NCBI RefSeq assembly: GCF_005405105.1
Contig: NZ_BJDK01000008.1
Span: 1 to 64,000, forward strand
DNA from: Lactiplantibacillus dongliensis
GTDB lineage: Bacteria; Bacillota; Bacilli; Lactobacillales; Lactobacillaceae
DNA length: 64,000 bases
Direction: 5' to 3'
The translations under genes were made by a program, and so were the position numbers. Below are positions 1 to 64,000 of the stretch, piece after piece (the first letter of the stretch is position 1; each line of letters opens with the position of its first letter). The notes beneath the pieces were generated by a model. That model searched no databases and was not told where the DNA came from. It saw nothing but the letters and a program-made list of their open reading frames with translations.

Positions 1-117
1 GCAAATGTTTGCTACCAATTCAAGAATTGATAGACCCTACACATTTGATTCGTCGAAACTTTGTTCAGTTTTCAAAGGTCTAAGTTCGTTCGTTGATTTC
101 CTCAACGCAACTTAATT
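1..117 (-). other. rRNA operon leader with boxA-like antitermination site
   Basis: On the minus strand this stretch contains CTTTGAAAACTGAACAAAG (about 59-78), a boxA-like block found in leaders and spacers of Lactobacillus rRNA operons. The mature 16S gene would begin just beyond coordinate 1. No mature rRNA sequence is visible in the window. Confidence 0.7.
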
Positions 118-146
118 ATCGTAACATTTTAAGTATTTCATGTCAA
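118..146 (-). promoter_or_regulatory. rRNA operon promoter P2
   Basis: A second perfect -35 TTGACA (141-146) stands 17 bp before -10 TACGAT (118-123) on the minus strand, about 91 bp downstream of P1. The pair forms the usual P1/P2 arrangement of rRNA operons. Confidence 0.8.
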
Positions 147-208
147 CATCTTTTTTCAAGAAGTAACAACTCAATTTGTCATGTATTGTCGTTGCGACAA
201 CAGAAACA

Positions 209-237
209 ATTTTATCAATAACCGAAGAAGTTGTCAA
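209..237 (-). promoter_or_regulatory. rRNA operon promoter P1
   Basis: Read on the minus strand, a perfect -35 TTGACA (232-237) is followed after 17 bp by -10 TAAAAT (209-214). It points out of the left edge, toward the sequence that resembles a Lactobacillus rRNA leader. Strong tandem promoters of this kind are typical of rRNA operons. Confidence 0.8.
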
Positions 238-584
238 CAACTTTCTTCAATCAATTTTCAATTGGAAGGCACGCGGCTAAACGCTTTGTGCGCCTCAACA
301 ACGTATACTAATTTACCAATTATCACGGCCAATTGCAAGCCTTAAATTCAAAAAAGAACCAGTCAATATAACCATGTTCAAAATCACATTCAAACATTGT
401 CCGGATATTAACCGATAATGACAACAATTGTTCAATTTTGCCAACAAATGGTAAATAATACCAGATGTTTGCAATCATTAGTCGTGGGAATGTTCGATAA
501 AATATAATCTTCACTTTCTTCAAAAACTTTTCATTACTTTCAAATATAACCAACTATTGCAACTAAAAACACGCTATAGAATAT

Positions 585-626
585 AAAAAAACGGTCTAAA
601 GCTGACAAACCGTCAACTTTAAACCG
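585..626 (-). terminator. Terminator after lysS
   Basis: On the minus strand CGGTTTAAAGTTGAC pairs with GTCAGCTTTAGACCG around a 5-nt loop, followed by a run of Ts. It lies just after the lysS stop and separates that operon from the rRNA promoters. Confidence 0.85.
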
Positions 627-633
627 ATTATTT

Positions 634-2253
<1,620 letters not shown>

Positions 2254-2277
2254 TTAGCAAAAAAGCAAGCGAATTAT

Positions 2278-3297
2278 TCACTTAACCGCTTTCGTTGCCA
2301 AATAAGTCGCCAATTGCTCACTAAAACGATCTATGATCGCATCCATCGCTGCTGATGTGTCCGCTGACATCAACGCAACTTTTGGTCGAGTTGACCTTGG
2401 AATACCTTTTAAATAGTACGAAACTTGCTGTCGAAATTCAAGACAGCCCACTGCTTCCCCCTTAACATCTACTAATTGATGCAATAAATGCTGGGCCATC
2501 TGCAGCTTAGCTAACGGACTAGGCGGTGCCAATAGTTCACCCGTCGCTAAATAGTGAGTCGTTTGGCGCAAGAGCCATGGATTACCCTGAACGGCACGGC
2601 CCATCATAACCGCATCGGCACCAACAGTCGTTAACATCCGTTCGGCATCTGCTGGCGTCTGAACATCACCGTTACCGATAAATGGAATCGTCAACGCGTC
2701 GGCAACTTGCTTTAAAATCGACCAATCGGCCTGGCCTTGAAACTTTTGCTGTCGTGTCCGTCCATGCATTGCAACCGCACTAGCGCCAGCTCGTTCAGCA
2801 GCTAAGGCATTGTCAACCGCATATAAATGACGGCTATCCCAACCGGTCCGCATCTTAACGGTCACCGGCTTGTGGACCGCATCTGTAACAGCGGCCACCA
2901 TTTCATATACTTTAGCCGGGTCCAGTAGCCATTTGGCACCGGCATCCGTCCGAACAACCTTATTCACCGGACAGCCAAGATTAATGTCAATAATGTCAGC
3001 GGTTGTCTGTTGGTCAACAAACTGAGCAGCTTGCACCAAAGTTTCCTTCGAACCGCCATAAATTTGAATACTCATCGGATGCTCACGTGGATCAACGGTC
3101 ATCATCGCTAAAGTCTTTTGATTATGATACATGATGCCTCGATCAGAGATCATCTCACAAACCACCAAGCCGGCACCATACCCTTTACAAATCACTCGAA
3201 AAGCGGCATTGGTCACCCCCGCCATCGGTGCCACGACCACGCGATTAGCAATCGACACCGAACCAATCTGCCAACTGCTAGCTAATGCGACTGCCAC
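2278..3297 (-). CDS. dusB: tRNA-dihydrouridine synthase B-type
   Basis: An FMN-dependent enzyme that reduces specific uridines in tRNA to dihydrouridine. The 339-residue protein has the TIM-barrel start VVAPMAGVTNAAFR (21-34), the catalytic cysteine in NLGCPVNKV (C109), and the MHGRTRQQ and GNGDV phosphate/FMN-binding segments. The first codon is GTG and it shares one base with the hslO stop codon (TAGTG). There is no clear Shine-Dalgarno sequence, so translation is probably coupled to hslO. The exact start is therefore less certain than the rest of the gene. Confidence 0.93.
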   Translation of the reverse strand: MAVALASSWQIGSVSIANRVVVAPMAGVTNAAFRVICKGYGAGLVVCEMISDRGIMYHNQKTLAMMTVDPREHPMSIQIYGGSKETLVQAAQFVDQQTTADIIDINLGCPVNKVVRTDAGAKWLLDPAKVYEMVAAVTDAVHKPVTVKMRTGWDSRHLYAVDNALAAERAGASAVAMHGRTRQQKFQGQADWSILKQVADALTIPFIGNGDVQTPADAERMLTTVGADAVMMGRAVQGNPWLLRQTTHYLATGELLAPPSPLAKLQMAQHLLHQLVDVKGEAVGCLEFRQQVSYYLKGIPRSTRPKVALMSADTSAAMDAIIDRFSEQLATYLATKAVK

Positions 3298-4184
3298 TAG
3301 TGTTGACCGTGTGCGTGTGCTAAGACGGCCTTTAAGTCCGCTTCTGAGAAATGGTATTCATTGCCGCAAAAATGACATACTGCAGTCGCCCCATGATCTT
3401 CATCAATCATAGCTTGGACTTCAGCTTTGGGCAATGCCGCTAAAGAATCTGCAAACCGTTCCTTTGAACAGTCACACTCAAACTTAACTGGCATCTTATC
3501 CAAGACCTTAACATCACCATCAAATAATAACGCTAAAATATCTTCTGGTGTCTTACCATCCCGTAATAGCTTAGAAACTAACGGCATATCCTTTAGCTTA
3601 GTCTCTAGCGAATCAATCGCCTCATCAGTCGCATTCGGCAAGACTTGTACTAAAAAGCCCCCCGCAACACCAATTGAATTATCCTCATTCACAAAGACCG
3701 ACAAGCCAACTGCTGATGGAATTTGTTCAGACTGAGCCAAATAGTACGTAAAGTCTTCACCCAGTTCACCAGAAACCAACGGCACTTGACCCGTAAACGG
3801 ATCACCAACGCCTTGGTCTTTAGTCACCGCTAAGAAGCCTTCACTCCCAACTGCGGCCCGCACATCAATCTTATGCTGGTCATTCAATGGTAAATGTACA
3901 TGTGGATGCTGCAAATAGCCTTTAACCGTGCCGTTCGCATTCCCATCGACTACGATTCCGCCGACTGGGCCATTCCCATTAATCTTAACCGTCAGCTTTT
4001 CGTCGCCTTTCAATACCGAAGAGGCTAACAATAACGTTCCCACCAGGCTTCGACCTAATGCTGCTGAAGCCGCACTCCAAGTATCATGCCGTTGTTGGGC
4101 CTCACTGACCATGGCCGTAGCACTGACCGCATACGCGCGAAACATTTCGTTACCGGCAATACTCTTCACTAAATAATCTTCCAT
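3297..4184 (-). CDS. hslO: Redox-regulated chaperone Hsp33
   Basis: Hsp33 is a cytosolic holdase that becomes active when its zinc-bound cysteines are oxidised. The 295-residue protein carries the expected C-terminal zinc centre, CDC (C237, C239) and CHFC (C270, C273). The start at 4184 is chosen because GAGGAG lies 9 bases upstream; a start 12 codons earlier would overlap that site. hslO sits between ftsH, whose terminator precedes it, and dusB, with which it overlaps by one base. Its neighbours ftsH and the CtsR-like site suggest a proteostasis cluster, although no heat-shock operator is visible directly in front of hslO. Confidence 0.95.
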   Translation of the reverse strand: MEDYLVKSIAGNEMFRAYAVSATAMVSEAQQRHDTWSAASAALGRSLVGTLLLASSVLKGDEKLTVKINGNGPVGGIVVDGNANGTVKGYLQHPHVHLPLNDQHKIDVRAAVGSEGFLAVTKDQGVGDPFTGQVPLVSGELGEDFTYYLAQSEQIPSAVGLSVFVNEDNSIGVAGGFLVQVLPNATDEAIDSLETKLKDMPLVSKLLRDGKTPEDILALLFDGDVKVLDKMPVKFECDCSKERFADSLAALPKAEVQAMIDEDHGATAVCHFCGNEYHFSEADLKAVLAHAHGQH

Positions 4185-4259
4185 TAATAAACTCCTCTGC
4201 TGATATTGTCTAAGTTTCACTTAAACAAACTAATTCATATTCTGATTAATAATACAACA

Positions 4260-4290
4260 GAAAAAGAGCCGAGACAAAGTCTCAGCTCTT
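4260..4290 (-). terminator. Terminator after ftsH
   Basis: On the minus strand AAGAGCTGAGAC pairs with GTCTCGGCTCTT across a 3-nt loop, followed by Ts. It lies between the ftsH stop and the hslo start, so hslO may be expressed by read-through or its own weak promoter. Confidence 0.85.
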
Positions 4291-4304
4291 GATTAATCTT
4301 TTGG

Positions 4305-6479
4305 TTAAGCTTGGCTATCTGAATCATCGCCGGAAGTAGCAGCACTATCCGCACTTGCTTCGCTAGTCGCACTCGTTGCCGCACTGGTTTCAGCAGAGTC
4401 TGCTGAAGTTGCTGTGGACATTGCTTGCGATTCACTTGGGAAGCTTGGTTCGTCAGCTGCACTACTATCACTAGCAGTTTGACTTTGGGCTTGTTGCTTT
4501 TCAGCTTCACGCCGTTCCAATTCCCGCTTCGATTCTTCAAAGGTCGCCGCTTTTTCACTAGGAAATTCGTTGCCGGCCTTAGCAGGCATTTCCCCAGTCT
4601 TGAACAGGCTGAGAATTTGCTTTTCATCCAAGGTTTCATACTTCAACAAGGCTTCCGCAATCAACTTATGTTGTTCACGGTGCGATTGAATAATATCGAT
4701 CGCCGTTTGATGGGCTTCTTCAGCCAAACGACGAATTTCATCATCAATCAATTGAGCCGTATGTTGTGAGAAGGCACTAGCGCCCATGCCTTGTTGGTAA
4801 GCCGCTTGCTGGTTAGCATTTTCCAATTCAACCGGACCAAGTTTAGAACTCATCCCGTATTGAGTGACCATTGCCCGCGCAATTTGCGTGGCTTGTTCAA
4901 AGTCATTGGAAGCACCGGATGATTGGGCATCGAAGATAATTTCTTCGGCAGCCCGGCCACCCATTAAACCAGCCATTTGTTCCTTGGCATCCCGCTTCGA
5001 CATTAGCATCTGATCTTCCCGTGGGAGCATGATAGCATAACCGCCAGCGCGACCCCGTGGGACAATCGTTACTTTATGCACAACTCGCGCATCATTTAAG
5101 ACTAGACCAACAATCGTATGACCAGCTTCATGGTACGCCACGGTTTCCCGTTCGTGCTTCGAAACAACGCGATCATGCTTAGCTGGACCAGCAATAACCC
5201 GGTCTTCAGCTTCGTCTAAGTCCGAAGCATCGACTTGTTTCTTATTACGACGAGCAGCAAGTAATGCCGCTTCGTTCAATAAGTTTTCCAAATCGGCCCC
5301 AACGAACCCAGGCGTTTGCTTAGCAATTTCCTTCAAGTCAACGTCACTGGCCAATGGCTTGTTCTTGGCGTGGACTTTCAAGATAGCTTCACGACCCTTG
5401 ATGTCTGGACGACCAACTAAGATCTTCCGGTCAAAACGACCTGGACGAAGTAAAGCTGGGTCTAAGACATCCGAACGGTTGGTAGCCGCCATGACGATGA
5501 CACCTTCATTACCCGTGAACCCATCCATTTCAACCAATAATTGGTTCAAGGTTTGTTCACGTTCATCATGACCGCCGCCCATGCCGTTACCACGTTGCCG
5601 ACCAACCGCATCAATTTCATCAATAAAGATGATTGATGGGGCATTCTTCTTAGCTTGTTCGAATAAGTCCCGAACACGACTAGCTCCGACCCCGACGAAC
5701 ATTTCGACGAAATCTGAACCAGAGATTGAGAAGAATGGCACGGCTGCTTCACCGGCAACCGCCTTAGCTAGCAACGTCTTACCAGTACCCGGAGGCCCCT
5801 CGAGGAGTACCCCCGATGGTATCCGAGCACCTAAGGACACGAACTTGCGTGGATCCTTCAAGAATTCGACAACTTCGACCAATTCTTGTTTTTCTTCTTC
5901 TTCACCGGCAACATCTGAGAAACGAACTTTGTTTTGCTTACTATCGGCTGGTTTCGCCTTCGTCTTACCAAAGTTCATGACCCGGTTGTTCCCGCCACCT
6001 TGACCAGCTTGTCCCATCATCATATAGAATAGGAATACAAACAAAATCAGTGGCGCGACATACATCAATAACGTGACCCAGATTCCGCTAGATTCTTCGG
6101 CTTTAGCCGTTAATTTAACGTTGTGTTGGTTGGCTAACTTAGAAACCTGTTCGACCGTGGAGTTGTTTTCAAGCATCGTCGTTGAAAACGAAGTCGTTTT
6201 CGACGATGAGCTGCTGGCAATCCCTAACGCATTAGTTGAAGAAACCTTCTGCGCTTTCCGGTATTGACCGGTTACTTTGTAGACGCCACCACTAGGCTGG
6301 ATGCTAACGTTCTTGACGTTATCCTTGTCTAATTGTTTGACAAATTCGCTGTAGCGGATATCTTGCGTTTGTGAGCCGGAGTTATTCCCAAAGAAGAAAT
6401 AAATAATCCCCATCAAACTCAAAAAGATCAAGATATAAAATAAGCTATTACGAAAGAGTCCATTGCGTCGATTGTTCAT
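4305..6479 (-). CDS. ftsH: ATP-dependent membrane zinc metalloprotease FtsH
   Basis: FtsH is a membrane-anchored AAA+ protease that degrades misfolded membrane proteins and short-lived regulators. The 724 residues contain two membrane segments (about 12-30 and 134-154) flanking an extracytoplasmic loop, Walker A GPPGTGKT (228-235), Walker B IIFIDEID, and the zinc motif HEAGH (450-454). The last 80 or so residues are low-complexity Ser/Ala/Thr, common in lactobacillar FtsH. The start at 6479 follows AAGGAGG by 7 bases. A CtsR-like direct repeat lies at the promoter. Upstream hpt and tilS are the usual partners; in Bacillus subtilis the TilS-HprT complex has been reported to activate ftsH transcription. 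Confidence 0.97.
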
Positions 6480-6545
6480 ATGTGCCTCCTTCATCGAAAC
6501 TCTTATATACTGCTAAAAGCACGGTACTATACTTCGATAGTCTAA

Positions 6546-6573
6546 ATAATAGCACATTTGACTATCATTGACC
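6546..6573 (-). promoter_or_regulatory. ftsH promoter with CtsR-like operator
   Basis: On the minus strand GGTCAAT-GAT-AGTCAAA (6557-6573) matches the CtsR heptad direct repeat (RGTCAAA, 3-nt spacer, RGTCAAA) with one mismatch. A candidate -10 TATTAT (6546-6551) follows; the -35 would be TGGTCA, 17 bp upstream, so the box overlaps the -35. CtsR is the class III heat-shock repressor of Firmicutes. Binding here is inferred from sequence only. Confidence 0.65.
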
Positions 6574-6575
6574 AA

Positions 6576-7118
6576 TTATTTATGCTCGTAAATCGCTGGT
6601 TTTAAAATCCCAACGTACGGGAGGTTCCGGTAACGTTCGGCATAATCCAAACCATAGCCAACAACAAACTCATTGGGAACTTCAAAACCAATATAATCTG
6701 CTTTGATGTCGACTAAACGACCAGCTGGCTTATCCAATAAGGTACAAACCTTCACTGAATTCACATCGCGCCGTTGTAATAGATCAACTAAAAACTTCAA
6801 CGTCCGGCCGGTATCAATGATATCTTCAATCACTAACACATCGCGACCGGTCACATCTGCATCTAAGTCCTTGGTTAATTGGACCTCACCGCTCGAAATC
6901 GTCTCGTTACCATAGCTGGATAAGTTAATAAAATCAAGATCCGCATAAACATCCATTTCTCGGATAATATCCGTAGTAAATAAGACGGCACCCTTGAGTA
7001 CACAAATAATTAACGGGTTCTTGCCAGCATATTCCGTCGTTAACTCCTGACCTAGCTTTTGCGCAACTTGATGGATTTGTTCGCGACTGTAGAGTACTCG
7101 TTCAATGTCGTTGTTCAT
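6576..7118 (-). CDS. hpt: Hypoxanthine phosphoribosyltransferase
   Basis: This salvage enzyme makes IMP or GMP from hypoxanthine or guanine and PRPP. The 180-residue protein has the PRPP-binding signature [13 protein letters not shown] (94-106) and the conserved VLKGAVLF flexible-loop region. Its ATG overlaps the tilS stop by four bases (ATGA), with AAGGAG 13 bases upstream inside tilS, so the two are translationally coupled. In Gram-positives hpt is commonly linked to tilS and ftsH. Confidence 0.97.
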
Positions 7119-8491
7119 CGTTTCAGATGTGCTCCTTTCAACTCCGTATGTTTTAAGGCTAAAAATACTGTTCGCGTTGCGGTGGTCGGCTGCCGGTAGC
7201 TAAACTTATGACCGACGACCCATAACACCACATCGTGAGCATTCACTAATACTTGAACTGACGCCCGTTGTGCAACTGGCACTTTTTGATCAATTAAAAT
7301 GCGTCGGACCTTTTGATGACCACCGCCTTTTAATTGCACCAGATCGTTCGCTTGCCATGGCCGCCATTGCAGCGGCCAATCCTCATCAGTTACTGGAAAT
7401 GGTTGACTAGTTGCGCGTGGCGCCCGTTCGAAAACACCCACAACTTGAGTCGCAGTGATTTTCTGCCATTGGTTTAAGTCTACCATATTTTTTTCAACCG
7501 GCCTTAACTTTTTAACCCTTTTTTTAAGCGGTTGGATGGCAATCAGACCAGCAGCTTTTGACAGTTGCCAGTCGCGATTCAATGTGAGCTGTCCCGTTGG
7601 TAATTGTAAACTTTGCACCCAATGAGCCACCGGGCCTAACTTTAGTTGACTGACCGGGCGATTAGTTACTTGCGCCAACCAAGCTTTCAATACCGGCAGC
7701 TGCCAACTGCTGGGTAGTTGTTGCCAAGCAGCCACCTTCAACTGCTTTTCCGGAGCCATGACCGTTGGCAATAGAACGGCGACCATTTCAGCTTGTGCCC
7801 TCAATAATTGTTGTAACTGACGTTCGTAACTAGCTACATGTTCCAAGAAAGCCGGATTGAGTTGCGTTAGTTCGGGGACAACCCGATGACGCAGACGATT
7901 ACGGGTCAATTCAATATCCGCGTTCGTCGCATCCTCAAACCAAGTTACCTTTTGAGCTTGCGCATACTCGCGCAACTGGTGCTTCGACCAAGCCAACAAG
8001 GGTCGGACCAGTCGACCAGTATAAAATGGACGGGCCGTCTGAATGCCAACCAGCTGCGCCAAGTCGCCCCCCCGCGCTAACTTCATAAGATAAGTTTCCG
8101 CTTGATCATTCGCATGGTGGGCGGTTAATACGGCGGTAGCGTTCGTCGCCAACATCAATTGGCCAAAAAAGGCATACCGAAATTGGCGAGCAGCGGCTTC
8201 AATGCCCGTTTGCGGGTGCGCACTAACCGGCCAGTCTGCTAGTCGCAAGGTTAACTGGTGTTGCTGACAATACTTAGTCAAATAAGCCGCTTCAGTTTGA
8301 CTCTGCACGCGTAAATGATGATTGACATGTGCAACAATTAGCTGTGGCCGTTGCTGACTTGGCAGCTGCTCAAGCAAGGTTAGTAAAGCCATCGAGTCAA
8401 CCCCAGTTGATACCGCCACGATAACCGTGACCTCAGGATCTAACAACTGCTGAGCCGCCAATTGACGTTTGAATCGTTGAATAGGAGTCAT
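7115..8491 (-). CDS. tilS: tRNA(Ile)-lysidine synthetase
   Basis: TilS adds lysine to C34 of tRNA-Ile so that it reads AUA codons; it is essential in most bacteria. The 458-residue protein has the N-terminal PP-loop ATPase with [10 protein letters not shown] (28-33 for STGVDS), followed by the TilS substrate-binding and C-terminal domains. The usual motif is SGGxDS; here the second position is Thr, which I also recall from other lactobacilli. The ATG at 8491 is preferred with only a weak GCGGGAA site; an in-frame TTG ten codons upstream is the alternative. It overlaps hpt by four bases. Confidence 0.95.
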
Positions 8492-8521
8492 GCTTGTTCC
8501 CGCTTTCAAATTTGCTGACAA

Positions 8522-8556
8522 TAAAAGCGCCAGACATTGTCTTGGCGCTTACTTTT
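8522..8556. terminator. Hairpin terminator after the S1 gene
   Basis: AAAAGCGCCAGAC pairs with GTCTTGGCGCTT. On the minus strand the hairpin is followed by TTTTATT, which suits termination after the S1-domain gene; the plus strand also has a T-run. It separates that gene from tilS. Confidence 0.7.
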
Positions 8557-8603
8557 TTTACTTTAGTGATTACTCATAGAAATTGGTGTTAGCCCTTAGT
8601 GAA

Positions 8604-9161
8604 CTAACTACGACGGCCGCCACGACCACCGCGTTTACCTTCAGTGTTCCGCTTCAAAGTCGTCAAACGATCTTCGCTTTCCTTTAAGAAGCCGGACATT
8701 AAGGAATCAAAATCTTGTTTCTTATTTTCATGTTGCCGTGATTGGAAACGACCGCCGCCGTTACCGCCCCGACTATGAAAGTTATTAGTACGTTGATGGT
8801 TCCCGTTGCCTTGGTGGTCGTTACGATCAAAATGACCGTGATTATTACCTTGGTGATTGCCACCTTGATGGTTATTGCTGCTATGGTGATTGTCATGATC
8901 ACGATGTTGATGTTCCCCTTCAGGATGATCCACCGCTTTACGAATTGACAACCCAATCTTACCATCGTTACCAACTGATAACACTTTGACGGTCACGTCA
9001 TCGCCGACACTCAAAACATCATGAATATCTTTAACGAATCCATCGGAAACTTCACTGATATGCACCAGCCCCGTTTGATTGTTACCTAAGTTCACGAAGG
9101 CACCAAAATTGGTGATTCCGGATACTTTACCAGTGACTTTCGTACCTACTTCAATTGCCAT
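8604..9161 (-). CDS. S1-domain RNA-binding protein with His/Asn-rich tail (YabR-like)
   Basis: A cytosolic 185-residue protein with one S1 RNA-binding fold (about 1-75; GxVSGITNFGAFV and GLVHISEVS are typical). This resembles B. subtilis YabR, which lies in the same divIC-yabR-tilS neighbourhood. Residues 80-125 are dominated by His, Asn, Asp, Gln and Gly, followed by an RGG-like basic end. The tail is far longer than that of YabR and could bind RNA or metal; neither is shown. Start at 9161 follows GGAGG with a 13-base gap. A candidate promoter (TGC TATACT, about 9197-9204) precedes the gene. Confidence 0.88.
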   Translation of the reverse strand: MAIEVGTKVTGKVSGITNFGAFVNLGNNQTGLVHISEVSDGFVKDIHDVLSVGDDVTVKVLSVGNDGKIGLSIRKAVDHPEGEHQHRDHDNHHSSNNHQGGNHQGNNHGHFDRNDHQGNGNHQRTNNFHSRGGNGGGRFQSRQHENKKQDFDSLMSGFLKESEDRLTTLKRNTEGKRGGRGGRRS

Positions 9162-9261
9162 AAAAAAAGTTGTTCCTCCTATGAAATAATGGTTTTAGTA
9201 TAGCATACATTACGCTAGCTTGAATGAAATAATTTAATCCCAGCATTAAAATGGTCTACCT

Positions 9262-9285
9262 ATAAAAAGCGGTTCTCAACCCCGT
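9262..9285 (-). terminator. Weak terminator after divIC
   Basis: On the minus strand CGGGGTT-GAG-AACCG forms a short hairpin followed by CTTTTTA directly after the divIC stop. Confidence 0.55.
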
Positions 9286-9286
9286 T

Positions 9287-9685
9287 TTAATTAGCAGTTA
9301 CGTCCGAAGCATTATCATTTGGTAAACTGTAAACCGTCTCACCAGTTTTCGTATAATCATACTTTGAACGCAAAAGCTTTTGTAAGTAATCCTTATTATT
9401 CAGCTGCTTAATCTGCGTGTCAAGCTTCGTATGTTGGGTACGCGCTTGATCCAATTTTACTTGACTGGTGGCAACCTGACGATTAACCCCCTGCAAACTT
9501 GCGCGGGTATTGATCAATTGGAAGCCAAAGAACAATAACAACGCCCCAAACACCGCGACAATCGTAATAAACCGGCGCCGTCGTACTTGTAGCCGGCGCT
9601 GTTGATACCCATGCTGATTAGAAGCCACTTGTCGCGAATAGTCATTATCCAACTGCTTGATCTTATTACGAGCACCATTCGTCAT
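9287..9685 (-). CDS. divIC: Cell-division protein DivIC/FtsB family
   Basis: A small bitopic membrane protein of the divisome that works with FtsL and DivIB to regulate septal peptidoglycan synthesis. The 132-residue protein has a basic cytoplasmic N-terminus, one membrane segment (about 40-55, after RRRRF), and an extracellular coiled coil rich in Gln, Leu and Lys (about 58-105). ATG at 9685 follows AAAGGA; a TTG six codons earlier lies upstream of that site. It has its own promoter and starts the divIC-S1 stretch after the 757-bp repeat-filled gap behind rqcP. Confidence 0.9.
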   Translation of the reverse strand: MTNGARNKIKQLDNDYSRQVASNQHGYQQRRLQVRRRRFITIVAVFGALLLFFGFQLINTRASLQGVNRQVATSQVKLDQARTQHTKLDTQIKQLNNKDYLQKLLRSKYDYTKTGETVYSLPNDNASDVTAN

Positions 9686-9717
9686 GCTTGCCAGTCCTTT
9701 CAAATCGTGTTGCCTAA

Positions 9718-9746
9718 ATTATACCAACTTAAAACCGTCGTGTAAA
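9718..9746 (-). promoter_or_regulatory. divIC promoter
   Basis: On the minus strand TTTACA (9741-9746) precedes TATAAT (9718-9723) by 17 bp, with a TGG extended -10. The +1 would fall about 25 bases before the divIC start. Confidence 0.75.
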
Positions 9747-9895
9747 CGACATCATTGGGATTAGACCAATGTTTTCAGTTAATTTTCATTTCCATTAAAT
9801 TGAACCAAAACAGCTCGCTTAGTTAGCTGCCAGCTTTCATAAGACAGCTACGTTAAAACAACCGCTTGCTGTGCGACCGACATAATAAACATTGA

Positions 9896-10067
9896 TTGCC
9901 GTCTCCGTTGACCAGCATATTCGCGGTGGGGCAGACCTGCAGCCAAAGAACGGTCTGCAGGGCACTTGTTAGCCGAAAATCACGTCTAGCAAGCTGGCCC
10001 AATCACTAAGGCCGGAAAATCACCGGTCTAAGTGATTCGACACGGCGAACATGCTGGTCACTACGAC
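9896..10067 (+). repeat. Family B structured repeat, copy B1
   Basis: About 172 bp, nearly the same as 33318-33490. Outer arms TGACCAGCATATTCGC and GCGAACATGCTGGTCA pair over 16 bp with one G-T. Inside are a CCTGCAG/CTGCAGG hairpin and a 15-bp hairpin AATCACTAAGGCCGG / CCGGTCTAAGTGATT. Compared with B2, both outer arms and the inner hairpin change together. It lies between rqcP and divIC and reads opposite to both. Confidence 0.85.
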
Positions 10068-10278
10068 TCATACTGGTTTTAAAAATAAGCTTAGTACCAA
10101 CTAGCACTGCCACCTGCAAACCAATTTTTATACCTGGGAACATTGACCGATTTTGAAGCCTAAGCCAACGTCTTCAAAGTTGTCCTTGACCCCAGCAACA
10201 TAACCGAACATCTAGAAACTAATCCCCAAGCTAAAAACACCGGGCTTACGCAATCATTAATTTAAACATCCCCATCAA

Positions 10279-10431
10279 TTAACGTCGGGCGGGCCAGAAT
10301 TGGCTCAGTGGTGTCGTTTTACTTAATCGGTGATTTTCCGATTCAGTAAAAGCCCGGCTTATGAGACCGCACTATGGCTCATAAACGCGGCCACCACGTT
10401 CCAGCCAATGCTGGACCAACCAGAGTGGCAA
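10279..10431 (+). repeat. Family A structured repeat, copy A1
   Basis: About 153 bp. Outer arms GGGCCAGAATTGGCT and AGCCAATGCTGGACC; second stem GTGGTGTCGTTT with AAACGCGGCCACCAC; hairpin TACTTAATCGG / CCGATTCAGTA; hairpin ATGAGACC / GGCTCAT; conserved joint AAAGCCCGGCTT. It begins 11 bases beyond the rqcP stop and points against the operon. Copy B1 lies 211 bp to its left on the same strand. Confidence 0.9.
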
Positions 10432-10442
10432 CTTAACGAAGC

Positions 10443-10721
10443 TTATTGTTCCCGATAGTCTGTCTTGTAGTCTTCGCTGACGATATCGTACATTAATTCA
10501 GCATCATTTTTCTTGGTCGTTTCTAGCAATTGAGTCACTTTGACCGTCAACGTCTTATTGCCAAATGCAATAATCAATTCATCGCCCACACTAACTGTCG
10601 ATGATGACTTGCCAACTTTACCGTTGATTTGAATCCGCCCTTTATCGGCGATTTCTTTGGCGACGGTGCGCCGTTTAATAATCCGTGAAACTTTCAAAAA
10701 TTTATCTAAACGCATACTCAT
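10443..10721 (-). CDS. rqcP: S4-domain RNA-binding protein RqcP (YabO-like)
   Basis: RqcP works with RqcH in ribosome-associated quality control, supporting poly-alanine tailing of stalled nascent chains on 50S subunits. The 92-residue protein is almost entirely one S4 domain ([21 protein letters not shown] at the start, then GRIQINGK). Length and location after the mfd-murJ genes match B. subtilis yabO. Its ATG shares a base with the murJ stop (TAATG) and AAGGAA lies inside murJ, so translation is coupled. Confidence 0.9.
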
Positions 10722-12322
10722 TAGTTATGTTCCTTTCCTTTAGCAACAACTTTAATTAGTCGTTTACCATATGGCAGCACTAGCCATTCACGAATTGTAA
10801 ATAACCGGACAGCCACTGAACCCACGACAAACACGGCGACCCCAATTAGAACGCCCACCAGGGTAATCAAACCGGCCATGCCGCGATGATTGGCCATCAC
10901 TGGCCCGACTAAAGCGCGAATTTCACGACTCGTCAATAAGACGACTAAGCCCATCGCGCCACTAACTAACAACAATTTAATCAAATAGCCGCTTTCCAAC
11001 AAGACTTGCCGTAAATCTTCCGGTGAACCCAGCCACATGACTGCAAACATCACCGCTAGACTCAACACGGTCGTCAAGCTGGCTCCATTAATTCCCAGCC
11101 GCACGACCATTTGATAATTCAAAAGGACCTTAATCGCCAACCCGGCAATAATACCAATAATCATCGCCGTATATTGATCCAAGCTTTGTAACACACTGGT
11201 ATAGGTGGTAATTAGCGCCGCAAATAAAATACTAAAGACATAGACTCGCAGCGCGGTGGTACCTTCCATCGACCCAAACAACAACCGATTGATCTGGGGC
11301 ATTAAGGCCACTAGCCCCACAGTAGCCGCCATTGATAACGCTAAACTGACATGGACCATCGCCCGGGTATGCCGTTTGAATTCAATTAATTGCCGTTTGG
11401 CCAGCGCATTGGTCAGAGCTGGTAGCAAGGTGGCGGAAAATGACGTGGCCACGACCAAGCCTAATTGGACTAGCGGCTGGCCACGGTCATAGACCCCTTT
11501 TAACGACTTAGCGAAATCAATCGGCAAGCCTTGACGGGTCAAGCCGCGCATCACCGAAAACGAATCGATCAACTGTAATAAGATAACGACAGCTGCAACC
11601 AAACACAAGGTGCCGCCTTCAACAATAAACCGTTTCGTTAAGGTGCGATAGTCTGGTAACGACCTAGTAGGTGTCGGCGCAGGGGCTAGGATATGCCGTA
11701 ACCCAAAGCTGACAAAGATCAACGACGAACAGACCGCTGCAATTGCGGCGGAACTCATCGCCCAAGTTCCCATATGATAATCGTCCCAGCCACGATGTAG
11801 GCCAAAGTAGGCGGCCATAATAATAACCGCCACCCGCACCGTTTGTTCGATCAGCTGTGAAACGGCAGTCGGTCCCATCAAGAACTTCCCTTGATAGTAG
11901 CCCCGACCAGTCGCCAACCATGGCATGAATAGGAACATCCAAGCTACCGCATCAATAATCGGTGCTAGGCGGCCATCGCCCATGCGAACTGCTAACCAAT
12001 TAGCACCCAGTTGCAGGCCAATAAACAATACTAGCGATAGTCCGCTTAAAATATGAAATGCGCGGCGGGCGATCAATGATTTACTCGTCTCGTCTGGCTG
12101 TTCCGCTACGAGTTTAGAAATAAAGGTTGGAAACCCATTCAAGGCAAAGGTCATGCCTAAACCATAGATGGGATAAATCTGTTGGTAAACGTAAAAGCCC
12201 GTATTACCAACCATATTTTGAAATGGAATCCGGTACACCGCACTCAAAATCTTGGCCACTAATGACGAGATGGAAAGTATTAGGGCGCCCCGGAACATGG
12301 TGTTCAGGTGATCTTTTGGCAT
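10721..12322 (-). CDS. Polysaccharide/lipid II flippase of the MurJ/SpoVB (MATE-like) family
   Basis: A polytopic membrane protein of 533 residues with about 14 hydrophobic segments, opening with [19 protein letters not shown]. It belongs to the MVF/polysaccharide-transporter superfamily that moves undecaprenyl-linked precursors across the membrane. The position between mfd and yabO/rqcP corresponds to B. subtilis yabM. Whether it flips lipid II or another polymer precursor cannot be told from sequence. ATG at 12322 is preferred over the adjoining GTG because AGAAGG is better spaced. It overlaps rqcP by one base and follows mfd by 19 bp. Confidence 0.9.
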
Positions 12323-12341
12323 CACAAATCCCTTCTACCGA

Positions 12342-15300
12342 TTACTTACTCGGTGTGGCCGCAGGTGTGGGTTCCAAAATGGCCCCCAACTGTTGCACGA
12401 ATAACGTCAGCTGATTAAGCCAAGCGTCTTCTTGCATCTGCGGTTGAATCACTAATTTAACCTTCATTTTATCATCATCAATCCCGACTGTCGCTCGTAA
12501 TTTCGTTTTTGCTAAGGCCTTAAAGATATCTTTAGTATCTAACTTAGCGGTCCCCTGCTTCGATAACGTCAAATGCAAGTCGCTATCGGTACGTTGGATC
12601 TTTTCAATCAAGGCATCATCGGCTAGCATCTTCAACTTACCAACTGCCAGCAAGCCGGCCACCTCACTCGGATAATCCCCAAACCGGTCAATCAAGTCAG
12701 CTTGGACTTCCAAGTACTGATCATTATTTTCCAATTGTCGAATCCGCTTGTAGATTTCAATCTTCTGGCGTTCGTCTTCAATATAAGTGGATGGCAAGTA
12801 AGCTTCGATCCCCAACTCAATTGTGGCATCGGTCTTAACTTTGGCTGCCTGACCGCGTTTCTTAGCCACGGCTTCTGACAACATCTGCGTATAGAGATCA
12901 TACCCAACCGAATCGATAAAGCCATGTTGCTGCTTACCAAGTAGATTTCCCGCACCCCGGATTGACAAATCACGCATGGCAATCTTAAAGCCGGATCCTA
13001 ACTCGGTAAAGTCTTTAATTGCTTGTAGCCGCTTTTCGCCGACTTCGGTCAACACTTTATTCTGTTGGTAAGTAAAGTACGCATAAGCCACTCGACTACT
13101 CCGTCCAATACGGCCCCGCAATTGATAAAGTTGTGACAAGCCCATATGATCGGCATTTTCAACGAACAACGTATTTACGTTAGGAATATCGACCCCGGTT
13201 TCAATAATGGTAGTCGTGACCAATACATCGTACTCCCCACGAATAAAGTCATATAAGATGCCTTCCAACTGAGATTCCGGCATCTGACCGTCAATGTGGG
13301 CAACCGCCGCTTCTGGTACTAAGGCTTTAATCTGGGCCACAACTTTATCAATATCGTGGACTCGATTATGCAAGTAGAAGACTTGGCCGTTCCGTTGCAT
13401 TTCGCGTTCGATACCTTCCTTAACGACCCCAAAGTTTTGTTCCATCACATAAGTCTGAATTGGGTAGCGGTTGGTTGGCGGGGTTTCAATGACGGATAAG
13501 TCCCGCACGCCCAGCATCGACATATGCAACGTTCGTGGAATTGGCGTCGCCGTCAACGTTAAGACATCGACACTCGACTTCAATTCCTTCAGCCGTTCCT
13601 TATGCTTAACGCCGAACCGTTGCTCTTCATCAATAATCAACAGCCCCAGATCAGCAAAGTTCACATCTTTAGACAAGAGCCGGTGGGTCCCGACGACAAT
13701 ATCTAAGTCACCGTCTTTAAGTTGCTTGACGGTCTCCTTCATTTCCTTACCCGTCCGAAAGCGCGACAGCATGCCGACATTCACTGGGTAACCTTCAAAG
13801 CGGTTGAGCATCGTTTCATAATGTTGTTGCGCTAGAATCGTGGTCGGCACTAGAAACGCCACTTGTTTACCGGCCTCAATCGCTTTAAATGCCGCTCGCA
13901 ACGCGACTTCGGTCTTCCCATAACCAACATCCCCAACTAATAAGCGATCCATTGGTTTAGGCTTTTCCATATCATGCTTGATTTCTTCGATGGACCGCAA
14001 CTGATCCGGCGTTTCAGCATATGGAAATTCATTATCGAATTCCGTCTGATAACTATCGTCCGGCGCATAGGCATAGCCGACTTCAGCTTCACGTTGAGCG
14101 TATAACTCGACCAATTCGTCCGCGATGTCTTCAATCTTAGCCGCAACTTTACGCTTGGCTTTAGTCCATTCAGTCCCGCCTAACTTATTAATTTTCGGTG
14201 TCTTGGATTCTGACGAGACATACTTTTGAACGAGATTTAACTGCGTCACTGGAATAAAGATCTTCGCATTATTCTGGTAAGCAATCGTGATGTAGTCTTG
14301 GTGAACACCATCGACTTCCAGCGTTTCCATCCCAATGTACTTCCCAATCCCGTGATTAACGTGCACGACGTAATCACCGGGCTTTAAGTCGGTATAGCTC
14401 TTCAACCGTTCCGCATTGGCTAAGGTTTGACGCCGAGGCCGCTTCTTGGCGACCTTTTTAAACATTTCTTGTTCCGTCACCACGACTAGATGGCCATCTG
14501 GGAATTCAAACCCGTTCTGCAAAGTGCCTTGTACAATCTGTACCACACCAGTCTGCAAATTCTCAGCCTTCGTCATCACAGCTTCAATCTCAAAATCATC
14601 TAACGTATTGCTGACCTTGGTCAATCGCTCAGCTTCTGAAACCATCAAGACGACGGTTTGATCTAGCTTGTGCCACCGATCTAATTCCGTTTTCAGAGCT
14701 GGCAATTGGCCGAAGAATTCTTGCATCGGCCGCGTCCGAACATTGGTAATCTGAGCTAACCGGACGTTACCAATTCCTTTTTGAAAAAGTGAGATTAGTA
14801 ACTGCGCGTGGGCATCGCTCTTTAGCAGATCGCGGATATCATTACCGTAATCAGCCGTTGATAAGACCCGATGATGGGCCAATTGATCGGTGACCCAGTT
14901 GGCTTCTTCTTGCAGTAACTGTTGTTCACCGTCCAAAATTCGGGAATACTCATCGAATAGCACGACCCCATCGGTTGGCAGATAGTCAAAAATACTGGTT
15001 TTACTACCATATAAGTAGGAGCCATACAGTAATAAGTCATTACCGATTAACCCTTTACGCATGTCAGATAAGGGTTGTGCCAAGTTATCGGCTAACGTTT
15101 GGCGATCAGCGGGGGCTAATTGCTTACTTTCTGTCGCCATCGCTTTAGTTAACCGCTCGGCGCCCGTCGTCATCATGGCTTGTGTCAAGATAAAGTCGGT
15201 GGCCGGTAATACTGTAAAGGTCGCTAAGTTATCAACCGAGCGCTGTGTTTCCGGGTCGAAATACTTCAACGTATCAATCTCAGTATCAAACAAATCTAAA

Positions 15301-15872
15301 CGTAACGGATAGTCAGCATCTAGTGGATAAATGTCCACAATTGAGCCCCGGACCGCAAAATCGCCGGGCCGCGCAACTAATTTTTCTTTTAAATAGCCCA
15401 TATCATGTAACTGGACCTGCAGCTGTTCTAAATCAATATCTTGGCCAACCGTTAGCGTTAAAGCCGCGGCCTTAAACTGGGCAACCGGTGGCAAGAATCG
15501 TCGTGCCCCGGCGACCGAAGTCACTACCACGGCTGGTTGATCACTAATTAAGGCATTCAGGGCTTCGACCCGCTGCGCCCGATACTCCGGTGAACTAGTC
15601 GCAAGTTCGGCCGCCACCATTTCTTCCGCAGGGAACAAAAAGACCTGCTCATCACTTAGTAGGCTCGTTAAATCATCAACTAATTGACTGGCATGAAAGC
15701 CATTATCCGTCACAATCAGGATTGAATGCGTCAGCTGATGAAAAAGTGCACTCACATAGGCCGTGCGGGCCGAACCGTTTAGTCCGGTCACCAGTTGCCG
15801 ACTACCGGGACTAACGCCCGCTAAAATCGTCTGAAAATCCGGGGTCTGTTCAATAATCGCTTCTATATCCAT
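12342..15872 (-). CDS. mfd: Transcription-repair coupling factor
   Basis: Mfd removes RNA polymerase stalled at DNA lesions and recruits UvrA. The 1176-residue length is typical. In order: UvrB-like N-terminal domains, an RNA-polymerase-interacting domain (DYVVHVNHGIGKY region, about 500), an SF2 translocase with Walker A GDVGYGKTE and the DEEQRFG box, and the C-terminal TRCF domain (from about 1000). The start follows GGAAGGAAG. Eighteen bases separate it from pth and 19 from the flippase gene, so pth-mfd-murJ-rqcP read as one operon, as in B. subtilis. Confidence 0.97.
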   Translation of the reverse strand: MDIEAIIEQTPDFQTILAGVSPGSRQLVTGLNGSARTAYVSALFHQLTHSILIVTDNGFHASQLVDDLTSLLSDEQVFLFPAEEMVAAELATSSPEYRAQRVEALNALISDQPAVVVTSVAGARRFLPPVAQFKAAALTLTVGQDIDLEQLQVQLHDMGYLKEKLVARPGDFAVRGSIVDIYPLDADYPLRLDLFDTEIDTLKYFDPETQRSVDNLATFTVLPATDFILTQAMMTTGAERLTKAMATESKQLAPADRQTLADNLAQPLSDMRKGLIGNDLLLYGSYLYGSKTSIFDYLPTDGVVLFDEYSRILDGEQQLLQEEANWVTDQLAHHRVLSTADYGNDIRDLLKSDAHAQLLISLFQKGIGNVRLAQITNVRTRPMQEFFGQLPALKTELDRWHKLDQTVVLMVSEAERLTKVSNTLDDFEIEAVMTKAENLQTGVVQIVQGTLQNGFEFPDGHLVVVTEQEMFKKVAKKRPRRQTLANAERLKSYTDLKPGDYVVHVNHGIGKYIGMETLEVDGVHQDYITIAYQNNAKIFIPVTQLNLVQKYVSSESKTPKINKLGGTEWTKAKRKVAAKIEDIADELVELYAQREAEVGYAYAPDDSYQTEFDNEFPYAETPDQLRSIEEIKHDMEKPKPMDRLLVGDVGYGKTEVALRAAFKAIEAGKQVAFLVPTTILAQQHYETMLNRFEGYPVNVGMLSRFRTGKEMKETVKQLKDGDLDIVVGTHRLLSKDVNFADLGLLIIDEEQRFGVKHKERLKELKSSVDVLTLTATPIPRTLHMSMLGVRDLSVIETPPTNRYPIQTYVMEQNFGVVKEGIEREMQRNGQVFYLHNRVHDIDKVVAQIKALVPEAAVAHIDGQMPESQLEGILYDFIRGEYDVLVTTTIIETGVDIPNVNTLFVENADHMGLSQLYQLRGRIGRSSRVAYAYFTYQQNKVLTEVGEKRLQAIKDFTELGSGFKIAMRDLSIRGAGNLLGKQQHGFIDSVGYDLYTQMLSEAVAKKRGQAAKVKTDATIELGIEAYLPSTYIEDERQKIEIYKRIRQLENNDQYLEVQADLIDRFGDYPSEVAGLLAVGKLKMLADDALIEKIQRTDSDLHLTLSKQGTAKLDTKDIFKALAKTKLRATVGIDDDKMKVKLVIQPQMQEDAWLNQLTLFVQQLGAILEPTPAATPSK

Positions 15873-15890
15873 GGCGACTTCCTTCCTAAA

Positions 15891-16451
15891 TTAATTGTAC
15901 TGGTTCATAACAGCCGCAAAATCGGTTCCGGCTAGCCAAGCTTCGACCGCAGCCACGGCTGTAAGCTTGGCATCATTAAATAGCGGCAACTGGGCCGGCG
16001 TGAATTTACCAAGCACGTAATCCACGACACTCATTTTTTGTGGATGCTCGATGCCCACCTTCACCCGTTTAAAGTGCTGATCACCCACGTGGCTTAAAAT
16101 ACTTTTAATACCATTATGACCACCCGCTGAGCCTTTTTGCTTCAAGCGCACTTTGCCCAACGGCAGATCCAGGTCATCATGGATAACCAATAGCTCAGCC
16201 GGATCAATATTGTAGTAAGTCATCAATGGTCCAACGGCGCGACCAGAATCATTCATATAAGTTGACGGCTTGACCAATAGAATCTTTTCACCATTAACAA
16301 AAGCCGTGGCAACTTCTGCTTCAAATTTACTTGTTTTAAAATCGACATTTAATTTGGCGGCAATCTCATCGACAATCATAAACCCAACATTGTGCCGTGT
16401 CTGGGCGTACTTAGCGCCAATGTTCCCTAAACCAACGATCATTTTCATCAT
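15891..16451 (-). CDS. pth: Peptidyl-tRNA hydrolase
   Basis: Pth frees tRNA from peptidyl-tRNAs that drop off the ribosome. The 186-residue protein has the conserved GLGNIGAKYAQTRHNVGF block with the catalytic His, and HDDLDLPLGKVR...GSAGGHNGIKS. It starts at 16451 or at the next ATG three bases later; GAGGAG and AAGGA lie upstream. It is the first gene of the operon running to rqcP and is divergent from ldhL. Its roughly 130-base leader contains competing hairpins. Confidence 0.96.
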   Translation of the reverse strand: MMKMIVGLGNIGAKYAQTRHNVGFMIVDEIAAKLNVDFKTSKFEAEVATAFVNGEKILLVKPSTYMNDSGRAVGPLMTYYNIDPAELLVIHDDLDLPLGKVRLKQKGSAGGHNGIKSILSHVGDQHFKRVKVGIEHPQKMSVVDYVLGKFTPAQLPLFNDAKLTAVAAVEAWLAGTDFAAVMNQYN

Positions 16452-16485
16452 TAATCCTTAACTCCTCTAGGTTGTTGACATGCAA

Positions 16486-16565
16486 AACAGGCCGAACCAG
16501 GCTCACCCTGATTCGGCAGTGCCGAACGAATTTGTTCACCAGTTCACTAAACCAACTGGCCTCAT
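16486..16565 (-). promoter_or_regulatory. pth leader with competing hairpins
   Basis: On the minus strand CCAGTT pairs with AACTGG. Then TTCGG-CACTG-CCGAA and CCGAATCAGG / CCTGGTTCGG share the CCGAA segment and cannot form together. The second is followed by CCTGTTTT. This could be an attenuator-like leader. It lacks T-box features such as a T-box sequence or a specifier loop. Confidence 0.4.
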
Positions 16566-16643
16566 TTTTCAGTGCAATTAGTATACCATACTCCCCGCAA
16601 CCGGGCATGTGTCAAGCATTGTTTGTTAGTTATGGCAATTTGA

Positions 16644-16657
16644 TTAAAGCGATTACA
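16644..16657 (+). promoter_or_regulatory. Catabolite-responsive element (cre) upstream of ldhL
   Basis: TTAAAGCGATTACA matches the cre consensus TGWAANCGNTNWCA at all but the second base. It lies about 8 bp upstream of the -35 region, a position where CcpA usually activates. CcpA control of ldh is known in lactic acid bacteria; here it is inferred from the site. Confidence 0.6.
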
Positions 16658-16664
16658 TTTAAAG

Positions 16665-16693
16665 CGACTTTCTATCAATTATCATGCTATAAT
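16665..16693 (+). promoter_or_regulatory. ldhL promoter
   Basis: A perfect -10 TATAAT (16688-16693) with an extended TGC (16685-16687). The -35 region is poor (CGACTT at 17 bp), as is common for extended -10 promoters. Confidence 0.75.
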
Positions 16694-16734
16694 GGAAGCG
16701 TTGGAAACAATAAATTTTCGTTATGAGAGGATGA

Positions 16735-17703
<969 letters not shown>

Positions 17704-17718
17704 TCATTGTCTGATTAG

Positions 17719-17753
17719 CAGTGTCGTCCTGGTTGGGGCGGCACTGTTTTTTT
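17719..17753 (+). terminator. ldhL terminator
   Basis: CAGTGTCGTCC pairs with GGGCGGCACTG over a short loop and is followed by TTTTTTT. Confidence 0.9.
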
Positions 17754-17762
17754 AGTTCTGCA

Positions 17763-17847
17763 TTGCCGTCCGGGGCGAGCTGGCATGATGTTGGACCAAC
17801 GAGAGTGACAATCTTAACCTAACTGGTTCAACATCAGCACGCCCTAC
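17763..17847 (-). repeat. Degenerate family A remnant
   Basis: Read on the minus strand it starts with AGGGCG and ends near GGACGGCAA, like family A, but the middle is missing. TGATGTTGAACCA pairs with TGGTCCAACATCA around a short interior. The rest of the 17754-17993 gap has no gene; it holds the L,D-transpeptidase leader. Confidence 0.5.
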
Positions 17848-17993
17848 TAATTGTTAATTAACTTTTTTCTAACAACGCTTCCAGCCCACACTGTACCCGA
17901 GTTAAGCTCGCTTTTTATCAAGCGCTTAATTTGCCATTCACGTTGAAATGTTATAAGGTAAAAATATTAATATGCACACGGAGGCATTTCTTA

Positions 17994-19388
17994 ATGAAAC
18001 ATAAACGGGGGATTGAGATTGCGGGCGGCATTGTCGGCTTACTAGCGGTCGGTTACATCGCCACCAGTCTCACACTTCAACATAACCAAAAATTTCTGAT
18101 GAATACTCAGATTGCGGGGGTCGATGTTAGTGGTAAAACCGCCAATCAAGTGACTGACCAAGTTAGCCATGCTTTGGAGCACCGGACTTACCATGTCGTT
18201 GAACACGGGCAAGCAATCTATTCATTTAATAGTAAGTCAGCTGGCATTAGCATCGATACCCAGCATGACCTACAAAAGCTAGCTAAGCATCAAAACTACT
18301 GGAGCTGGCCACTTGCGCTGATGAATTCCGCCAGTGCTGATGATAGTGTTCGTTTGGGTAAGCTCAGCGTTTCCAGTGCTAGCATGCAGCAATTGGTTAA
18401 TCAAATTATGAAAACTGCCGGCAACACCAAGCGGACTAAAACCGAAAACGCGAAGTTAGTTTATAAAAATGACCAAGTCGCCATTCAAAAAGAAGTCCAA
18501 GGTACTGAAATCAATACCAAAGCCTTAAAGATCGTCGTTAAAAAAGCCCTCGCGGATGGGAAGACTAGTATCAATCTGAAGGATGCTTACGTTAAGCCAA
18601 CGTTAACGAGTACCAGCAAGGCTCTCACAACGGCTAAAACCAAAGCCCAACCTTATGCCAAAGAAGTTGCCAAGTACAACATCAATGGTCACAAGTTCCA
18701 GATTCCGAATAATACGATTTTAGGTTGGATTCAAGTTGACAAAGCCGGCCAAGTCACTTTAAATCAAAAGTCGGTCTTGGCTTACGTCAACAAGTTAAAT
18801 GACAAGTATCACACTTACCACACCACGCGGACCTTTAAGAGTACGATGCGTGGGACGGTCAAGATCAATGGCGGTTTATTCGGTTGGTCGATTAAGACCA
18901 AGAAAGAAGCGGCCGCACTAAGCAAACAAGTCCTAGCTGGTAAAGACTTCTCCCGGACGCCAATCATCAGTGGGTCTGGTTATCACAACAAAAAGACTGA
19001 CATTGGCAACACCTATATCGAAGTTGACAAACAAAATCAACATATGTGGGTCTATGTCAACGGTAAAGTCAAGGTCTCAACGGATGTCGTCACCGGTAAG
19101 CCCGGCGCACATGCGACGACTACTGGCGTATGGAACCTTTGGAGCAAACAACGACATGCCACGTTACGTGGTCAAAACGATAATGGCTCTAGCTATACCC
19201 AACCCGTTGCTTACTGGATGCCATTTGATGACACTGGCGAAGGAATCCATGACTCACCATGGCAACCACAATACGGTGGTACCTGGTACAAGTCCCACGG
19301 TTCCCACGGTTGTGTGAACACCCCACCATCGGTTGTTGGTAAAGTTTACGACGCGGTTCCAGTTGGCACGCCAGTCGTCGTCTTCTAA
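17994..19388 (+). CDS. L,D-transpeptidase (YkuD domain), membrane anchored
   Basis: Probably makes 3-3 peptidoglycan cross-links or attaches ligands to the cell wall. The 464-residue protein has a single N-terminal membrane anchor (about 8-24), peptidoglycan-binding-type repeats (about 45-290), and a C-terminal YkuD domain (about 335-464) with the catalytic SHGSHGCVN motif (Cys440). ATG at 17994 follows CGGAGG; the upstream in-frame starts have no binding site. It has its own terminator. ErfK/YbiS/YcfS/YnhG-type transpeptidases act outside the membrane. The donor peptide used here cannot be told. Confidence 0.92.
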   Translation: MKHKRGIEIAGGIVGLLAVGYIATSLTLQHNQKFLMNTQIAGVDVSGKTANQVTDQVSHALEHRTYHVVEHGQAIYSFNSKSAGISIDTQHDLQKLAKHQNYWSWPLALMNSASADDSVRLGKLSVSSASMQQLVNQIMKTAGNTKRTKTENAKLVYKNDQVAIQKEVQGTEINTKALKIVVKKALADGKTSINLKDAYVKPTLTSTSKALTTAKTKAQPYAKEVAKYNINGHKFQIPNNTILGWIQVDKAGQVTLNQKSVLAYVNKLNDKYHTYHTTRTFKSTMRGTVKINGGLFGWSIKTKKEAAALSKQVLAGKDFSRTPIISGSGYHNKKTDIGNTYIEVDKQNQHMWVYVNGKVKVSTDVVTGKPGAHATTTGVWNLWSKQRHATLRGQNDNGSSYTQPVAYWMPFDDTGEGIHDSPWQPQYGGTWYKSHGSHGCVNTPPSVVGKVYDAVPVGTPVVVF

Positions 19389-19404
19389 TTTAAATTTAAT
19401 TTAA

Positions 19405-19440
19405 GCAGTCGATCAGTAATTGCTGATCGGCTGTTTTTTT
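19405..19440 (+). terminator. L,D-transpeptidase gene terminator
   Basis: GCAGTCGATCAG pairs with CTGATCGGCTG around TAATTG, followed by TTTTTTT. Confidence 0.9.
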
Positions 19441-19543
19441 AGTTCAAAACCGGTTCTGACGGTTAGTCATCACTCCCCCCGTTGACGCTTTTATGGTATT
19501 ATTTAATTAGAATAAATCTAATAAATCTGGGGGATCAGTCATT

Positions 19544-20182
19544 ATGCTCTTAAAAACTTTAGTTAAACCCAAAGAACGGCTCACTACCGTCACGGCCGAT
19601 GCCACTTTGGAAGAAGCCTTACAAGTCCTTGAAGATTCTGGCTTCCGGTGTGTCCCAATCTTGGACGAAACTGGGCATATTTTCCGCGGTAATATTTATA
19701 AAATGCATATTTATCGCCATAAATCACGGGGCGGCGATATGTCGTTACCCGTCACATCATTACTCAAGAATGCCACCAAAACGATTCAGGTCGATTCAGC
19801 CTTTTATAACGTCTTCTTCTCAATCAAAGACTTGCCTTACATCGCCGTTCTAGATGAACACGGCTACTTCTATGGCATTTTGACCCATACGCGTTTATTG
19901 GATATGCTGTCACAATCTTGGAACGTTAACGTTGGTAGTTACGTCTTAACGGTCGTTTCAATCGGTGAACGTGGTGATTTGGCCGCGATGGCTAAGATCA
20001 TCACCAAGTACACGTCGATTGCCGGCTGTTTGACCTTGGATGTTCAAAACGGCACTTTGGGTCATCGGACCTTGTTCACCTTACCAGAAGACGTGGATAC
20101 TGAAAAACTGAAACGCATTACTGATAACTTGAACCGCAAACAATTCAAAGTAATCGAAGTTGAAGATTTACAAGCTGAATAA
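19544..20182 (+). CDS. CBS-domain protein with C-terminal ACT-like region (CbpA-like, putative c-di-AMP sensor)
   Basis: A soluble 212-residue protein with two tandem CBS domains (about 1-60 and 70-130), then an ACT-like region (VLTVVSIGERGDLAAMAKIITKY onward). This architecture matches proteins such as Listeria CbpA that bind cyclic di-AMP. Ligand binding is inferred from the family; CBS domains also bind AMP or ATP. The ATG at 19544 follows GGGGGATC. It is a single gene, converging on queT with a shared bidirectional terminator. Confidence 0.8.
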   Translation: MLLKTLVKPKERLTTVTADATLEEALQVLEDSGFRCVPILDETGHIFRGNIYKMHIYRHKSRGGDMSLPVTSLLKNATKTIQVDSAFYNVFFSIKDLPYIAVLDEHGYFYGILTHTRLLDMLSQSWNVNVGSYVLTVVSIGERGDLAAMAKIITKYTSIAGCLTLDVQNGTLGHRTLFTLPEDVDTEKLKRITDNLNRKQFKVIEVEDLQAE

Positions 20183-20189
20183 TAAGTAC

Positions 20190-20232
20190 AAAAAATGGAT
20201 TGCCACTTGGTTGCTGGCAATCCATTTTTATT
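20190..20232. terminator. Bidirectional terminator between the CBS gene and queT
   Basis: AATGGATTGCCA pairs with TGGCAATCCATT over 9 nt, with A and T runs on both sides, so it can end both converging genes. Confidence 0.9.
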
Positions 20233-20737
20233 ATTGTAATCGGGCACTAAAATGTAAAATCTTATCCAGTCCATACATAATCGGTGCGGTAATCGTCATA
20301 ATGATGAATTCAGAGAGTGCCGTGGTCAGGTAAGTTGGCCAAAAAGCCGTCCCACCGCCAACCAACATCAGCATCCAAGCAATCATACACATGGAAATCG
20401 TAAACAAGAAGATGTTTAACGCCATGCGCTGCCAAACCGTTTTAAGCTTTGGTCCTAACCACGTCACCAGTAATAAGGCAATCAACGACTGGGCCCCGCC
20501 AAATAACACGTTCAACAAGCTGGCCCCCGGACCAAAGGCATCAAACAAGATGACGCCGGCCACGATGCCCCAGATATACTTGCGGTTGAAGACAGCTAAG
20601 TGATTCAAGCCTTCCGACACCCGGAATTGAATTGCCCCAGACGCCAAGTTAAAGGCTGCTGGACCAACTGATAAGACGATATATAACGCCGCCACTAAGG
20701 CATTAATGATCCATGGGCGGATTTTTGAACTAGTCAT
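20231..20737 (-). CDS. queT: Queuosine-precursor transporter, QueT family (ECF S component)
   Basis: A 168-residue integral membrane protein with about five hydrophobic segments, matching the QueT/DUF988 S components of ECF vitamin transporters. These pair with a shared EcfAA'T module encoded elsewhere and are thought to import preQ0/preQ1 or queuine. The assignment is strongly supported by the preQ1-I riboswitch directly in front of it. The ATG follows GGAGG by 9 bases, and that GGAGG is part of the riboswitch. Its own promoter lies at 20805-20833. Confidence 0.9.
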   Translation of the reverse strand: MTSSKIRPWIINALVAALYIVLSVGPAAFNLASGAIQFRVSEGLNHLAVFNRKYIWGIVAGVILFDAFGPGASLLNVLFGGAQSLIALLLVTWLGPKLKTVWQRMALNIFLFTISMCMIAWMLMLVGGGTAFWPTYLTTALSEFIIMTITAPIMYGLDKILHFSARLQ

Positions 20738-20744
20738 GCTGTTT

Positions 20745-20785
20745 TTCCTCCTAGTTTTTTTACGTGGGATGGTTACGAACCACGA
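20745..20785 (-). promoter_or_regulatory. preQ1-I riboswitch controlling queT
   Basis: On the minus strand CGTGG-TTCGTAACCAT-CCCACG forms the short P1 hairpin with its loop. TAAAAAAACTAGGAGG follows, where the A-rich tail folds back to make the pseudoknot and GGAGG is the queT ribosome binding site. Layout and key residues match class I preQ1 riboswitches. Control is probably translational, since the Shine-Dalgarno sequence is directly attached and no terminator is seen. Confidence 0.88.
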
Positions 20786-20804
20786 AAATTAACGAGCGGA
20801 TTCA

Positions 20805-20833
20805 ATCGTAGCACGACTAATCAGTCGTCGCAA
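20805..20833 (-). promoter_or_regulatory. queT promoter
   Basis: On the minus strand TTGCGA (20828-20833) and TACGAT (20805-20810) are 17 bp apart with an extended TGC. The spacer contains the dyad CGACT-GATT-AGTCG. Confidence 0.65.
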
Positions 20834-20846
20834 GGTAGATTTCCAT

Positions 20847-20999
20847 TTGTCACTCTGGTTGGGGCAGAATCGGCTGGAACGTGGTGGCCACGTTTTTGAG
20901 CCACAGAACGGTCTCAAAAGCCGGGCTTTATCTAGGTCGAAAAATCATCGACCAAGATAAACGACACCACTGAGCCAATTCTGCCCCGCCTGCCGTTAG
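20847..20999 (-). repeat. Family A structured repeat, copy A2
   Basis: About 153 bp on the minus strand. Outer arms GGGGCAGAATTGGCT and AGCCGATTCTGCCCC; hairpin TATCTTGGTCGA / TCGACCTAGATA; hairpin TTGAGACC / GGCTCAA. These sequences differ from A1 and A3 yet still pair. It lies upstream of the queT promoter and forms an inverted pair with A3. Confidence 0.9.
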
Positions 21000-21052
21000 C
21001 TAGTCAATCCCTTGAATTGAGCATGACTTGCGTAACAGTCAACACTATCACT

Positions 21053-21078
21053 AACAAGTACTCACCTGAGTACTTGTT
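21053..21078. repeat. Perfect 12-bp palindrome between A2 and A3
   Basis: AACAAGTACTCA and TGAGTACTTGTT are perfect inverted repeats separated by CC. No T-run follows on either strand, so it is not an obvious terminator. It lies in the 103-bp spacer between two oppositely oriented family A copies. Confidence 0.75.
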
Positions 21079-21102
21079 CCCAAACAATCTCAAGGAGAAC
21101 AA

Positions 21103-21264
21103 TTGTAGCGTAGGGCGGGCTGGATGATGCTCAGTGGTGTCGTTTGACTTGGGTCGGGTGACCCTCCCCGGCCCTAGTCAAAGCCCGGCTTGGAAGACCG
21201 CCTCTCAGACTTCCAAACGTGGCCACCACGTTCCAGCATCAGGCCAGACCAACCGTAGCGGCAA
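21103..21264 (+). repeat. Family A structured repeat, copy A3
   Basis: About 162 bp. Outer arms GGGCTGGATGATGCT and AGCATCAGGCCAGACC; hairpin TGACTTGGGTCGGG / CCCCGGCCCTAGTCA; hairpin TTGGAAG / CTTCCAA. It ends 8 bp from the argF stop and points against argF, so it falls in the 3' untranslated part of the arg mRNA unless transcription ends first. Confidence 0.9.
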
Positions 21265-21272
21265 CGATCAAC

Positions 21273-22292
21273 TTAAAATAAACTATCCGGAATAAACAGA
21301 TCGCCTAATGTGGCAGCCATGATGGCTTTAATCGCAGGCAAGCGGTTGCCCGCCTCTTCGAAGACGACGGCTTGGGGACTATTGAAGACTTCATCGGTGA
21401 TTTCAATAGCGTCTAGCTGATATTTCTGTCCCAGTGCCGCGCCCGTGACCGTTTGGTGATCATGAAAAGCCGGCAGACAATGCATGACGATCGTCTCAGG
21501 TTGACCGGTCGCAGCCACTAGATCAGCATTAATTTGGAACGGCAATAATTGTTTAATCCGTTCCCCGTAATCGACTTGTTCACCCATTGAGACCCAGACA
21601 TCCGTATATAACGCATCGGCACCGGCAACCGCAACTTGTGGATCTGCGGTAATTAAGATGTCGCTACCGGATTGTTGCGCGTAAGTCTGCGCCAAAGCCA
21701 CCACGTCAGCAGCCGGCTGTAACCCAGTTGGCGCGCCAATATGAATATTGACACCCAGCATCGCACTAGTCACCAACAAACTATTCGCCATGTTATTCCG
21801 CCCGTCTCCCACATAGGTCAACGTTAACCCTTGTAAATGTCCAAAGTGCGCTTTTAAAGTCATGAAATCCGCAATCATTTGCGTCGGGTGCCACTTGTCA
21901 GTTAAGCCATTCCACACAGGGACCCCACTATCCTTGGCTAGCGTTTCCACCGTTGCCTGGGCAAAACCCCGAAATTCAATCCCATCAAACATCGAGCCTA
22001 GCACTTTGGCCGTATCACTGACTGATTCTTTTTTACCAAGTTGAATGTCATTTTTACCCAAAAACTCCGGATGCGCCCCTAGGTCATTGGCTGCCACGGT
22101 AAATGCAGAACGTGTTCGCGTCGATGTTTTTTCAAATAACAACGCAATATTTTTCCCTTGGAGATAAGGATGCGGAAGATGTTGCGCCTTTAACATCTTC
22201 AAATGTAAGCCGAAATCAATTAGATAAGTTAATTCAGCGGGTGTAAAATCAATCTCTTTTAGAAAGGATTGACCATTAAAATGTGTGTTCAT
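21273..22292 (-). CDS. argF: Ornithine carbamoyltransferase
   Basis: Converts ornithine and carbamoyl phosphate to citrulline. The 339-residue protein has the carbamoyl-phosphate motif STRTR (57-61), HPTQ, and the ornithine-binding HCLPAFHD near residue 272. As last gene of argCJBDF it is the biosynthetic enzyme; the divergent carAB supplies its carbamoyl phosphate. The ATG overlaps the argD stop by four bases and follows GGAGG. No arginine deiminase genes are nearby, which also favours a biosynthetic role. Confidence 0.97.
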
Positions 22293-23452
22293 GCGGTTAC
22301 CTCCGTTTCAAGCGCCAGCAAAACTGTCTTAATTTTTGCCAGGCCAGCCAGTAAATCAGCCGTTGACATCACTAGTGGCGGCAACAGCCGTAGCGTATTA
22401 TCACCAGCGGATAAGGTTAGGAGCTGTTGGTGTTGTAGCGCGGCAATCACCTTAGCGACGGGCACTTGCGGCGCGAGATGAATGCCAATCATCAAACCTT
22501 TACCGGTGACTTGTTTAACGATAGCCAACGGTGCAATCTCATCGGTCAATACTTGCCAAACCGATTGCGCTTTATGTTGGACCGTCTGCAAAAAGGCTGG
22601 TGTTAACTGTTGCAACACTGCTTGGGCCGCAGCCATAGCCAAGGCGTTACCAGCAAAAGTTGAGCCATGACTACCCGGACCAAACGCCATTGCCAGCTTC
22701 GCCTTACCAACCATCGCCCCCACCGGTAAGCCATTCGCTAACCCTTTAGCCACCGTATAAATATCCGGATCAAGTCCATAGCCTTCATACGCCAGCCGAT
22801 AACCGGTCCGACCGATTCCGGACTGCACTTCATCAATAATCAACAACACCCCTTGTTGCTGACAAGCTTGATTAACTGCTCTTAACCACTCAGCTTGACC
22901 CGCGAAGACGCCGCCTTCACCTTGCACCACCTCTAAAATGACGGCAGCTAACCGCGGCGTAATCTGTTGAATAGCGGCGGGATCATTATAATCAGCAAAC
23001 TGAACACCTGCTACTAACGGCGCATAACCTGCTTGAATACTTGGATTACCCGTCATCGACATTGCCCCATATGTCCGGCCGTGAAAGGAATGATTAAACG
23101 CTAATATTGCTGTCTTACCCGTATATTTACGAGCCAACTTTAAGGCAGCTTCGTTGGCTTCTGTCCCCGAGTTAGCAAAGTAAACCAGCCGCTCGTCACC
23201 ATTGGTCAGTAACGTGGCTACTTGTTCCTGCAAAGCATTCTCATACAAATTCGATGTATGCCAGATTTTAGTTAACTGCTGATGGACGGCGGTCTGAATG
23301 GCCGCATTTTGATAGCCAAAATTACAGACGCCAATCCCAGCTGTAAAATCTAGATAAGTCTGACCTTGATCGTCAGTTAAGTGAACCCCTTGGCCACTTT
23401 CAATGGCAAAGGGAAACCGCTGATACGTTGGAAAAACATGGGTCATTTTCAT
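22289..23452 (-). CDS. argD: Acetylornithine aminotransferase
   Basis: A PLP-dependent class III transaminase converting N-acetylglutamate semialdehyde to N-acetylornithine. The 387 residues include [11 protein letters not shown] (phosphate-binding region), the [13 protein letters not shown] segment, and the PLP lysine in TVAKGLANG (K236). The ATG overlaps the argB stop by four bases with GGAGG seven bases upstream. It is the fourth gene of argCJBDF. Confidence 0.96.
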
Positions 23453-24198
23453 AAGGCTACCTCCGTTTTGATGATGGCGGTCCCGGGCTGGTCAATCGCA
23501 TTCGTGATGACTGCCTGTTGGACACCAGCTTGAATGGCCTGAATCGCGGCTTGAACTTTAGGCCGCATGCCGGCTGTAATGACTGATTGTTGGGTTAAAT
23601 GTTGCGCCTGCTGAGGCGACAAACTCCGCATGACCATCCCGTGATGGATAATGCCCGGCACATCGGTCAATAATACGAGTTTCTCGGCATGCAGTTGCTG
23701 AGCTAAGGCGGTGGCCGCCATATCCGCATTGACATTCAGCCATTGCCCCTCAGCCGTCAACGCTAACGGCGCCAATACCCCAATCTGGTGTGCTAACAAG
23801 GTCTGCAGTGCCACTTGGTTCACCTGTGTCACTTGGCCAACGTAACCGAGGTGTGGTTGATCTAGCGGCGTTCCCGTTAATAACTGTTGGTCGGCCGCAT
23901 TTAACCCCAGTGCTGCCAAGTGATGTTGATTCAGCTGCGTTAGTAACGCCGGCTGAGCCTCCCCAAGCAAGACCAGCTTAGTTACCGCCAAAGTTTGTGC
24001 ATCGGTTACTCGTAGGCCATGTACCCGCTGCACCGGTAACTGCAACTGGGTCGTTAAGGTCGTAATCATTGGTCCGCCACCATGTACGATTAATAATTGT
24101 TTACCTTGAGCTTGCCACGACTGTAATTGTTGAAAGAAACGCTCGGTCAATTGCTGGATAGCTTGACCGCCAATTTTAATAATAATCAGATTTTTCAT
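23449..24198 (-). CDS. argB: Acetylglutamate kinase
   Basis: Phosphorylates N-acetylglutamate, the usual arginine-feedback step of the pathway. The 249-residue protein opens with IIKIGGQAIQ and has VHGGGPMI, both typical of the amino-acid kinase fold, plus LTDVPGI for nucleotide binding. It lacks the extra N-terminal helix found in arginine-inhibited hexameric forms, so feedback sensitivity is uncertain. It follows argJ by 13 bp with a GGAGG site. Confidence 0.95.
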   Translation of the reverse strand: MKNLIIIKIGGQAIQQLTERFFQQLQSWQAQGKQLLIVHGGGPMITTLTTQLQLPVQRVHGLRVTDAQTLAVTKLVLLGEAQPALLTQLNQHHLAALGLNAADQQLLTGTPLDQPHLGYVGQVTQVNQVALQTLLAHQIGVLAPLALTAEGQWLNVNADMAATALAQQLHAEKLVLLTDVPGIIHHGMVMRSLSPQQAQHLTQQSVITAGMRPKVQAAIQAIQAGVQQAVITNAIDQPGTAIIKTEVAL

Positions 24199-24211
24199 AA
24201 CCGGCCTCCGT

Positions 24212-25420
24212 TTAAGTATGGTAACTGGCGTTGATCTTGACGTAATTATAAGTTAGGTCACAACCCCAAGCCTGACCAGTCGCACCACCAGCATGCAAGT
24301 CGACATCAATCACGACTTGCGTTTGCCCCAAGGTCGCTTTCACGGCCGCTGCATCAAATGGTAAGGCTAGACTGTCAGCGACTAACGGTATCCCATTCAT
24401 CGCAATATCCACATGGTCAATGTCCAGTTCGGCATCGGTCGCCCCAATCGTACTTATAATCCGCCCCCAGTTCGGGTCTTCACCAAAAATAGCGGCTTTG
24501 ACTAAGTTAGAACCAACAATCGCTTTGGCCACTTGCTGACCATCTGTTAGTGTCGCGGCCTGAGTCACATTGCATTCAACAAGCTTCGTCGCGCCTTCAC
24601 CGTCCGCTGCAATTTGTTTAGCCAGTGAACTTAAAACCAGATGTAAGGCTTGGTTAAAAATTTTATAATCAGTCGTCCCAGCCGTTAAGCTAGGATTATC
24701 TGCCAACCCGTTCGCTAAGGTGACGACCATATCATTGGTAGACGTATCACCATCAACGGTAATTTGGTTAAACGTTGAATCGACGTTGTCACTGAGCATG
24801 GTCTGCAAAACGGCGCCGTCAACCTGCGCATCCGTCGTTACAAAGCCAAGCATCGTTGCCATCTTCGGATGAATCATCCCTGACCCCTTGGCAAAACCCG
24901 TCAATGTCACTAAATGGCCGCTTAACTCACATTGCACACTGATTGTTTTGGGATGTTGATCAGTGGTCAAGACCGCATAAGTCACGGCATCGCTCTTCGT
25001 TGGGGTTAATTGTGGCAACCCATTTTTAATGAGCGCCATCGGCAGTTGGGCGCCAATCAAGCCCGTCGACGCCACTCCAATTAAGCTGGGATCAACAGCT
25101 AATTTATTGGCGAGCCACTGTTGTTCTTGCAACGCATTTTTCCAGCCTTGCTTACCAGTACAAGAATTAGCAATGGCACTATTGAGTAATAAGCCTTGTA
25201 ACTGATGGTCTTGATTAATCATCATTTTGGTTAATTTAGTGGGAGCCGCTTGAAATTGATTGGTCGTGTACGTACCAGCCGCCGCGGCGGGAACTTTGGA
25301 GAATAGCCATCCAAAGTCTTTTTTAGCTTTCCGGAGGCCGATATGGATGCCATCACTGTAAAAGCCAGCGGGCCACTGAAAGGCGACCGTTTGAATTTGA
25401 TTACTTGTTAGAACTTGCAT
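24212..25420 (-). CDS. argJ: Bifunctional ornithine acetyltransferase / N-acetylglutamate synthase
   Basis: ArgJ moves the acetyl group from acetylornithine back to glutamate, giving a cyclic arginine pathway. The 402-residue precursor cleaves itself between Ala188 and Thr189 in KMATMLGFV, leaving Thr as the N-terminal nucleophile of the beta chain. The conserved KGSGMIHP block precedes the site. Whether it can also use acetyl-CoA cannot be told from sequence. It lies 18 bp after argC, behind GAGGAG. Confidence 0.96.
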   Translation of the reverse strand: MQVLTSNQIQTVAFQWPAGFYSDGIHIGLRKAKKDFGWLFSKVPAAAAGTYTTNQFQAAPTKLTKMMINQDHQLQGLLLNSAIANSCTGKQGWKNALQEQQWLANKLAVDPSLIGVASTGLIGAQLPMALIKNGLPQLTPTKSDAVTYAVLTTDQHPKTISVQCELSGHLVTLTGFAKGSGMIHPKMATMLGFVTTDAQVDGAVLQTMLSDNVDSTFNQITVDGDTSTNDMVVTLANGLADNPSLTAGTTDYKIFNQALHLVLSSLAKQIAADGEGATKLVECNVTQAATLTDGQQVAKAIVGSNLVKAAIFGEDPNWGRIISTIGATDAELDIDHVDIAMNGIPLVADSLALPFDAAAVKATLGQTQVVIDVDLHAGGATGQAWGCDLTYNYVKINASYHT

Positions 25421-25438
25421 TAGCAGTACTCCTCTCAG

Positions 25439-26467
25439 TTATGGAAACGTTGGTAAAGTTGGTAAGCCAGTCGTTTGCGGTAGATTCATTAATTGATTGA
25501 AATTTTGAATGGCTTGACCCGCGGCCCCTTTCATCAAGTTGTCGATCACACTGACAATCAAGATGGTCTTGGTCACAGGATTGTAATTGATTCCAAGCGC
25601 ACAGTTGTTGGAGCCCACGACTGTTTTTAAGGTTGGTAGCTCACCCGCCGGTAGTACTTGAACAAACGGACTGGTTTGATAGGTCTTCTGATATTGTGCG
25701 ACTAAAGCGGCGGTCGTTGTCGGCTGCGCGGCTTTGACATAAATGCTGCTCATAATGCCACGTGTGACTGGAATTAAAGTGGTGGTGAATTCCAACGCTG
25801 GAATCGCCGGCCACCAAGCTTGTAGTTGCTGCATGATTTCAGGAATGTGCTGGTGCTGATTGAGTTTATAAAGTTGTAAGTTATCATTGACCATCGTAAA
25901 TTGACTGGTCGCTGCTAGCTTTTTGCCAGCGCCCGATAACCCGGACTTGGCATCGACCACAATACTCGTTGGATCAATCAAGTGGTTTTGAACCACCGGC
26001 GCTAAGCCTAATAAAGTGGCCGTCGCGTAACACCCGGGGTTAGCAACATATGCCGTTAAGTGGTGATTGAACTCGGCTAACCCATAACTAGCTTTGGCCA
26101 AGGCGGCCACTTCGGCTGCCGGACGATGATACCAGCGGGTATAGCTGGCCGGGTCTTGCAATCGAAAGTCACCGGACAAATCAATGACGGGAAAGTCGGC
26201 CTTTAATAAAGGTAACGCCAACGTCTGGGTCACTCCGGCCGAAGTAGCGAAAAAGGCAACGTCATTTTCTGTCATCACCGTAGTGGCAACAAATGGTCGG
26301 ACCATCGCCGTTTCTTTCTGATAGGCTGGAACCACCGTTGCTAACGGTGTCACTACCTGATCAACGTGACCATATAAGTTAATCTGGTCAACCGCGGGAT
26401 GCTGCTTTAACAATCGATATAACACGGTGCCACTATAACCACTGACGCCAATTAACGCTACTTGCAT
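25439..26467 (-). CDS. argC: N-acetyl-gamma-glutamyl-phosphate reductase
   Basis: Third step of arginine synthesis: NADPH reduction of acetylglutamyl phosphate. The 342-residue protein has the N-terminal NADP motif GVSGYSG (7-13) and the catalytic cysteine in NPGCYAT (C146). As first gene of argCJBDF it is preceded by a 267-bp AT-rich divergent control region shared with carAB. The ATG follows GAGGTG. Confidence 0.96.
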   Translation of the reverse strand: MQVALIGVSGYSGTVLYRLLKQHPAVDQINLYGHVDQVVTPLATVVPAYQKETAMVRPFVATTVMTENDVAFFATSAGVTQTLALPLLKADFPVIDLSGDFRLQDPASYTRWYHRPAAEVAALAKASYGLAEFNHHLTAYVANPGCYATATLLGLAPVVQNHLIDPTSIVVDAKSGLSGAGKKLAATSQFTMVNDNLQLYKLNQHQHIPEIMQQLQAWWPAIPALEFTTTLIPVTRGIMSSIYVKAAQPTTTAALVAQYQKTYQTSPFVQVLPAGELPTLKTVVGSNNCALGINYNPVTKTILIVSVIDNLMKGAAGQAIQNFNQLMNLPQTTGLPTLPTFP

Positions 26468-26532
26468 AAAATCACCTCAAATATTCAAAAATTAGTTCTG
26501 TATTGCATGTTTATGCGATGAACATGTTTCAC

Positions 26533-26561
26533 ACTATATTCTCATTTTTCGACAAATGCAA
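26533..26561 (-). promoter_or_regulatory. argC operon promoter
   Basis: On the minus strand TTGCAT (26556-26561) and TATAGT (26533-26538) are 17 bp apart. It lies about 66-95 bases upstream of argC in the arg/car divergent region. Confidence 0.7.
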
Positions 26562-26589
26562 GCTTTTCTGGAAATATATGCAACTATAT

Positions 26590-26634
26590 CTTATATTTTG
26601 AATATTTAAGCTTTATTTTACTATATATTCATGT
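26590..26634. promoter_or_regulatory. Candidate ARG-box cluster (ArgR operators)
   Basis: AT-rich half-sites TTGAATA and TATTCAT occur at about 26597-26604 and 26623-26629, with further ones at 26478-26483 (ATATTC) and 26664-26670 (TTGAATA) overlapping the carA promoter. They resemble ARG boxes (TNTGAATWWWWATTCANW). Exact operator boundaries are uncertain by eye. Confidence 0.45.
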
Positions 26635-26651
26635 TTTTATGTATTTTTAGC

Positions 26652-26680
26652 TTGACTTTCAATTTGAATAATTGTTTACT
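26652..26680 (+). promoter_or_regulatory. carA promoter
   Basis: TTGACT (26652-26657) and TTTACT (26675-26680) are 17 bp apart. The spacer contains TCAATTTGAATAATTG, a possible ArgR half-site, so repression could block polymerase directly. Confidence 0.65.
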
Positions 26681-26734
26681 AGTTGCATTAACCAAAATAA
26701 TTTTAATCTGATTTTAAGAAAGGTCGGTAACAAC

Positions 26735-27805
26735 ATGCAAAAATACTTAACACTCGCAGATGGCACCCAATGGATTGGAACGGCCTTTGGCGACCGATCC
26801 GTTGAAGGCGCTGGCAACTTAGTCTTTAATACTGGAATGCTCGGTTATCAAGAAACCATTACCGATCCTTCCTACTTAAACCAACTGATTGCCTTTACTT
26901 ATCCATTAATTGGTAACTATGGGATTGACCCGACCGTCAATCAAGCCACAACGATTGGCACCCAAGCCGTCATCGTCCATGAACTGGCAGACTTCAGTGA
27001 TCACTACAGTAGTCGAGCGACTTTAGATAGCTTCCTTTTTACACACCATGTCCCCGGTATCCAAGGCATCGACACCCGTGAACTGACGATCCATTTACGT
27101 CACACCGGCACCCAACTCGCCATCATTAGTAATCAGCCGGTCACGAATTTCCAACTAAAAGCCGCGAGTCTACCGACTAAACAACTGACGCCTCAACCCG
27201 TACCCGTTCAAGCTACTCATGGCTCACAACCACATATTGTGATCTTGGATTTCGGCGAAAAGACCGCGATTACCCAAGAACTCGTCGCGCGTGGTTGCCA
27301 AGTCAGCGTCGTACCGGCAACCAGCTCATTCAAACTGATTGCCGCCTATCACCCCGATGGTATGCTGCTCTCAAATGGCCCTGGTGATCCAGAAGCCCAA
27401 GCAGCCGTCTTACCTTTGATTCGCCAATTAGCAGCACACTATCCGTTGGCGGGTATTTGTCTCGGCCACCAGTTAATTGCCTTAGCCTATGGCGCCAAGA
27501 CTTATCAACTAACATTCGGCCATCATGGCTTAAATCACCCGGTCCAGAACCTGGCCACTGGTCAAGTCATCATGACCGCTCAAAATCATGACTTTGCAGT
27601 CGATCCTGCATCTATCGCGAAAACGCCACTTCAAGTGACGGCTATTGAGCTCAATGATGGCAGTGTTGAAGGCTTAACATTGCCTGGTCAGACCGTTATG
27701 TCAGTCCAGTTCCATCCCGAAGCCCATCCCGGTCCGACCGAAGCCGGTCAATTCTTCGATCATTTTATTCACACCCTCACTCAGGAGGTCGTTGCCAATG
27801 CCTAA
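26735..27805 (+). CDS. carA: Carbamoyl-phosphate synthase small subunit, arginine-linked
   Basis: The glutaminase subunit, which passes ammonia to CarB. The 356 residues comprise an N-terminal CPSase small-chain domain and a class I glutamine amidotransferase with GICLGHQL (nucleophile Cys242) and the C-terminal [13 protein letters not shown] at 26735 follows AAAGG; an in-frame TTG at 26672 lies within the promoter and is rejected. Location divergent from argCJBDF suggests this is the arginine-regulated CPS; L. plantarum also has a pyrimidine-regulated one elsewhere. Confidence 0.96.
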
Positions 27806-30800
27806 AAATCTGACGATTCATCGTATTGCTGTCATCGGTTCCGGTCCGATTAAGATTGGCCAAGCAGCCGAATTCGACTACGCCGGGACCCAAGCTTGTC
27901 TCGCATTAAAAGCAGCCGGTTATCATGTCATCTTAATCAACTCGAATCCGGCAACAATCATGACAGATCACACCACCGCTGATGAAGTCTTTATCCAACC
28001 GTTAACTTTGGCCAGTGTGACCAAGGTCTTAACCCAAAGTCATCCGGACGCGCTATTACCCACGTTAGGTGGTCAAACTGGCCTAAATCTCGCCATGGCC
28101 TTAGACCAAGCCGGCGTGTTAGCGCAATTACACATCCAACTTTTAGGCACTTCCCTCAAGACCATTAACCAAGCTGAGGACCGCGCTGCGTTTAAAGCCC
28201 TGATGACCAAGCTCCATCAGCCCGTCCCTGCCAGCACAACCGTTCATCATGTCGCTTCGGCCTTGACCTTTGCCACTGAGATCGGCTACCCGGTCATCGT
28301 ACGGCCCGCCTTTACCCTCGGTGGTTCCGGTGGTGGGATTGCGACTAATCCGCACGACTTGCGTCAAATCTTACAACGCGGTCTGACCCGGTCACCGGTC
28401 AACGAATGCTTAATTGAACAAAGCATCGCTGGTTATAAAGAAATCGAATTCGAAGTCATGCGGGACAACTCTGGCGCCAAGATCATCGTTTGTAGTATGG
28501 AGAACTTTGACCCCGTGGGCATCCACACCGGCGACTCCATCGTTTACGCCCCCGTCCAAACGTTGACCGACACGGAATATCAGACCTTGCGGCAAGCTGT
28601 CCTAACAATCGTCGATGCTTTAGACATCAAAGGCGGCTGCAATGTCCAGCTCGCTCAAGACCCGCATAGTGCGCAGTATCAAGTCATTGAAGTCAATCCG
28701 CGGGTCAGCCGGTCGTCGGCTTTGGCGTCCAAAGCCACTGGTTATCCGATTGCTAAGATTGCCGCTGAAATTGCCATTGGCTTGAACTTAGCCGAAATTA
28801 AAAATCCAATTACCCAGACCACTTACGCTGCCTTCGAACCTGCGCTCGATTATGTGGTCGCTAAGCTGCCCCGCTTTGCCTTTGATAAATTTCCAACCGC
28901 CGATGCTCACTTGGGGACTCAGATGAAAGCCACTGGTGAAGTCATGGCAATTGGGACAACCCTTGAAGAAGCGACGTTAAAAGCGATTGCCTCACTAGAA
29001 ACCGATCCGACCGTACAAACAACGCTAGTCCCTAAGCAGCCGGTCACCACGGCACAATTATCAGCTGAGTTGACGACCCCCACTGATCAACGGTTGTTTT
29101 ATTTATTTGCCGCCTTACAACAAGGCTGGCCATTAGCTAAACTGGCTGACTTAACCGAGATTACGCCATTTTTCTTAAGTAAGCTCCAACACATTATTGG
29201 ACTGACCCAGCAACTCGCCGCTAGTCCAACCCCACAACAACTCTTAACAGCTAAAAAGTATGGACTCAGTACAGCCACGATGGCACATTATAGTCAGTTA
29301 TCCGTCGCACAAGTCACAGCTTTAACAGCCGCGGTGCCCCTCGTTTATAAAATGGTCGATACTTGTGCCGGTGAATTTGCCAGCGCGACCCCGTATTTTT
29401 ACAGTACGGCTTTTGGCACAACCACCGAAAGTCAGCCACTGGGCCATAGTATTCTGGTATTGGGCGCTGGTCCCATTCGGATCGGTCAAGGCATCGAGTT
29501 TGACTATACAACGGTGCATTGTGTTAAGGCGATTCAACAAGCCGGTTATCAAGCGATTGTCGTCAATAACAATCCCGAAACCGTTTCGACTGATTTCTCC
29601 AGTTCCGACAAGCTTTACTTTGAACCGTTGACGTTGGAACGGTTAATGCCAATCATCCAGCTTGAACAACCGGTTGGCGTGATCATTCAATTCGGTGGTC
29701 AAACGGCGGTTAATCTCGCTAACCAACTGGCCGATGCGGGCGTCACAATTTTAGGGACTAGTGTGGACACCATTGACATGACCGAAAATCGCCAAGCATT
29801 CGCCACGCTACTTGCACAGCAACAAATTGCCCAAGCGACCGGCACCACCGTGACGACCCTGGCCGCCGCCAAAGTCGCTGCTTTAAAGATTGGCTACCCT
29901 TTACTCGTACGGCCCAGCTTCGTTTTAGGCGGTCGGGCAATGGCCATTGTGCATCACGCGGCTGAACTAACCCCCGTAGTCAAAGCAGCGGTTGCCGCGG
30001 GCCATGGCGCGCCAATCTTAATGGATCATTATTTAGCTGGCATCGAGTGCGAGGTCGATATCCTGTCAGACGGCAGCCACGTCTGTATCCCGGGCATTAT
30101 GGAACACGTTGAAAGCGCCGGGATTCATTCTGGTGATTCGATCGCCATTTACCCGCCCCAACGGCTTAGTGCGACTAAGCAAGCCAAAATCATTAGCATC
30201 GCCACTAAGCTAGGCCAAGCACTGCATTGCGTGGGGATGATGAATATTCAATTCGTCGTCACGGACGATGTCTATGTTATCGACGTCAATCCCCGGGCTA
30301 GCCGGACCGTCCCGTTCATGAGTAAAGTGACCCACTTACCGCTTGCACAATTAGCTACCAAATTAATCCTCGGCGCAACCTTAGCGAATCTGGACTTACC
30401 AACTGGTCAATATCCATTAACCGGTCAAGTCGCTGTCAAAGCCCCAGTCTTTTCATTCAACAAATTGCCTCAATTACCAACTAAGCTGAGTCCTGAGATG
30501 AAGTCCACTGGTGAAACCATGGGATTAGGCGCAACCCTAAACGATGCTTGGCATGCCGCCTTAACTGACAGTTATCAGTTGCAAAACTGGCAACCACAAG
30601 CTGGGCTGATTACCGACGTTTTGACTAGCCAAGTACCCGCAGTTAAAGCTTGGTTAGCAACGTTAGCCATTCCAATAACGATTGCCACCGACTTAGCCCA
30701 ATTGCCAACCGACAGTCCAGCCGCAGTGCTGACCTTGGATAAAACCAGCGATGCACCACTAGCCACTTGGGCACTCAACCATGCTAAGCCATTGTTAACA

Positions 30801-30863
30801 GCGTTAGATACTACCAAGGCGTTAGTAGCGATTAATGACTTAGACCCACTTGTTACAGATTAA
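27798..30863 (+). CDS. carB: Carbamoyl-phosphate synthase large subunit, arginine-linked
   Basis: Synthesises carbamoyl phosphate from bicarbonate, ammonia and two ATP. The 1021 residues contain two homologous ATP-grasp halves, opening with [17 protein letters not shown] and, at about 545, [17 protein letters not shown]. It is slightly shorter than the usual 1050-1070, mostly in the C-terminal allosteric region, so UMP/ornithine regulation may be altered. ATG at 27798 overlaps carA by eight bases and follows GGAGG, indicating coupled, equimolar translation. Confidence 0.96.
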
Positions 30864-30939
30864 CTAAACCGTTCCCCCACAGTTATTGGAATTCCGATCA
30901 GCCAACACCGGCAAATAAGCCGAACAAACCTTAACACCA

Positions 30940-30985
30940 AAAAACGCGAGCCAACTAACCATCTCAGTTAGTTGACTCGCGTTTT
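30940..30985. terminator. Bidirectional terminator between carB and mazF
   Basis: AACGCGAGCCAACTAAC pairs with GTTAGTTGACTCGCGTT, with A and T runs at the two ends, between converging genes. Confidence 0.88.
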
Positions 30986-31046
30986 GACTATCTTCCGTGA
31001 CAGTCTTTGCATATTATTATGTAAAGGTTTAGTTTCTTAAAATGAC

Positions 31047-31439
31047 CTAGTGTTGCATCGTCCGCCGCGGTCGCCGTTTACTGCGATCCGCTAAGCCGAT
31101 ACTGATTAACAGCGCCCCATCAACTCGCTGCATCGTCTGGTCATCTAAATGGGTGACACGATCTTTTAACCGCTGCTTATCAATCGTTCGAACTTGCTCC
31201 AATAACACGACCGAATTTTTTTCAATTCCGGTATGCGCCGCATTAATGTTAATATGCGTTGGCATTTTCGTCTTTTGGATTTTTGCGGTAATCGCCGCCA
31301 CAATCACCGTGGGACTGTAATGATTACCAACGTTATTCTGCACGATTAAGACCGGCCGCATCCCGCCTTGTTCAGACCCGACGACCGGCGATAAGTCAGC
31401 ATAAAAGATGTCTCCGAGTTTAATGTCAGCTGCGACCAT
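31047..31439 (-). CDS. mazF: MazF/PemK-family endoribonuclease toxin
   Basis: A 130-residue MazF-type mRNA interferase ([17 protein letters not shown] and RPVLIVQNN are diagnostic). The position after acpS-alr matches ndoA/mazF in other Firmicutes. No mazE/ndoAI antitoxin reading frame lies between it and alr. The ATG at 31439 follows AGGGGAG by 8 bases. A 22-codon upstream extension is open but has no binding site. It has its own promoter (31523-31552) and follows the alr terminator. Confidence 0.9.
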
Positions 31440-31522
31440 CGCCTCATCTCCCCTTGTTACTGACGCCCATAGTTGTGATTGACTGTTCACGACAGCCAAC
31501 AACATGCCTATTCTTGCTACTT

Positions 31523-31552
31523 ATGATAGCATGAAAGCTCAACTTTTAGCAA
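31523..31552 (-). promoter_or_regulatory. mazF promoter
   Basis: On the minus strand TTGCTA (31547-31552) and TATCAT (31523-31528) are separated by 18 bp with an extended TGC, downstream of the alr terminator. Confidence 0.6.
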
Positions 31553-31573
31553 CCGTTTACTTATCTGACAGCC

Positions 31574-31617
31574 TTAAAAACCGGGCCAATGTCAGCATTA
31601 GCAACATCGGCCCGGTT
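31574..31617 (-). terminator. alr terminator
   Basis: On the minus strand CCGGGCCGATGT pairs with ACATTGGCCCGG, followed by TTTTTAAG, directly between alr and mazF. Confidence 0.85.
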
Positions 31618-31674
31618 AGGATTTTATTTATCGTTCTTATTAGTATTGATTAGTATCGCGACTGGCTTTTGGCA

Positions 31675-32814
31675 TCAGTCGGATTCGCCGTCAGTATAAA
31701 CGCGTGGCAAACGAGTCGCTAATCCACAGGCAATTTCATAATGAATCGTTCCACAATAATCTGCAACATCCTGCAAACTGATGGTCTGATCGCCATCCGT
31801 CCCGACTAACGTCACTTTAGTTCCAACTGGATAGGCCTTCGGTAGCCGAACCATCAGCTGATCCATGCAAACCCGACCGACAATTTCACAAACTTGACCG
31901 TCAACTAAGACGTGAAACCCTTGTAAACGCCGTTCGTAACCATCCGCATACCCGATTGGCACTGTCCCAATCCACTCGTCTTGCGCTGCGGTATAAGTGG
32001 CACCGTAGCTGATTGACTTCCCACGGGCCAACTTTTTAACAAAAGCCAGTTCCGCAGTCAGACTCAACGCTGGTTGCAAGTGATACGGCGCGCTTAGCTC
32101 TGTCCCTGAAGGATTCAACCCATATAACGCGACCCCAAAACGAATCACATTACCATTGCAAGCCTGATGCCACAAGCTTGTCGCTGAGTTCGAGACATGC
32201 ACATACCGTGGTAATTCATCAACCACCGCAATCAGCGCTTTCCAATTCGACAATTGATGCATAAAGTACGTGTCATCAGCCTGATCCGCAGTCGCAAAGT
32301 GGGTAAAGATGCCTTCAAAATCAAACGGACTGTTGGCTGCTCGTAAAACGTTAACCGCGTCAGCCAATTCAGCCGGCGTTTGAAAGCCAATCCGGCCCAT
32401 CCCGGTATCTAAAGCGACATGCACATGTAGTGGCTGGGCCACCTGATTGGCCGCTAAAACAGCGGCTGCTTGGGCTAGCCAATCGGTCGAACCAACCGCA
32501 ACCGAAATATCATGTTCGGCGATAACGGCCGCAAATTCTGGTTCTACAATACCTAAAACTAGAATTGGTGCGGTTATTCCAGCTTGACGTAAAGCCAACG
32601 CTTCATCCAAGACAGCCACACAAAAGCCAGTGGCCCCAGCTTGTTTGGCCGCTTGCGCTACTTGAATAATGCCGTGACCATAGCCGTTAGCCTTAACAAC
32701 GGCCCACAGTTCAGTCAGTGGATCTTTTCGCGTCATTTCCTCATTAATATTATGTTTAATTGCCTGCAAGTCAACATGGACTTGTGTGTGGCGGTGTTCC
32801 CCAATTACAACCAT
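31675..32814 (-). CDS. alr: Alanine racemase
   Basis: PLP enzyme that supplies D-alanine for peptidoglycan and teichoic acids. The 379 residues include the PLP lysine in [11 protein letters not shown] (K41). Visible downstream are the conserved DTGMGRIGF and the RFGVALYGL segments. ATG at 32814 (GTG one codon upstream) follows AAAGAGG; the longer reading frame extends into acpS and is rejected. It sits two bases from the acpS stop, so acpS-alr are translated together. Confidence 0.96.
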
Positions 32815-32816
32815 CA

Positions 32817-33176
32817 CTAATTGCCTCTTTCCAAAATTACTTGCGTCATCACCAATTGATCGGTATGTGAGATTGAAATCCATGCCGGCCCATCAAACGG
32901 CTGGCGGATAATCTCCGGACGACCGGCAGCATTATCCAAAATTTCTACATCATGAAACCCAACTTGCGCGCCGATGCCAGTTCCAAAAGCTTTGCTATAA
33001 GCTTCTTTTGCTGAAAAACGTCCCGCTAAGAATTCAACTTGCCGCTTCTGTCCATATTGATTAAAGACAGCCAGTTCGTTTGCCGTCAAGACTTTTTCCG
33101 GCAGTTTTAACCCTGCCGTCAGCATCGCTTGGATCCGGGCTAATTCAGTTAAATCAATGCCGGTACCATAAATCAC
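32817..33176 (-). CDS. acpS: Holo-[acyl-carrier-protein] synthase
   Basis: Transfers 4'-phosphopantetheine from CoA to ACP. The 119-residue protein has the magnesium-binding [12 protein letters not shown] and the [16 protein letters not shown] motif, and ends with WISISHTD. The start is GTG at 33176 with AAAGG about 10 bases upstream; a further upstream in-frame ATG would give an N-terminal extension not found in the family. It follows cshA in the chromosomal order, separated by copies B2 and A4. Confidence 0.95.
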
Positions 33177-33317
33177 AACCCCATCGCCTTTCAAAATCTG
33201 ATATTTCCAATTTACCACAGTCGCCGGTAATGTAACAGACCGTTTAACACGCAATCTTTTCACGATGGCATGAAAAGTAGTCCTAATACACCATCAATCT
33301 ACATACTTCATGGTTAA

Positions 33318-33490
33318 TCGCCGTCTCCGTTGACCAACAGGTTCGCGGTGGGGCAGACCTGCAGCCCAAGGACGGTCTGCAGGGCACTTATTAGCCGAAA
33401 ACCACGTCTAACAAGCTGGCCCAATCACTAAGACCGGAAAAGCCACCGGTCAAAGTGATTCGACACGGCGAACTTGTTGGTCACTACGAC
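33318..33490 (+). repeat. Family B structured repeat, copy B2
   Basis: About 173 bp. Outer arms TGACCAACAGGTTCGC and GCGAACTTGTTGGTCA; hairpin AATCACTAAGACCGG / CCGGTCAAAGTGATT; CTGCAG hairpin conserved. Against B1 the outer arms change from CCAGCAT/ATGCTGG to CCAACA/TGTTGG, keeping pairs. It lies upstream of acpS, reading opposite to it. Confidence 0.87.
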
Positions 33491-33556
33491 TCTGTTTGAT
33501 TTACTTTTAAATATTTACAACATCAGAGTCAAATGCCGTCTAAAATATGACCGTCA

Positions 33557-33714
33557 TTAGCGCAGGGCGGGCGGGATGATGCTCAGTGGTGTCGTTTGAC
33601 TTAGGCTGGTGACCTTTCCAGTCTTAGTCAAAGCCCGGCTTGGAAGACCGCTTCTCAGGCTTCTAAACGCGGCCACCACGTTCCAGCATCAATCCAGCCC
33701 AACCGGAGCGGCAA
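33557..33714 (+). repeat. Family A structured repeat, copy A4
   Basis: About 158 bp. Outer arms GGGCGGGATGATGCT / AGCATCAATCCAGCCC; hairpin TGACTTAGGCTGG / CCAGTCTTAGTCA; hairpin TTGGAAG / CTTCTAA. It lies 66 bp to the right of B2 on the same strand, the same B-then-A order as at 9896-10431. The 685-bp gap between acpS and cshA otherwise holds only the cshA terminator. Confidence 0.9.
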
Positions 33715-33781
33715 TCAATCTAATGAGCCTATCCATGACCAACTCAACTAATTTCGTCCTAATTCTAGCATGTCAGGCCAC

Positions 33782-33810
33782 AAAAAAAGCCGAGCCTGCG
33801 CTCGACTTTT
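33782..33810 (-). terminator. cshA terminator
   Basis: On the minus strand AAGTCGAGC-GCA-GGCTCGGCTT is followed by TTTTT. Confidence 0.9.
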
Positions 33811-33861
33811 CACCGAATCTCCGTTACCGGCGATTCTGTTCGTAATGTTAATTAGTTAGCT

Positions 33862-35469
33862 TTAATCGTTGGTCCGAATCGTGAAGTTCCGCTTGCTGCT
33901 TTGCTTACGGCCATCATCATGGTTACGGTTGTTGCTACGATTGTCTTCGCGGCTACGACCTTTGTAACCATTGCTCTTACGATCGTTACCACGACGGCCG
34001 CTGCCGCCTTTATGATCGCCATTACGATGATCACGGTCACGATTACTGCTGTGTGAGTAACGGCCATTGCCGCCACGGTTACCGCCGCCATTACGGCTCC
34101 GGTTACCACGATAACCACCGCCGCGACGATTGCCGCCGCCTTTATGACGAGGTAATGGGCGTTCTGGCGTAATCTTAACCGGCACAGCCGTTGAATCATC
34201 CTTGGTTAAGTCGTTTAATAAAGCGGCTACCAAGTCAGTGGCATCATACTTGGCTAATAATTCTGCAGCTTGTTCAGCATACTTATTAGTTTCAGTCTTA
34301 GCAACTAATGAATCAACACTAGCTTCAGCAGCAGCGATTTGACCAGCAAAGGCTTCTGCTTCAGTAGGTGGCTTCAAAGGCAACATACGCACCTTAGTCA
34401 ACTTTTCAATGACCCGTAAGTATTCCATTTCGTTCGGTGTCACAAAGGTCAATGAAACCCCTTTATGTCCGGCACGGCCAGTCCGGCCAACCCGATGGAC
34501 GTAACTGTCAGGATCTTGCGGAATATCGTAGTTGTAAACATGGGTAACACCAGAAACATCAAGTCCCCGGGCAGCCACATCGGTTGCAACTAAAATATCC
34601 AACTTACCAGCTTTGAATTGACGCATAATTTGCGTCCGGCGTTGTTGACTCAAATCACCATGAATCCCAGCAGCATTGTAACCGCGAGCTTCAAGGCCTT
34701 TTGATAATTCATCAACCCGGCGCTTCGTCCGACCAAAGACAATCGTTAATTCAGGTGCCTGAACATCGAATAAACGCGTCATGATATCGAACTTTTCATA
34801 TTCTTTAGCTTTAACGTAATATTGTTCAACCGTATCAGCGGTCAATTCTTTAGCTTTGATTTTAACATGGTGTGGTTCATGCATGAACTGAACACCAATC
34901 CGCTTGATTTCTGGCGGCATGGTTGCTGAGAACAGCATGGTCTGACGTTCGTTAGGCACTTGTTTGATAATTGATTCAATATCTTCCAAGAACCCCATGT
35001 TTAACATTTCATCGGCTTCGTCTAAGACCAACATCTTAACATGGTCTAATTTAACGGTACCGCGACGAATATGGTCTAATAAACGACCAGGTGTCCCAAC
35101 AATCACTTGTGGGTTTTGCTTCAAGTTTCTGATCTGGCGACGAATGTCAGCGCCACCGTAGACAACTTGCGCCTTAGCACCTTCGTCTTTACCCATACGG
35201 AAGATTTCTTCCTGGGTTTGAATCGCTAATTCACGCGTTGGTGAAATAACAAGTGCTTGGATATTATGGTTTGAAAAATCCAAACGTTGGAGGATTGGTA
35301 ACGCAAACGCGGCGGTCTTCCCGGTCCCGGTTTGAGCTTGTCCAATCACGTCTTTCCCATCAAGTACCATTGGAATGGTTTCAGCTTGAATTGGGGTGGC
35401 CTCTTCGTAGCCTGCTCGGTTAACTGCTTTAAGTAGGCTATCGGATAAGCCTAGTTCTGTAAACTTCAA
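33862..35469 (-). CDS. cshA: DEAD-box ATP-dependent RNA helicase CshA
   Basis: Unwinds structured RNA in ribosome assembly and mRNA decay, and is often cold-induced. The 535-residue protein shows the Q motif, AQTGTGKTAAF, PTRELA, VLDEADEML, SAT, ARGLDVSG and HRVGRTGRAG. The C-terminus from about 430 is Arg/Gly/Asn/His-rich (RRGGGYRGNRSR), an RNA-binding tail. The start is TTG with GGAGG eight bases upstream; no ATG is near. A promoter is present at 35598-35626 with a leader of about 120 bases. Confidence 0.96.
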   Translation of the reverse strand: MKFTELGLSDSLLKAVNRAGYEEATPIQAETIPMVLDGKDVIGQAQTGTGKTAAFALPILQRLDFSNHNIQALVISPTRELAIQTQEEIFRMGKDEGAKAQVVYGGADIRRQIRNLKQNPQVIVGTPGRLLDHIRRGTVKLDHVKMLVLDEADEMLNMGFLEDIESIIKQVPNERQTMLFSATMPPEIKRIGVQFMHEPHHVKIKAKELTADTVEQYYVKAKEYEKFDIMTRLFDVQAPELTIVFGRTKRRVDELSKGLEARGYNAAGIHGDLSQQRRTQIMRQFKAGKLDILVATDVAARGLDVSGVTHVYNYDIPQDPDSYVHRVGRTGRAGHKGVSLTFVTPNEMEYLRVIEKLTKVRMLPLKPPTEAEAFAGQIAAAEASVDSLVAKTETNKYAEQAAELLAKYDATDLVAALLNDLTKDDSTAVPVKITPERPLPRHKGGGNRRGGGYRGNRSRNGGGNRGGNGRYSHSSNRDRDHRNGDHKGGSGRRGNDRKSNGYKGRSREDNRSNNRNHDDGRKQSSKRNFTIRTND

Positions 35470-35597
35470 ATATGTTTCCTCCTAAGGATGACACCATGGG
35501 ATTACTAGTAGCTAGGAAAAAATCCGTTCCCCGTAGTGCGCTTGCTAGTAAGCCAACGGTCTGACTTGTTTCGTGCTTCAAATAGTACAACTGAATT

Positions 35598-35626
35598 ATC
35601 ATACACCGGTTAATGTAAATTAGCAA
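35598..35626 (-). promoter_or_regulatory. cshA promoter
   Basis: On the minus strand TTGCTA (35621-35626) and TATGAT (35598-35603) are 17 bp apart. The transcript would have a leader of about 120 bases. The rest of the 35470-35879 gap holds no clear gene or repeat. Confidence 0.7.
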
Positions 35627-35879
35627 GCGTGTTCACTCTGGCAGGCAACTACTGAATCACCCCTAGTTAAGCGATTAAACCACGCTTAGGACTGGCTGAT
35701 TAGCATCTGACAGCAGTCACGCACTCCGCAACAAGCCATAAAATAGCTTGTTTTTTCAGAAAAATTAATTTATTTTTCCATATAATCTTTCAAAAGCTTG
35801 CCAAAATTCATAACCAATGACAACACTTCTATTTTAACGCGCTTTTACCGCCGCGCCTATTAATAACCTCTATGGCTAA

Positions 35880-37316
35880 TTACGCGGGCCGTCGCCGATT
35901 GAATAGTCGAATACCAGTAATGACCGTTGCAATCAAGCAAATCACCAATGACACAATGAAGGCAACCCGCATCCCATCAATAAAGATTTCCGGATGTGCC
36001 GGTAAATAAGACGTGACTTTATATCCCGCTGATTGACTCATGGCGGAATAGAGGACCGTCGTCGCCACAGAAATGCCAAAGATCATGCCGAGTTCTCGTG
36101 CTAATGCATTCATCCCGCCAGCAACGCCCAAGTCCTTTACCTCAACTGACCCCATGACAATCGCGTTATTGGGTGCCTGAAAGACCCCATTACCAAAACC
36201 AACCAGGCCGATAAAGAACATAAAGACCCAGAGCGGCGTTGTTAAGTTAGCAAAAATGTACCCAACTTGGCTGATTGAAATCAGCACTAACCCAATAAAA
36301 GTGAGACCTTCAGGACCAAGCTTATCAGAGACAGCCCCAGCAATTGGTGCCACAATCACTTGCACAATCGGAAACGCCATTAAGGCATAACCGGCATAAT
36401 TAGCGGCCAAGCCCCGCGCATTTTCCAAGTAGAATGGTGAAATCACATTGAAGAAAAAGTTCGCCACAAAGATCAAGAAGGCACAGAGAATACTGATTGA
36501 AAAACGGGCATTCTTAAAGAGCTTTAACGCTAAGATGGGATTGTCATGATGCAACTCAATACGCACAAAAATAAGGGTGGCAATCAAAGCAATCGCAAAA
36601 CAGCCTAAAATGATGGGCTTGGTGAAGCCAATCTCTTGACCGATAAACACACCAGCAAACAGGCTGACCATCATCAAAGCAAACAAACTTGCCCCTGGCT
36701 TATCAATCGGCAAGTGGCTCATCGTAATGTCTTTTGGCAAAATAACTTGCCCTAAGATCATTCCTAAAATACCGATTGGCACGTTAATCCAAAAAATATA
36801 GCCCCAACTAAAGTGCGCTAAAATCAAGCCACCAATTCCCGGTCCGGCAATACTGCCTAAAGCGACGAACGACCCAATCATTCCTAAGGCTCGACCACGT
36901 TCTTTGAACGGGAAAACTTCGGTAATAATCCCATTGTTGGCACTCATTGTCATGGCGGCCCCTACTGCTTGAATACTCCGAGCAGCAAGCAACATCCCTA
37001 AGCCAGAATTAAATCCCGACAATAGTGACCCAATCGTAAACAAGGCCGCTCCAATCTTGAAAACTCGAATCTTACCGTGAGCATCGCCTAATTTGCCGAA
37101 TAACAATAGCAAGGCACAAATAATAATCAAATAAATCGACACAACCCATTCGGCTTGATTCATTGGAATCGCCATCGCCTTGCTCATCACCGGCAAAGCG
37201 ATATTCACAATACTTCCGTCTAACGTTGACATAAAGGTAAAGAGACAAACGGCAATTAAGATCCACCAGCGCCGTTTTTGGATCTGGGGATCAGTTGAAA
37301 ATGAAGCTACTTTCAT
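35880..37316 (-). CDS. MFS drug-type exporter, DHA2 (EmrB/QacA) family
   Basis: A 478-residue protein with about 14 predicted membrane segments, typical of proton-driven drug exporters of the 14-TMS class. The first segment carries FTFMSTLDGSIVNIALP, the DHA2 motif D1, and motif C-like GIGGLIL follows in the fifth. Substrate is unknown. Its ATG overlaps the padR stop by four bases, so it is the second gene of a regulator-exporter pair and is presumably controlled by the PadR protein. Confidence 0.9.
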   Translation of the reverse strand: MKVASFSTDPQIQKRRWWILIAVCLFTFMSTLDGSIVNIALPVMSKAMAIPMNQAEWVVSIYLIIICALLLLFGKLGDAHGKIRVFKIGAALFTIGSLLSGFNSGLGMLLAARSIQAVGAAMTMSANNGIITEVFPFKERGRALGMIGSFVALGSIAGPGIGGLILAHFSWGYIFWINVPIGILGMILGQVILPKDITMSHLPIDKPGASLFALMMVSLFAGVFIGQEIGFTKPIILGCFAIALIATLIFVRIELHHDNPILALKLFKNARFSISILCAFLIFVANFFFNVISPFYLENARGLAANYAGYALMAFPIVQVIVAPIAGAVSDKLGPEGLTFIGLVLISISQVGYIFANLTTPLWVFMFFIGLVGFGNGVFQAPNNAIVMGSVEVKDLGVAGGMNALARELGMIFGISVATTVLYSAMSQSAGYKVTSYLPAHPEIFIDGMRVAFIVSLVICLIATVITGIRLFNRRRPA

Positions 37317-37855
37317 AAGGCACTTTCCTTCTTTGCTTGGATGACGGCGTTGACCCAGTTGAGCTGAGCCTGCGCGCGCACTTGTTGTAACTCATTAACT
37401 AACAATGCATCCGCAATGTCAGCCACGACCATGTGGATATTATGCTGCAGCCGAGCTTGCTGGTCAGTCAGTCGCTGCAGTTGGCCTTGAGTGAACGTTT
37501 TAAAGTCTGTTAAAACGGCCAACTGCTGATCAATAGTTAATAAATGTAAAAAGTTCAGTTTGATCTGAAACGTCAACTGCGTCTGTTTATTCAATGCAAC
37601 CGGCGCCAACACCAAGGTCCAAAAGTGTCGGCGGCCAGCCGTTGTGAGTGTTGCTACTTTTTGTGGCCGTTTGTTCGGGGTCGGCTTGAAGGCCAAGGTC
37701 AACTCGTCGGCGGCCGCCAATCTATCCAGCAACGGATAAAGGGCCCCAAAACTAATCGTCAATTCCTGACCGACTACGCTGACTAGGGCCTTTCGTAATT
37801 GATAGCCAGTCATCGGTCGATCCATTAATTGCCCTAAAATAAATAATTCATACAT
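37313..37855 (-). CDS. PadR-family transcriptional regulator
   Basis: A 180-residue protein with an N-terminal winged helix (MYELFILGQL, GYQLRKAL, SFGALYPLLDRL) and a C-terminal helical dimerisation region, the PadR subfamily with extended C-terminus. Such regulators usually repress the next gene, here the MFS exporter, until a toxic ligand binds. A dyad inside its own promoter (37892-37910) suggests autorepression. Confidence 0.9.
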   Translation of the reverse strand: MYELFILGQLMDRPMTGYQLRKALVSVVGQELTISFGALYPLLDRLAAADELTLAFKPTPNKRPQKVATLTTAGRRHFWTLVLAPVALNKQTQLTFQIKLNFLHLLTIDQQLAVLTDFKTFTQGQLQRLTDQQARLQHNIHMVVADIADALLVNELQQVRAQAQLNWVNAVIQAKKESAL

Positions 37856-37887
37856 TTTCGACCACCGCCTTTTTTTAGAGCGTCACT

Positions 37888-37916
37888 ATTATATGTATCT
37901 TTTCGATATATTGCAA
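37888..37916 (-). promoter_or_regulatory. padR-MFS promoter with internal dyad operator
   Basis: On the minus strand TTGCAA (37911-37916) and TATAAT (37888-37893) are 17 bp apart. The spacer carries TATATC-GAAAA-GATACATA (37892-37910 on the plus strand), an inverted repeat ideally placed for repressor binding. Confidence 0.75.
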
Positions 37917-37960
37917 GCATTTCTATTTTTAACTTTTTTGGGGATTAGCTTAGTGGCAAC

Positions 37961-38119
37961 TTGCCGCTCCGGTTGGCCTGGATTGACGCTGGAACGTGGT
38001 GGCCACGTTTGCGAGCCATAATACGGTCTCGCAAGCCGGGCTTTGACTAAGGTCGGGAAAAGCCACCCGCCCTAAGTCAAACGACACCACTGAGCGTCAT
38101 CCAGTCCGCCCTACGCTAG
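37961..38119 (-). repeat. Family A structured repeat, copy A5
   Basis: About 159 bp on the minus strand. Outer arms GGACTGGATGACGCT / AGCGTCAATCCAGGCC, where GACGCT/AGCGTC replaces the GATGCT/AGCATC of A3 and A4. Hairpin TGACTTAGGGCGGG / CCCGACCTTAGTCA; hairpin TTGCGAGACC / GGCTCGCAA. It lies between padR and murF. Confidence 0.9.
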
Positions 38120-38204
38120 TAAACCGCATATTTAAAAATTATCTCCCACACGTTTTACTAGTATGACTACTATTAGCCGCTCTATTTGTTAACTAGCACT
38201 AAAA

Positions 38205-38247
38205 ACAAAAAAAGGCACGAATCAGTCAACTGACCAATTCGTGCCTG
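38205..38247 (-). terminator. murF terminator
   Basis: On the minus strand AGGCACGAAT and ATTCGTGCCT enclose a loop with TCAGTTGACTG and are followed by TTTTTT. Confidence 0.9.
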
Positions 38248-38258
38248 GCAATACTTCA

Positions 38259-39635
38259 TTAAACTTCTAATGCCGCCAAAACGTTCTCTAGATGAATCCC
38301 GTGACTGCCCTTTAATAGGACTTCATCATCAGCGGTTACGGCTTGTTTTAAATCATTAATTAATTGTGGTTGTTCATGCGTTGGATAATAGTGAATCGCG
38401 GCGGCGGGGTACTTCGCCGCTAGATCAGTCGCTAAAGCCTGCATGTGTTCCCCATTCAAATACACACTTTGAATGGTTTCTGGATCCAATTCACTTGCTA
38501 AACTAGCATGTAACTGATCAGCTTGGTCGCCTAATTCCAACATATCCCCTAACACGGCAATGCGTTGGCCGGTAACCGGCGTCGCCGCAAAGGCTGCTAA
38601 GACGCGCTTGGCCGCGGTAGGATTAGAATTGTAGACATCACTCAAAATCGCTTCACCATTATGACCGGTTAGCCACTCGGTTCGGTTTTCAGTTGGTACA
38701 AACTTAGCTAACGCTTGTTGCGCTGGATTTTCCCGCACGTGGAACGTATCGGCAACTAACAACGCTGCCATGGCATTATTCACATTGTAGGCGCCCATCA
38801 TTGGAATCGTAAAGGGCGCTTCTGGCCAAAGACTAGCCGTAAAACTAGTCGTCGCCCGGCTGGTCTCAATCGCGCTGGCACTCAGCGTGTTGTCAGCGTT
38901 TATGCCAAAGGTCCGTTGACGTTGAGCCACATCTTTTGCCCGCGCTTGCAACAATGGTTCATCACCATTATAGATAAAAGTACCATCCGCTTTTAAGCCG
39001 TGGACGATTTCCATCTTAGCATCCGCAATCTTATCGCGCGTACCAAAGAATTCGATATGTGCTTCCCCAATCATCGTGATCACTGCCACGTCTGGTTGGA
39101 CTAAGTTGCTCAGAAAGTCCAGTTCACCAAAGTGATCCATCCCCATTTCAACCACGACGACTTCCGTGTTAGGTTCCATGCTCAACAACGTAATTGGTAC
39201 CCCAATTTGGTTATTGAAATTAGCATGTGTCTTCGTGACGTTGAATTGCGTACTTAACACACTAGCAATCATATCCTTGGTCGTTGTCTTACCGTTACTA
39301 CCAGTGACCGCAACTACCTTAGGATTGATCTTTTGTAAATAATACTGACCCAGTTGTTGTAACGCCGTCAACGTATCTGGTACCAAAATAACAGGTAACT
39401 CGCTTGGTGCACTATCAGTATGATCAGTTGCCCATAAAGTTGCCACCGCCCCATGATCAATTGCGTTTTGAATATAGTCATGACCATCATTGGTTCCCGT
39501 GAGCGGCACAAATAAATCGCCTGCTGTTAAGTGTCGACTATCAAAGGCCACACCCGTCACATTGACGTCTGGCCAGACTTGCGCCGCATTCACAGCTTGA
39601 ACTGCTTTCGCAATTTCGGTAACTTGCATCTTCAT
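38259..39635 (-). CDS. murF: UDP-N-acetylmuramoyl-tripeptide--D-alanyl-D-alanine ligase
   Basis: Adds the terminal D-Ala-D-Ala (or D-Ala-D-Lac) dipeptide to the cytoplasmic peptidoglycan precursor. The 458-residue protein has the Mur-ligase ATP motif VTGSNGKTTTKD, the HANFNNQIG segment and a C-terminal domain with SDVYNSNPTA. Lactiplantibacillus cell walls end in D-Ala-D-Lac; specificity is not visible here. ATG at 39635 follows GGAGAG. It has its own promoter and terminator. Confidence 0.96.
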   Translation of the reverse strand: MKMQVTEIAKAVQAVNAAQVWPDVNVTGVAFDSRHLTAGDLFVPLTGTNDGHDYIQNAIDHGAVATLWATDHTDSAPSELPVILVPDTLTALQQLGQYYLQKINPKVVAVTGSNGKTTTKDMIASVLSTQFNVTKTHANFNNQIGVPITLLSMEPNTEVVVVEMGMDHFGELDFLSNLVQPDVAVITMIGEAHIEFFGTRDKIADAKMEIVHGLKADGTFIYNGDEPLLQARAKDVAQRQRTFGINADNTLSASAIETSRATTSFTASLWPEAPFTIPMMGAYNVNNAMAALLVADTFHVRENPAQQALAKFVPTENRTEWLTGHNGEAILSDVYNSNPTAAKRVLAAFAATPVTGQRIAVLGDMLELGDQADQLHASLASELDPETIQSVYLNGEHMQALATDLAAKYPAAAIHYYPTHEQPQLINDLKQAVTADDEVLLKGSHGIHLENVLAALEV

Positions 39636-39758
39636 ATGATATAACTCTCCATTCACGGTTCTCATTAATTAGTGAACCCGTATTCCTGACTAGCACAGCT
39701 TTTTTAAACCGATTAGTTGCAGATTTAGCGTTAACTAAATTTGACTATCGCATTGAAA

Positions 39759-39784
39759 ATTATACCACTTTGACGAGTGGGACT
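39759..39784 (-). promoter_or_regulatory. murF promoter
   Basis: On the minus strand an extended -10 TGGTATAAT (TATAAT at 39759-39764) is present; the -35 region is weak (about 39782-39787). Confidence 0.6.
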
Positions 39785-39852
39785 CTACGGACTCGCAAAA
39801 ATTGCCACTCAATCCGCGGATACTGGCCAAGTGCCGGCATTAACTAAGGGCA

Positions 39853-39895
39853 AAAGTAAAAGCGCAGTCCCAGCTTAACCCACTGTTCTGCGCTT
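39853..39895 (-). terminator. Terminator after the unknown 262-residue gene
   Basis: On the minus strand AAGCGCAG pairs with CTGCGCTT around a 20-base loop and is followed by TTACTTTTG. Confidence 0.65.
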
Positions 39896-39905
39896 CTTAA
39901 TCATC

Positions 39906-40694
39906 TTATAAATGATCCTCAAAGGCGCCGGCATCGTGCACCGTCAGCCCCCATTGACTCGAAACCAAGTTAAACGTCAACGTGGCCACATTATGAGTGT
40001 GGCGACCGTCGTCATTACGCGCCGGATCAAACACTTCGATGTCGTCATTGGCAATCTCTGTATGCACTGGCACTAATAACTGACGTTGGCGCACCATCGA
40101 CTGATCAAAGTAAATAAACAAGCCATCCGACATTAAATGCATTAGTTGCTTGATAATCGGCTCTGGTACCCGTGGCACGCTAATTGTTCGCATAAACATT
40201 CGCCGGCCGCGGTAAGCCGCTAACGTATGGCGTAAAATCGACGCATTGAGTACGTGGCTAAATGCCGACAAGTAGTAACAGTACAACTTGATCCCACCAT
40301 TACGTTGTTCCAAAAAAACATAGTGATTACGCAGCTTATAATTAAAAGGCGAGCGGATTGGTCGATTCATGTGGCCTAAATATAATAACTCAGCAATTTC
40401 GGTAGCTGTCAAAAAGTCTAAGTCACCGACTTCATCGTAGTCCATCCATTTAACTTGCTCAGTATGGCTCTGCAGTAAAAAACGACGAATGTCATTTTCG
40501 TCATTAATCACATTCAACCCAGTGTGGGCATTGACGGCGTGCACTTCATCGTCAACCCCGACTAGCGAGACTAGATTACTCGGCAGCCGTTTGATGCCAT
40601 GCACAAAATCGCTCTGGTCAATCCCATAGGCAAACACTAAATTATCGATTTTTTCTAAATTGGCGTAAATATATCTGCGTTGCAATCGACTCAC
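39906..40694 (-). CDS. Conserved-looking protein of unknown function
   Basis: I do not recognise this 262-residue protein. It has no signal peptide, membrane segment or obvious catalytic motif. The composition is mixed and globular, with aromatic-rich strands in the middle (YVFLEQRNGGIKLYCYYL). The start is uncertain: GTG at 40694 has GAAAGA immediately before it, and a TTG three codons later is better spaced from it. Its codon use resembles its neighbours. It sits alone between htpX and murF, with a terminator. Confidence 0.8.
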   Translation of the reverse strand: MSRLQRRYIYANLEKIDNLVFAYGIDQSDFVHGIKRLPSNLVSLVGVDDEVHAVNAHTGLNVINDENDIRRFLLQSHTEQVKWMDYDEVGDLDFLTATEIAELLYLGHMNRPIRSPFNYKLRNHYVFLEQRNGGIKLYCYYLSAFSHVLNASILRHTLAAYRGRRMFMRTISVPRVPEPIIKQLMHLMSDGLFIYFDQSMVRQRQLLVPVHTEIANDDIEVFDPARNDDGRHTHNVATLTFNLVSSQWGLTVHDAGAFEDHL

Positions 40695-40757
40695 TCTTTC
40701 AACTGTCTATTTGTTACTTACATTATAAGCCGTTCCGCGTGAAATAGTTGGCTTGAT

Positions 40758-41660
40758 TCACATCTTTTTTAAACGTTCGATCCGATCAGCCATTGGCGGG
40801 TGGGTATCAAATAAATGCGCCCAAGACTTTTTAGCTTTAAACGGATCTGAAATATAAAGGGCCGCACTGCTAGGATCAGCTGCTTGCATCGGTTGACTAT
40901 CATCAATCTTCTGCAAGGCATTGATTAACCCCAATGGATTCCGCGTCAACTCGACACTCCCGGCGTCGGCCAGATACTCGCGATTACGTGACAATGCCAA
41001 TTGCACCAAACTAGCCGCTAACGGTGCCAGGATAATCACCACAATAGCTAACACCATCAGCAAGGCTTGTGCACTGCCATTGCCATCACGGTCATTATCT
41101 CGCCGGCGTCGGCCACCGCCCCACCAAAAGGCGTTCATCCCCCAATTGACGAGTAAGCTAATGGCCGCAGTCAAGGCCAAGGCAATCGTTTGTAAGCGAA
41201 TATCGTAATTACGCACGTGGGTCAATTCATGGCCTAAGACGCCTTCCATCTCTTCACGATTCAACCGCGCTTGAATCCCAGTCGTCACCGCAACCGCCGC
41301 GTGTTCGGGATTATTCCCCGTGGCAAACGCATTCGGGCTGTCATCTTGAATAATAAAAACGCGCGGCATCGGGACTTTAGCAACCAATGCCATATCTTCA
41401 ACAATATGCCATAATTCAGGATCATCAGCTTCACCGTGCAGTTCCCGGGCATGATTCATGCCCATCACCACGTCGGTCGATTGTCCCAACATAATGGCCA
41501 TATAAATGACGGCCACCACGAGCGCCATCACGAGTCCTGCTACGGTACTGTCAAAAAAGACATAACCGACCGCCGCCCCAATCACGGCCACTAGCAAGAC
41601 AAAAGCGGCCATCACGTAAACCGTGTGCCGCTTATTGCGGGCTATCTGCTCAAATAACAT
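40758..41660 (-). CDS. htpX: Membrane zinc protease HtpX
   Basis: A membrane M48 metallopeptidase involved in membrane-protein quality control. The 300 residues include two N-terminal membrane segments (about 13-58), HELTH (144-148), and two more hydrophobic segments after it. ATG at 41660 follows GAGG by 8 bases; a TTG two codons earlier is less likely. It follows lemA by 11 bp. The lemA-htpX pair is common in lactobacilli and streptococci. Confidence 0.95.
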
Positions 41661-41671
41661 GGGCAAAACCT

Positions 41672-42238
41672 CTAATCTTGATCATCAAATGAGACTTTTG
41701 GAGCTTCCTTTTCAGCTTCAGGAACCGCCAAAAAGTCAACCTTTTGAAAGTGATGAATCCCAGCGACTAAGTTAGATGGAAATTGTTGTAACTTCATGTT
41801 GTAACTAGCCGTACTGGAGTTGAAAAGTTGACGTGAATACGCAATTTTATTTTCAGTATTCGTCAATTCTTCCATTAACTTGCTAAATTCTTGATTAGCC
41901 TTTAAATCTGGATAACTTTCGGCTAACGCAAAGATACTTTTTAGAGAATTAGTCAATTGGTCTGAAAGTGCCATTGCCTGTTGATGGTCCCCAGCTGGAA
42001 CTTGGGTCATCTGGTTACGTAACGAGACAACTTGTTCCAATGTCGTCTTTTCATGCTTGGCGTAGCCTTTAACCGTGCTAACCAAGTTGGGAATTAAATC
42101 ATTCCGTCGTTTGAGCTGAACATCAATTTGACTCCATGCTTCTTGCGTATACATCCGCGCTTTGACCAAGCCGTTATAGATAATCGCATAAATGGCCACA
42201 ATCACGAGGATAATCGCAATAATTATTAAACCTACCAT
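41672..42238 (-). CDS. lemA: LemA-family membrane protein
   Basis: A 188-residue protein with one N-terminal membrane segment (about 3-24) and a helical LemA domain ([24 protein letters not shown] onward, split by the usual NLVSTVKGY). Molecular function is unknown in the family. Conserved pairing with htpX suggests a link to membrane proteostasis. The ATG at 42238 follows GGAGG. It leads a two-gene operon. Confidence 0.93.
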
Positions 42239-42270
42239 CAAGTGAACCCTCCTTGTCTAATAAACCTCAT

Positions 42271-42299
42271 CATTATTGTAACGTGAAACTTGGGTCAAC
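42271..42299 (-). promoter_or_regulatory. lemA-htpX promoter
   Basis: On the minus strand TTGACC (42294-42299) and TAATGA (42271-42276) are 17 bp apart, about 33 bases upstream of lemA. Confidence 0.6.
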
Positions 42300-42318
42300 A
42301 ACATAGGCCGGCTTAAAT

Positions 42319-43023
42319 TTAATATTTGTTATTAAAGTGACTCGAAAATGACTTCTGAATCTGGGTTGGTGCTTGACGGAATTGCCACTTTTTTACGTAC
42401 GTCCCACGAATCATCAGCCGACCTGCCCCAGTCTTATCACACGTAATTAAGGTCACCAGCTTTTTCCCCGGCACATCATCGATGACTTGGACATCCGTGG
42501 CGGCAATAAAGCTGCGTTGCGTTGTTTTATATTCATAGATATGCGACATATCCGACAAGTAAATCATCTGCCCCACTTTGCTCTTGTAGTAGAGGGGGCT
42601 AAATAAGGCGCCATGCTTGATCATATGATGGCCAGCCAACGCATAGTTACCACTCCCCATCGTCTGATCAGCTTTCAACGTTCCCGCAGCTAACGCTAAC
42701 GTTTCGTTGCTGACACCATTACCAATCGGCAAGTACAAGTCAATTGACGGAATCGCAATCGACCCAATCACGTGAATCGAACTTTTATTCATCCGGGCTT
42801 TAGCGACCGTTTGAAAATCCAACGACTTCACTTTCGAAAAATCAAAATTTCCTTTTTTCGTTTGATTCTTTTTGACAGATTTAGCTGTCACGGTCGGCGC
42901 ATATGAACTCACCAACCAACTTTTTATTTGTTCGTTAAAGATCAACGCTAGCGACAGCGCTATCAAAAGCACGAACACGATTCGCCCCAGCCATTTTAAA
43001 CCGGGATGTTGTTTTGATTTCAT
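42319..43023 (-). CDS. srtA: Class A sortase
   Basis: Transpeptidase that anchors LPxTG-type (LPQTxE in L. plantarum) surface proteins to lipid II. The 234-residue protein has an N-terminal membrane anchor (about 13-30) and a sortase domain with the catalytic triad: His132 in LAGHH, Cys195 in TLITC, Arg206 in LMIRG. The TLITC core and single anchor indicate class A, the housekeeping enzyme. No LPxTG substrate gene lies in the window. Confidence 0.95.
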   Translation of the reverse strand: MKSKQHPGLKWLGRIVFVLLIALSLALIFNEQIKSWLVSSYAPTVTAKSVKKNQTKKGNFDFSKVKSLDFQTVAKARMNKSSIHVIGSIAIPSIDLYLPIGNGVSNETLALAAGTLKADQTMGSGNYALAGHHMIKHGALFSPLYYKSKVGQMIYLSDMSHIYEYKTTQRSFIAATDVQVIDDVPGKKLVTLITCDKTGAGRLMIRGTYVKKWQFRQAPTQIQKSFSSHFNNKY

Positions 43024-43443
43024 ACTCTTTCCCGCCTTCCATTAGACTAACCACTCAACCTAAAGCGGTCTACGGTAAATATACCCTAATTTACGACAAT
43101 AGAAAAGTCGCGAGTCCTGATTTCCCGTCCTCCAATCGGCTAAATAATTGTGATCATTGATAAGCTTGCGATAACTACTTGCGGGACTAATCAGATTTAG
43201 CTTGCTGCTCTGATTGAAGCAGTTAGTTAGCGGTAACTTGCGGCTAACTACCTTTGGCTACTGGTAACCAATTACCGCTTAAAGCTGCAGTAAACTTGCC
43301 AACCAACTAATTAAGCTAATCAAACACCAGATAATTAACCCAGGCAAATAATTATATTTTTCTTATGAAGTTCATAATGCTTGCGTAATTATATTACTTT
43401 CTGATATGCTAGGATCAACAAATAAAGAAAGTAGGTTGGACCT

Positions 43444-44580
43444 ATGGATACTATGGTAAAAAATGATCTACAACACTTGATGCAACAACGCGATGCTGGA
43501 CCATTCATCGCCATCTATCTGAATACTGATGCCGTCTTAAACGACTTGAACCGCCGCCGCTTGCAACTCAAACAGCTGGTGGCTGACGCCCAGCAACAAT
43601 TGGCCCAACGCTTTCCGAAAGCCAGTTTCCAGCCGTTCCAAGCTCAATTTGACCGGCTAGCAAATGACAACAGCTTTTGGCTACAACATACCGGCCCACA
43701 AACCGGTTTGATTGCGAATGCCGAAACTTGTCTGATTTTCGACTTACAAACGCCTACCGACACTCAAGTTATCGTTAATAGTATGCCGGCGATCCGGCCC
43801 ATCTTAGCCGATCGCCAGCAACAATTCGACTTTGACCTGTTGGCTTTAAATGAAGACTCAATGGCACTGTACCAGCAACGCCATGGCGAACTGGTGGCCT
43901 TAGACTTGCCAATCGACGCGCCAACAACCTTAAAGGGAACTCTGGGAACTGAAAAACGTGGCGGTGACTTGAACTTTAATTCCAGTCCCGTGCATGGTGT
44001 GAACTACCATGGTCACAACGCTAAGGCTGAAGAACGCGCGGTGGATCAACGTAATTACTACTTACAAGTTGACCAGTACTTGCTAGCGGCTCACTCGCAA
44101 GCTTCGCAACGGCCGCTAATCTTAATGGGCTTGCCGCATAACCAAGCTGTCTTCCGCAAGTTGAGCAAGAACCCCTATCTTTCTCAGCACTTGATGATTG
44201 AACGGTCCCCTAACGGCCTGAGTCTAGCCGAGATTGCCGTCGCCACAACGCCCGTTCAGAACCAGTGGCGCACTGGACTGACTGATATCTTATTGGATCG
44301 TTACGACCAAGCCCAGTCGCGACAACGGGCCTTAAACGATCCGTTCGATATGATCCGTCCCGCCCTGGATGGCCGGATTGATACCTTGATTGTAGCCGCT
44401 AACGCCCAAGTTGGTGGTACCATCAAGCCGGACGGTAGTGTCCAAACTGATCTACAACTACCAGACAACTTAATCGATGACTTAGTGGACGTTGTTATGA
44501 GTCGCCAAGGACAAGTCCGGATCATCCCAGCTGACCGGATGCCGATCGAGACGGCGGCCCTCGCCTTACTCCGCTACTAA
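43444..44580 (+). CDS. Putative bacterial eRF1-like (baeRF family) protein
   Basis: A soluble 378-residue protein. The arrangement (SSPVHGVNYHGHNAKAEERAVDQR in the middle, LMGLPHNQAVFRK, then a C-terminal region with LVVAANAQ-like alternation and a final RIIPADRMP) resembles bacterial homologues of archaeo-eukaryotic release factor eRF1, described by comparative genomics as baeRF. Those are proposed to act on stalled ribosomes or in stress. There is no GGQ motif. Assignment rests on recall, not a search. A candidate promoter (TTGCGT-18-TATGCT, about 43382-43411) precedes it. The preceding 420-bp gap otherwise shows only AT-rich sequence. Confidence 0.6.
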   Translation: MDTMVKNDLQHLMQQRDAGPFIAIYLNTDAVLNDLNRRRLQLKQLVADAQQQLAQRFPKASFQPFQAQFDRLANDNSFWLQHTGPQTGLIANAETCLIFDLQTPTDTQVIVNSMPAIRPILADRQQQFDFDLLALNEDSMALYQQRHGELVALDLPIDAPTTLKGTLGTEKRGGDLNFNSSPVHGVNYHGHNAKAEERAVDQRNYYLQVDQYLLAAHSQASQRPLILMGLPHNQAVFRKLSKNPYLSQHLMIERSPNGLSLAEIAVATTPVQNQWRTGLTDILLDRYDQAQSRQRALNDPFDMIRPALDGRIDTLIVAANAQVGGTIKPDGSVQTDLQLPDNLIDDLVDVVMSRQGQVRIIPADRMPIETAALALLRY

Positions 44581-44582
44581 AC

Positions 44583-44612
44583 AAAAAAAAACTGCCAATT
44601 GGCAGTTTTTTT
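44583..44612. terminator. Bidirectional terminator
   Basis: AAAACTGCC-AATT-GGCAGTTTT is a perfect palindrome with A and T runs, ending both the eRF1-like gene and the converging GNAT gene. Confidence 0.92.
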
Positions 44613-44631
44613 GTTTTGACCATTCAAAAAT

Positions 44632-45270
44632 TCAATCCGTCAAATAAGCCTGACTAATAATCTTAAATGCCTCTTGGCTAGGTTGCCATTGTCGCTTCAT
44701 TGGTGGCAAATGATCATCATATTCTTGAGCGGCGGCCACATCAATGTCCATTACCGAACTCATGGTATAGTGCCACCTTTTTCCAGACAGAATACCAGGT
44801 ACCAATTCTTTAACTAACATTGCCGCCGGAAACTTGCCATCTGGTAAACCCACCTGAAATTGGTGACAACTCTTAAAACCACGACCCACGTAATTATTCG
44901 GATCACCAAAGATCACAATTGCCGGATAGCCCAATGCCCGGACTTGCTTAAACGACGCGTTCAATAATTGCTTGCCATAACCTTGCCGCTGAAAAGCCGG
45001 TGCCACACTTAATGGTCCAAAAGTTACAATCGGTTTTACTTCACCCGTTGGCGTGGTTAACTGCGCCTTGGTATACATGACATTAGCAATGATTTGCCCA
45101 TCTAGAACTAAGACATCATCCAATTCTCGAATAAAGTCGGGATGAGTTCGCATGGTGTGTACCAAGTAATGTTCCACACAGCCGGGCATATACATGTTGT
45201 AAAAAGCCTGCCGGGTCAGTTGCTCAACCGCTGCGTAATCAGCTGGTCGTTCTGGTCGAATCGTTAACAT
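44632..45270 (-). CDS. GNAT-family N-acetyltransferase
   Basis: A 212-residue acetyl-CoA-dependent transferase, with GPLSVAPAFQRQGYGKQLL as the acetyl-CoA-binding motif A and MLTIRPERPADY at the N-terminus. Substrate is unknown; the C-terminal 90 residues extend beyond the fold and include WHYTMSSVMD. Start follows GGAGGGATG. Single gene. Confidence 0.85.
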   Translation of the reverse strand: MLTIRPERPADYAAVEQLTRQAFYNMYMPGCVEHYLVHTMRTHPDFIRELDDVLVLDGQIIANVMYTKAQLTTPTGEVKPIVTFGPLSVAPAFQRQGYGKQLLNASFKQVRALGYPAIVIFGDPNNYVGRGFKSCHQFQVGLPDGKFPAAMLVKELVPGILSGKRWHYTMSSVMDIDVAAAQEYDDHLPPMKRQWQPSQEAFKIISQAYLTD

Positions 45271-45327
45271 AACATCCCTCCGTTATCTTTTTTAATAGTG
45301 TACCATTAAGCGCTTACTTTTAAACGC

Positions 45328-45362
45328 AAAAAAAAAGCCAACCGACACTGCCGATTGACTTG
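45328..45362 (-). terminator. rpmE2 terminator
   Basis: On the minus strand AAGTCAATCGG pairs with CGGTTGGCTT around a short loop and is followed by TTTTTTT. Confidence 0.85.
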
Positions 45363-45379
45363 AATTGATATCAAATTGA

Positions 45380-45625
45380 TTATTTGAGACCGTATTTTTT
45401 GTTGAAACGATCGACCGCACCATCGGCTTTGGTAAACTTTTGCTTACCAGTGTAGAATGGATGTGAATCTGACGTAACTTCAACACGGATCAATGGGTAG
45501 GTGTTACCATCTTCCCATTCAACAGTTTCAGCTGACATTGCAGTTGAACCAGAGATAAACTTGAAACCAGTCGTTGAATCTTGGAAAACAACGCTGTGGT
45601 AATCTGGATGGATTCCTTTTTGCAT
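45380..45625 (-). CDS. rpmE2: 50S ribosomal protein L31 type B
   Basis: An 81-residue L31. It has the longer type B sequence and no zinc-binding CxxC pairs, so it is the zinc-independent paralogue (often Zur-regulated elsewhere). The start follows AAAGGAG. It stands 117 bp downstream of rho. No Zur-type box is visible before it. Confidence 0.96.
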
Positions 45626-45742
45626 AATATTACGCTCCTTTGCCCTGAATCATTTGCTGAAACAGAGATTATCATAGTTTTAATCAACGCTAAACATCTT
45701 ATCATGAATCCTAGCTCAGCGTCAAGCCTCCCAGCCAGTCAA

Positions 45743-47035
45743 TTATCGCCGTGGTCGCCGGGTCGACTGCCCATTAAACTTCAAACCACTCAAGTCATGT
45801 AAAAAGGCTTGGTTGGTGTCACTGTGCTTTAAGAATTGTAACAACTGCTCCGTGTATTCCAACGCATTGCCGGTCATTGAACGCCGAATCTGCCAGACTG
45901 GCTCTAACGCCGCTTGACTAAGCAATAATTCTTCTTTACGCGTGCTGGATTGTTTCAAATCTAACGCTGGGAAAACCCGACGTTCTGCTAATTCACGGGA
46001 TAACTGTAGTTCAGAGTTCCCAGTCCCCTTAAATTCTTCATAAATCATATCGTCCATACGACTACCGGTATCAACTAAGGTGGTCCCTAAAATCGTCAGA
46101 CTACCGCCTTCTTCAATATTCCGCGCTGAACCGAAGAACCGTTTGGGCTTATAGAACGCCGTGGGATCCAGTCCACCAGATAACGTGCGCCCACTTGACG
46201 GCATCGTCAAGTTATAGGCCCGAGTTAACCGGGTAATCGAATCTAGTAGAATGACCACATCCTGCTTGTCTTCCACTAAGCGCCGGGCGCGTTCTAAGAC
46301 TAATTCAGCGACGCGGACATGATTTTGCGGCTGTTGATCAAAGGTTGAGCTCACGACTTCCCCTTTGATCGACCGCTCTAGATCAGTCACTTCTTCTGGC
46401 CGTTCATCAATCAATAACATAATTAACTTAACGTCTGGATAATTCGTCATAATCCCATTGGCAATGTTTTTTAACAGTGTCGTTTTACCGGCTTTAGGCG
46501 GTGCGACAATCAAGCCCCGTTGGCCAAACCCAATCGGCACAAAAGTATCAATTAAGCGCGTCGATAACACCGACTTGGTTGTGGTTAAGGTCAATTGCTT
46601 TTCAGGATATAACGGCGTTAAGGCTGGAAAGTGGGGCCGTTGCTTAGCTTCATTGGGGTCTTTTCCATTAACGGTTCCGACTCGCATCAAGCCATAATAC
46701 CGTTCATTAGGCTTCGGTGGCCGGGCTTGTCCTGCCACATAATCCCCATTCCGCAACCCAAAACGATGAATCTGGGACTGCGAGATATAAATGTCTTCTT
46801 GGGAGGGACCATAATTAATGGGGCGCAAAAAGCCGTAGCCCTCTTGTCCAATAATTTCGAGAACACCTTCCATTTGGACAAAGCCGCGCTTTTTATCTTG
46901 GGCACGCAGCACGGCTAGTGACAATTCTTTTTTATTCATTTGAGAATAGTATTGAATCTTATAGTCGCGCGCATACGTATAAATTTCCTTGAGCGTCTTT
47001 TGCTCAAGATCGTGCATCGTTAAAATTTTATCCAT
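45743..47035 (-). CDS. rho: Transcription termination factor Rho
   Basis: Hexameric RNA helicase that ends untranslated transcripts. The 430-residue protein has the N-terminal RNA-binding cold-shock fold ([16 protein letters not shown]), Walker [12 protein letters not shown], Walker [17 protein letters not shown], and the R-loop region with [13 protein letters not shown]. The ATG at 47035 has a weak site (AAAGAG); a GTG two codons upstream is possible. It follows murA through repeat C1. Confidence 0.96.
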
Positions 47036-47067
47036 TATCACTGCTCTTTCTCAGCTGGTCGTCGTTT

Positions 47068-47188
47068 GCCGAAACGTGCTCGGTAAGCCTGGGGATTCCG
47101 CTTGCTACGCCAAATAACCATCCGGAAAAACACCGGATAATTATCTGGCTAGGCAATGCTCATCCCCACCCGGCTTACCTCACACTCT
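47068..47188 (-). repeat. Family C structured repeat, copy C1
   Basis: About 121 bp. Read on the minus strand: GAGTGTGA, then GGTAAGCC / GGCTTACC and GGGGAT / ATCCCC outer arms, conserved GAGCATTGCCTAG and CGTAGCAAGCGGA strands, and an inner hairpin CCAGATAATTATCCGG / CCGGATGGTTATTTGG. It includes the last Arg-Val-stop codons of murA and fills the 144-bp gap to rho. Confidence 0.85.
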
Positions 47189-48454
47189 GATCTCGTCAGC
47201 GGCAATCTCTACATCCGCTCCCAGCGTATGCAACTTATCGATCACGCGGTCATAGCCACGTAAAATATTGTCGGCACGTGAAATCTCTGTGGTGCCACTA
47301 GCAATTAAGCCAGCAATCATTAAGGCCGCGCCAGAACGGATTTCGCCCGCTTCGACATGCGCCCCTTGTAGATGGGAAGAGTGTCCCACCACAATTAAAT
47401 TATCTTGCACACGGATATCCGCGCCCATTTTGCGTAATTGTGCAATATGCTGCGTTCGTTGTGGGTAGATCGTATCAATCACGACGCTATTGCCGTTAGC
47501 CCGTAATAATAACGGCGTAATCGGTTGTTGCAAATCAGTTGCAAAACCAGGATACGTCATTGTTTTTACGCGCACTGGATTAAGGTCACTAACCCGCGGA
47601 ACGTAAATACTGTCTTCGTTAATCTGTAACCCCACACCCATTTCGAGCATTTTGGCCGTAAACGATTCCATATGTTCAGGAATGACATTCTTAAGTAAAA
47701 TGCCATCACCAATGGCCGCTGCCAATGAGAGGTAGGTCCCAGTCTCAATGCGATCTGGAATAATGGTGTGCGTGGCCCGTGCGCGTAGAGAATCGACGCC
47801 TTCGATCCGGATGACATCCGTCCCGGCGCCACGAATCTTCGCACCCATGTTGTTTAAGAAAGTCGCCACATCAATGATTTCAGGTTCTTTGGCGGCGTTT
47901 TCAATCGTGGTTGTGCCATGGGCTTTAACGGCGGCTAAAATAATATTAATCGTCGCCCCAACCGACACCACGTCTAAGAATATACGGGCGCCATGTAACC
48001 CTTCAGTCCCAGTTGAAATAAAGACGGAGTCGTTTTTTTCGACGACATTCGCCCCGAGTGCTTTAAACCCTTTAATGTGTTGATCAATCGGCCGAGGACC
48101 AATATTGTCCCCGCCTGGAAAAGTGACGGTTGCCCGGTTAAAACGCCCGAGTAACGCGCCCATGAAATAATAAGATGCACGCAGGCTTTTAATTGCGTGA
48201 CTTGGTAATTCGGATTCTTCAATATGAGTTGGATCAATCGTTAATACATCGTTTTCAAAAGTGGAATGGACATTCATCGATTCCAAAATAATTTTTAAAT
48301 TGTGAACGTCTAAGATGTGCGGAACCGTGTCAAATCGGACCGGAGTGTCTGCGAGAATCGCAGCAGGAATCAGTGCGACGGTACTATTTTTTGCGCCACC
48401 GATCGTCAATTCCCCAGAAAGTCGTTTTCCGCCATGGATAATCATTTTTTTCAT
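47180..48454 (-). CDS. murA: UDP-N-acetylglucosamine 1-carboxyvinyltransferase with Asp at the fosfomycin-target position
   Basis: First committed step of peptidoglycan synthesis: adds enolpyruvate to UDP-GlcNAc. The 424-residue protein is a normal EPSP-synthase fold with GGAKNS (19-24). The catalytic loop reads FPGGDNIGPRPID: Asp116 stands where most enzymes have the fosfomycin-reactive Cys (Cys115 in E. coli). Asp variants are known to be active and fosfomycin-resistant. This is the murZ-like copy linked to rpoE-pyrG-rho; a second murA elsewhere is likely. The last codons lie in repeat C1. Confidence 0.95.
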   Translation of the reverse strand: MKKMIIHGGKRLSGELTIGGAKNSTVALIPAAILADTPVRFDTVPHILDVHNLKIILESMNVHSTFENDVLTIDPTHIEESELPSHAIKSLRASYYFMGALLGRFNRATVTFPGGDNIGPRPIDQHIKGFKALGANVVEKNDSVFISTGTEGLHGARIFLDVVSVGATINIILAAVKAHGTTTIENAAKEPEIIDVATFLNNMGAKIRGAGTDVIRIEGVDSLRARATHTIIPDRIETGTYLSLAAAIGDGILLKNVIPEHMESFTAKMLEMGVGLQINEDSIYVPRVSDLNPVRVKTMTYPGFATDLQQPITPLLLRANGNSVVIDTIYPQRTQHIAQLRKMGADIRVQDNLIVVGHSSHLQGAHVEAGEIRSGAALMIAGLIASGTTEISRADNILRGYDRVIDKLHTLGADVEIAADEIRV

Positions 48455-48663
48455 AACATAACTTTCCTCGCTAAATAAGTGTCACACTGTACAATTACAA
48501 TCAATAACCATAATAAAGAATGTCATCCAAAAAAACAACCAATATCAGGAAACTGTAATCTTTTATCACTAATAAAATACGAAAATTTAGTTATTTAACC
48601 GTTTTCATGATGAAAATTCTCAAATTGGTTAATTTTTGGTAACGGTGACTGGCTTTTTTAGCG

Positions 48664-48703
48664 CAAAAAAGCGTTAGGACTTTGGGAGCGTCCTAACGCT
48701 TTA
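48664..48703 (-). terminator. pyrG terminator
   Basis: On the minus strand AAAGCGTTAGGAC pairs with GTCCTAACGCTTT and is followed by TTTTTG. It separates pyrG and C2 from murA. The AT-rich stretch from there to the murA start (48455-48663) has no gene. Confidence 0.92.
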
Positions 48704-48720
48704 TGTTTTGAATTGGTTTT

Positions 48721-48842
48721 GCTGAAACGTGTTCACTCGGACTGAAGGCTCCGCTTGCTACGCCAAGTCAACTAGCCGGAAGATCACCGGCTAATTGACT
48801 TGGCTAGGCAATGCTCACCTTCACCCGTCCTCGTTCACACTC
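48721..48842 (-). repeat. Family C structured repeat, copy C2
   Basis: About 122 bp, starting at the base after the pyrG stop on the minus strand. Outer arms GAAGGT/... pair as TGAAGG / CCTTCA and CGGAC / GTCC; inner hairpin CCAAGTCAATTAGCCGG / CCGGCTAGTTGACTTGG. The blocks GAGCATTGCCTAG and CGTAGCAAGCGGA are identical to C1, while the arms differ and still pair. Confidence 0.85.
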
Positions 48843-50486
<1,644 letters not shown>

Positions 50487-50501
50487 TTAGCTCTAAATAA
50501 A

Positions 50502-50530
50502 GAAAACTCCCTATTCAGTGAATAGGGAGC
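50502..50530 (-). promoter_or_regulatory. pyrG CTP-responsive attenuator terminator
   Basis: On the minus strand AAGCTCCCTATTCA and TGAATAGGGAG form a perfect hairpin followed by TTTTCTTT. Its 5' strand is C-rich. In B. subtilis, low CTP makes polymerase add extra Gs at the GGGCU start, and those Gs pair with this strand to prevent termination. Confidence 0.85.
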
Positions 50531-50567
50531 TTGATTTCGTTTGAATGTCTCCAGTATGACTACCAGA

Positions 50568-50606
50568 GAGCCCAAATAAGATAATACAAGTTGATTCAAC
50601 TTTCGT
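50568..50606 (-). promoter_or_regulatory. pyrG promoter and reiterative GGGCTC start
   Basis: On the minus strand TTGACG and TATTAT are 17 bp apart, and the initiating sequence GGGCTC (first G at 50573) lies seven bases after the -10. It is the conserved start for slippage-based pyrG attenuation. Confidence 0.82.
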
Positions 50607-50624
50607 CAAGTCAAATCAGTCAAC

Positions 50625-51236
50625 TTACTTTTGCTCTTCGTCGTCATCATCATCGAAGTCATCATCATCGTCATCGTTTAATTCAGATAATTGGCCTTCG
50701 ATGCCATCTGGTAAAGTTTCATCCGCGGCGTCGTCATCACTATCATCCACACCGGCAAGTTCGTCATACTTACTTGCACTGGAATCATCGTCATCGTCGC
50801 TTTCGGAATCGTCTTCATCTTCGTAATTGTCGTCGTCTTCGGGATCATCATCATCGTAATCAATGACATCATCATCGTCGCCGGCGTCAGCCAAGAAGGC
50901 GTTAACCTTCTTACGCTTCTTGCGTTTTGGCCGATCATCGTCTTCATCATCATCGGTATGAATCACAGCTTCATCAATGGATTCAAATGGGTACCATGCA
51001 CGCAGGCCCCACATATTGTCACCGAGCGAAATGAAACTACCGTCAATATTTAGATCGGTATAAAATTGTGATAAACGCTCCCGAATTTCTTCGTCGCTTT
51101 TACCCAAATAAGATTGCACAGCGTTCGCCAAATCGGCAAACGCCATCGCGTCACCATGTTGTGACAAAATTGCATGCGCAACCTCGATTAAAGATAATTC
51201 GGACTTTTTCTGTCCATCAAATTGTTTTAGTTCCAA
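50625..51236 (-). CDS. rpoE: RNA polymerase delta subunit
   Basis: Gram-positive RNA-polymerase subunit that destabilises open complexes and aids recycling. The 203 residues contain a folded HARE-HTH domain (about 1-90) followed by a very acidic Asp/Glu tail (from 95), broken by a basic RPKRKKRKK island (about 101-109). The basic block is a known feature of delta. The start is TTG, eight or so bases after AAAGGA. Confidence 0.96.
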
Positions 51237-51280
51237 ACTGGTGCACGTCCTTTCCGCAGTTTACAGTTCATCATACCAAA

Positions 51281-51721
51281 TCAAGCCGTGAATTGCAATC
51301 GCAACTTGTAGTTACCAATTAGTTGTTCACCGGCATACAAGTCATAGTTGATATTGACTTCACCAGAAAATGGGCGTTCACGTAACCGGACTTGTAGTAA
51401 AGGTGTGACTGTATCGACTGGCAGGATGCCCATTGGGGTCCGGTAGCGCGCTTGCACTCGCTTACCGTTGGAAAAGTGCAGCCGTAATCGATTTTCGGCA
51501 CTGCGCGTCAACACGACATCGCCATTAGCAGCTAGCTTAATGGTAACCGGTATCGGCTGCTCCTGATCTTTACTTTCTTCCTTGTAACGTAAATAAAACG
51601 CATCACCCATCTGAACGAGCTGACCATCAACGTCTAACGCATAGTTAGCTGCATCGCCATCTTGTACCGCCTGCGTCTCAAGGTGGATTGCCACTGGGAC
51701 GCCAGTTGTTAAATCATCCAT
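51281..51721 (-). CDS. DUF1934-family protein (YwiB-like)
   Basis: A 146-residue lipocalin-like beta-barrel protein of the DUF1934 family (B. subtilis YwiB). Family function is unknown. Strands alternate throughout, and LRLRERPFSGEVNINYDLYAGEQ-like repeats end the protein. The ATG at 51721 follows GGAGG; a longer frame begins upstream of that site. It precedes rpoE by 44 bp, a linkage seen in other Firmicutes. Confidence 0.85.
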   Translation of the reverse strand: MDDLTTGVPVAIHLETQAVQDGDAANYALDVDGQLVQMGDAFYLRYKEESKDQEQPIPVTIKLAANGDVVLTRSAENRLRLHFSNGKRVQARYRTPMGILPVDTVTPLLQVRLRERPFSGEVNINYDLYAGEQLIGNYKLRLQFTA

Positions 51722-52103
51722 GAATTTTACCTCCAGAGTGTGTGACTGCCAACCCGATTGCCACACACGATTAGTTTCCTAAGTGGTTTGTATCTGTTCA
51801 TATAGTGGCTTTCAACTTATCGTTCCAATCGAACTGGACTTGATACCGCAACATAGCAGCTACGTTTATGAACCCCAAAACGACTGAGTCATAATCATTC
51901 AAAATATGAGCCTTACAAACCACACGTCTTCTTATCTGACAATTCAGCCCTAAAAACACTAACTTGCCATTAAAGATAACTCCTTAACAATTATAAGCTA
52001 TCTGAACGGAAATGACTAAAAATCCACCCAAGTCAGGGAATTCCTCTGCGGACTAGTAAGGTTTCGAGTATAATTAATCAGGAACGGCCCGCTTGAGTTT
52101 AAA

Positions 52104-52256
52104 TTGCCACTCTGGTTGGTCCAGAATCGGCTGGAACGTGGTGGCCGCGTTTTCGAGCCACAGAACGGTCTCGAAAGCCGGGCTTTATCTAAGCCGGAAA
52201 ATCACCGACCAAGATAAATGACACCACTGAGCCAATTCTGGCCCGCCCGGCGTTAA
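52104..52256 (-). repeat. Family A structured repeat, copy A6
   Basis: About 153 bp on the minus strand. Outer arms GGGCCAGAATTGGCT / AGCCGATTCTGGACC; hairpin TATCTTGGTCGG / CCGGCTTAGATA; hairpin TCGAGACC / GGCTCGA. It lies in the 849-bp gap between the DUF1934 and lipL genes, facing away from A7. Confidence 0.9.
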
Positions 52257-52292
52257 TCAGAAATTACTGATTATTTAGTTCAACCAGTAAAT

Positions 52293-52453
52293 TTAGCCGA
52301 GCGGTTGGTTGCTAAAATGCTCAGCCGTGTCGTTGGCCTTAGTGCGAGTGGTCTGCTCGGGCTTAGGCCAAGGTCAGTTTTGAAGACCTCATTTTTGGCT
52401 TCAAAATGGCCCATGGCGTTCCAGCGTTTTAGCAACCAACCAGCAGGCGGCAA
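52293..52453 (+). repeat. Family A structured repeat, divergent copy A7
   Basis: About 161 bp. Most bases differ from the other copies, but the layout is kept. Outer arms GTTGGTTGCTAAAATGCT / AGCGTTTTAGCAACCAAC pair over 18 bp with one G-T; hairpin TTGGCCTTAGTGCGAG / CTCGGGCTTAGGCCAA; hairpin TTTTGAAGACC / GGCTTCAAAA with the same bulged A. The remaining gap (51722-52103) shows no gene. Confidence 0.82.
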
Positions 52454-52570
52454 TTTTAACTAGCATCAAGCGTAGAATCAGCACTTGCTGTTAACCACAC
52501 AAGTGGCTTTGAATCAATCAACAACTGACATAACACGATTCTAATAACCAACTTAACGAGGTGAACGCGT

Positions 52571-53377
52571 GTGGCTCAACCCACGTTAGCAACTTTAACG
52601 CAATATTATCAACCAGAAGAAAAGCTCGATAGTTTTGCCACCATGAACGCGCTGCTCTGGCTCACAGCCGAACAACAGCAGCCAATCGTGCATTACTGGC
52701 AACTGCCACAGACCGTGATTTTAGGCCTGCGCGATCAACAGCTGCCCGCCCTCTCAGCCGGACTGCACACTTTAGCACAAGCTGATTACCATGTCTTATT
52801 GCGTAACTCTGGTGGACTGGCAGTAGTCGCTGATCGCGGTGTTTTAAATGTTTCTTTATTCTTACCCGCCCACCGTAACGACTATACGATTGAAGCCGCT
52901 TATCAACTCATGACGACTTACGTTCAAGCGGCTTGGCCAACCTTACCGATTGTTGCCGGCGAAATCAAGCGTTCCTACTGCCCTGGTGATTACGACCTAA
53001 GTATTCATGGCCAAAAAATTGCTGGTATGTCGCAACGCCGGACTGAAAATGCCTTGGTCGTGATGCTCTACATCAGTATCAATGGCAATCAAGACCAACG
53101 CAGCCAATTAATTCACCATTTTTACACTGCTGGATTGGCTGGTCAACAAGATGACCGCTTTCCAGATATTGACCCGCAAGTCATGACAACCATTTCGGCA
53201 GCGCAAGGCTCAGCGCTCACCATCGATCAAGCCATCGACCGCTTCAACGCGGTCTGGCAACAAAGCTATCAACTTGATCACCATCATTTAAAAAAGCTAA
53301 TCGAAGAGCCTGAGTTTCAGGCTCATTTAACCCATGCCTATCATGACATGCAACGTCGGCAAGCCCGACTACATTAA
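52571..53377 (+). CDS. Octanoyl/lipoyl protein transferase, LipL-like
   Basis: A member of the biotin/lipoate A/B ligase family. The 268-residue protein has RNSGGLAVVADRGVLNVSL and SYCPGDYDLSIHGQKIAG; Cys137 corresponds to the acyl-thioester cysteine of LipL amidotransferases. LipL moves octanoyl or lipoyl groups from GcvH to E2 subunits. LplA-type ligases lack that Cys. Start is GTG after GAGGTG. First gene of a three-gene operon. Confidence 0.8.
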   Translation: MAQPTLATLTQYYQPEEKLDSFATMNALLWLTAEQQQPIVHYWQLPQTVILGLRDQQLPALSAGLHTLAQADYHVLLRNSGGLAVVADRGVLNVSLFLPAHRNDYTIEAAYQLMTTYVQAAWPTLPIVAGEIKRSYCPGDYDLSIHGQKIAGMSQRRTENALVVMLYISINGNQDQRSQLIHHFYTAGLAGQQDDRFPDIDPQVMTTISAAQGSALTIDQAIDRFNAVWQQSYQLDHHHLKKLIEEPEFQAHLTHAYHDMQRRQARLH

Positions 53378-53402
53378 TGCTTAACGAACGGAGGAACTTT
53401 AC

Positions 53403-54749
53403 TTGTCATATCGCAATCAACTGCTTCCCATGGAAAAGGTCTTTCGCGACCCAGTCCATGATTACGTCTATATCCAACACCAGATCATTCTTGACCTGAT
53501 TAACACGTCCGAATTTCAGCGGTTACGCCGCATTAAACAACTCGGTACGACTTCACTAACCTTTCACGGCGCTGAACATTCTCGGTTCGGTCACTGTCTT
53601 GGCGTTTACGAAGTCACACGCCGCATCTGCGACAACTTCCAACGCAACTATCCCACTAAGACCCCTGGCGATGGCGGTTGGGATGACCACGAACGCCTAG
53701 TGGCTTTGTGTGCCGCGCTCTTGCACGATATCGGCCACGGCCCCTATTCGCACACATTCGAGCATATCTTTCACACTGATCACGAAGCCTTGACGGTCCA
53801 AATTCTAACTTCGCCTGACACTGAAGTGAACCAAGTCTTGCGCCAAATTTCACCAGAATTTCCTAGTCAAGTGGCCGCGGTCATTCAGAAAACTTACCCT
53901 AATCCCCAAGTCGTCCAAATGATTTCTAGTCAAATCGATGCCGACCGGATGGATTATTTATTACGTGACTCTTACTTTACAGGGACTAATTATGGGAACT
54001 TTGATTTGACTCGGATTTTACGTGTCATGAAGCCGTACCAAGGTGGAATCACCTTTGCAATGGAAGGGATGCACGCCGTTGAAGACTACATCGTCAGTCG
54101 ATTCCAAATGTACATGCAGGTCTACTTCCACCCCGTCTCACGGTCAATGGAAGTTATCCTGGACCACTTGTTAGAACGCGCCAATGACTTGTATCAAAGT
54201 CACGATGTCGATGCGGAAGCCACGCCACACATGCTACTACCATTCTTCAATAACAACTTTACGTTGCAAGACTACTTACGACTAGATGATGGTGTCTTGA
54301 ACACTTACTTCAATCACTGGCGCGACAGTAAAGACCCCATCTTAGCCGACTTAGCCACCCGGTTCTTAGATCGACGCCCCTTGAAATCGGCGCGTATCGA
54401 CGATCAGACAAATGACCTGATTCCAGAGATGCAAGCCTTGATCGAAAAGGCAGGCTTTGACAGTCATTACTATACGGATACCAATGATAGTTACGACTTG
54501 CCGTACGACGCTTATGACCCGAAGATGAAGAAGCCGCGGACTCAAATCGAACTAATGCAAGAAGATGGCTCACTCGTTGAGCTCTCAACCGTTAGTGACT
54601 TGGTCCGCGCCATTACCGGTAAAGTATCCGGTGATCGCCGCTTCTTCTTCCCAAAGGAAATGCTGAGTCAAGCTTCGGAAGTCGACTTATTCGATCCCAT
54701 CTACCAAGCTTTTCAAGCCCATATTCAAAACGATCGCTTAATCATCTAG
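53403..54749 (+). CDS. HD-domain phosphohydrolase (YwfO-like)
   Basis: A 448-residue protein of the dNTPase-like HD superfamily. Metal ligands are visible in GAEHSRFGHCLG (His64), LLHDIGHGPYSH (HD 108-109) and a later QIDADRMDYLLRDS. EF1143 of Enterococcus, a close relative, is a dNTP triphosphohydrolase, so nucleotide-pool control is possible. Start is TTG with GGAGG eight bases before. It lies 25 bp after the LipL-like gene and 9 bp before the HAD gene. Confidence 0.85.
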   Translation: MSYRNQLLPMEKVFRDPVHDYVYIQHQIILDLINTSEFQRLRRIKQLGTTSLTFHGAEHSRFGHCLGVYEVTRRICDNFQRNYPTKTPGDGGWDDHERLVALCAALLHDIGHGPYSHTFEHIFHTDHEALTVQILTSPDTEVNQVLRQISPEFPSQVAAVIQKTYPNPQVVQMISSQIDADRMDYLLRDSYFTGTNYGNFDLTRILRVMKPYQGGITFAMEGMHAVEDYIVSRFQMYMQVYFHPVSRSMEVILDHLLERANDLYQSHDVDAEATPHMLLPFFNNNFTLQDYLRLDDGVLNTYFNHWRDSKDPILADLATRFLDRRPLKSARIDDQTNDLIPEMQALIEKAGFDSHYYTDTNDSYDLPYDAYDPKMKKPRTQIELMQEDGSLVELSTVSDLVRAITGKVSGDRRFFFPKEMLSQASEVDLFDPIYQAFQAHIQNDRLII

Positions 54750-54758
54750 GAGGAACTT

Positions 54759-55568
54759 ATGTCAACCGTTAAACTCATTGCCATCGACATGGATGGCACT
54801 TTATTGAACGAACACAGTGAACTCAACCCCGCCACCATCGACGCCGTCCAAGCGGCGCGTGACCAAGGCATTAAAGTCGTCATTTGTACTGGACGTCCAC
54901 TAAGCGGCGTTAGCCCCTTTCTAAAACAGTTGCAGATTGATGGCGACGATGAATACGCCATTACGTTCAATGGTTCCATGGCACAGACAATTAGTGGCCG
55001 CATCATCACCAGCCACACGTTGACCCATGAAGATTACATCGACTTAGAGGCTTTAAGTCGGAAGTTAGGCATTCATTGTCACGTGGAAAGTGAAGATCAC
55101 ATCTACACGGCTAACCGCAATATCAGCCCCTATACTGTCGGCGAAAGTGCGCTCGTTAACATGCCAATTCGTTACCGCGCCCCCGGTGACATGCGACTTG
55201 ATATGCCAGTTGTCAAAGCCATGTTCATTGATCAACCGGAATTATTAGCCGCAGCGGCCGAAAAGATTCCACAATCCTTTCATGATAAGTACGCCATTGT
55301 TAGGTCGGCCCCTTATTTCTTAGAATTCATGAATCCAAACGCCAGCAAAGGTGCCGCGTTAAAAGATTTGGCCGAACGGTTGAACTTTACCGCCGATAAC
55401 GTGATGGCGATTGGGGATCAAGGGAATGACTTAAGCATGTTGAAATACGCGACCAATAGTGTGGCGATGGGTAATGCCATTCCACAAGCTAAAGCACTTG
55501 CCAAGTTTGAAACGAAAACAAACATTGAAGACGGCGTTGCGTTTGCGATTCGCAGTTGGGCGCTATAA
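54759..55568 (+). CDS. HAD-superfamily Cof-type phosphatase (YidA-like)
   Basis: A 269-residue soluble phosphatase with AIDMDGTLL (nucleophile Asp10, general acid Asp12), the ICTGRPL motif, a Cof-type C2 cap, and the terminal GDQGNDLSMLKYA. Such enzymes dephosphorylate sugar phosphates or nucleotides; the substrate is unknown. GGAGG stands just before the ATG. Last gene of the operon. Confidence 0.92.
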   Translation: MSTVKLIAIDMDGTLLNEHSELNPATIDAVQAARDQGIKVVICTGRPLSGVSPFLKQLQIDGDDEYAITFNGSMAQTISGRIITSHTLTHEDYIDLEALSRKLGIHCHVESEDHIYTANRNISPYTVGESALVNMPIRYRAPGDMRLDMPVVKAMFIDQPELLAAAAEKIPQSFHDKYAIVRSAPYFLEFMNPNASKGAALKDLAERLNFTADNVMAIGDQGNDLSMLKYATNSVAMGNAIPQAKALAKFETKTNIEDGVAFAIRSWAL

Positions 55569-55579
55569 TTAAATAGAGC

Positions 55580-55633
55580 AAAATAAAACCACTCAAGCGA
55601 CTGTAACTTAACGCTCGAGTGGTTTTATTTTTT
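55580..55633. terminator. Bidirectional terminator
   Basis: AAATAAAACCACTC pairs with GAGTGGTTTTATTT; runs of A and T allow use from both sides, ending the HAD and lipoprotein genes. Confidence 0.92.
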
Positions 55634-55648
55634 GAGACTGGCTTAACT

Positions 55649-56632
55649 TTATTCAAACTCGCCAGTATTGATATTTTGTTTTAATACACTGCCATTCGCT
55701 GGATAATACCGGTAAATATCCGTCAGATTCGTCACATTTTCATCGTTGCTATCATGCATGACTTCAATCTGATAATAGTTGCTCGTTTCCTTAGTGACAT
55801 TAAACTGATCGTCTTGTTCAAAAGTGACCCCGGCAGCAGCCCGAAAGTTGCTTAAGACTTGCTTAGTGGTCATGCTACGCTCACTACCGCTGGTGGCGTG
55901 ATCAGCTTGACTAGTTGCCGTGCTATCATCAGTGTCACTAGTCTCATCAGCTGAACTACTGCTGGTACTGCTAGTATCCGCCGATGAATCGCTACTCGTT
56001 AGATCACTTTCAGCAACGGTCGAGCTATCACTACCCGAACTAGTCGACTGCGACGCCTCATAGTTCATGATAGCAGCCTTCATCGCCGTAGTCTTTTGCT
56101 GTAATTCTTTAATGACCGGGTGGGTTGGCGCAATCTCATCTAACTTATCGATATTCGTCTTAGCAGCGGCTAATGCATGCACACTCATATCGTCACGCGC
56201 ACTATTATAGTAGCCGTTAGCTAGCTTAACTTGTTGATACTGCTTAGTTAGCGCGGCTTTCGCCTGCGTAAACGAAGCATCCGTCACTAGCTGATAATTC
56301 GCTAACGTATTGAAATAAGGCTTAGCTTGACTTAATTGATTTTTGTTAAGAGCTGTCGCGGCTTTTTGATAATGCCGTAATCCCGTTAAGAGATTTTTAG
56401 CGGCAGTATCCTTCGTATTGGCCGCTGATAAGGTGTTGATAGCGGCCTTAATCTGATGGTGCGAAATTTGTTGATCTGCCTTGGTTAAAATCTTAGCTGC
56501 GCCACTGGTAGCAGCTGATGACGTTGAGTTGTCACTAGGACTACTAGTCAACTTCGCACAGCCTGATAACGTGATCAATCCGAATAAGATGATCACCATC
56601 AGCCCCCAACGTGGTCGATGCGCTTGATCCAC
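55649..56632 (-). CDS. Secreted lipoprotein with Ser/Thr/Asp-rich linker
   Basis: A 327-residue lipoprotein: a hydrophobic signal (about 11-24) ends at the lipobox LSGC with lipidated Cys25. Residues 50-190 are helical and Lys/Ala/Gln-rich, possibly tetratricopeptide-like. Residues 195-250 are a Ser/Asp/Thr linker, and 255-327 form a globular end with EVMHDSNDENVTNLTDIYRY. Function unknown. Start is GTG with AAGGAGG nine bases upstream. Confidence 0.85.
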   Translation of the reverse strand: MDQAHRPRWGLMVIILFGLITLSGCAKLTSSPSDNSTSSAATSGAAKILTKADQQISHHQIKAAINTLSAANTKDTAAKNLLTGLRHYQKAATALNKNQLSQAKPYFNTLANYQLVTDASFTQAKAALTKQYQQVKLANGYYNSARDDMSVHALAAAKTNIDKLDEIAPTHPVIKELQQKTTAMKAAIMNYEASQSTSSGSDSSTVAESDLTSSDSSADTSSTSSSSADETSDTDDSTATSQADHATSGSERSMTTKQVLSNFRAAAGVTFEQDDQFNVTKETSNYYQIEVMHDSNDENVTNLTDIYRYYPANGSVLKQNINTGEFE

Positions 56633-56705
56633 GGCGAATCCCTCCTTTTAACTCAATCTCCATTATACCATGGCAAACTGAGAACCAAAGTCTTTTAAAG
56701 ATTCC

Positions 56706-57737
56706 TTAAATTATCTTAACTAACCACGCCACATACCATAAGCTTAAGATGATTACGGCGCTGAGATTGGACCAGCGATACATCACAATCAGTGCTAAGT
56801 ACTCACGAAACATCGCAAACGGCAAATAGTACCATGGCGTGGTCGCACCCATGCCATAAACATTCAATCGTAAACGCCGAGCTAAGATATTGGCCCGTAA
56901 GACATGATAATCACTGGTCACCATCACGGCGCGATAAAACGGCTGCTGCCGAACGATTAACGCGTGTGAAAAGCGTAAATTTTCAGCGGTCGACGTTGAC
57001 CGATTTTCCTCTTTAATCACATCTAACGGAATACCTAACGCTACTAAATAGTGACGCATCGCGGTACTTTCCGGCATAACTTCATCACTGCCTTGACCAC
57101 CGGAAACGACAATTCGGATCGCATGATGATCCTTTTCACGTTGCGCCCGGTAAATCTTCGCCGCCGTCTTTAAACGGTAACTCAATGTTCGGGTTGGCCG
57201 GCCATCCGGCATCAAGCCCGCCCCCAAGACAATGATATCATCGATTGGCCCAATCCGACCTAACCGCGTTGTGCCACAAGCCACTAGGTAGGCCAGAAAA
57301 CTGAACGTAAAATAGCCGGTTAAAATAAACGCCAATCCCAGTGCTTTCCATAGCCACTGCCAATGCCAGGTTAGACCGTTGATAACTGCTGACACAAGCA
57401 TCAACACTAATAAAAGGCCCACAATCGCCAATAACGTATAGTGTAAATGCCACCCTTCTTTGTGCAGCAGACGATAACTATAACGCACAAAACTAATCGC
57501 AACAACTAAAATGACAATTGGCAAAATAATGTAGCCTGCCAGCTTCAAACCGACAATCAAGAATTGCCAAAACGGGCTAGCCTGGTCGCTAACAGAACGG
57601 TAGCCGGCAAGTGCTAAACCCACCAGTGCAATCAAAGTCAAGTGTCCAGTCAACCAACGACGCCGATCCGTCAGTTGCAACGTCACCGCACTCACTAACG
57701 CCAGACTACCCCAATAAAACCAATCCAAGTTAACCAC
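56706..57737 (-). CDS. Membrane protein with YdcF-like (DUF218) domain
   Basis: A 343-residue protein with about seven N-terminal membrane segments (to about 155) followed by a DUF218 domain (DIIVLGAGLMPDGRPTRTL, SGGQGSDEVMPES, TSDYHVLRA). DUF218 proteins such as SanA and ElyC influence envelope integrity, but their chemistry is unsettled. GTG at 57737 or TTG at 57728 could be the start; AAGAAGGTGG lies between. Confidence 0.85.
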   Translation of the reverse strand: MVNLDWFYWGSLALVSAVTLQLTDRRRWLTGHLTLIALVGLALAGYRSVSDQASPFWQFLIVGLKLAGYIILPIVILVVAISFVRYSYRLLHKEGWHLHYTLLAIVGLLLVLMLVSAVINGLTWHWQWLWKALGLAFILTGYFTFSFLAYLVACGTTRLGRIGPIDDIIVLGAGLMPDGRPTRTLSYRLKTAAKIYRAQREKDHHAIRIVVSGGQGSDEVMPESTAMRHYLVALGIPLDVIKEENRSTSTAENLRFSHALIVRQQPFYRAVMVTSDYHVLRANILARRLRLNVYGMGATTPWYYLPFAMFREYLALIVMYRWSNLSAVIILSLWYVAWLVKII

Positions 57738-57843
57738 CTTCTTTTTGTTTCATCAGCCTTAATTATAGCTAATTTCACTGGTCGATACCAATCGCAAGTT
57801 TAATTGCTAGCCATAAATTTGTGCTCAGTGCTTGTGGACTTAA

Positions 57844-57900
57844 TTTGCCACTCTGGTTATCCCAGCATCGGCCGGAACATGTTGGCCGCGTTTTAAAGAC
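57844..57900 (-). repeat. Truncated family A remnant
   Basis: On the minus strand it matches only the last third of family A: AACGCGGCCAACATGTTCC, the outer arm GCCGATGCTGG, and the CCAGAGTGGCAA end. The 5' two-thirds are missing, replaced by unrelated sequence up to the prs terminator. Confidence 0.7.
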
Positions 57901-57944
57901 CAATCTTGCGCCGTCATGAATTTATAGCGTCAAACTAATGCGGC

Positions 57945-57982
57945 AAAAAAAAGACACGCTCAGCTTTCGCCGAACGTGTCTT
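57945..57982 (-). terminator. prs terminator
   Basis: On the minus strand AAGACACGTTCGGC pairs with GCTGAGCGTGTCTT and is followed by TTTTTT. Confidence 0.92.
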
Positions 57983-57994
57983 AAATCATTAGTC

Positions 57995-58975
57995 TTAGTT
58001 TTCTTCGTTGTGGAAACGGTTCTTGAATAATGGACTAACGGGTTTATTTTCATGGATAAACTTAATGGCTTGACCCATTAATTGACCAACTGAAACTTGT
58101 TCGATCTTGTCGATTTGCTTTTCAGCTGGCAAAGCGATTGAATCGGTCACAATTAACTTCTTAATTGGTGACTTTTCAATCCGTTCGATAGCTGGACCTG
58201 AAAGTACGGGATGAGTACAGCTAGCATAGACATCCGTGGCACCAGCATCCATCAAGGCTTGGGCACCCAATGTAATCGTCCCAGCGGTATCAATCATATC
58301 ATCAATCATAATGGCACGTTTGCCCTTCACATCACCGATAATATTCATGACTTCGGCCACATTAGCACGTGGACGACGCTTGTCAATAATGGCAATTGGG
58401 GCTTTCAAGAATTCAGCCAATTTACGAGCCCGTGTAACCCCACCATGATCAGGTGAGACCACAACGGCATTTTCATCTAAATGATGAGTAAGGAAGTAGT
58501 CAGCTAACAGTGGCGCACCCATTAAGTGATCCAAAGGAATATCAAAGAAACCTTGGATTTGGGCAGCATGTAAGTCTAATGCTAAAATCCGAGTTGCCCC
58601 GGCAGTTTCCAACATGTTGGCAACTAACTTAGCAGTAATTGGTTCCCGTGAACGGGCTTTCCGATCTTGACGGGCGTACCCATAATAAGGGATGACCACG
58701 TTGATTGTCTTGGCACTGGCCCGCCGTAACGCATCAATCATAATCAATAATTCCATCAGGTTGTCATTAACGGGAGCGGAAGTTGATTGGATGATGTACA
58801 CTTGGTCACCACGAATACTTTCCTCAATGTTAATGCGAATTTCGCCGTCACTAAAGCGATCAACTGATGTCTTACCCAATTTAACACCAACGGCTTCAGC
58901 AATTTTTTCTGCCAATGGTTTATTTGAATTCAAAGCAAAAATCTTTAACTTTGGATCAAAATACTGTTCTGACAT
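57995..58975 (-). CDS. prs: Ribose-phosphate pyrophosphokinase
   Basis: Makes PRPP from ribose 5-phosphate and ATP for nucleotide, His and Trp synthesis. The 326 residues include SRDGEI-like [30 protein letters not shown], the PRPP loop [11 protein letters not shown] and [14 protein letters not shown] at 58975 follows GGAGG; an ATG four codons up overlaps that site. It has its own promoter and follows glmU, the usual Firmicute order purR-glmU-prs. Confidence 0.97.
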
Positions 58976-59008
58976 AATTTCCTCCATTCGAAAATTTATT
59001 CTTACTAA

Positions 59009-59037
59009 ATAATATGCATTTTGGCGTTGAAAATCAA
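59009..59037 (-). promoter_or_regulatory. prs promoter
   Basis: On the minus strand TTGATT (59032-59037) and TATTAT (59009-59014) are 17 bp apart. The rest of the 58976-59475 gap holds the glmU terminator and a low-complexity stretch (59050-59400) with vague family A resemblance near 59291-59313. Confidence 0.68.
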
Positions 59038-59418
59038 GCCCCCTTAGCGGTTATAAATTGCGTCAGACTGGGCTGGAGGCGAATACTTCGGGTTTTCAGC
59101 GGGTTTGACTTTTTAATATTAAAGTTTCGTGAGGCCAATTTGATAACTAATGCCTATTAGCCCGGGCTTAGTCCAGGCCTTAATGGTAACGGTACCACCA
59201 AGTTAGATCGGTTTAAAGCCTAACAACCAACTTATTAATGGCCAGTCAATTTTAAAAGCCGAACATTTTTCTTAATCTAGTAAGCTACAAAGTTTCCACT
59301 CCGATTGGTTTCCAAACTGCTGATTGCGATGACTTAACGTTAGGTTGTAAATGGCTAATAATTAACACTAAGCCAACTAACACTAGGCGCAAGTTCGCTC
59401 TTGGTAGGTGGCGGCGAC

Positions 59419-59465
59419 AAAAAAAGCACCACTAAGTTCACAAGCAACGTGAATTCAGTGGTGCT
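59419..59465 (-). terminator. glmU terminator
   Basis: On the minus strand GAGCACCACTGAATTCAC pairs with GTGAACTTAGTGGTGCTT and is followed by TTTTTT. Confidence 0.93.
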
Positions 59466-59475
59466 CAATAACTAA

Positions 59476-60858
59476 TTACATATTTTCAGGTTCATGTGGT
59501 AATTTCTTCCAGTAGTCCGGCTTATTTGTCTGCCGAGCCCGAGCAATGGCCATATCGTGGACCTTCACATCATCGGTGATGGTCGACCCAGCTGCGATAA
59601 AGGAATGATCCGCCACATCAACTGGGGCGACAATGTTAGAATTACTTCCAACAAAAGCAGAGTCACCAACATTCGTATGATGCTTATTGACACCATCGTA
59701 GTTGACAAAGACCACCCCACAACCAACGTTGATGTCCTTACCTAACGTGGCATTTCCCACGTAAGTTAAATGACCAACCTTCGTCCGATCGCCAATCTTC
59801 GCCTTCTTGATTTCGACGAAGTTGCCCAAGTGGACATGTTCGCCAATCTCAGCTTCTGGCCGTAGATGACTGTATGGGCCGATATTGCTATCAGCGTGCA
59901 TAATTGAATCTTCCAAGAATGATGACGTCACCGTGACACGATCTTCAATCGTCATATTATGGATTTCAGAATGAGCCCCGATAAAGCAATCTTCACCAAT
60001 CGTCGTATTGCCTTTAATCAAAACCCCAGGTTCGATAATCGTATCGGCACCAATCTTAATGCCGGCATCGATATACGTATCATCAGGGTTGATGATGGAC
60101 ACACCGTTTTCCATATGGTGTTCATTAATCCGCTTTTGCATCACTTTAGTCGCCTGTGCTAAAGCTGCCCGCGTGTTAACCCCCATGGATTCATCGAAGT
60201 CTGACATTTGATAAGCCGCCACGATGTCACCTTGTTCCTTCATGATTTCAATCACGTCGGTCAAGTAATATTCACCCTGAGCATTATCGTTAGTGACTTG
60301 ATGTAACGCCGCAAACAACGCTTGGTTATCAAAACAATAAACCCCAGTATTAATTTCGTGGATTTCTTGTTCTTCTTTAGTCGCGTCCTTTTGTTCAACA
60401 ATCTTTTCAACGATTCCTAAACGATTCCGCACAATTCGGCCGTAGCCTTGTGGGTCTGGCGCATTAGACGTCAAAATCGTACCAGCCGCCTTTTTAGCTT
60501 GATGATATTCGAATAATTCTTCTAGCGTTTCCGCACGGAACAAGGGGGTATCACCACTAATGATTAAGGTCATCCCGTCCTTATCCTTCAATAAGGGTTC
60601 AGCTTGCAAAACGGCATGGCCGGTCCCTAATTGTTCAGTTTGTTCCGCATATTTGGTCCGGTCGCCCAACGCTTGTTCAACGTCTTCGGCACCGTGGCCC
60701 ACAATCGTCACGATGTTATCCATCGAAACGGCTTCAACTTGGGTCAACACATGGTCGACCATCGATTTGCCGCATACTTGATGCAACACTTTGACTAACT
60801 TGGATTTCATCCGCGTCCCTTTACCAGCGGCGAGGATAATTGCATTTTTGGTTGTCAT
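59476..60858 (-). CDS. glmU: Bifunctional UDP-N-acetylglucosamine pyrophosphorylase / glucosamine-1-phosphate acetyltransferase
   Basis: Makes UDP-GlcNAc for peptidoglycan and teichoic acids in two steps. The 460 residues comprise an N-terminal uridyltransferase ([18 protein letters not shown]) and a C-terminal left-handed beta-helix of hexapeptide repeats (from about 250) with the acetyltransferase site ([13 protein letters not shown]...[11 protein letters not shown]). AAGGAG lies 11 bases before the ATG. It lies 119 bp downstream of purR. Confidence 0.97.
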
Positions 60859-60977
60859 AACAAATAAAGCTCCTTAGTCTTCAGATAACTCAATGATACC
60901 AAAGATTGGTCTAATTGTCGCCGGTCTTTAGCAGCATTGGCTTGACATGTGTCCAAAGACAATCTTAAACCCACAAC

Positions 60978-61820
60978 TTACTTTTGGTCTTCCGCCCCGA
61001 AGACCTTTTCTAAGTAGTTACCGGGAATCACTTTAATGGCTTTTTCGTTATCATTAACGTTGGTGACCCGCAATAATGACGTGTAATCATCGATCAATCG
61101 ATTACCCTTAAAGGCCGCTTCTGCGAAAACGGTGATGCCGATTAAGTTCGCATCGAATTCTTCAATTAACGTCTTCATCCCATTAATCGTCCCGCCGCCC
61201 TTCATGAAGTCATCGACAATCAAGACATTGGCGCCTTCTTGTAAGCTACGTTTGGATAATTCCATCTTCTTAATCCGTTCAGAAGACCCGGATACATAGT
61301 TCACACTGACAGTGGAACCTTCCGTAATCTTAGAATCGTTACGTACGATCACAAATGGCACATTTAAGTAGGTTGCCACGCTTTGCGCAATCGGAATCCC
61401 TTTAGTCGCCACCGTCATAACGGCATCGATCTTTTGGTTCAAGTATTGTGTCGCAATCACCCGACCGACTTGGCGTAGGATTTCTGGTTGGCCCAAAATA
61501 TCTGATAAATAAACGTAGCCACCTGGCAATACCCGGCTTTTGTCGGCTACTAAATCAGTCATCTTGTCAATGAAGGCTTGTGCTTCTTCTTTTAAAATAT
61601 ACGGAATAAATCGTGCCCCGCCAGCTGCGCCCGGAATAGTTTCTAAGATCCCCGTTCCACGCATCTGGAAGGTCCGCTTGAGAATCGTCAAATCTTCACT
61701 AATGGAAGATTTCGCGGATTCGTAGCGTTCCGCAAAGAACGTCAATGAAACTAATGTATGGGGCCGTTCTAATAAATAGCGCGTCATATCAATTAAACGT
61801 TCGCTTCTACGTACTTTCAT
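60978..61820 (-). CDS. purR: Pur operon repressor PurR
   Basis: Represses purine genes; PRPP binding releases it. The 280-residue protein has an N-terminal winged helix (MKVRRSERLIDMTRYL) and a PRTase domain with VLIVDDFMKGGGT (about 198-210) that binds PRPP but lacks catalysis. A candidate PurBox precedes it. The ATG follows GAGGTGG. Its neighbours glmU and prs link it to nucleotide and PRPP supply. Confidence 0.96.
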   Translation of the reverse strand: MKVRRSERLIDMTRYLLERPHTLVSLTFFAERYESAKSSISEDLTILKRTFQMRGTGILETIPGAAGGARFIPYILKEEAQAFIDKMTDLVADKSRVLPGGYVYLSDILGQPEILRQVGRVIATQYLNQKIDAVMTVATKGIPIAQSVATYLNVPFVIVRNDSKITEGSTVSVNYVSGSSERIKKMELSKRSLQEGANVLIVDDFMKGGGTINGMKTLIEEFDANLIGITVFAEAAFKGNRLIDDYTSLLRVTNVNDNEKAIKVIPGNYLEKVFGAEDQK

Positions 61821-61876
61821 GTTTCCACCTCAACCTAAATCATCTTTTTTAAAGTCTATGCAAAATGATAACACAA

Positions 61877-61889
61877 ACGTTCGGGAATT
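61877..61889 (-). promoter_or_regulatory. Candidate PurBox upstream of purR
   Basis: On the minus strand AATTCCCGAACGT matches the PurBox core CCGAAC with an A/T-rich flank. PurBoxes usually occur in inverted pairs; a clear partner was not found, so autoregulation remains a suggestion. Confidence 0.4.
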
Positions 61890-61994
61890 AGCTAGGCTTT
61901 CATTATTTTTTTCCAAAACAATCGGAATTTCTTAATAATTTTGCTTTAAAAAAGACTTTCATGGAATATTCACCCGGAATTTATGAACAATCAT

Positions 61995-62023
61995 AAAAAA
62001 AGAGCCAGTCAATTGACTAGCTC
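61995..62023 (-). terminator. ABC importer operon terminator
   Basis: On the minus strand GAGCTAGTC-AATT-GACTGGCTC is followed by TTTTTTT, ending the ABC operon. Confidence 0.92.
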
Positions 62024-62029
62024 GACGCC

Positions 62030-62827
62030 TTAACTACCCACGTGTAACCGTTGATACCCTAAGGCTGTAAAGTAAAAGACACATTCAATTGCCGCAATAA
62101 AGAAACTGACTGGTAAATTAGTCACATAGCCCAAATACAGGCCCAGCCAGACCCCCACAATCGCAAATAAAATGGACAAGCCAATCATTTTGCTGACGGT
62201 ATGGACAAAGTAACGCGCCGCCGCGGCTGGCAACGTTAATAGAATGAAAATTAACAATGACCCGACGATTTGCGCAGCCACACTGACACTCATTGCGACT
62301 AGCACCAAGAAAACCACTGAAATTGCCGTCGTCCATAAGCCACTCACCCGCGCACCAATCGCATCGAATGAATCAAACTTTAACGGCCGATACAACCCTA
62401 ACATCACGAGTAAGACGATTCCTGATAAGATGGCCACCCGTAACACATCACCAGCCGCAATCCCAATCACACTCCCAAATAAAATACTGGTCGCATAACT
62501 CGACGTTTGATTTGATAAGGACAAGAATAAAATTCCTAACCCAATAAATAATGCTGAAATTGCGGAGATTGAAGCTTCACGGCGAGACTGCTTGACACTC
62601 ATCTGCCCGACAATCACTGAACTGATCACCGTAAAGATCAACATCCCGGATAAGGCCGTCCAGCCCATAAAGATCCCGAAAGCCGCCCCCGCAAAGCCAA
62701 TCTCTGACAAGGTATGAGTCAAGAAAGATAAGTTCCGGGCAATGACGAAGACGCCAATCGTGCCACAAATAACGGCAATAAAAGTCCCGGCTAAATACGC
62801 ATTGCGCATAAACGCTAAACTAAACAT
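62030..62827 (-). CDS. znuB: Metal ABC transporter permease, ZnuB family
   Basis: A 265-residue membrane protein with about eight to nine segments, of the ABC-3 family importing Zn or Mn. Conserved are the N-terminal MRNAYLAGTF, and SFLTHTLSEIGFAG, typical of ABC-3 permeases. The Zur-type box favours zinc. Start overlaps the ATPase gene stop by eight bases. No solute-binding gene is adjacent. Confidence 0.88.
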   Translation of the reverse strand: MFSLAFMRNAYLAGTFIAVICGTIGVFVIARNLSFLTHTLSEIGFAGAAFGIFMGWTALSGMLIFTVISSVIVGQMSVKQSRREASISAISALFIGLGILFLSLSNQTSSYATSILFGSVIGIAAGDVLRVAILSGIVLLVMLGLYRPLKFDSFDAIGARVSGLWTTAISVVFLVLVAMSVSVAAQIVGSLLIFILLTLPAAAARYFVHTVSKMIGLSILFAIVGVWLGLYLGYVTNLPVSFFIAAIECVFYFTALGYQRLHVGS

Positions 62828-63512
62828 CGGAGACCTCCTTCAATTGCTCAACTGACATTCCCGCCATCGCCCCAAATTCCTGCTGGCCTGGCCGTAACGC
62901 CAAGTAATGCTTGGCGTACTGCTTGGCTAACGGCAAATCATGGGTAATAAATAACACGGTGATGTGACTAGTCTGATTGAGATTCTGAACAAGGTCTAAT
63001 AACTCATACTTCATTTCATTATCTAAGCTGGCCGTGGATTCATCCAAGATCAACAATTGGGGCGCTTGGACAATTGCCTGAGCCAGATAAGCCCGTTGCT
63101 TTTCCCCGCCGGATGCCATTCCCAACGGTCGCTGTTTGATTTTCTTAACATTGGTTACGCGTAGTGCCGTATCGACTTGGCGGTGTTCAGCTTTCGAAAG
63201 CCACGGTCGCCAACCACGCATGTTTAAGCTGACAAAATCTTCAATAGTTAACGGATATTCTTGGTCTAAATTCCGAAATTGTGGTACGTAGCCGACTTTA
63301 ATGGCTTTCTTATTCGGGAAATACTTGATTTGCCCACTAGTGGGTTTAAGCATTCCCAGCAAGGCACGAATCAAGGTCGTCTTGCCGACCCCATTCTCAC
63401 CAATGACCGTGACAAAGTCACCACGCTGAATATCAAAACTCAAATCTTTAAAAACTTGGTTATTGGGAAACGCAATCCCCAAATGCTGAACAGCAATTAA
63501 GGGTGCCGTCAT
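62820..63512 (-). CDS. znuC: Metal ABC transporter ATP-binding protein, ZnuC family
   Basis: A 230-residue ATPase with Walker A GENGVGKTT (38-46), signature ASGGEKQRA, Walker B LLILDES and switch His in ITHDL. The best relatives are zinc/manganese importers. First gene of the two-gene operon; it overlaps the permease gene by eight bases. The promoter carries a 21-bp palindrome. Confidence 0.88.
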   Translation of the reverse strand: MTAPLIAVQHLGIAFPNNQVFKDLSFDIQRGDFVTVIGENGVGKTTLIRALLGMLKPTSGQIKYFPNKKAIKVGYVPQFRNLDQEYPLTIEDFVSLNMRGWRPWLSKAEHRQVDTALRVTNVKKIKQRPLGMASGGEKQRAYLAQAIVQAPQLLILDESTASLDNEMKYELLDLVQNLNQTSHITVLFITHDLPLAKQYAKHYLALRPGQQEFGAMAGMSVEQLKEVSDV

Positions 63513-63541
63513 ATTTTTGCCCCCATCTCTCTTATTAAGGT

Positions 63542-63562
63542 AAATAGTAATGATTACTATTT
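63542..63562. promoter_or_regulatory. Zur-type operator, 21-bp perfect palindrome
   Basis: AAATAGTAAT-G-ATTACTATTT is a perfect 10-1-10 inverted repeat. It matches the core of Gram-positive Zur boxes (TCGTAATNATTACGA) at the TAATNATTA centre. It overlaps the region just downstream of the -10, a repressing position. Confidence 0.8.
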
Positions 63563-63563
63563 T

Positions 63564-63591
63564 AGTTTACCTGATTCGGCTTATTTGTCAA
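63564..63591 (-). promoter_or_regulatory. znuCB promoter
   Basis: On the minus strand TTGACA (63586-63591) and TAAACT (63564-63569) are 16 bp apart, and the palindrome lies directly downstream. Confidence 0.72.
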
Positions 63592-63601
63592 TAGGTGACC
63601 A

Positions 63602-63638
63602 TAAAAACGACCAGTTCGTGATGAACTGATCGTTTTTG
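63602..63638. terminator. Terminator-like hairpin near the right edge
   Basis: AAAACGACCAGTTC pairs with GAACTGATCGTTTT, with A and T runs, so it could end a minus-strand gene lying beyond the window. Nothing else is seen in 63640-63830. Confidence 0.75.
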
Positions 63639-63831
63639 GTTGGATCTAACTTGTCACTGGTTAACCATAATTATAGTTATATAAGCTATCGCGTCATTTT
63701 CATGAATTAATGTGAGCTTAGCAGGGTTTAGTTTGATAATTGAAAAATTAAAACGTTGCTTTTCATAACTTTTTTAATTTCAAAACCTATCATTTACTGA
63801 GAGTTACCCTAAAAATCTAAGGCCTCTCACA

Positions 63832-63860
63832 TTGCATTCTTGCCCTAGCCACCGTATAGT
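63832..63860 (+). promoter_or_regulatory. Promoter for the right-edge gene
   Basis: TTGCAT (63832-63837) and TATAGT (63855-63860) are 17 bp apart on the plus strand, about 63 bases upstream of the partial gene. Confidence 0.62.
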
Positions 63861-63923
63861 CAACCTATCATCAATTAGCAATCAATCTCACCGCTAAACA
63901 ACTAGTAAAAACGAGGCCTGCAC

Positions 63924-64000
63924 TTGAAATTTTTAAAACAACTTAAAGCAATTCGCTGTCAATCTATCATTCTGGACCTAACCCTTATTAGTAGTATCGG
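63924..64000 (+). CDS. 5' end of an unidentified gene, cut by the window
   Basis: Starting from TTG with GAGG seven bases upstream, the frame stays open to the last base (25 codons). The protein begins LKFLKQLKAIRCQSII, basic then hydrophobic, which could be a membrane-protein start. A promoter lies upstream. Too short to identify. Confidence 0.5.
   Translation, partial: MKFLKQLKAIRCQSIILDLTLISSI

Follow-up and report, generated by a model that had tools for sequence, protein, structure and literature searches.

Two hairpins behind murA and pyrG of Lactiplantibacillus dongliensis are copies of a dispersed, probable structured-RNA repeat of Lactobacillales

The window analyzed here, a stretch of 64,000 nucleotides from Lactiplantibacillus dongliensis (contig NZ_BJDK01000008.1, positions 1 to 64,000), carries pyrG, murA, and rho on its minus strand, with one short repeat element of the family described below (family C) 3' of pyrG and another 3' of murA. 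The features of this region, in the direction of transcription, are as follows.

48843..50453, minus strand: pyrG (CTP synthase), host gene of C2 (ORF list; NCBIfam)
48716..48844, minus strand: element C2, 5' end at 48844, beginning inside the pyrG stop codon (cmsearch R1, 136.7 bits; fold z -8.0)
48804..48816, minus strand: 5' conserved block of C2, GAGCATTGCCTAG (exact 13-mer match)
48750..48762, minus strand: 3' conserved block of C2, CGTAGCAAGCGGA (exact 13-mer match)
48660..48702, minus strand: terminator-type hairpin and T-run behind C2, read directly as AGCGTTAGGAC, a 9-nt loop, GTCCTAACGCT, and then T's
47180..48454, minus strand: murA (UDP-GlcNAc 1-carboxyvinyltransferase), host gene of C1 (ORF list; NCBIfam)
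47063..47189, minus strand: element C1, 5' end at 47189, between murA and rho (cmsearch R1, 127.0 bits; fold z -8.9)
47149..47161, minus strand: 5' conserved block of C1, GAGCATTGCCTAG, the 5' side of the middle helix and its loops
47097..47109, minus strand: 3' conserved block of C1, CGTAGCAAGCGGA (exact 13-mer match)
45743..47041, minus strand: rho, the next gene 3' of C1 (ORF list; NCBIfam)

The original prediction described C1 and C2 as keeping two sequence blocks exactly while their stems diverge, and these details are borne out: both 13-mers are found at the places claimed for them, the stems GGGGAT/ATCCCC and TGAAGG/CCTTCA differ yet still pair, the end of murA (Arg-Val-TGA) lies inside C1, and the TAA of pyrG abuts C2. 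C1 supplies the final two sense codons and the stop codon of murA and is followed after 21 nt by the rho ORF as listed. Because C2 sits between the pyrG stop codon and a terminator-type hairpin, it would be a 3' UTR; the hairpin is the probable pyrG terminator and is unlisted on the minus strand in our terminator scan, which was limited to loops of at most 8 nt. Each 13-mer occurs exactly twice in the window, always on the minus strand. With up to two mismatches the first has three matches (shuffle mean 1.2, a count reached by 12 shuffles) and the second four (shuffle mean 1.2, reached by one shuffle), such that the single blocks are not far above chance. The paired pattern GAGCATTGCCTAGC...CGTAGCAAGCGGA is found 26 times in the whole genome versus 0 times for a reversed-pattern control, and C1 and C2 are confirmed as homologues. 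Each is a single long hairpin that folds far more stably than shuffled sequences, as the z-scores listed above indicate; the bit scores are not independent evidence, as both elements are among the copies used to build the covariance model.

C1 and C2 belong to a dispersed family of structured-RNA repeats, ≈125 nt in length, that is found in the order Lactobacillales. A fuzzy-pattern search gave 114 rows, from which five coding or broken rows were dropped and seven unusually long or rearranged ones excluded, and the remaining 102 copies (alignment A1, C1 and C2 included) were used to build a first covariance model (R1). This model has 66 matches at E ≤ 0.01 in the L. dongliensis genome, where 150 of 737 candidates were scored, and some of these matches are short or degenerate. 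By model, short forms of 75 to 84 nt are found at L140 (3957-4040), L125 (9668-9751), L142 (3940-4023), and L106 (1421-1495), the last of which has the outer arms and is devoid of the apical part. An exact scan of a named genome collection retrieved 65 stretches, every one of them titled Lactiplantibacillus, and the same scan of viral contigs found none. The search across Lactobacillaceae that had been suggested as a check of the two blocks gave, by model, matches in 20 of 20 congeners and in 8 of 16 other Lactobacillaceae genomes, and the family extends beyond Lactobacillaceae, with R1 matching 1 of 23 genomes from other families of the order. A second covariance model was built from 53 copies found in several genera. 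Of 198 genomes sampled across the order, it matched 34 (L. dongliensis included), and these span 22 of 55 genera and six families. In a phylum sample of 249 genomes that served as a control for false matches, with 13 candidates scored per genome, the second model matched L. dongliensis alone and 0 of the 248 others. Copy numbers in the congener and order surveys are lower bounds, as 57 candidates per genome were scored with the first model and 17 with the second.

Queries taken from the window and from L. plantarum gave no match in plasmid or phage records, and a query from a further family of the order (L215) no plasmid match; a query from yet another family (L206) matched five places on an Aerococcus tenax megaplasmid. 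A known Rfam family was rejected as an identity: at the gathering score no family matched the element in the window, in the C1-C2 region, or in 20 loci from several genera, and a scan of the C1-C2 region at E up to 10 returned sub-threshold matches to unrelated families only. Elsewhere in the window, the Rfam scan placed a PreQ1 riboswitch at 20745-20789 and an L31 ribosomal-protein leader at 45635-45667, both on the minus strand. No description of the repeat was found in the open-licence literature, a scope outside of which most subscription papers lie. L. johnsonii is listed in a survey of stem-loop families (PMC2267715) whose main text does not contain the word plantarum, and the text of a MITE review (PMC10969869) is without Lactobacillus. 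The family is of interest as a repeat with a selected RNA fold that is spread across families of Lactobacillales, has no Rfam match in the scanned copies, and rewrites the 3' ends of core genes, including murA and pyrG.

The predicted fold is one long hairpin composed of an outer, a second, a middle, and a variable apical helix. Changes on both sides of a base pair are found in 29 of 38 pairs among the 102 copies of the genus and in 35 of 38 among the 53 copies from several genera; the 5' conserved block of C1 and C2 is nearly invariant in the genus, and its helix (helix 4) covaries across genera. In the cross-genus alignment, itself fitted to the structure (alignments A2 to A7 were fitted to a model), 95.1% of cells are paired versus 34 to 43% in slid controls. 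On the element strand, G-U exceeds A-C in each of five sets (153:26, 193:47, 75:10, 24:6, and 223:74), in the apical helix (187:23), and in the twelve variable outer pairs (113:27). A symmetric DNA palindrome predicts equal numbers of the two and is rejected given the large surplus of G-U on one strand. Compensatory substitutions and G-U pairs, the latter preferred on the strand of the element, maintain the helices, and RNA is a simpler reading of this pattern than a single-stranded DNA hairpin, which would also tolerate G-T pairs.

Comparison of L. dongliensis with Lactiplantibacillus songbeiensis reveals how individual copies change in place. Among 22 site-matched copies, 13 are 93 to 100% identical and three are internally deleted in one species, while six sites with flanks of 83 to 99% identity harbor a copy with different stems that still pair by eye; one further site holds chimeras in both species, with outer arms that match each other's partner. 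Head-to-tail arrays of two or three copies exist, and since they do, loss from arrays and recombination between neighbors would explain the swapped copies. Between species, copies are present, absent, or replaced. Ten sites compared with the sister genome (G017) and the next relatives yielded no clean empty site from which a target duplication might be read: in the sister genome nine of the ten have an element-length gap between the flanks, the tenth holds a short chimera, and divergence in the next relatives is too great for a clean comparison at these sites. Family C copies also occur as inverted pairs in which the 3' ends point toward each other, at L022, L069, L041, and L088; the two copies nearly overlap at all of these loci except L088, where 23 nt separate them.

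The 13 orthologous, unswapped copies (the other nine of the 22 pairs were excluded because their elements are swapped or deleted) retain pairing in 19 of 27 changed pairs, where 36% kept pairs are expected from the spectrum of changes in the flanks (p 3e-4); in an earlier version of this test that took its pairs from an energy model, 21 were kept and 11 broken. Change rates, lowered by the choice of unswapped copies, are 2.7% in paired and 3.6% in unpaired positions of the element, 6.3% in intergenic flanks, and 6.0% in coding flanks. Resident copies thus appear to remain constrained after landing.

To place copies relative to genes, we used longest-ORF calls from a purpose-written script and considered a copy stop-linked if the start of the copy or array falls within -12 to +8 nt of the upstream gene's stop codon; a separate anchoring of element 5' ends took in 138 of 153 copies. 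With a sense gene upstream, 20 of 38 copies in L. dongliensis are stop-linked (one more within the next 21 nt), compared with 2 of 19 with an antisense gene, and the corresponding counts are 20/52 versus 0/26 at other Lactiplantibacillus loci, 41/58 versus 1/28 in genus g4 (G023), and 7/18 versus 0/15 in genus g16 (G035), the last two being among the matches listed, which are part of all copies in those genomes. The stop count at the element start is inflated because two frames of the element contain stop codons of its own, and the sets are not fully independent because species share some sites. Between codirectional genes, sense copies outnumber antisense ones by 26:6 in L. dongliensis, 33:9 at other Lactiplantibacillus loci and, among the matches listed, 31:3 in G023 and 7:4 in G035, where the excess is not significant. 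The gene-end linkage claimed for the two blocks therefore holds, here and in another genus: rather than lying at random intergenic places, element starts cluster at stop codons in the sense orientation. Many of the listed G023 copies lie in one part of the chromosome (contig 1, ≈0.92 to 1.48 Mb).

At L124 (G014, G020), L132 (G006, G014, G020), and L010 (G020), element-free relatives have the stop at the same codon, and by reading of the sequences this is also the case for pyrG. Set against its version in relatives, the gene at L026a is shorter by one codon and that at L026b by two, and the tail of murA is changed. The base preceding GAG at the element start is A in at least 90% of the 102 copies. 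A second placement group consists of copies 3' of terminator T-runs: TTTTT is found in the 5' flank of 18 of 59 and 40 of 90 copies (from totals of 61 and 92, the rest being at locus ends), compared with 4.6% of random intergenic 16-mers. Copies at L011, L133, L136, and L138 lie behind what we take to be the terminator/antiterminator region of T-box-like leaders. A rough script applied to G023 identified a terminator within 120 nt downstream of 6 of 73 copies and directly upstream of 0 of 73, among the matches listed. Pairing is 93 to 96% in all placement classes, including copies antisense to both neighbors and copies behind T-runs, and antisense copies at other Lactiplantibacillus loci have a weak G-U lead (11:7). 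Because antisense and T-run copies are paired equally well, the fold is not obviously kept for the neighboring mRNA, which speaks against selection having acted through a 3'-UTR role.

The suggestion that C1 and C2 form a 3'-UTR RNA structure thus stands in part. Gene-end linkage, the one-strand excess of G-U, and the location of C2 before a terminator-type hairpin speak for such a structure, whereas the special tie to murA and pyrG is lost when relatives are considered. An element is found 3' of murA in 4 of 21 Lactiplantibacillus genomes, that is, in L. dongliensis (G000), G017, G013, which has two tandem elements, and G008, where the element is degenerate, without its apical part, and a weak match; a copy in G003 lies ≈1 kb upstream of murA on the opposite strand. 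In the 12 genomes where pyrG adjoins murA, an element 3' of pyrG is present in G000 and G017 only, among the matches listed. A dedicated 3'-UTR regulator of murA and pyrG might account for C1 and C2 being kept at 96% and 98% identity in L. songbeiensis, but with 17 of 21 genomes lacking the element behind murA, 10 of 12 lacking it behind pyrG, and dozens of other places carrying it, a device specific to these two genes is largely refuted and barely credible. We also consider it very unlikely that the element is an intrinsic terminator or an independent small-RNA gene, as a highly stable hairpin at gene ends might suggest: TTTTT is found in the 3' flank of 0 of 59 and 0 of 90 copies, which rejects the former, the stop-abutting copies examined by eye in L. 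dongliensis precede a separate terminator hairpin, and promoter-like sites in the C1-C2 region are as frequent as in shuffled sequences (4 versus a mean of 3.6). Two further candidates, integron attC and domain V of group II introns, were set aside by eye.

More serious is a selfish DNA element of the BOX or MITE kind, acted on by a transposase as a single-stranded DNA hairpin and of no use to the host, its sites at gene ends reflecting tolerance and a short target. That copies are dispersed, in tandem, and present or absent between species, that pairing is kept whatever the orientation of the host gene, and that a DNA hairpin would tolerate G-T pairs as well are all compatible with this, and BOX is regarded as parasitic (PMC3049150). 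Selection on resident copies is, however, unexpected for dead insertions, and tolerance alone leaves the strong sense bias at stop codons unexplained; moreover, L. dongliensis has no Y1 transposase match and the two genus queries no match in plasmids or phages, and we regard such an element as rather unlikely. We favor instead, with a probability of roughly 0.6, a mobile structured-RNA repeat that is BOX-like in behavior and becomes 3' UTR or intercistronic RNA at gene ends. Its movement and function, as we infer them from the computed family, fold, strand bias, sense placement, and arrays, might proceed as follows. A copying process would place the 5' end of the repeat at gene ends, and the repeat would multiply in tandem, with copies recombining with each other. 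Behind a stop codon it would become a 3' UTR, as C2 before the pyrG terminator, or intercistronic RNA, as C1 between murA and rho, and the long hairpin would most likely either stop 3' exonucleases or serve as a substrate for a double-strand-specific RNase, giving the upstream message a defined, stable 3' end. REP sequences, which can protect mRNA 3' ends, are one model for this proposed action of the hairpin. Another is the behavior reported for Correia and ERIC repeats (PMC3049150 and PMC10969869).

A route through RNA, in which the 5' end of the element is joined to transcript 3' ends and a DNA copy is then recombined into the chromosome, strikes us as improbable. The acceptor would be the end of a terminator T-run or an mRNA end that a terminating ribosome shields at the stop codon, and this route would explain the sense orientation, the stop and T-run sites, the arrays, and the one-strand selection. 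Some head-to-tail arrays have A-rich joints. Reverse transcriptase (PF00078) has two matches in G000 and none in G017 and several other copy-rich genomes. If true, the RNA route would make family C an equivalent, in bacteria, of SINE-type retroposons, one that uses borrowed enzymes. The placement of copies at stop codons and T-runs, together with the one-strand selection, makes it testable how small enzyme-less repeats reach gene ends and whether bacteria employ them as ready-made 3' UTRs.

Several known repeats invite comparison with the mobile structured-RNA repeat that we favor. REP/BIME are short palindromic intergenic repeats associated with RAYT (Y1) transposases. Family C resembles them in this palindromic, intergenic character, but it is ≈125 nt long, compared with 20 to 40 nt for REP, and REP with RAYT was rejected because L. 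dongliensis lacks a Y1 transposase match: Y1_Tnp (PF01797) gave 0 matches in G000 and in seven congeners (G003, G004, G005, G013, G016, G018, and G020) that carry 16 to 57 copies each (lower bounds). EFAR of Enterococcus faecalis, a Lactobacillales species, likewise consists of small hairpin repeats, a likeness of general description. As for MITEs, the outermost predicted helix of family C is GUGU/ACAC only and no clean empty site was obtained.

By behavior, the nearest known kind that family C resembles is the BOX repeat of Streptococcus pneumoniae and Streptococcus suis. According to PMC3049150, 36 of 58 annotated genes that overlap a BOX take their stop codon from it; BOX is also transcribed, extending operons at the 5' and the 3' end, and is regarded as parasitic and slow-moving. 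Both are small dispersed repeats with a predicted RNA fold, variable number, and sites at gene ends, and family C, too, is a dispersed RNA stem-loop able to supply the stop codon of an upstream gene. Compared by description rather than sequence, BOX is a composite boxA-(boxB)n-boxC, whereas family C is one continuous hairpin in which head-to-tail whole copies are seen and internal modules are not; unlike BOX, it also spans several families of an order and is under strong one-strand selection of pairs. Correia/NEMIS and ERIC repeats lie in transcripts and become RNase III or RNase E sites, and ERIC sits at the 3' ends of genes (PMC10969869 and PMC3049150); they differ from family C, itself known from sequence alone, in hosts and sequences. 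The L17 downstream element (RF01708) is likewise a structured RNA of Lactobacillales that lies in potential 3' UTRs (PMC2864571), but it is tied to one gene, whereas family C is found at many genes and has no Rfam match in the scanned copies.

Two further observations concern sequences adjoining or resembling such repeats. In G023 (genus g4), similar sequence continues 3' of the copies at L236, L244, L245, L249, and L253, with GCAAGTTTGAGGATAAA... in L249, L253, and L245 and a looser match in L236 and L244, and may represent a composite repeat in this genus. The window also harbors a larger dispersed repeat family, with pieces of up to ≈400 to 540 nt on both strands (9892-10436, 20818-21264, 33314-33714, 37961-38133, 52075-52407, and 57840-57898) that carry GCTGGAACGTGGTGGCCACGTTT, a GAGCC...GGTCTC stem, and AACGACACCACTGAGC; pieces similar to this larger repeat lie behind family C copies of the same genome, in the flanks of L017 and L140.
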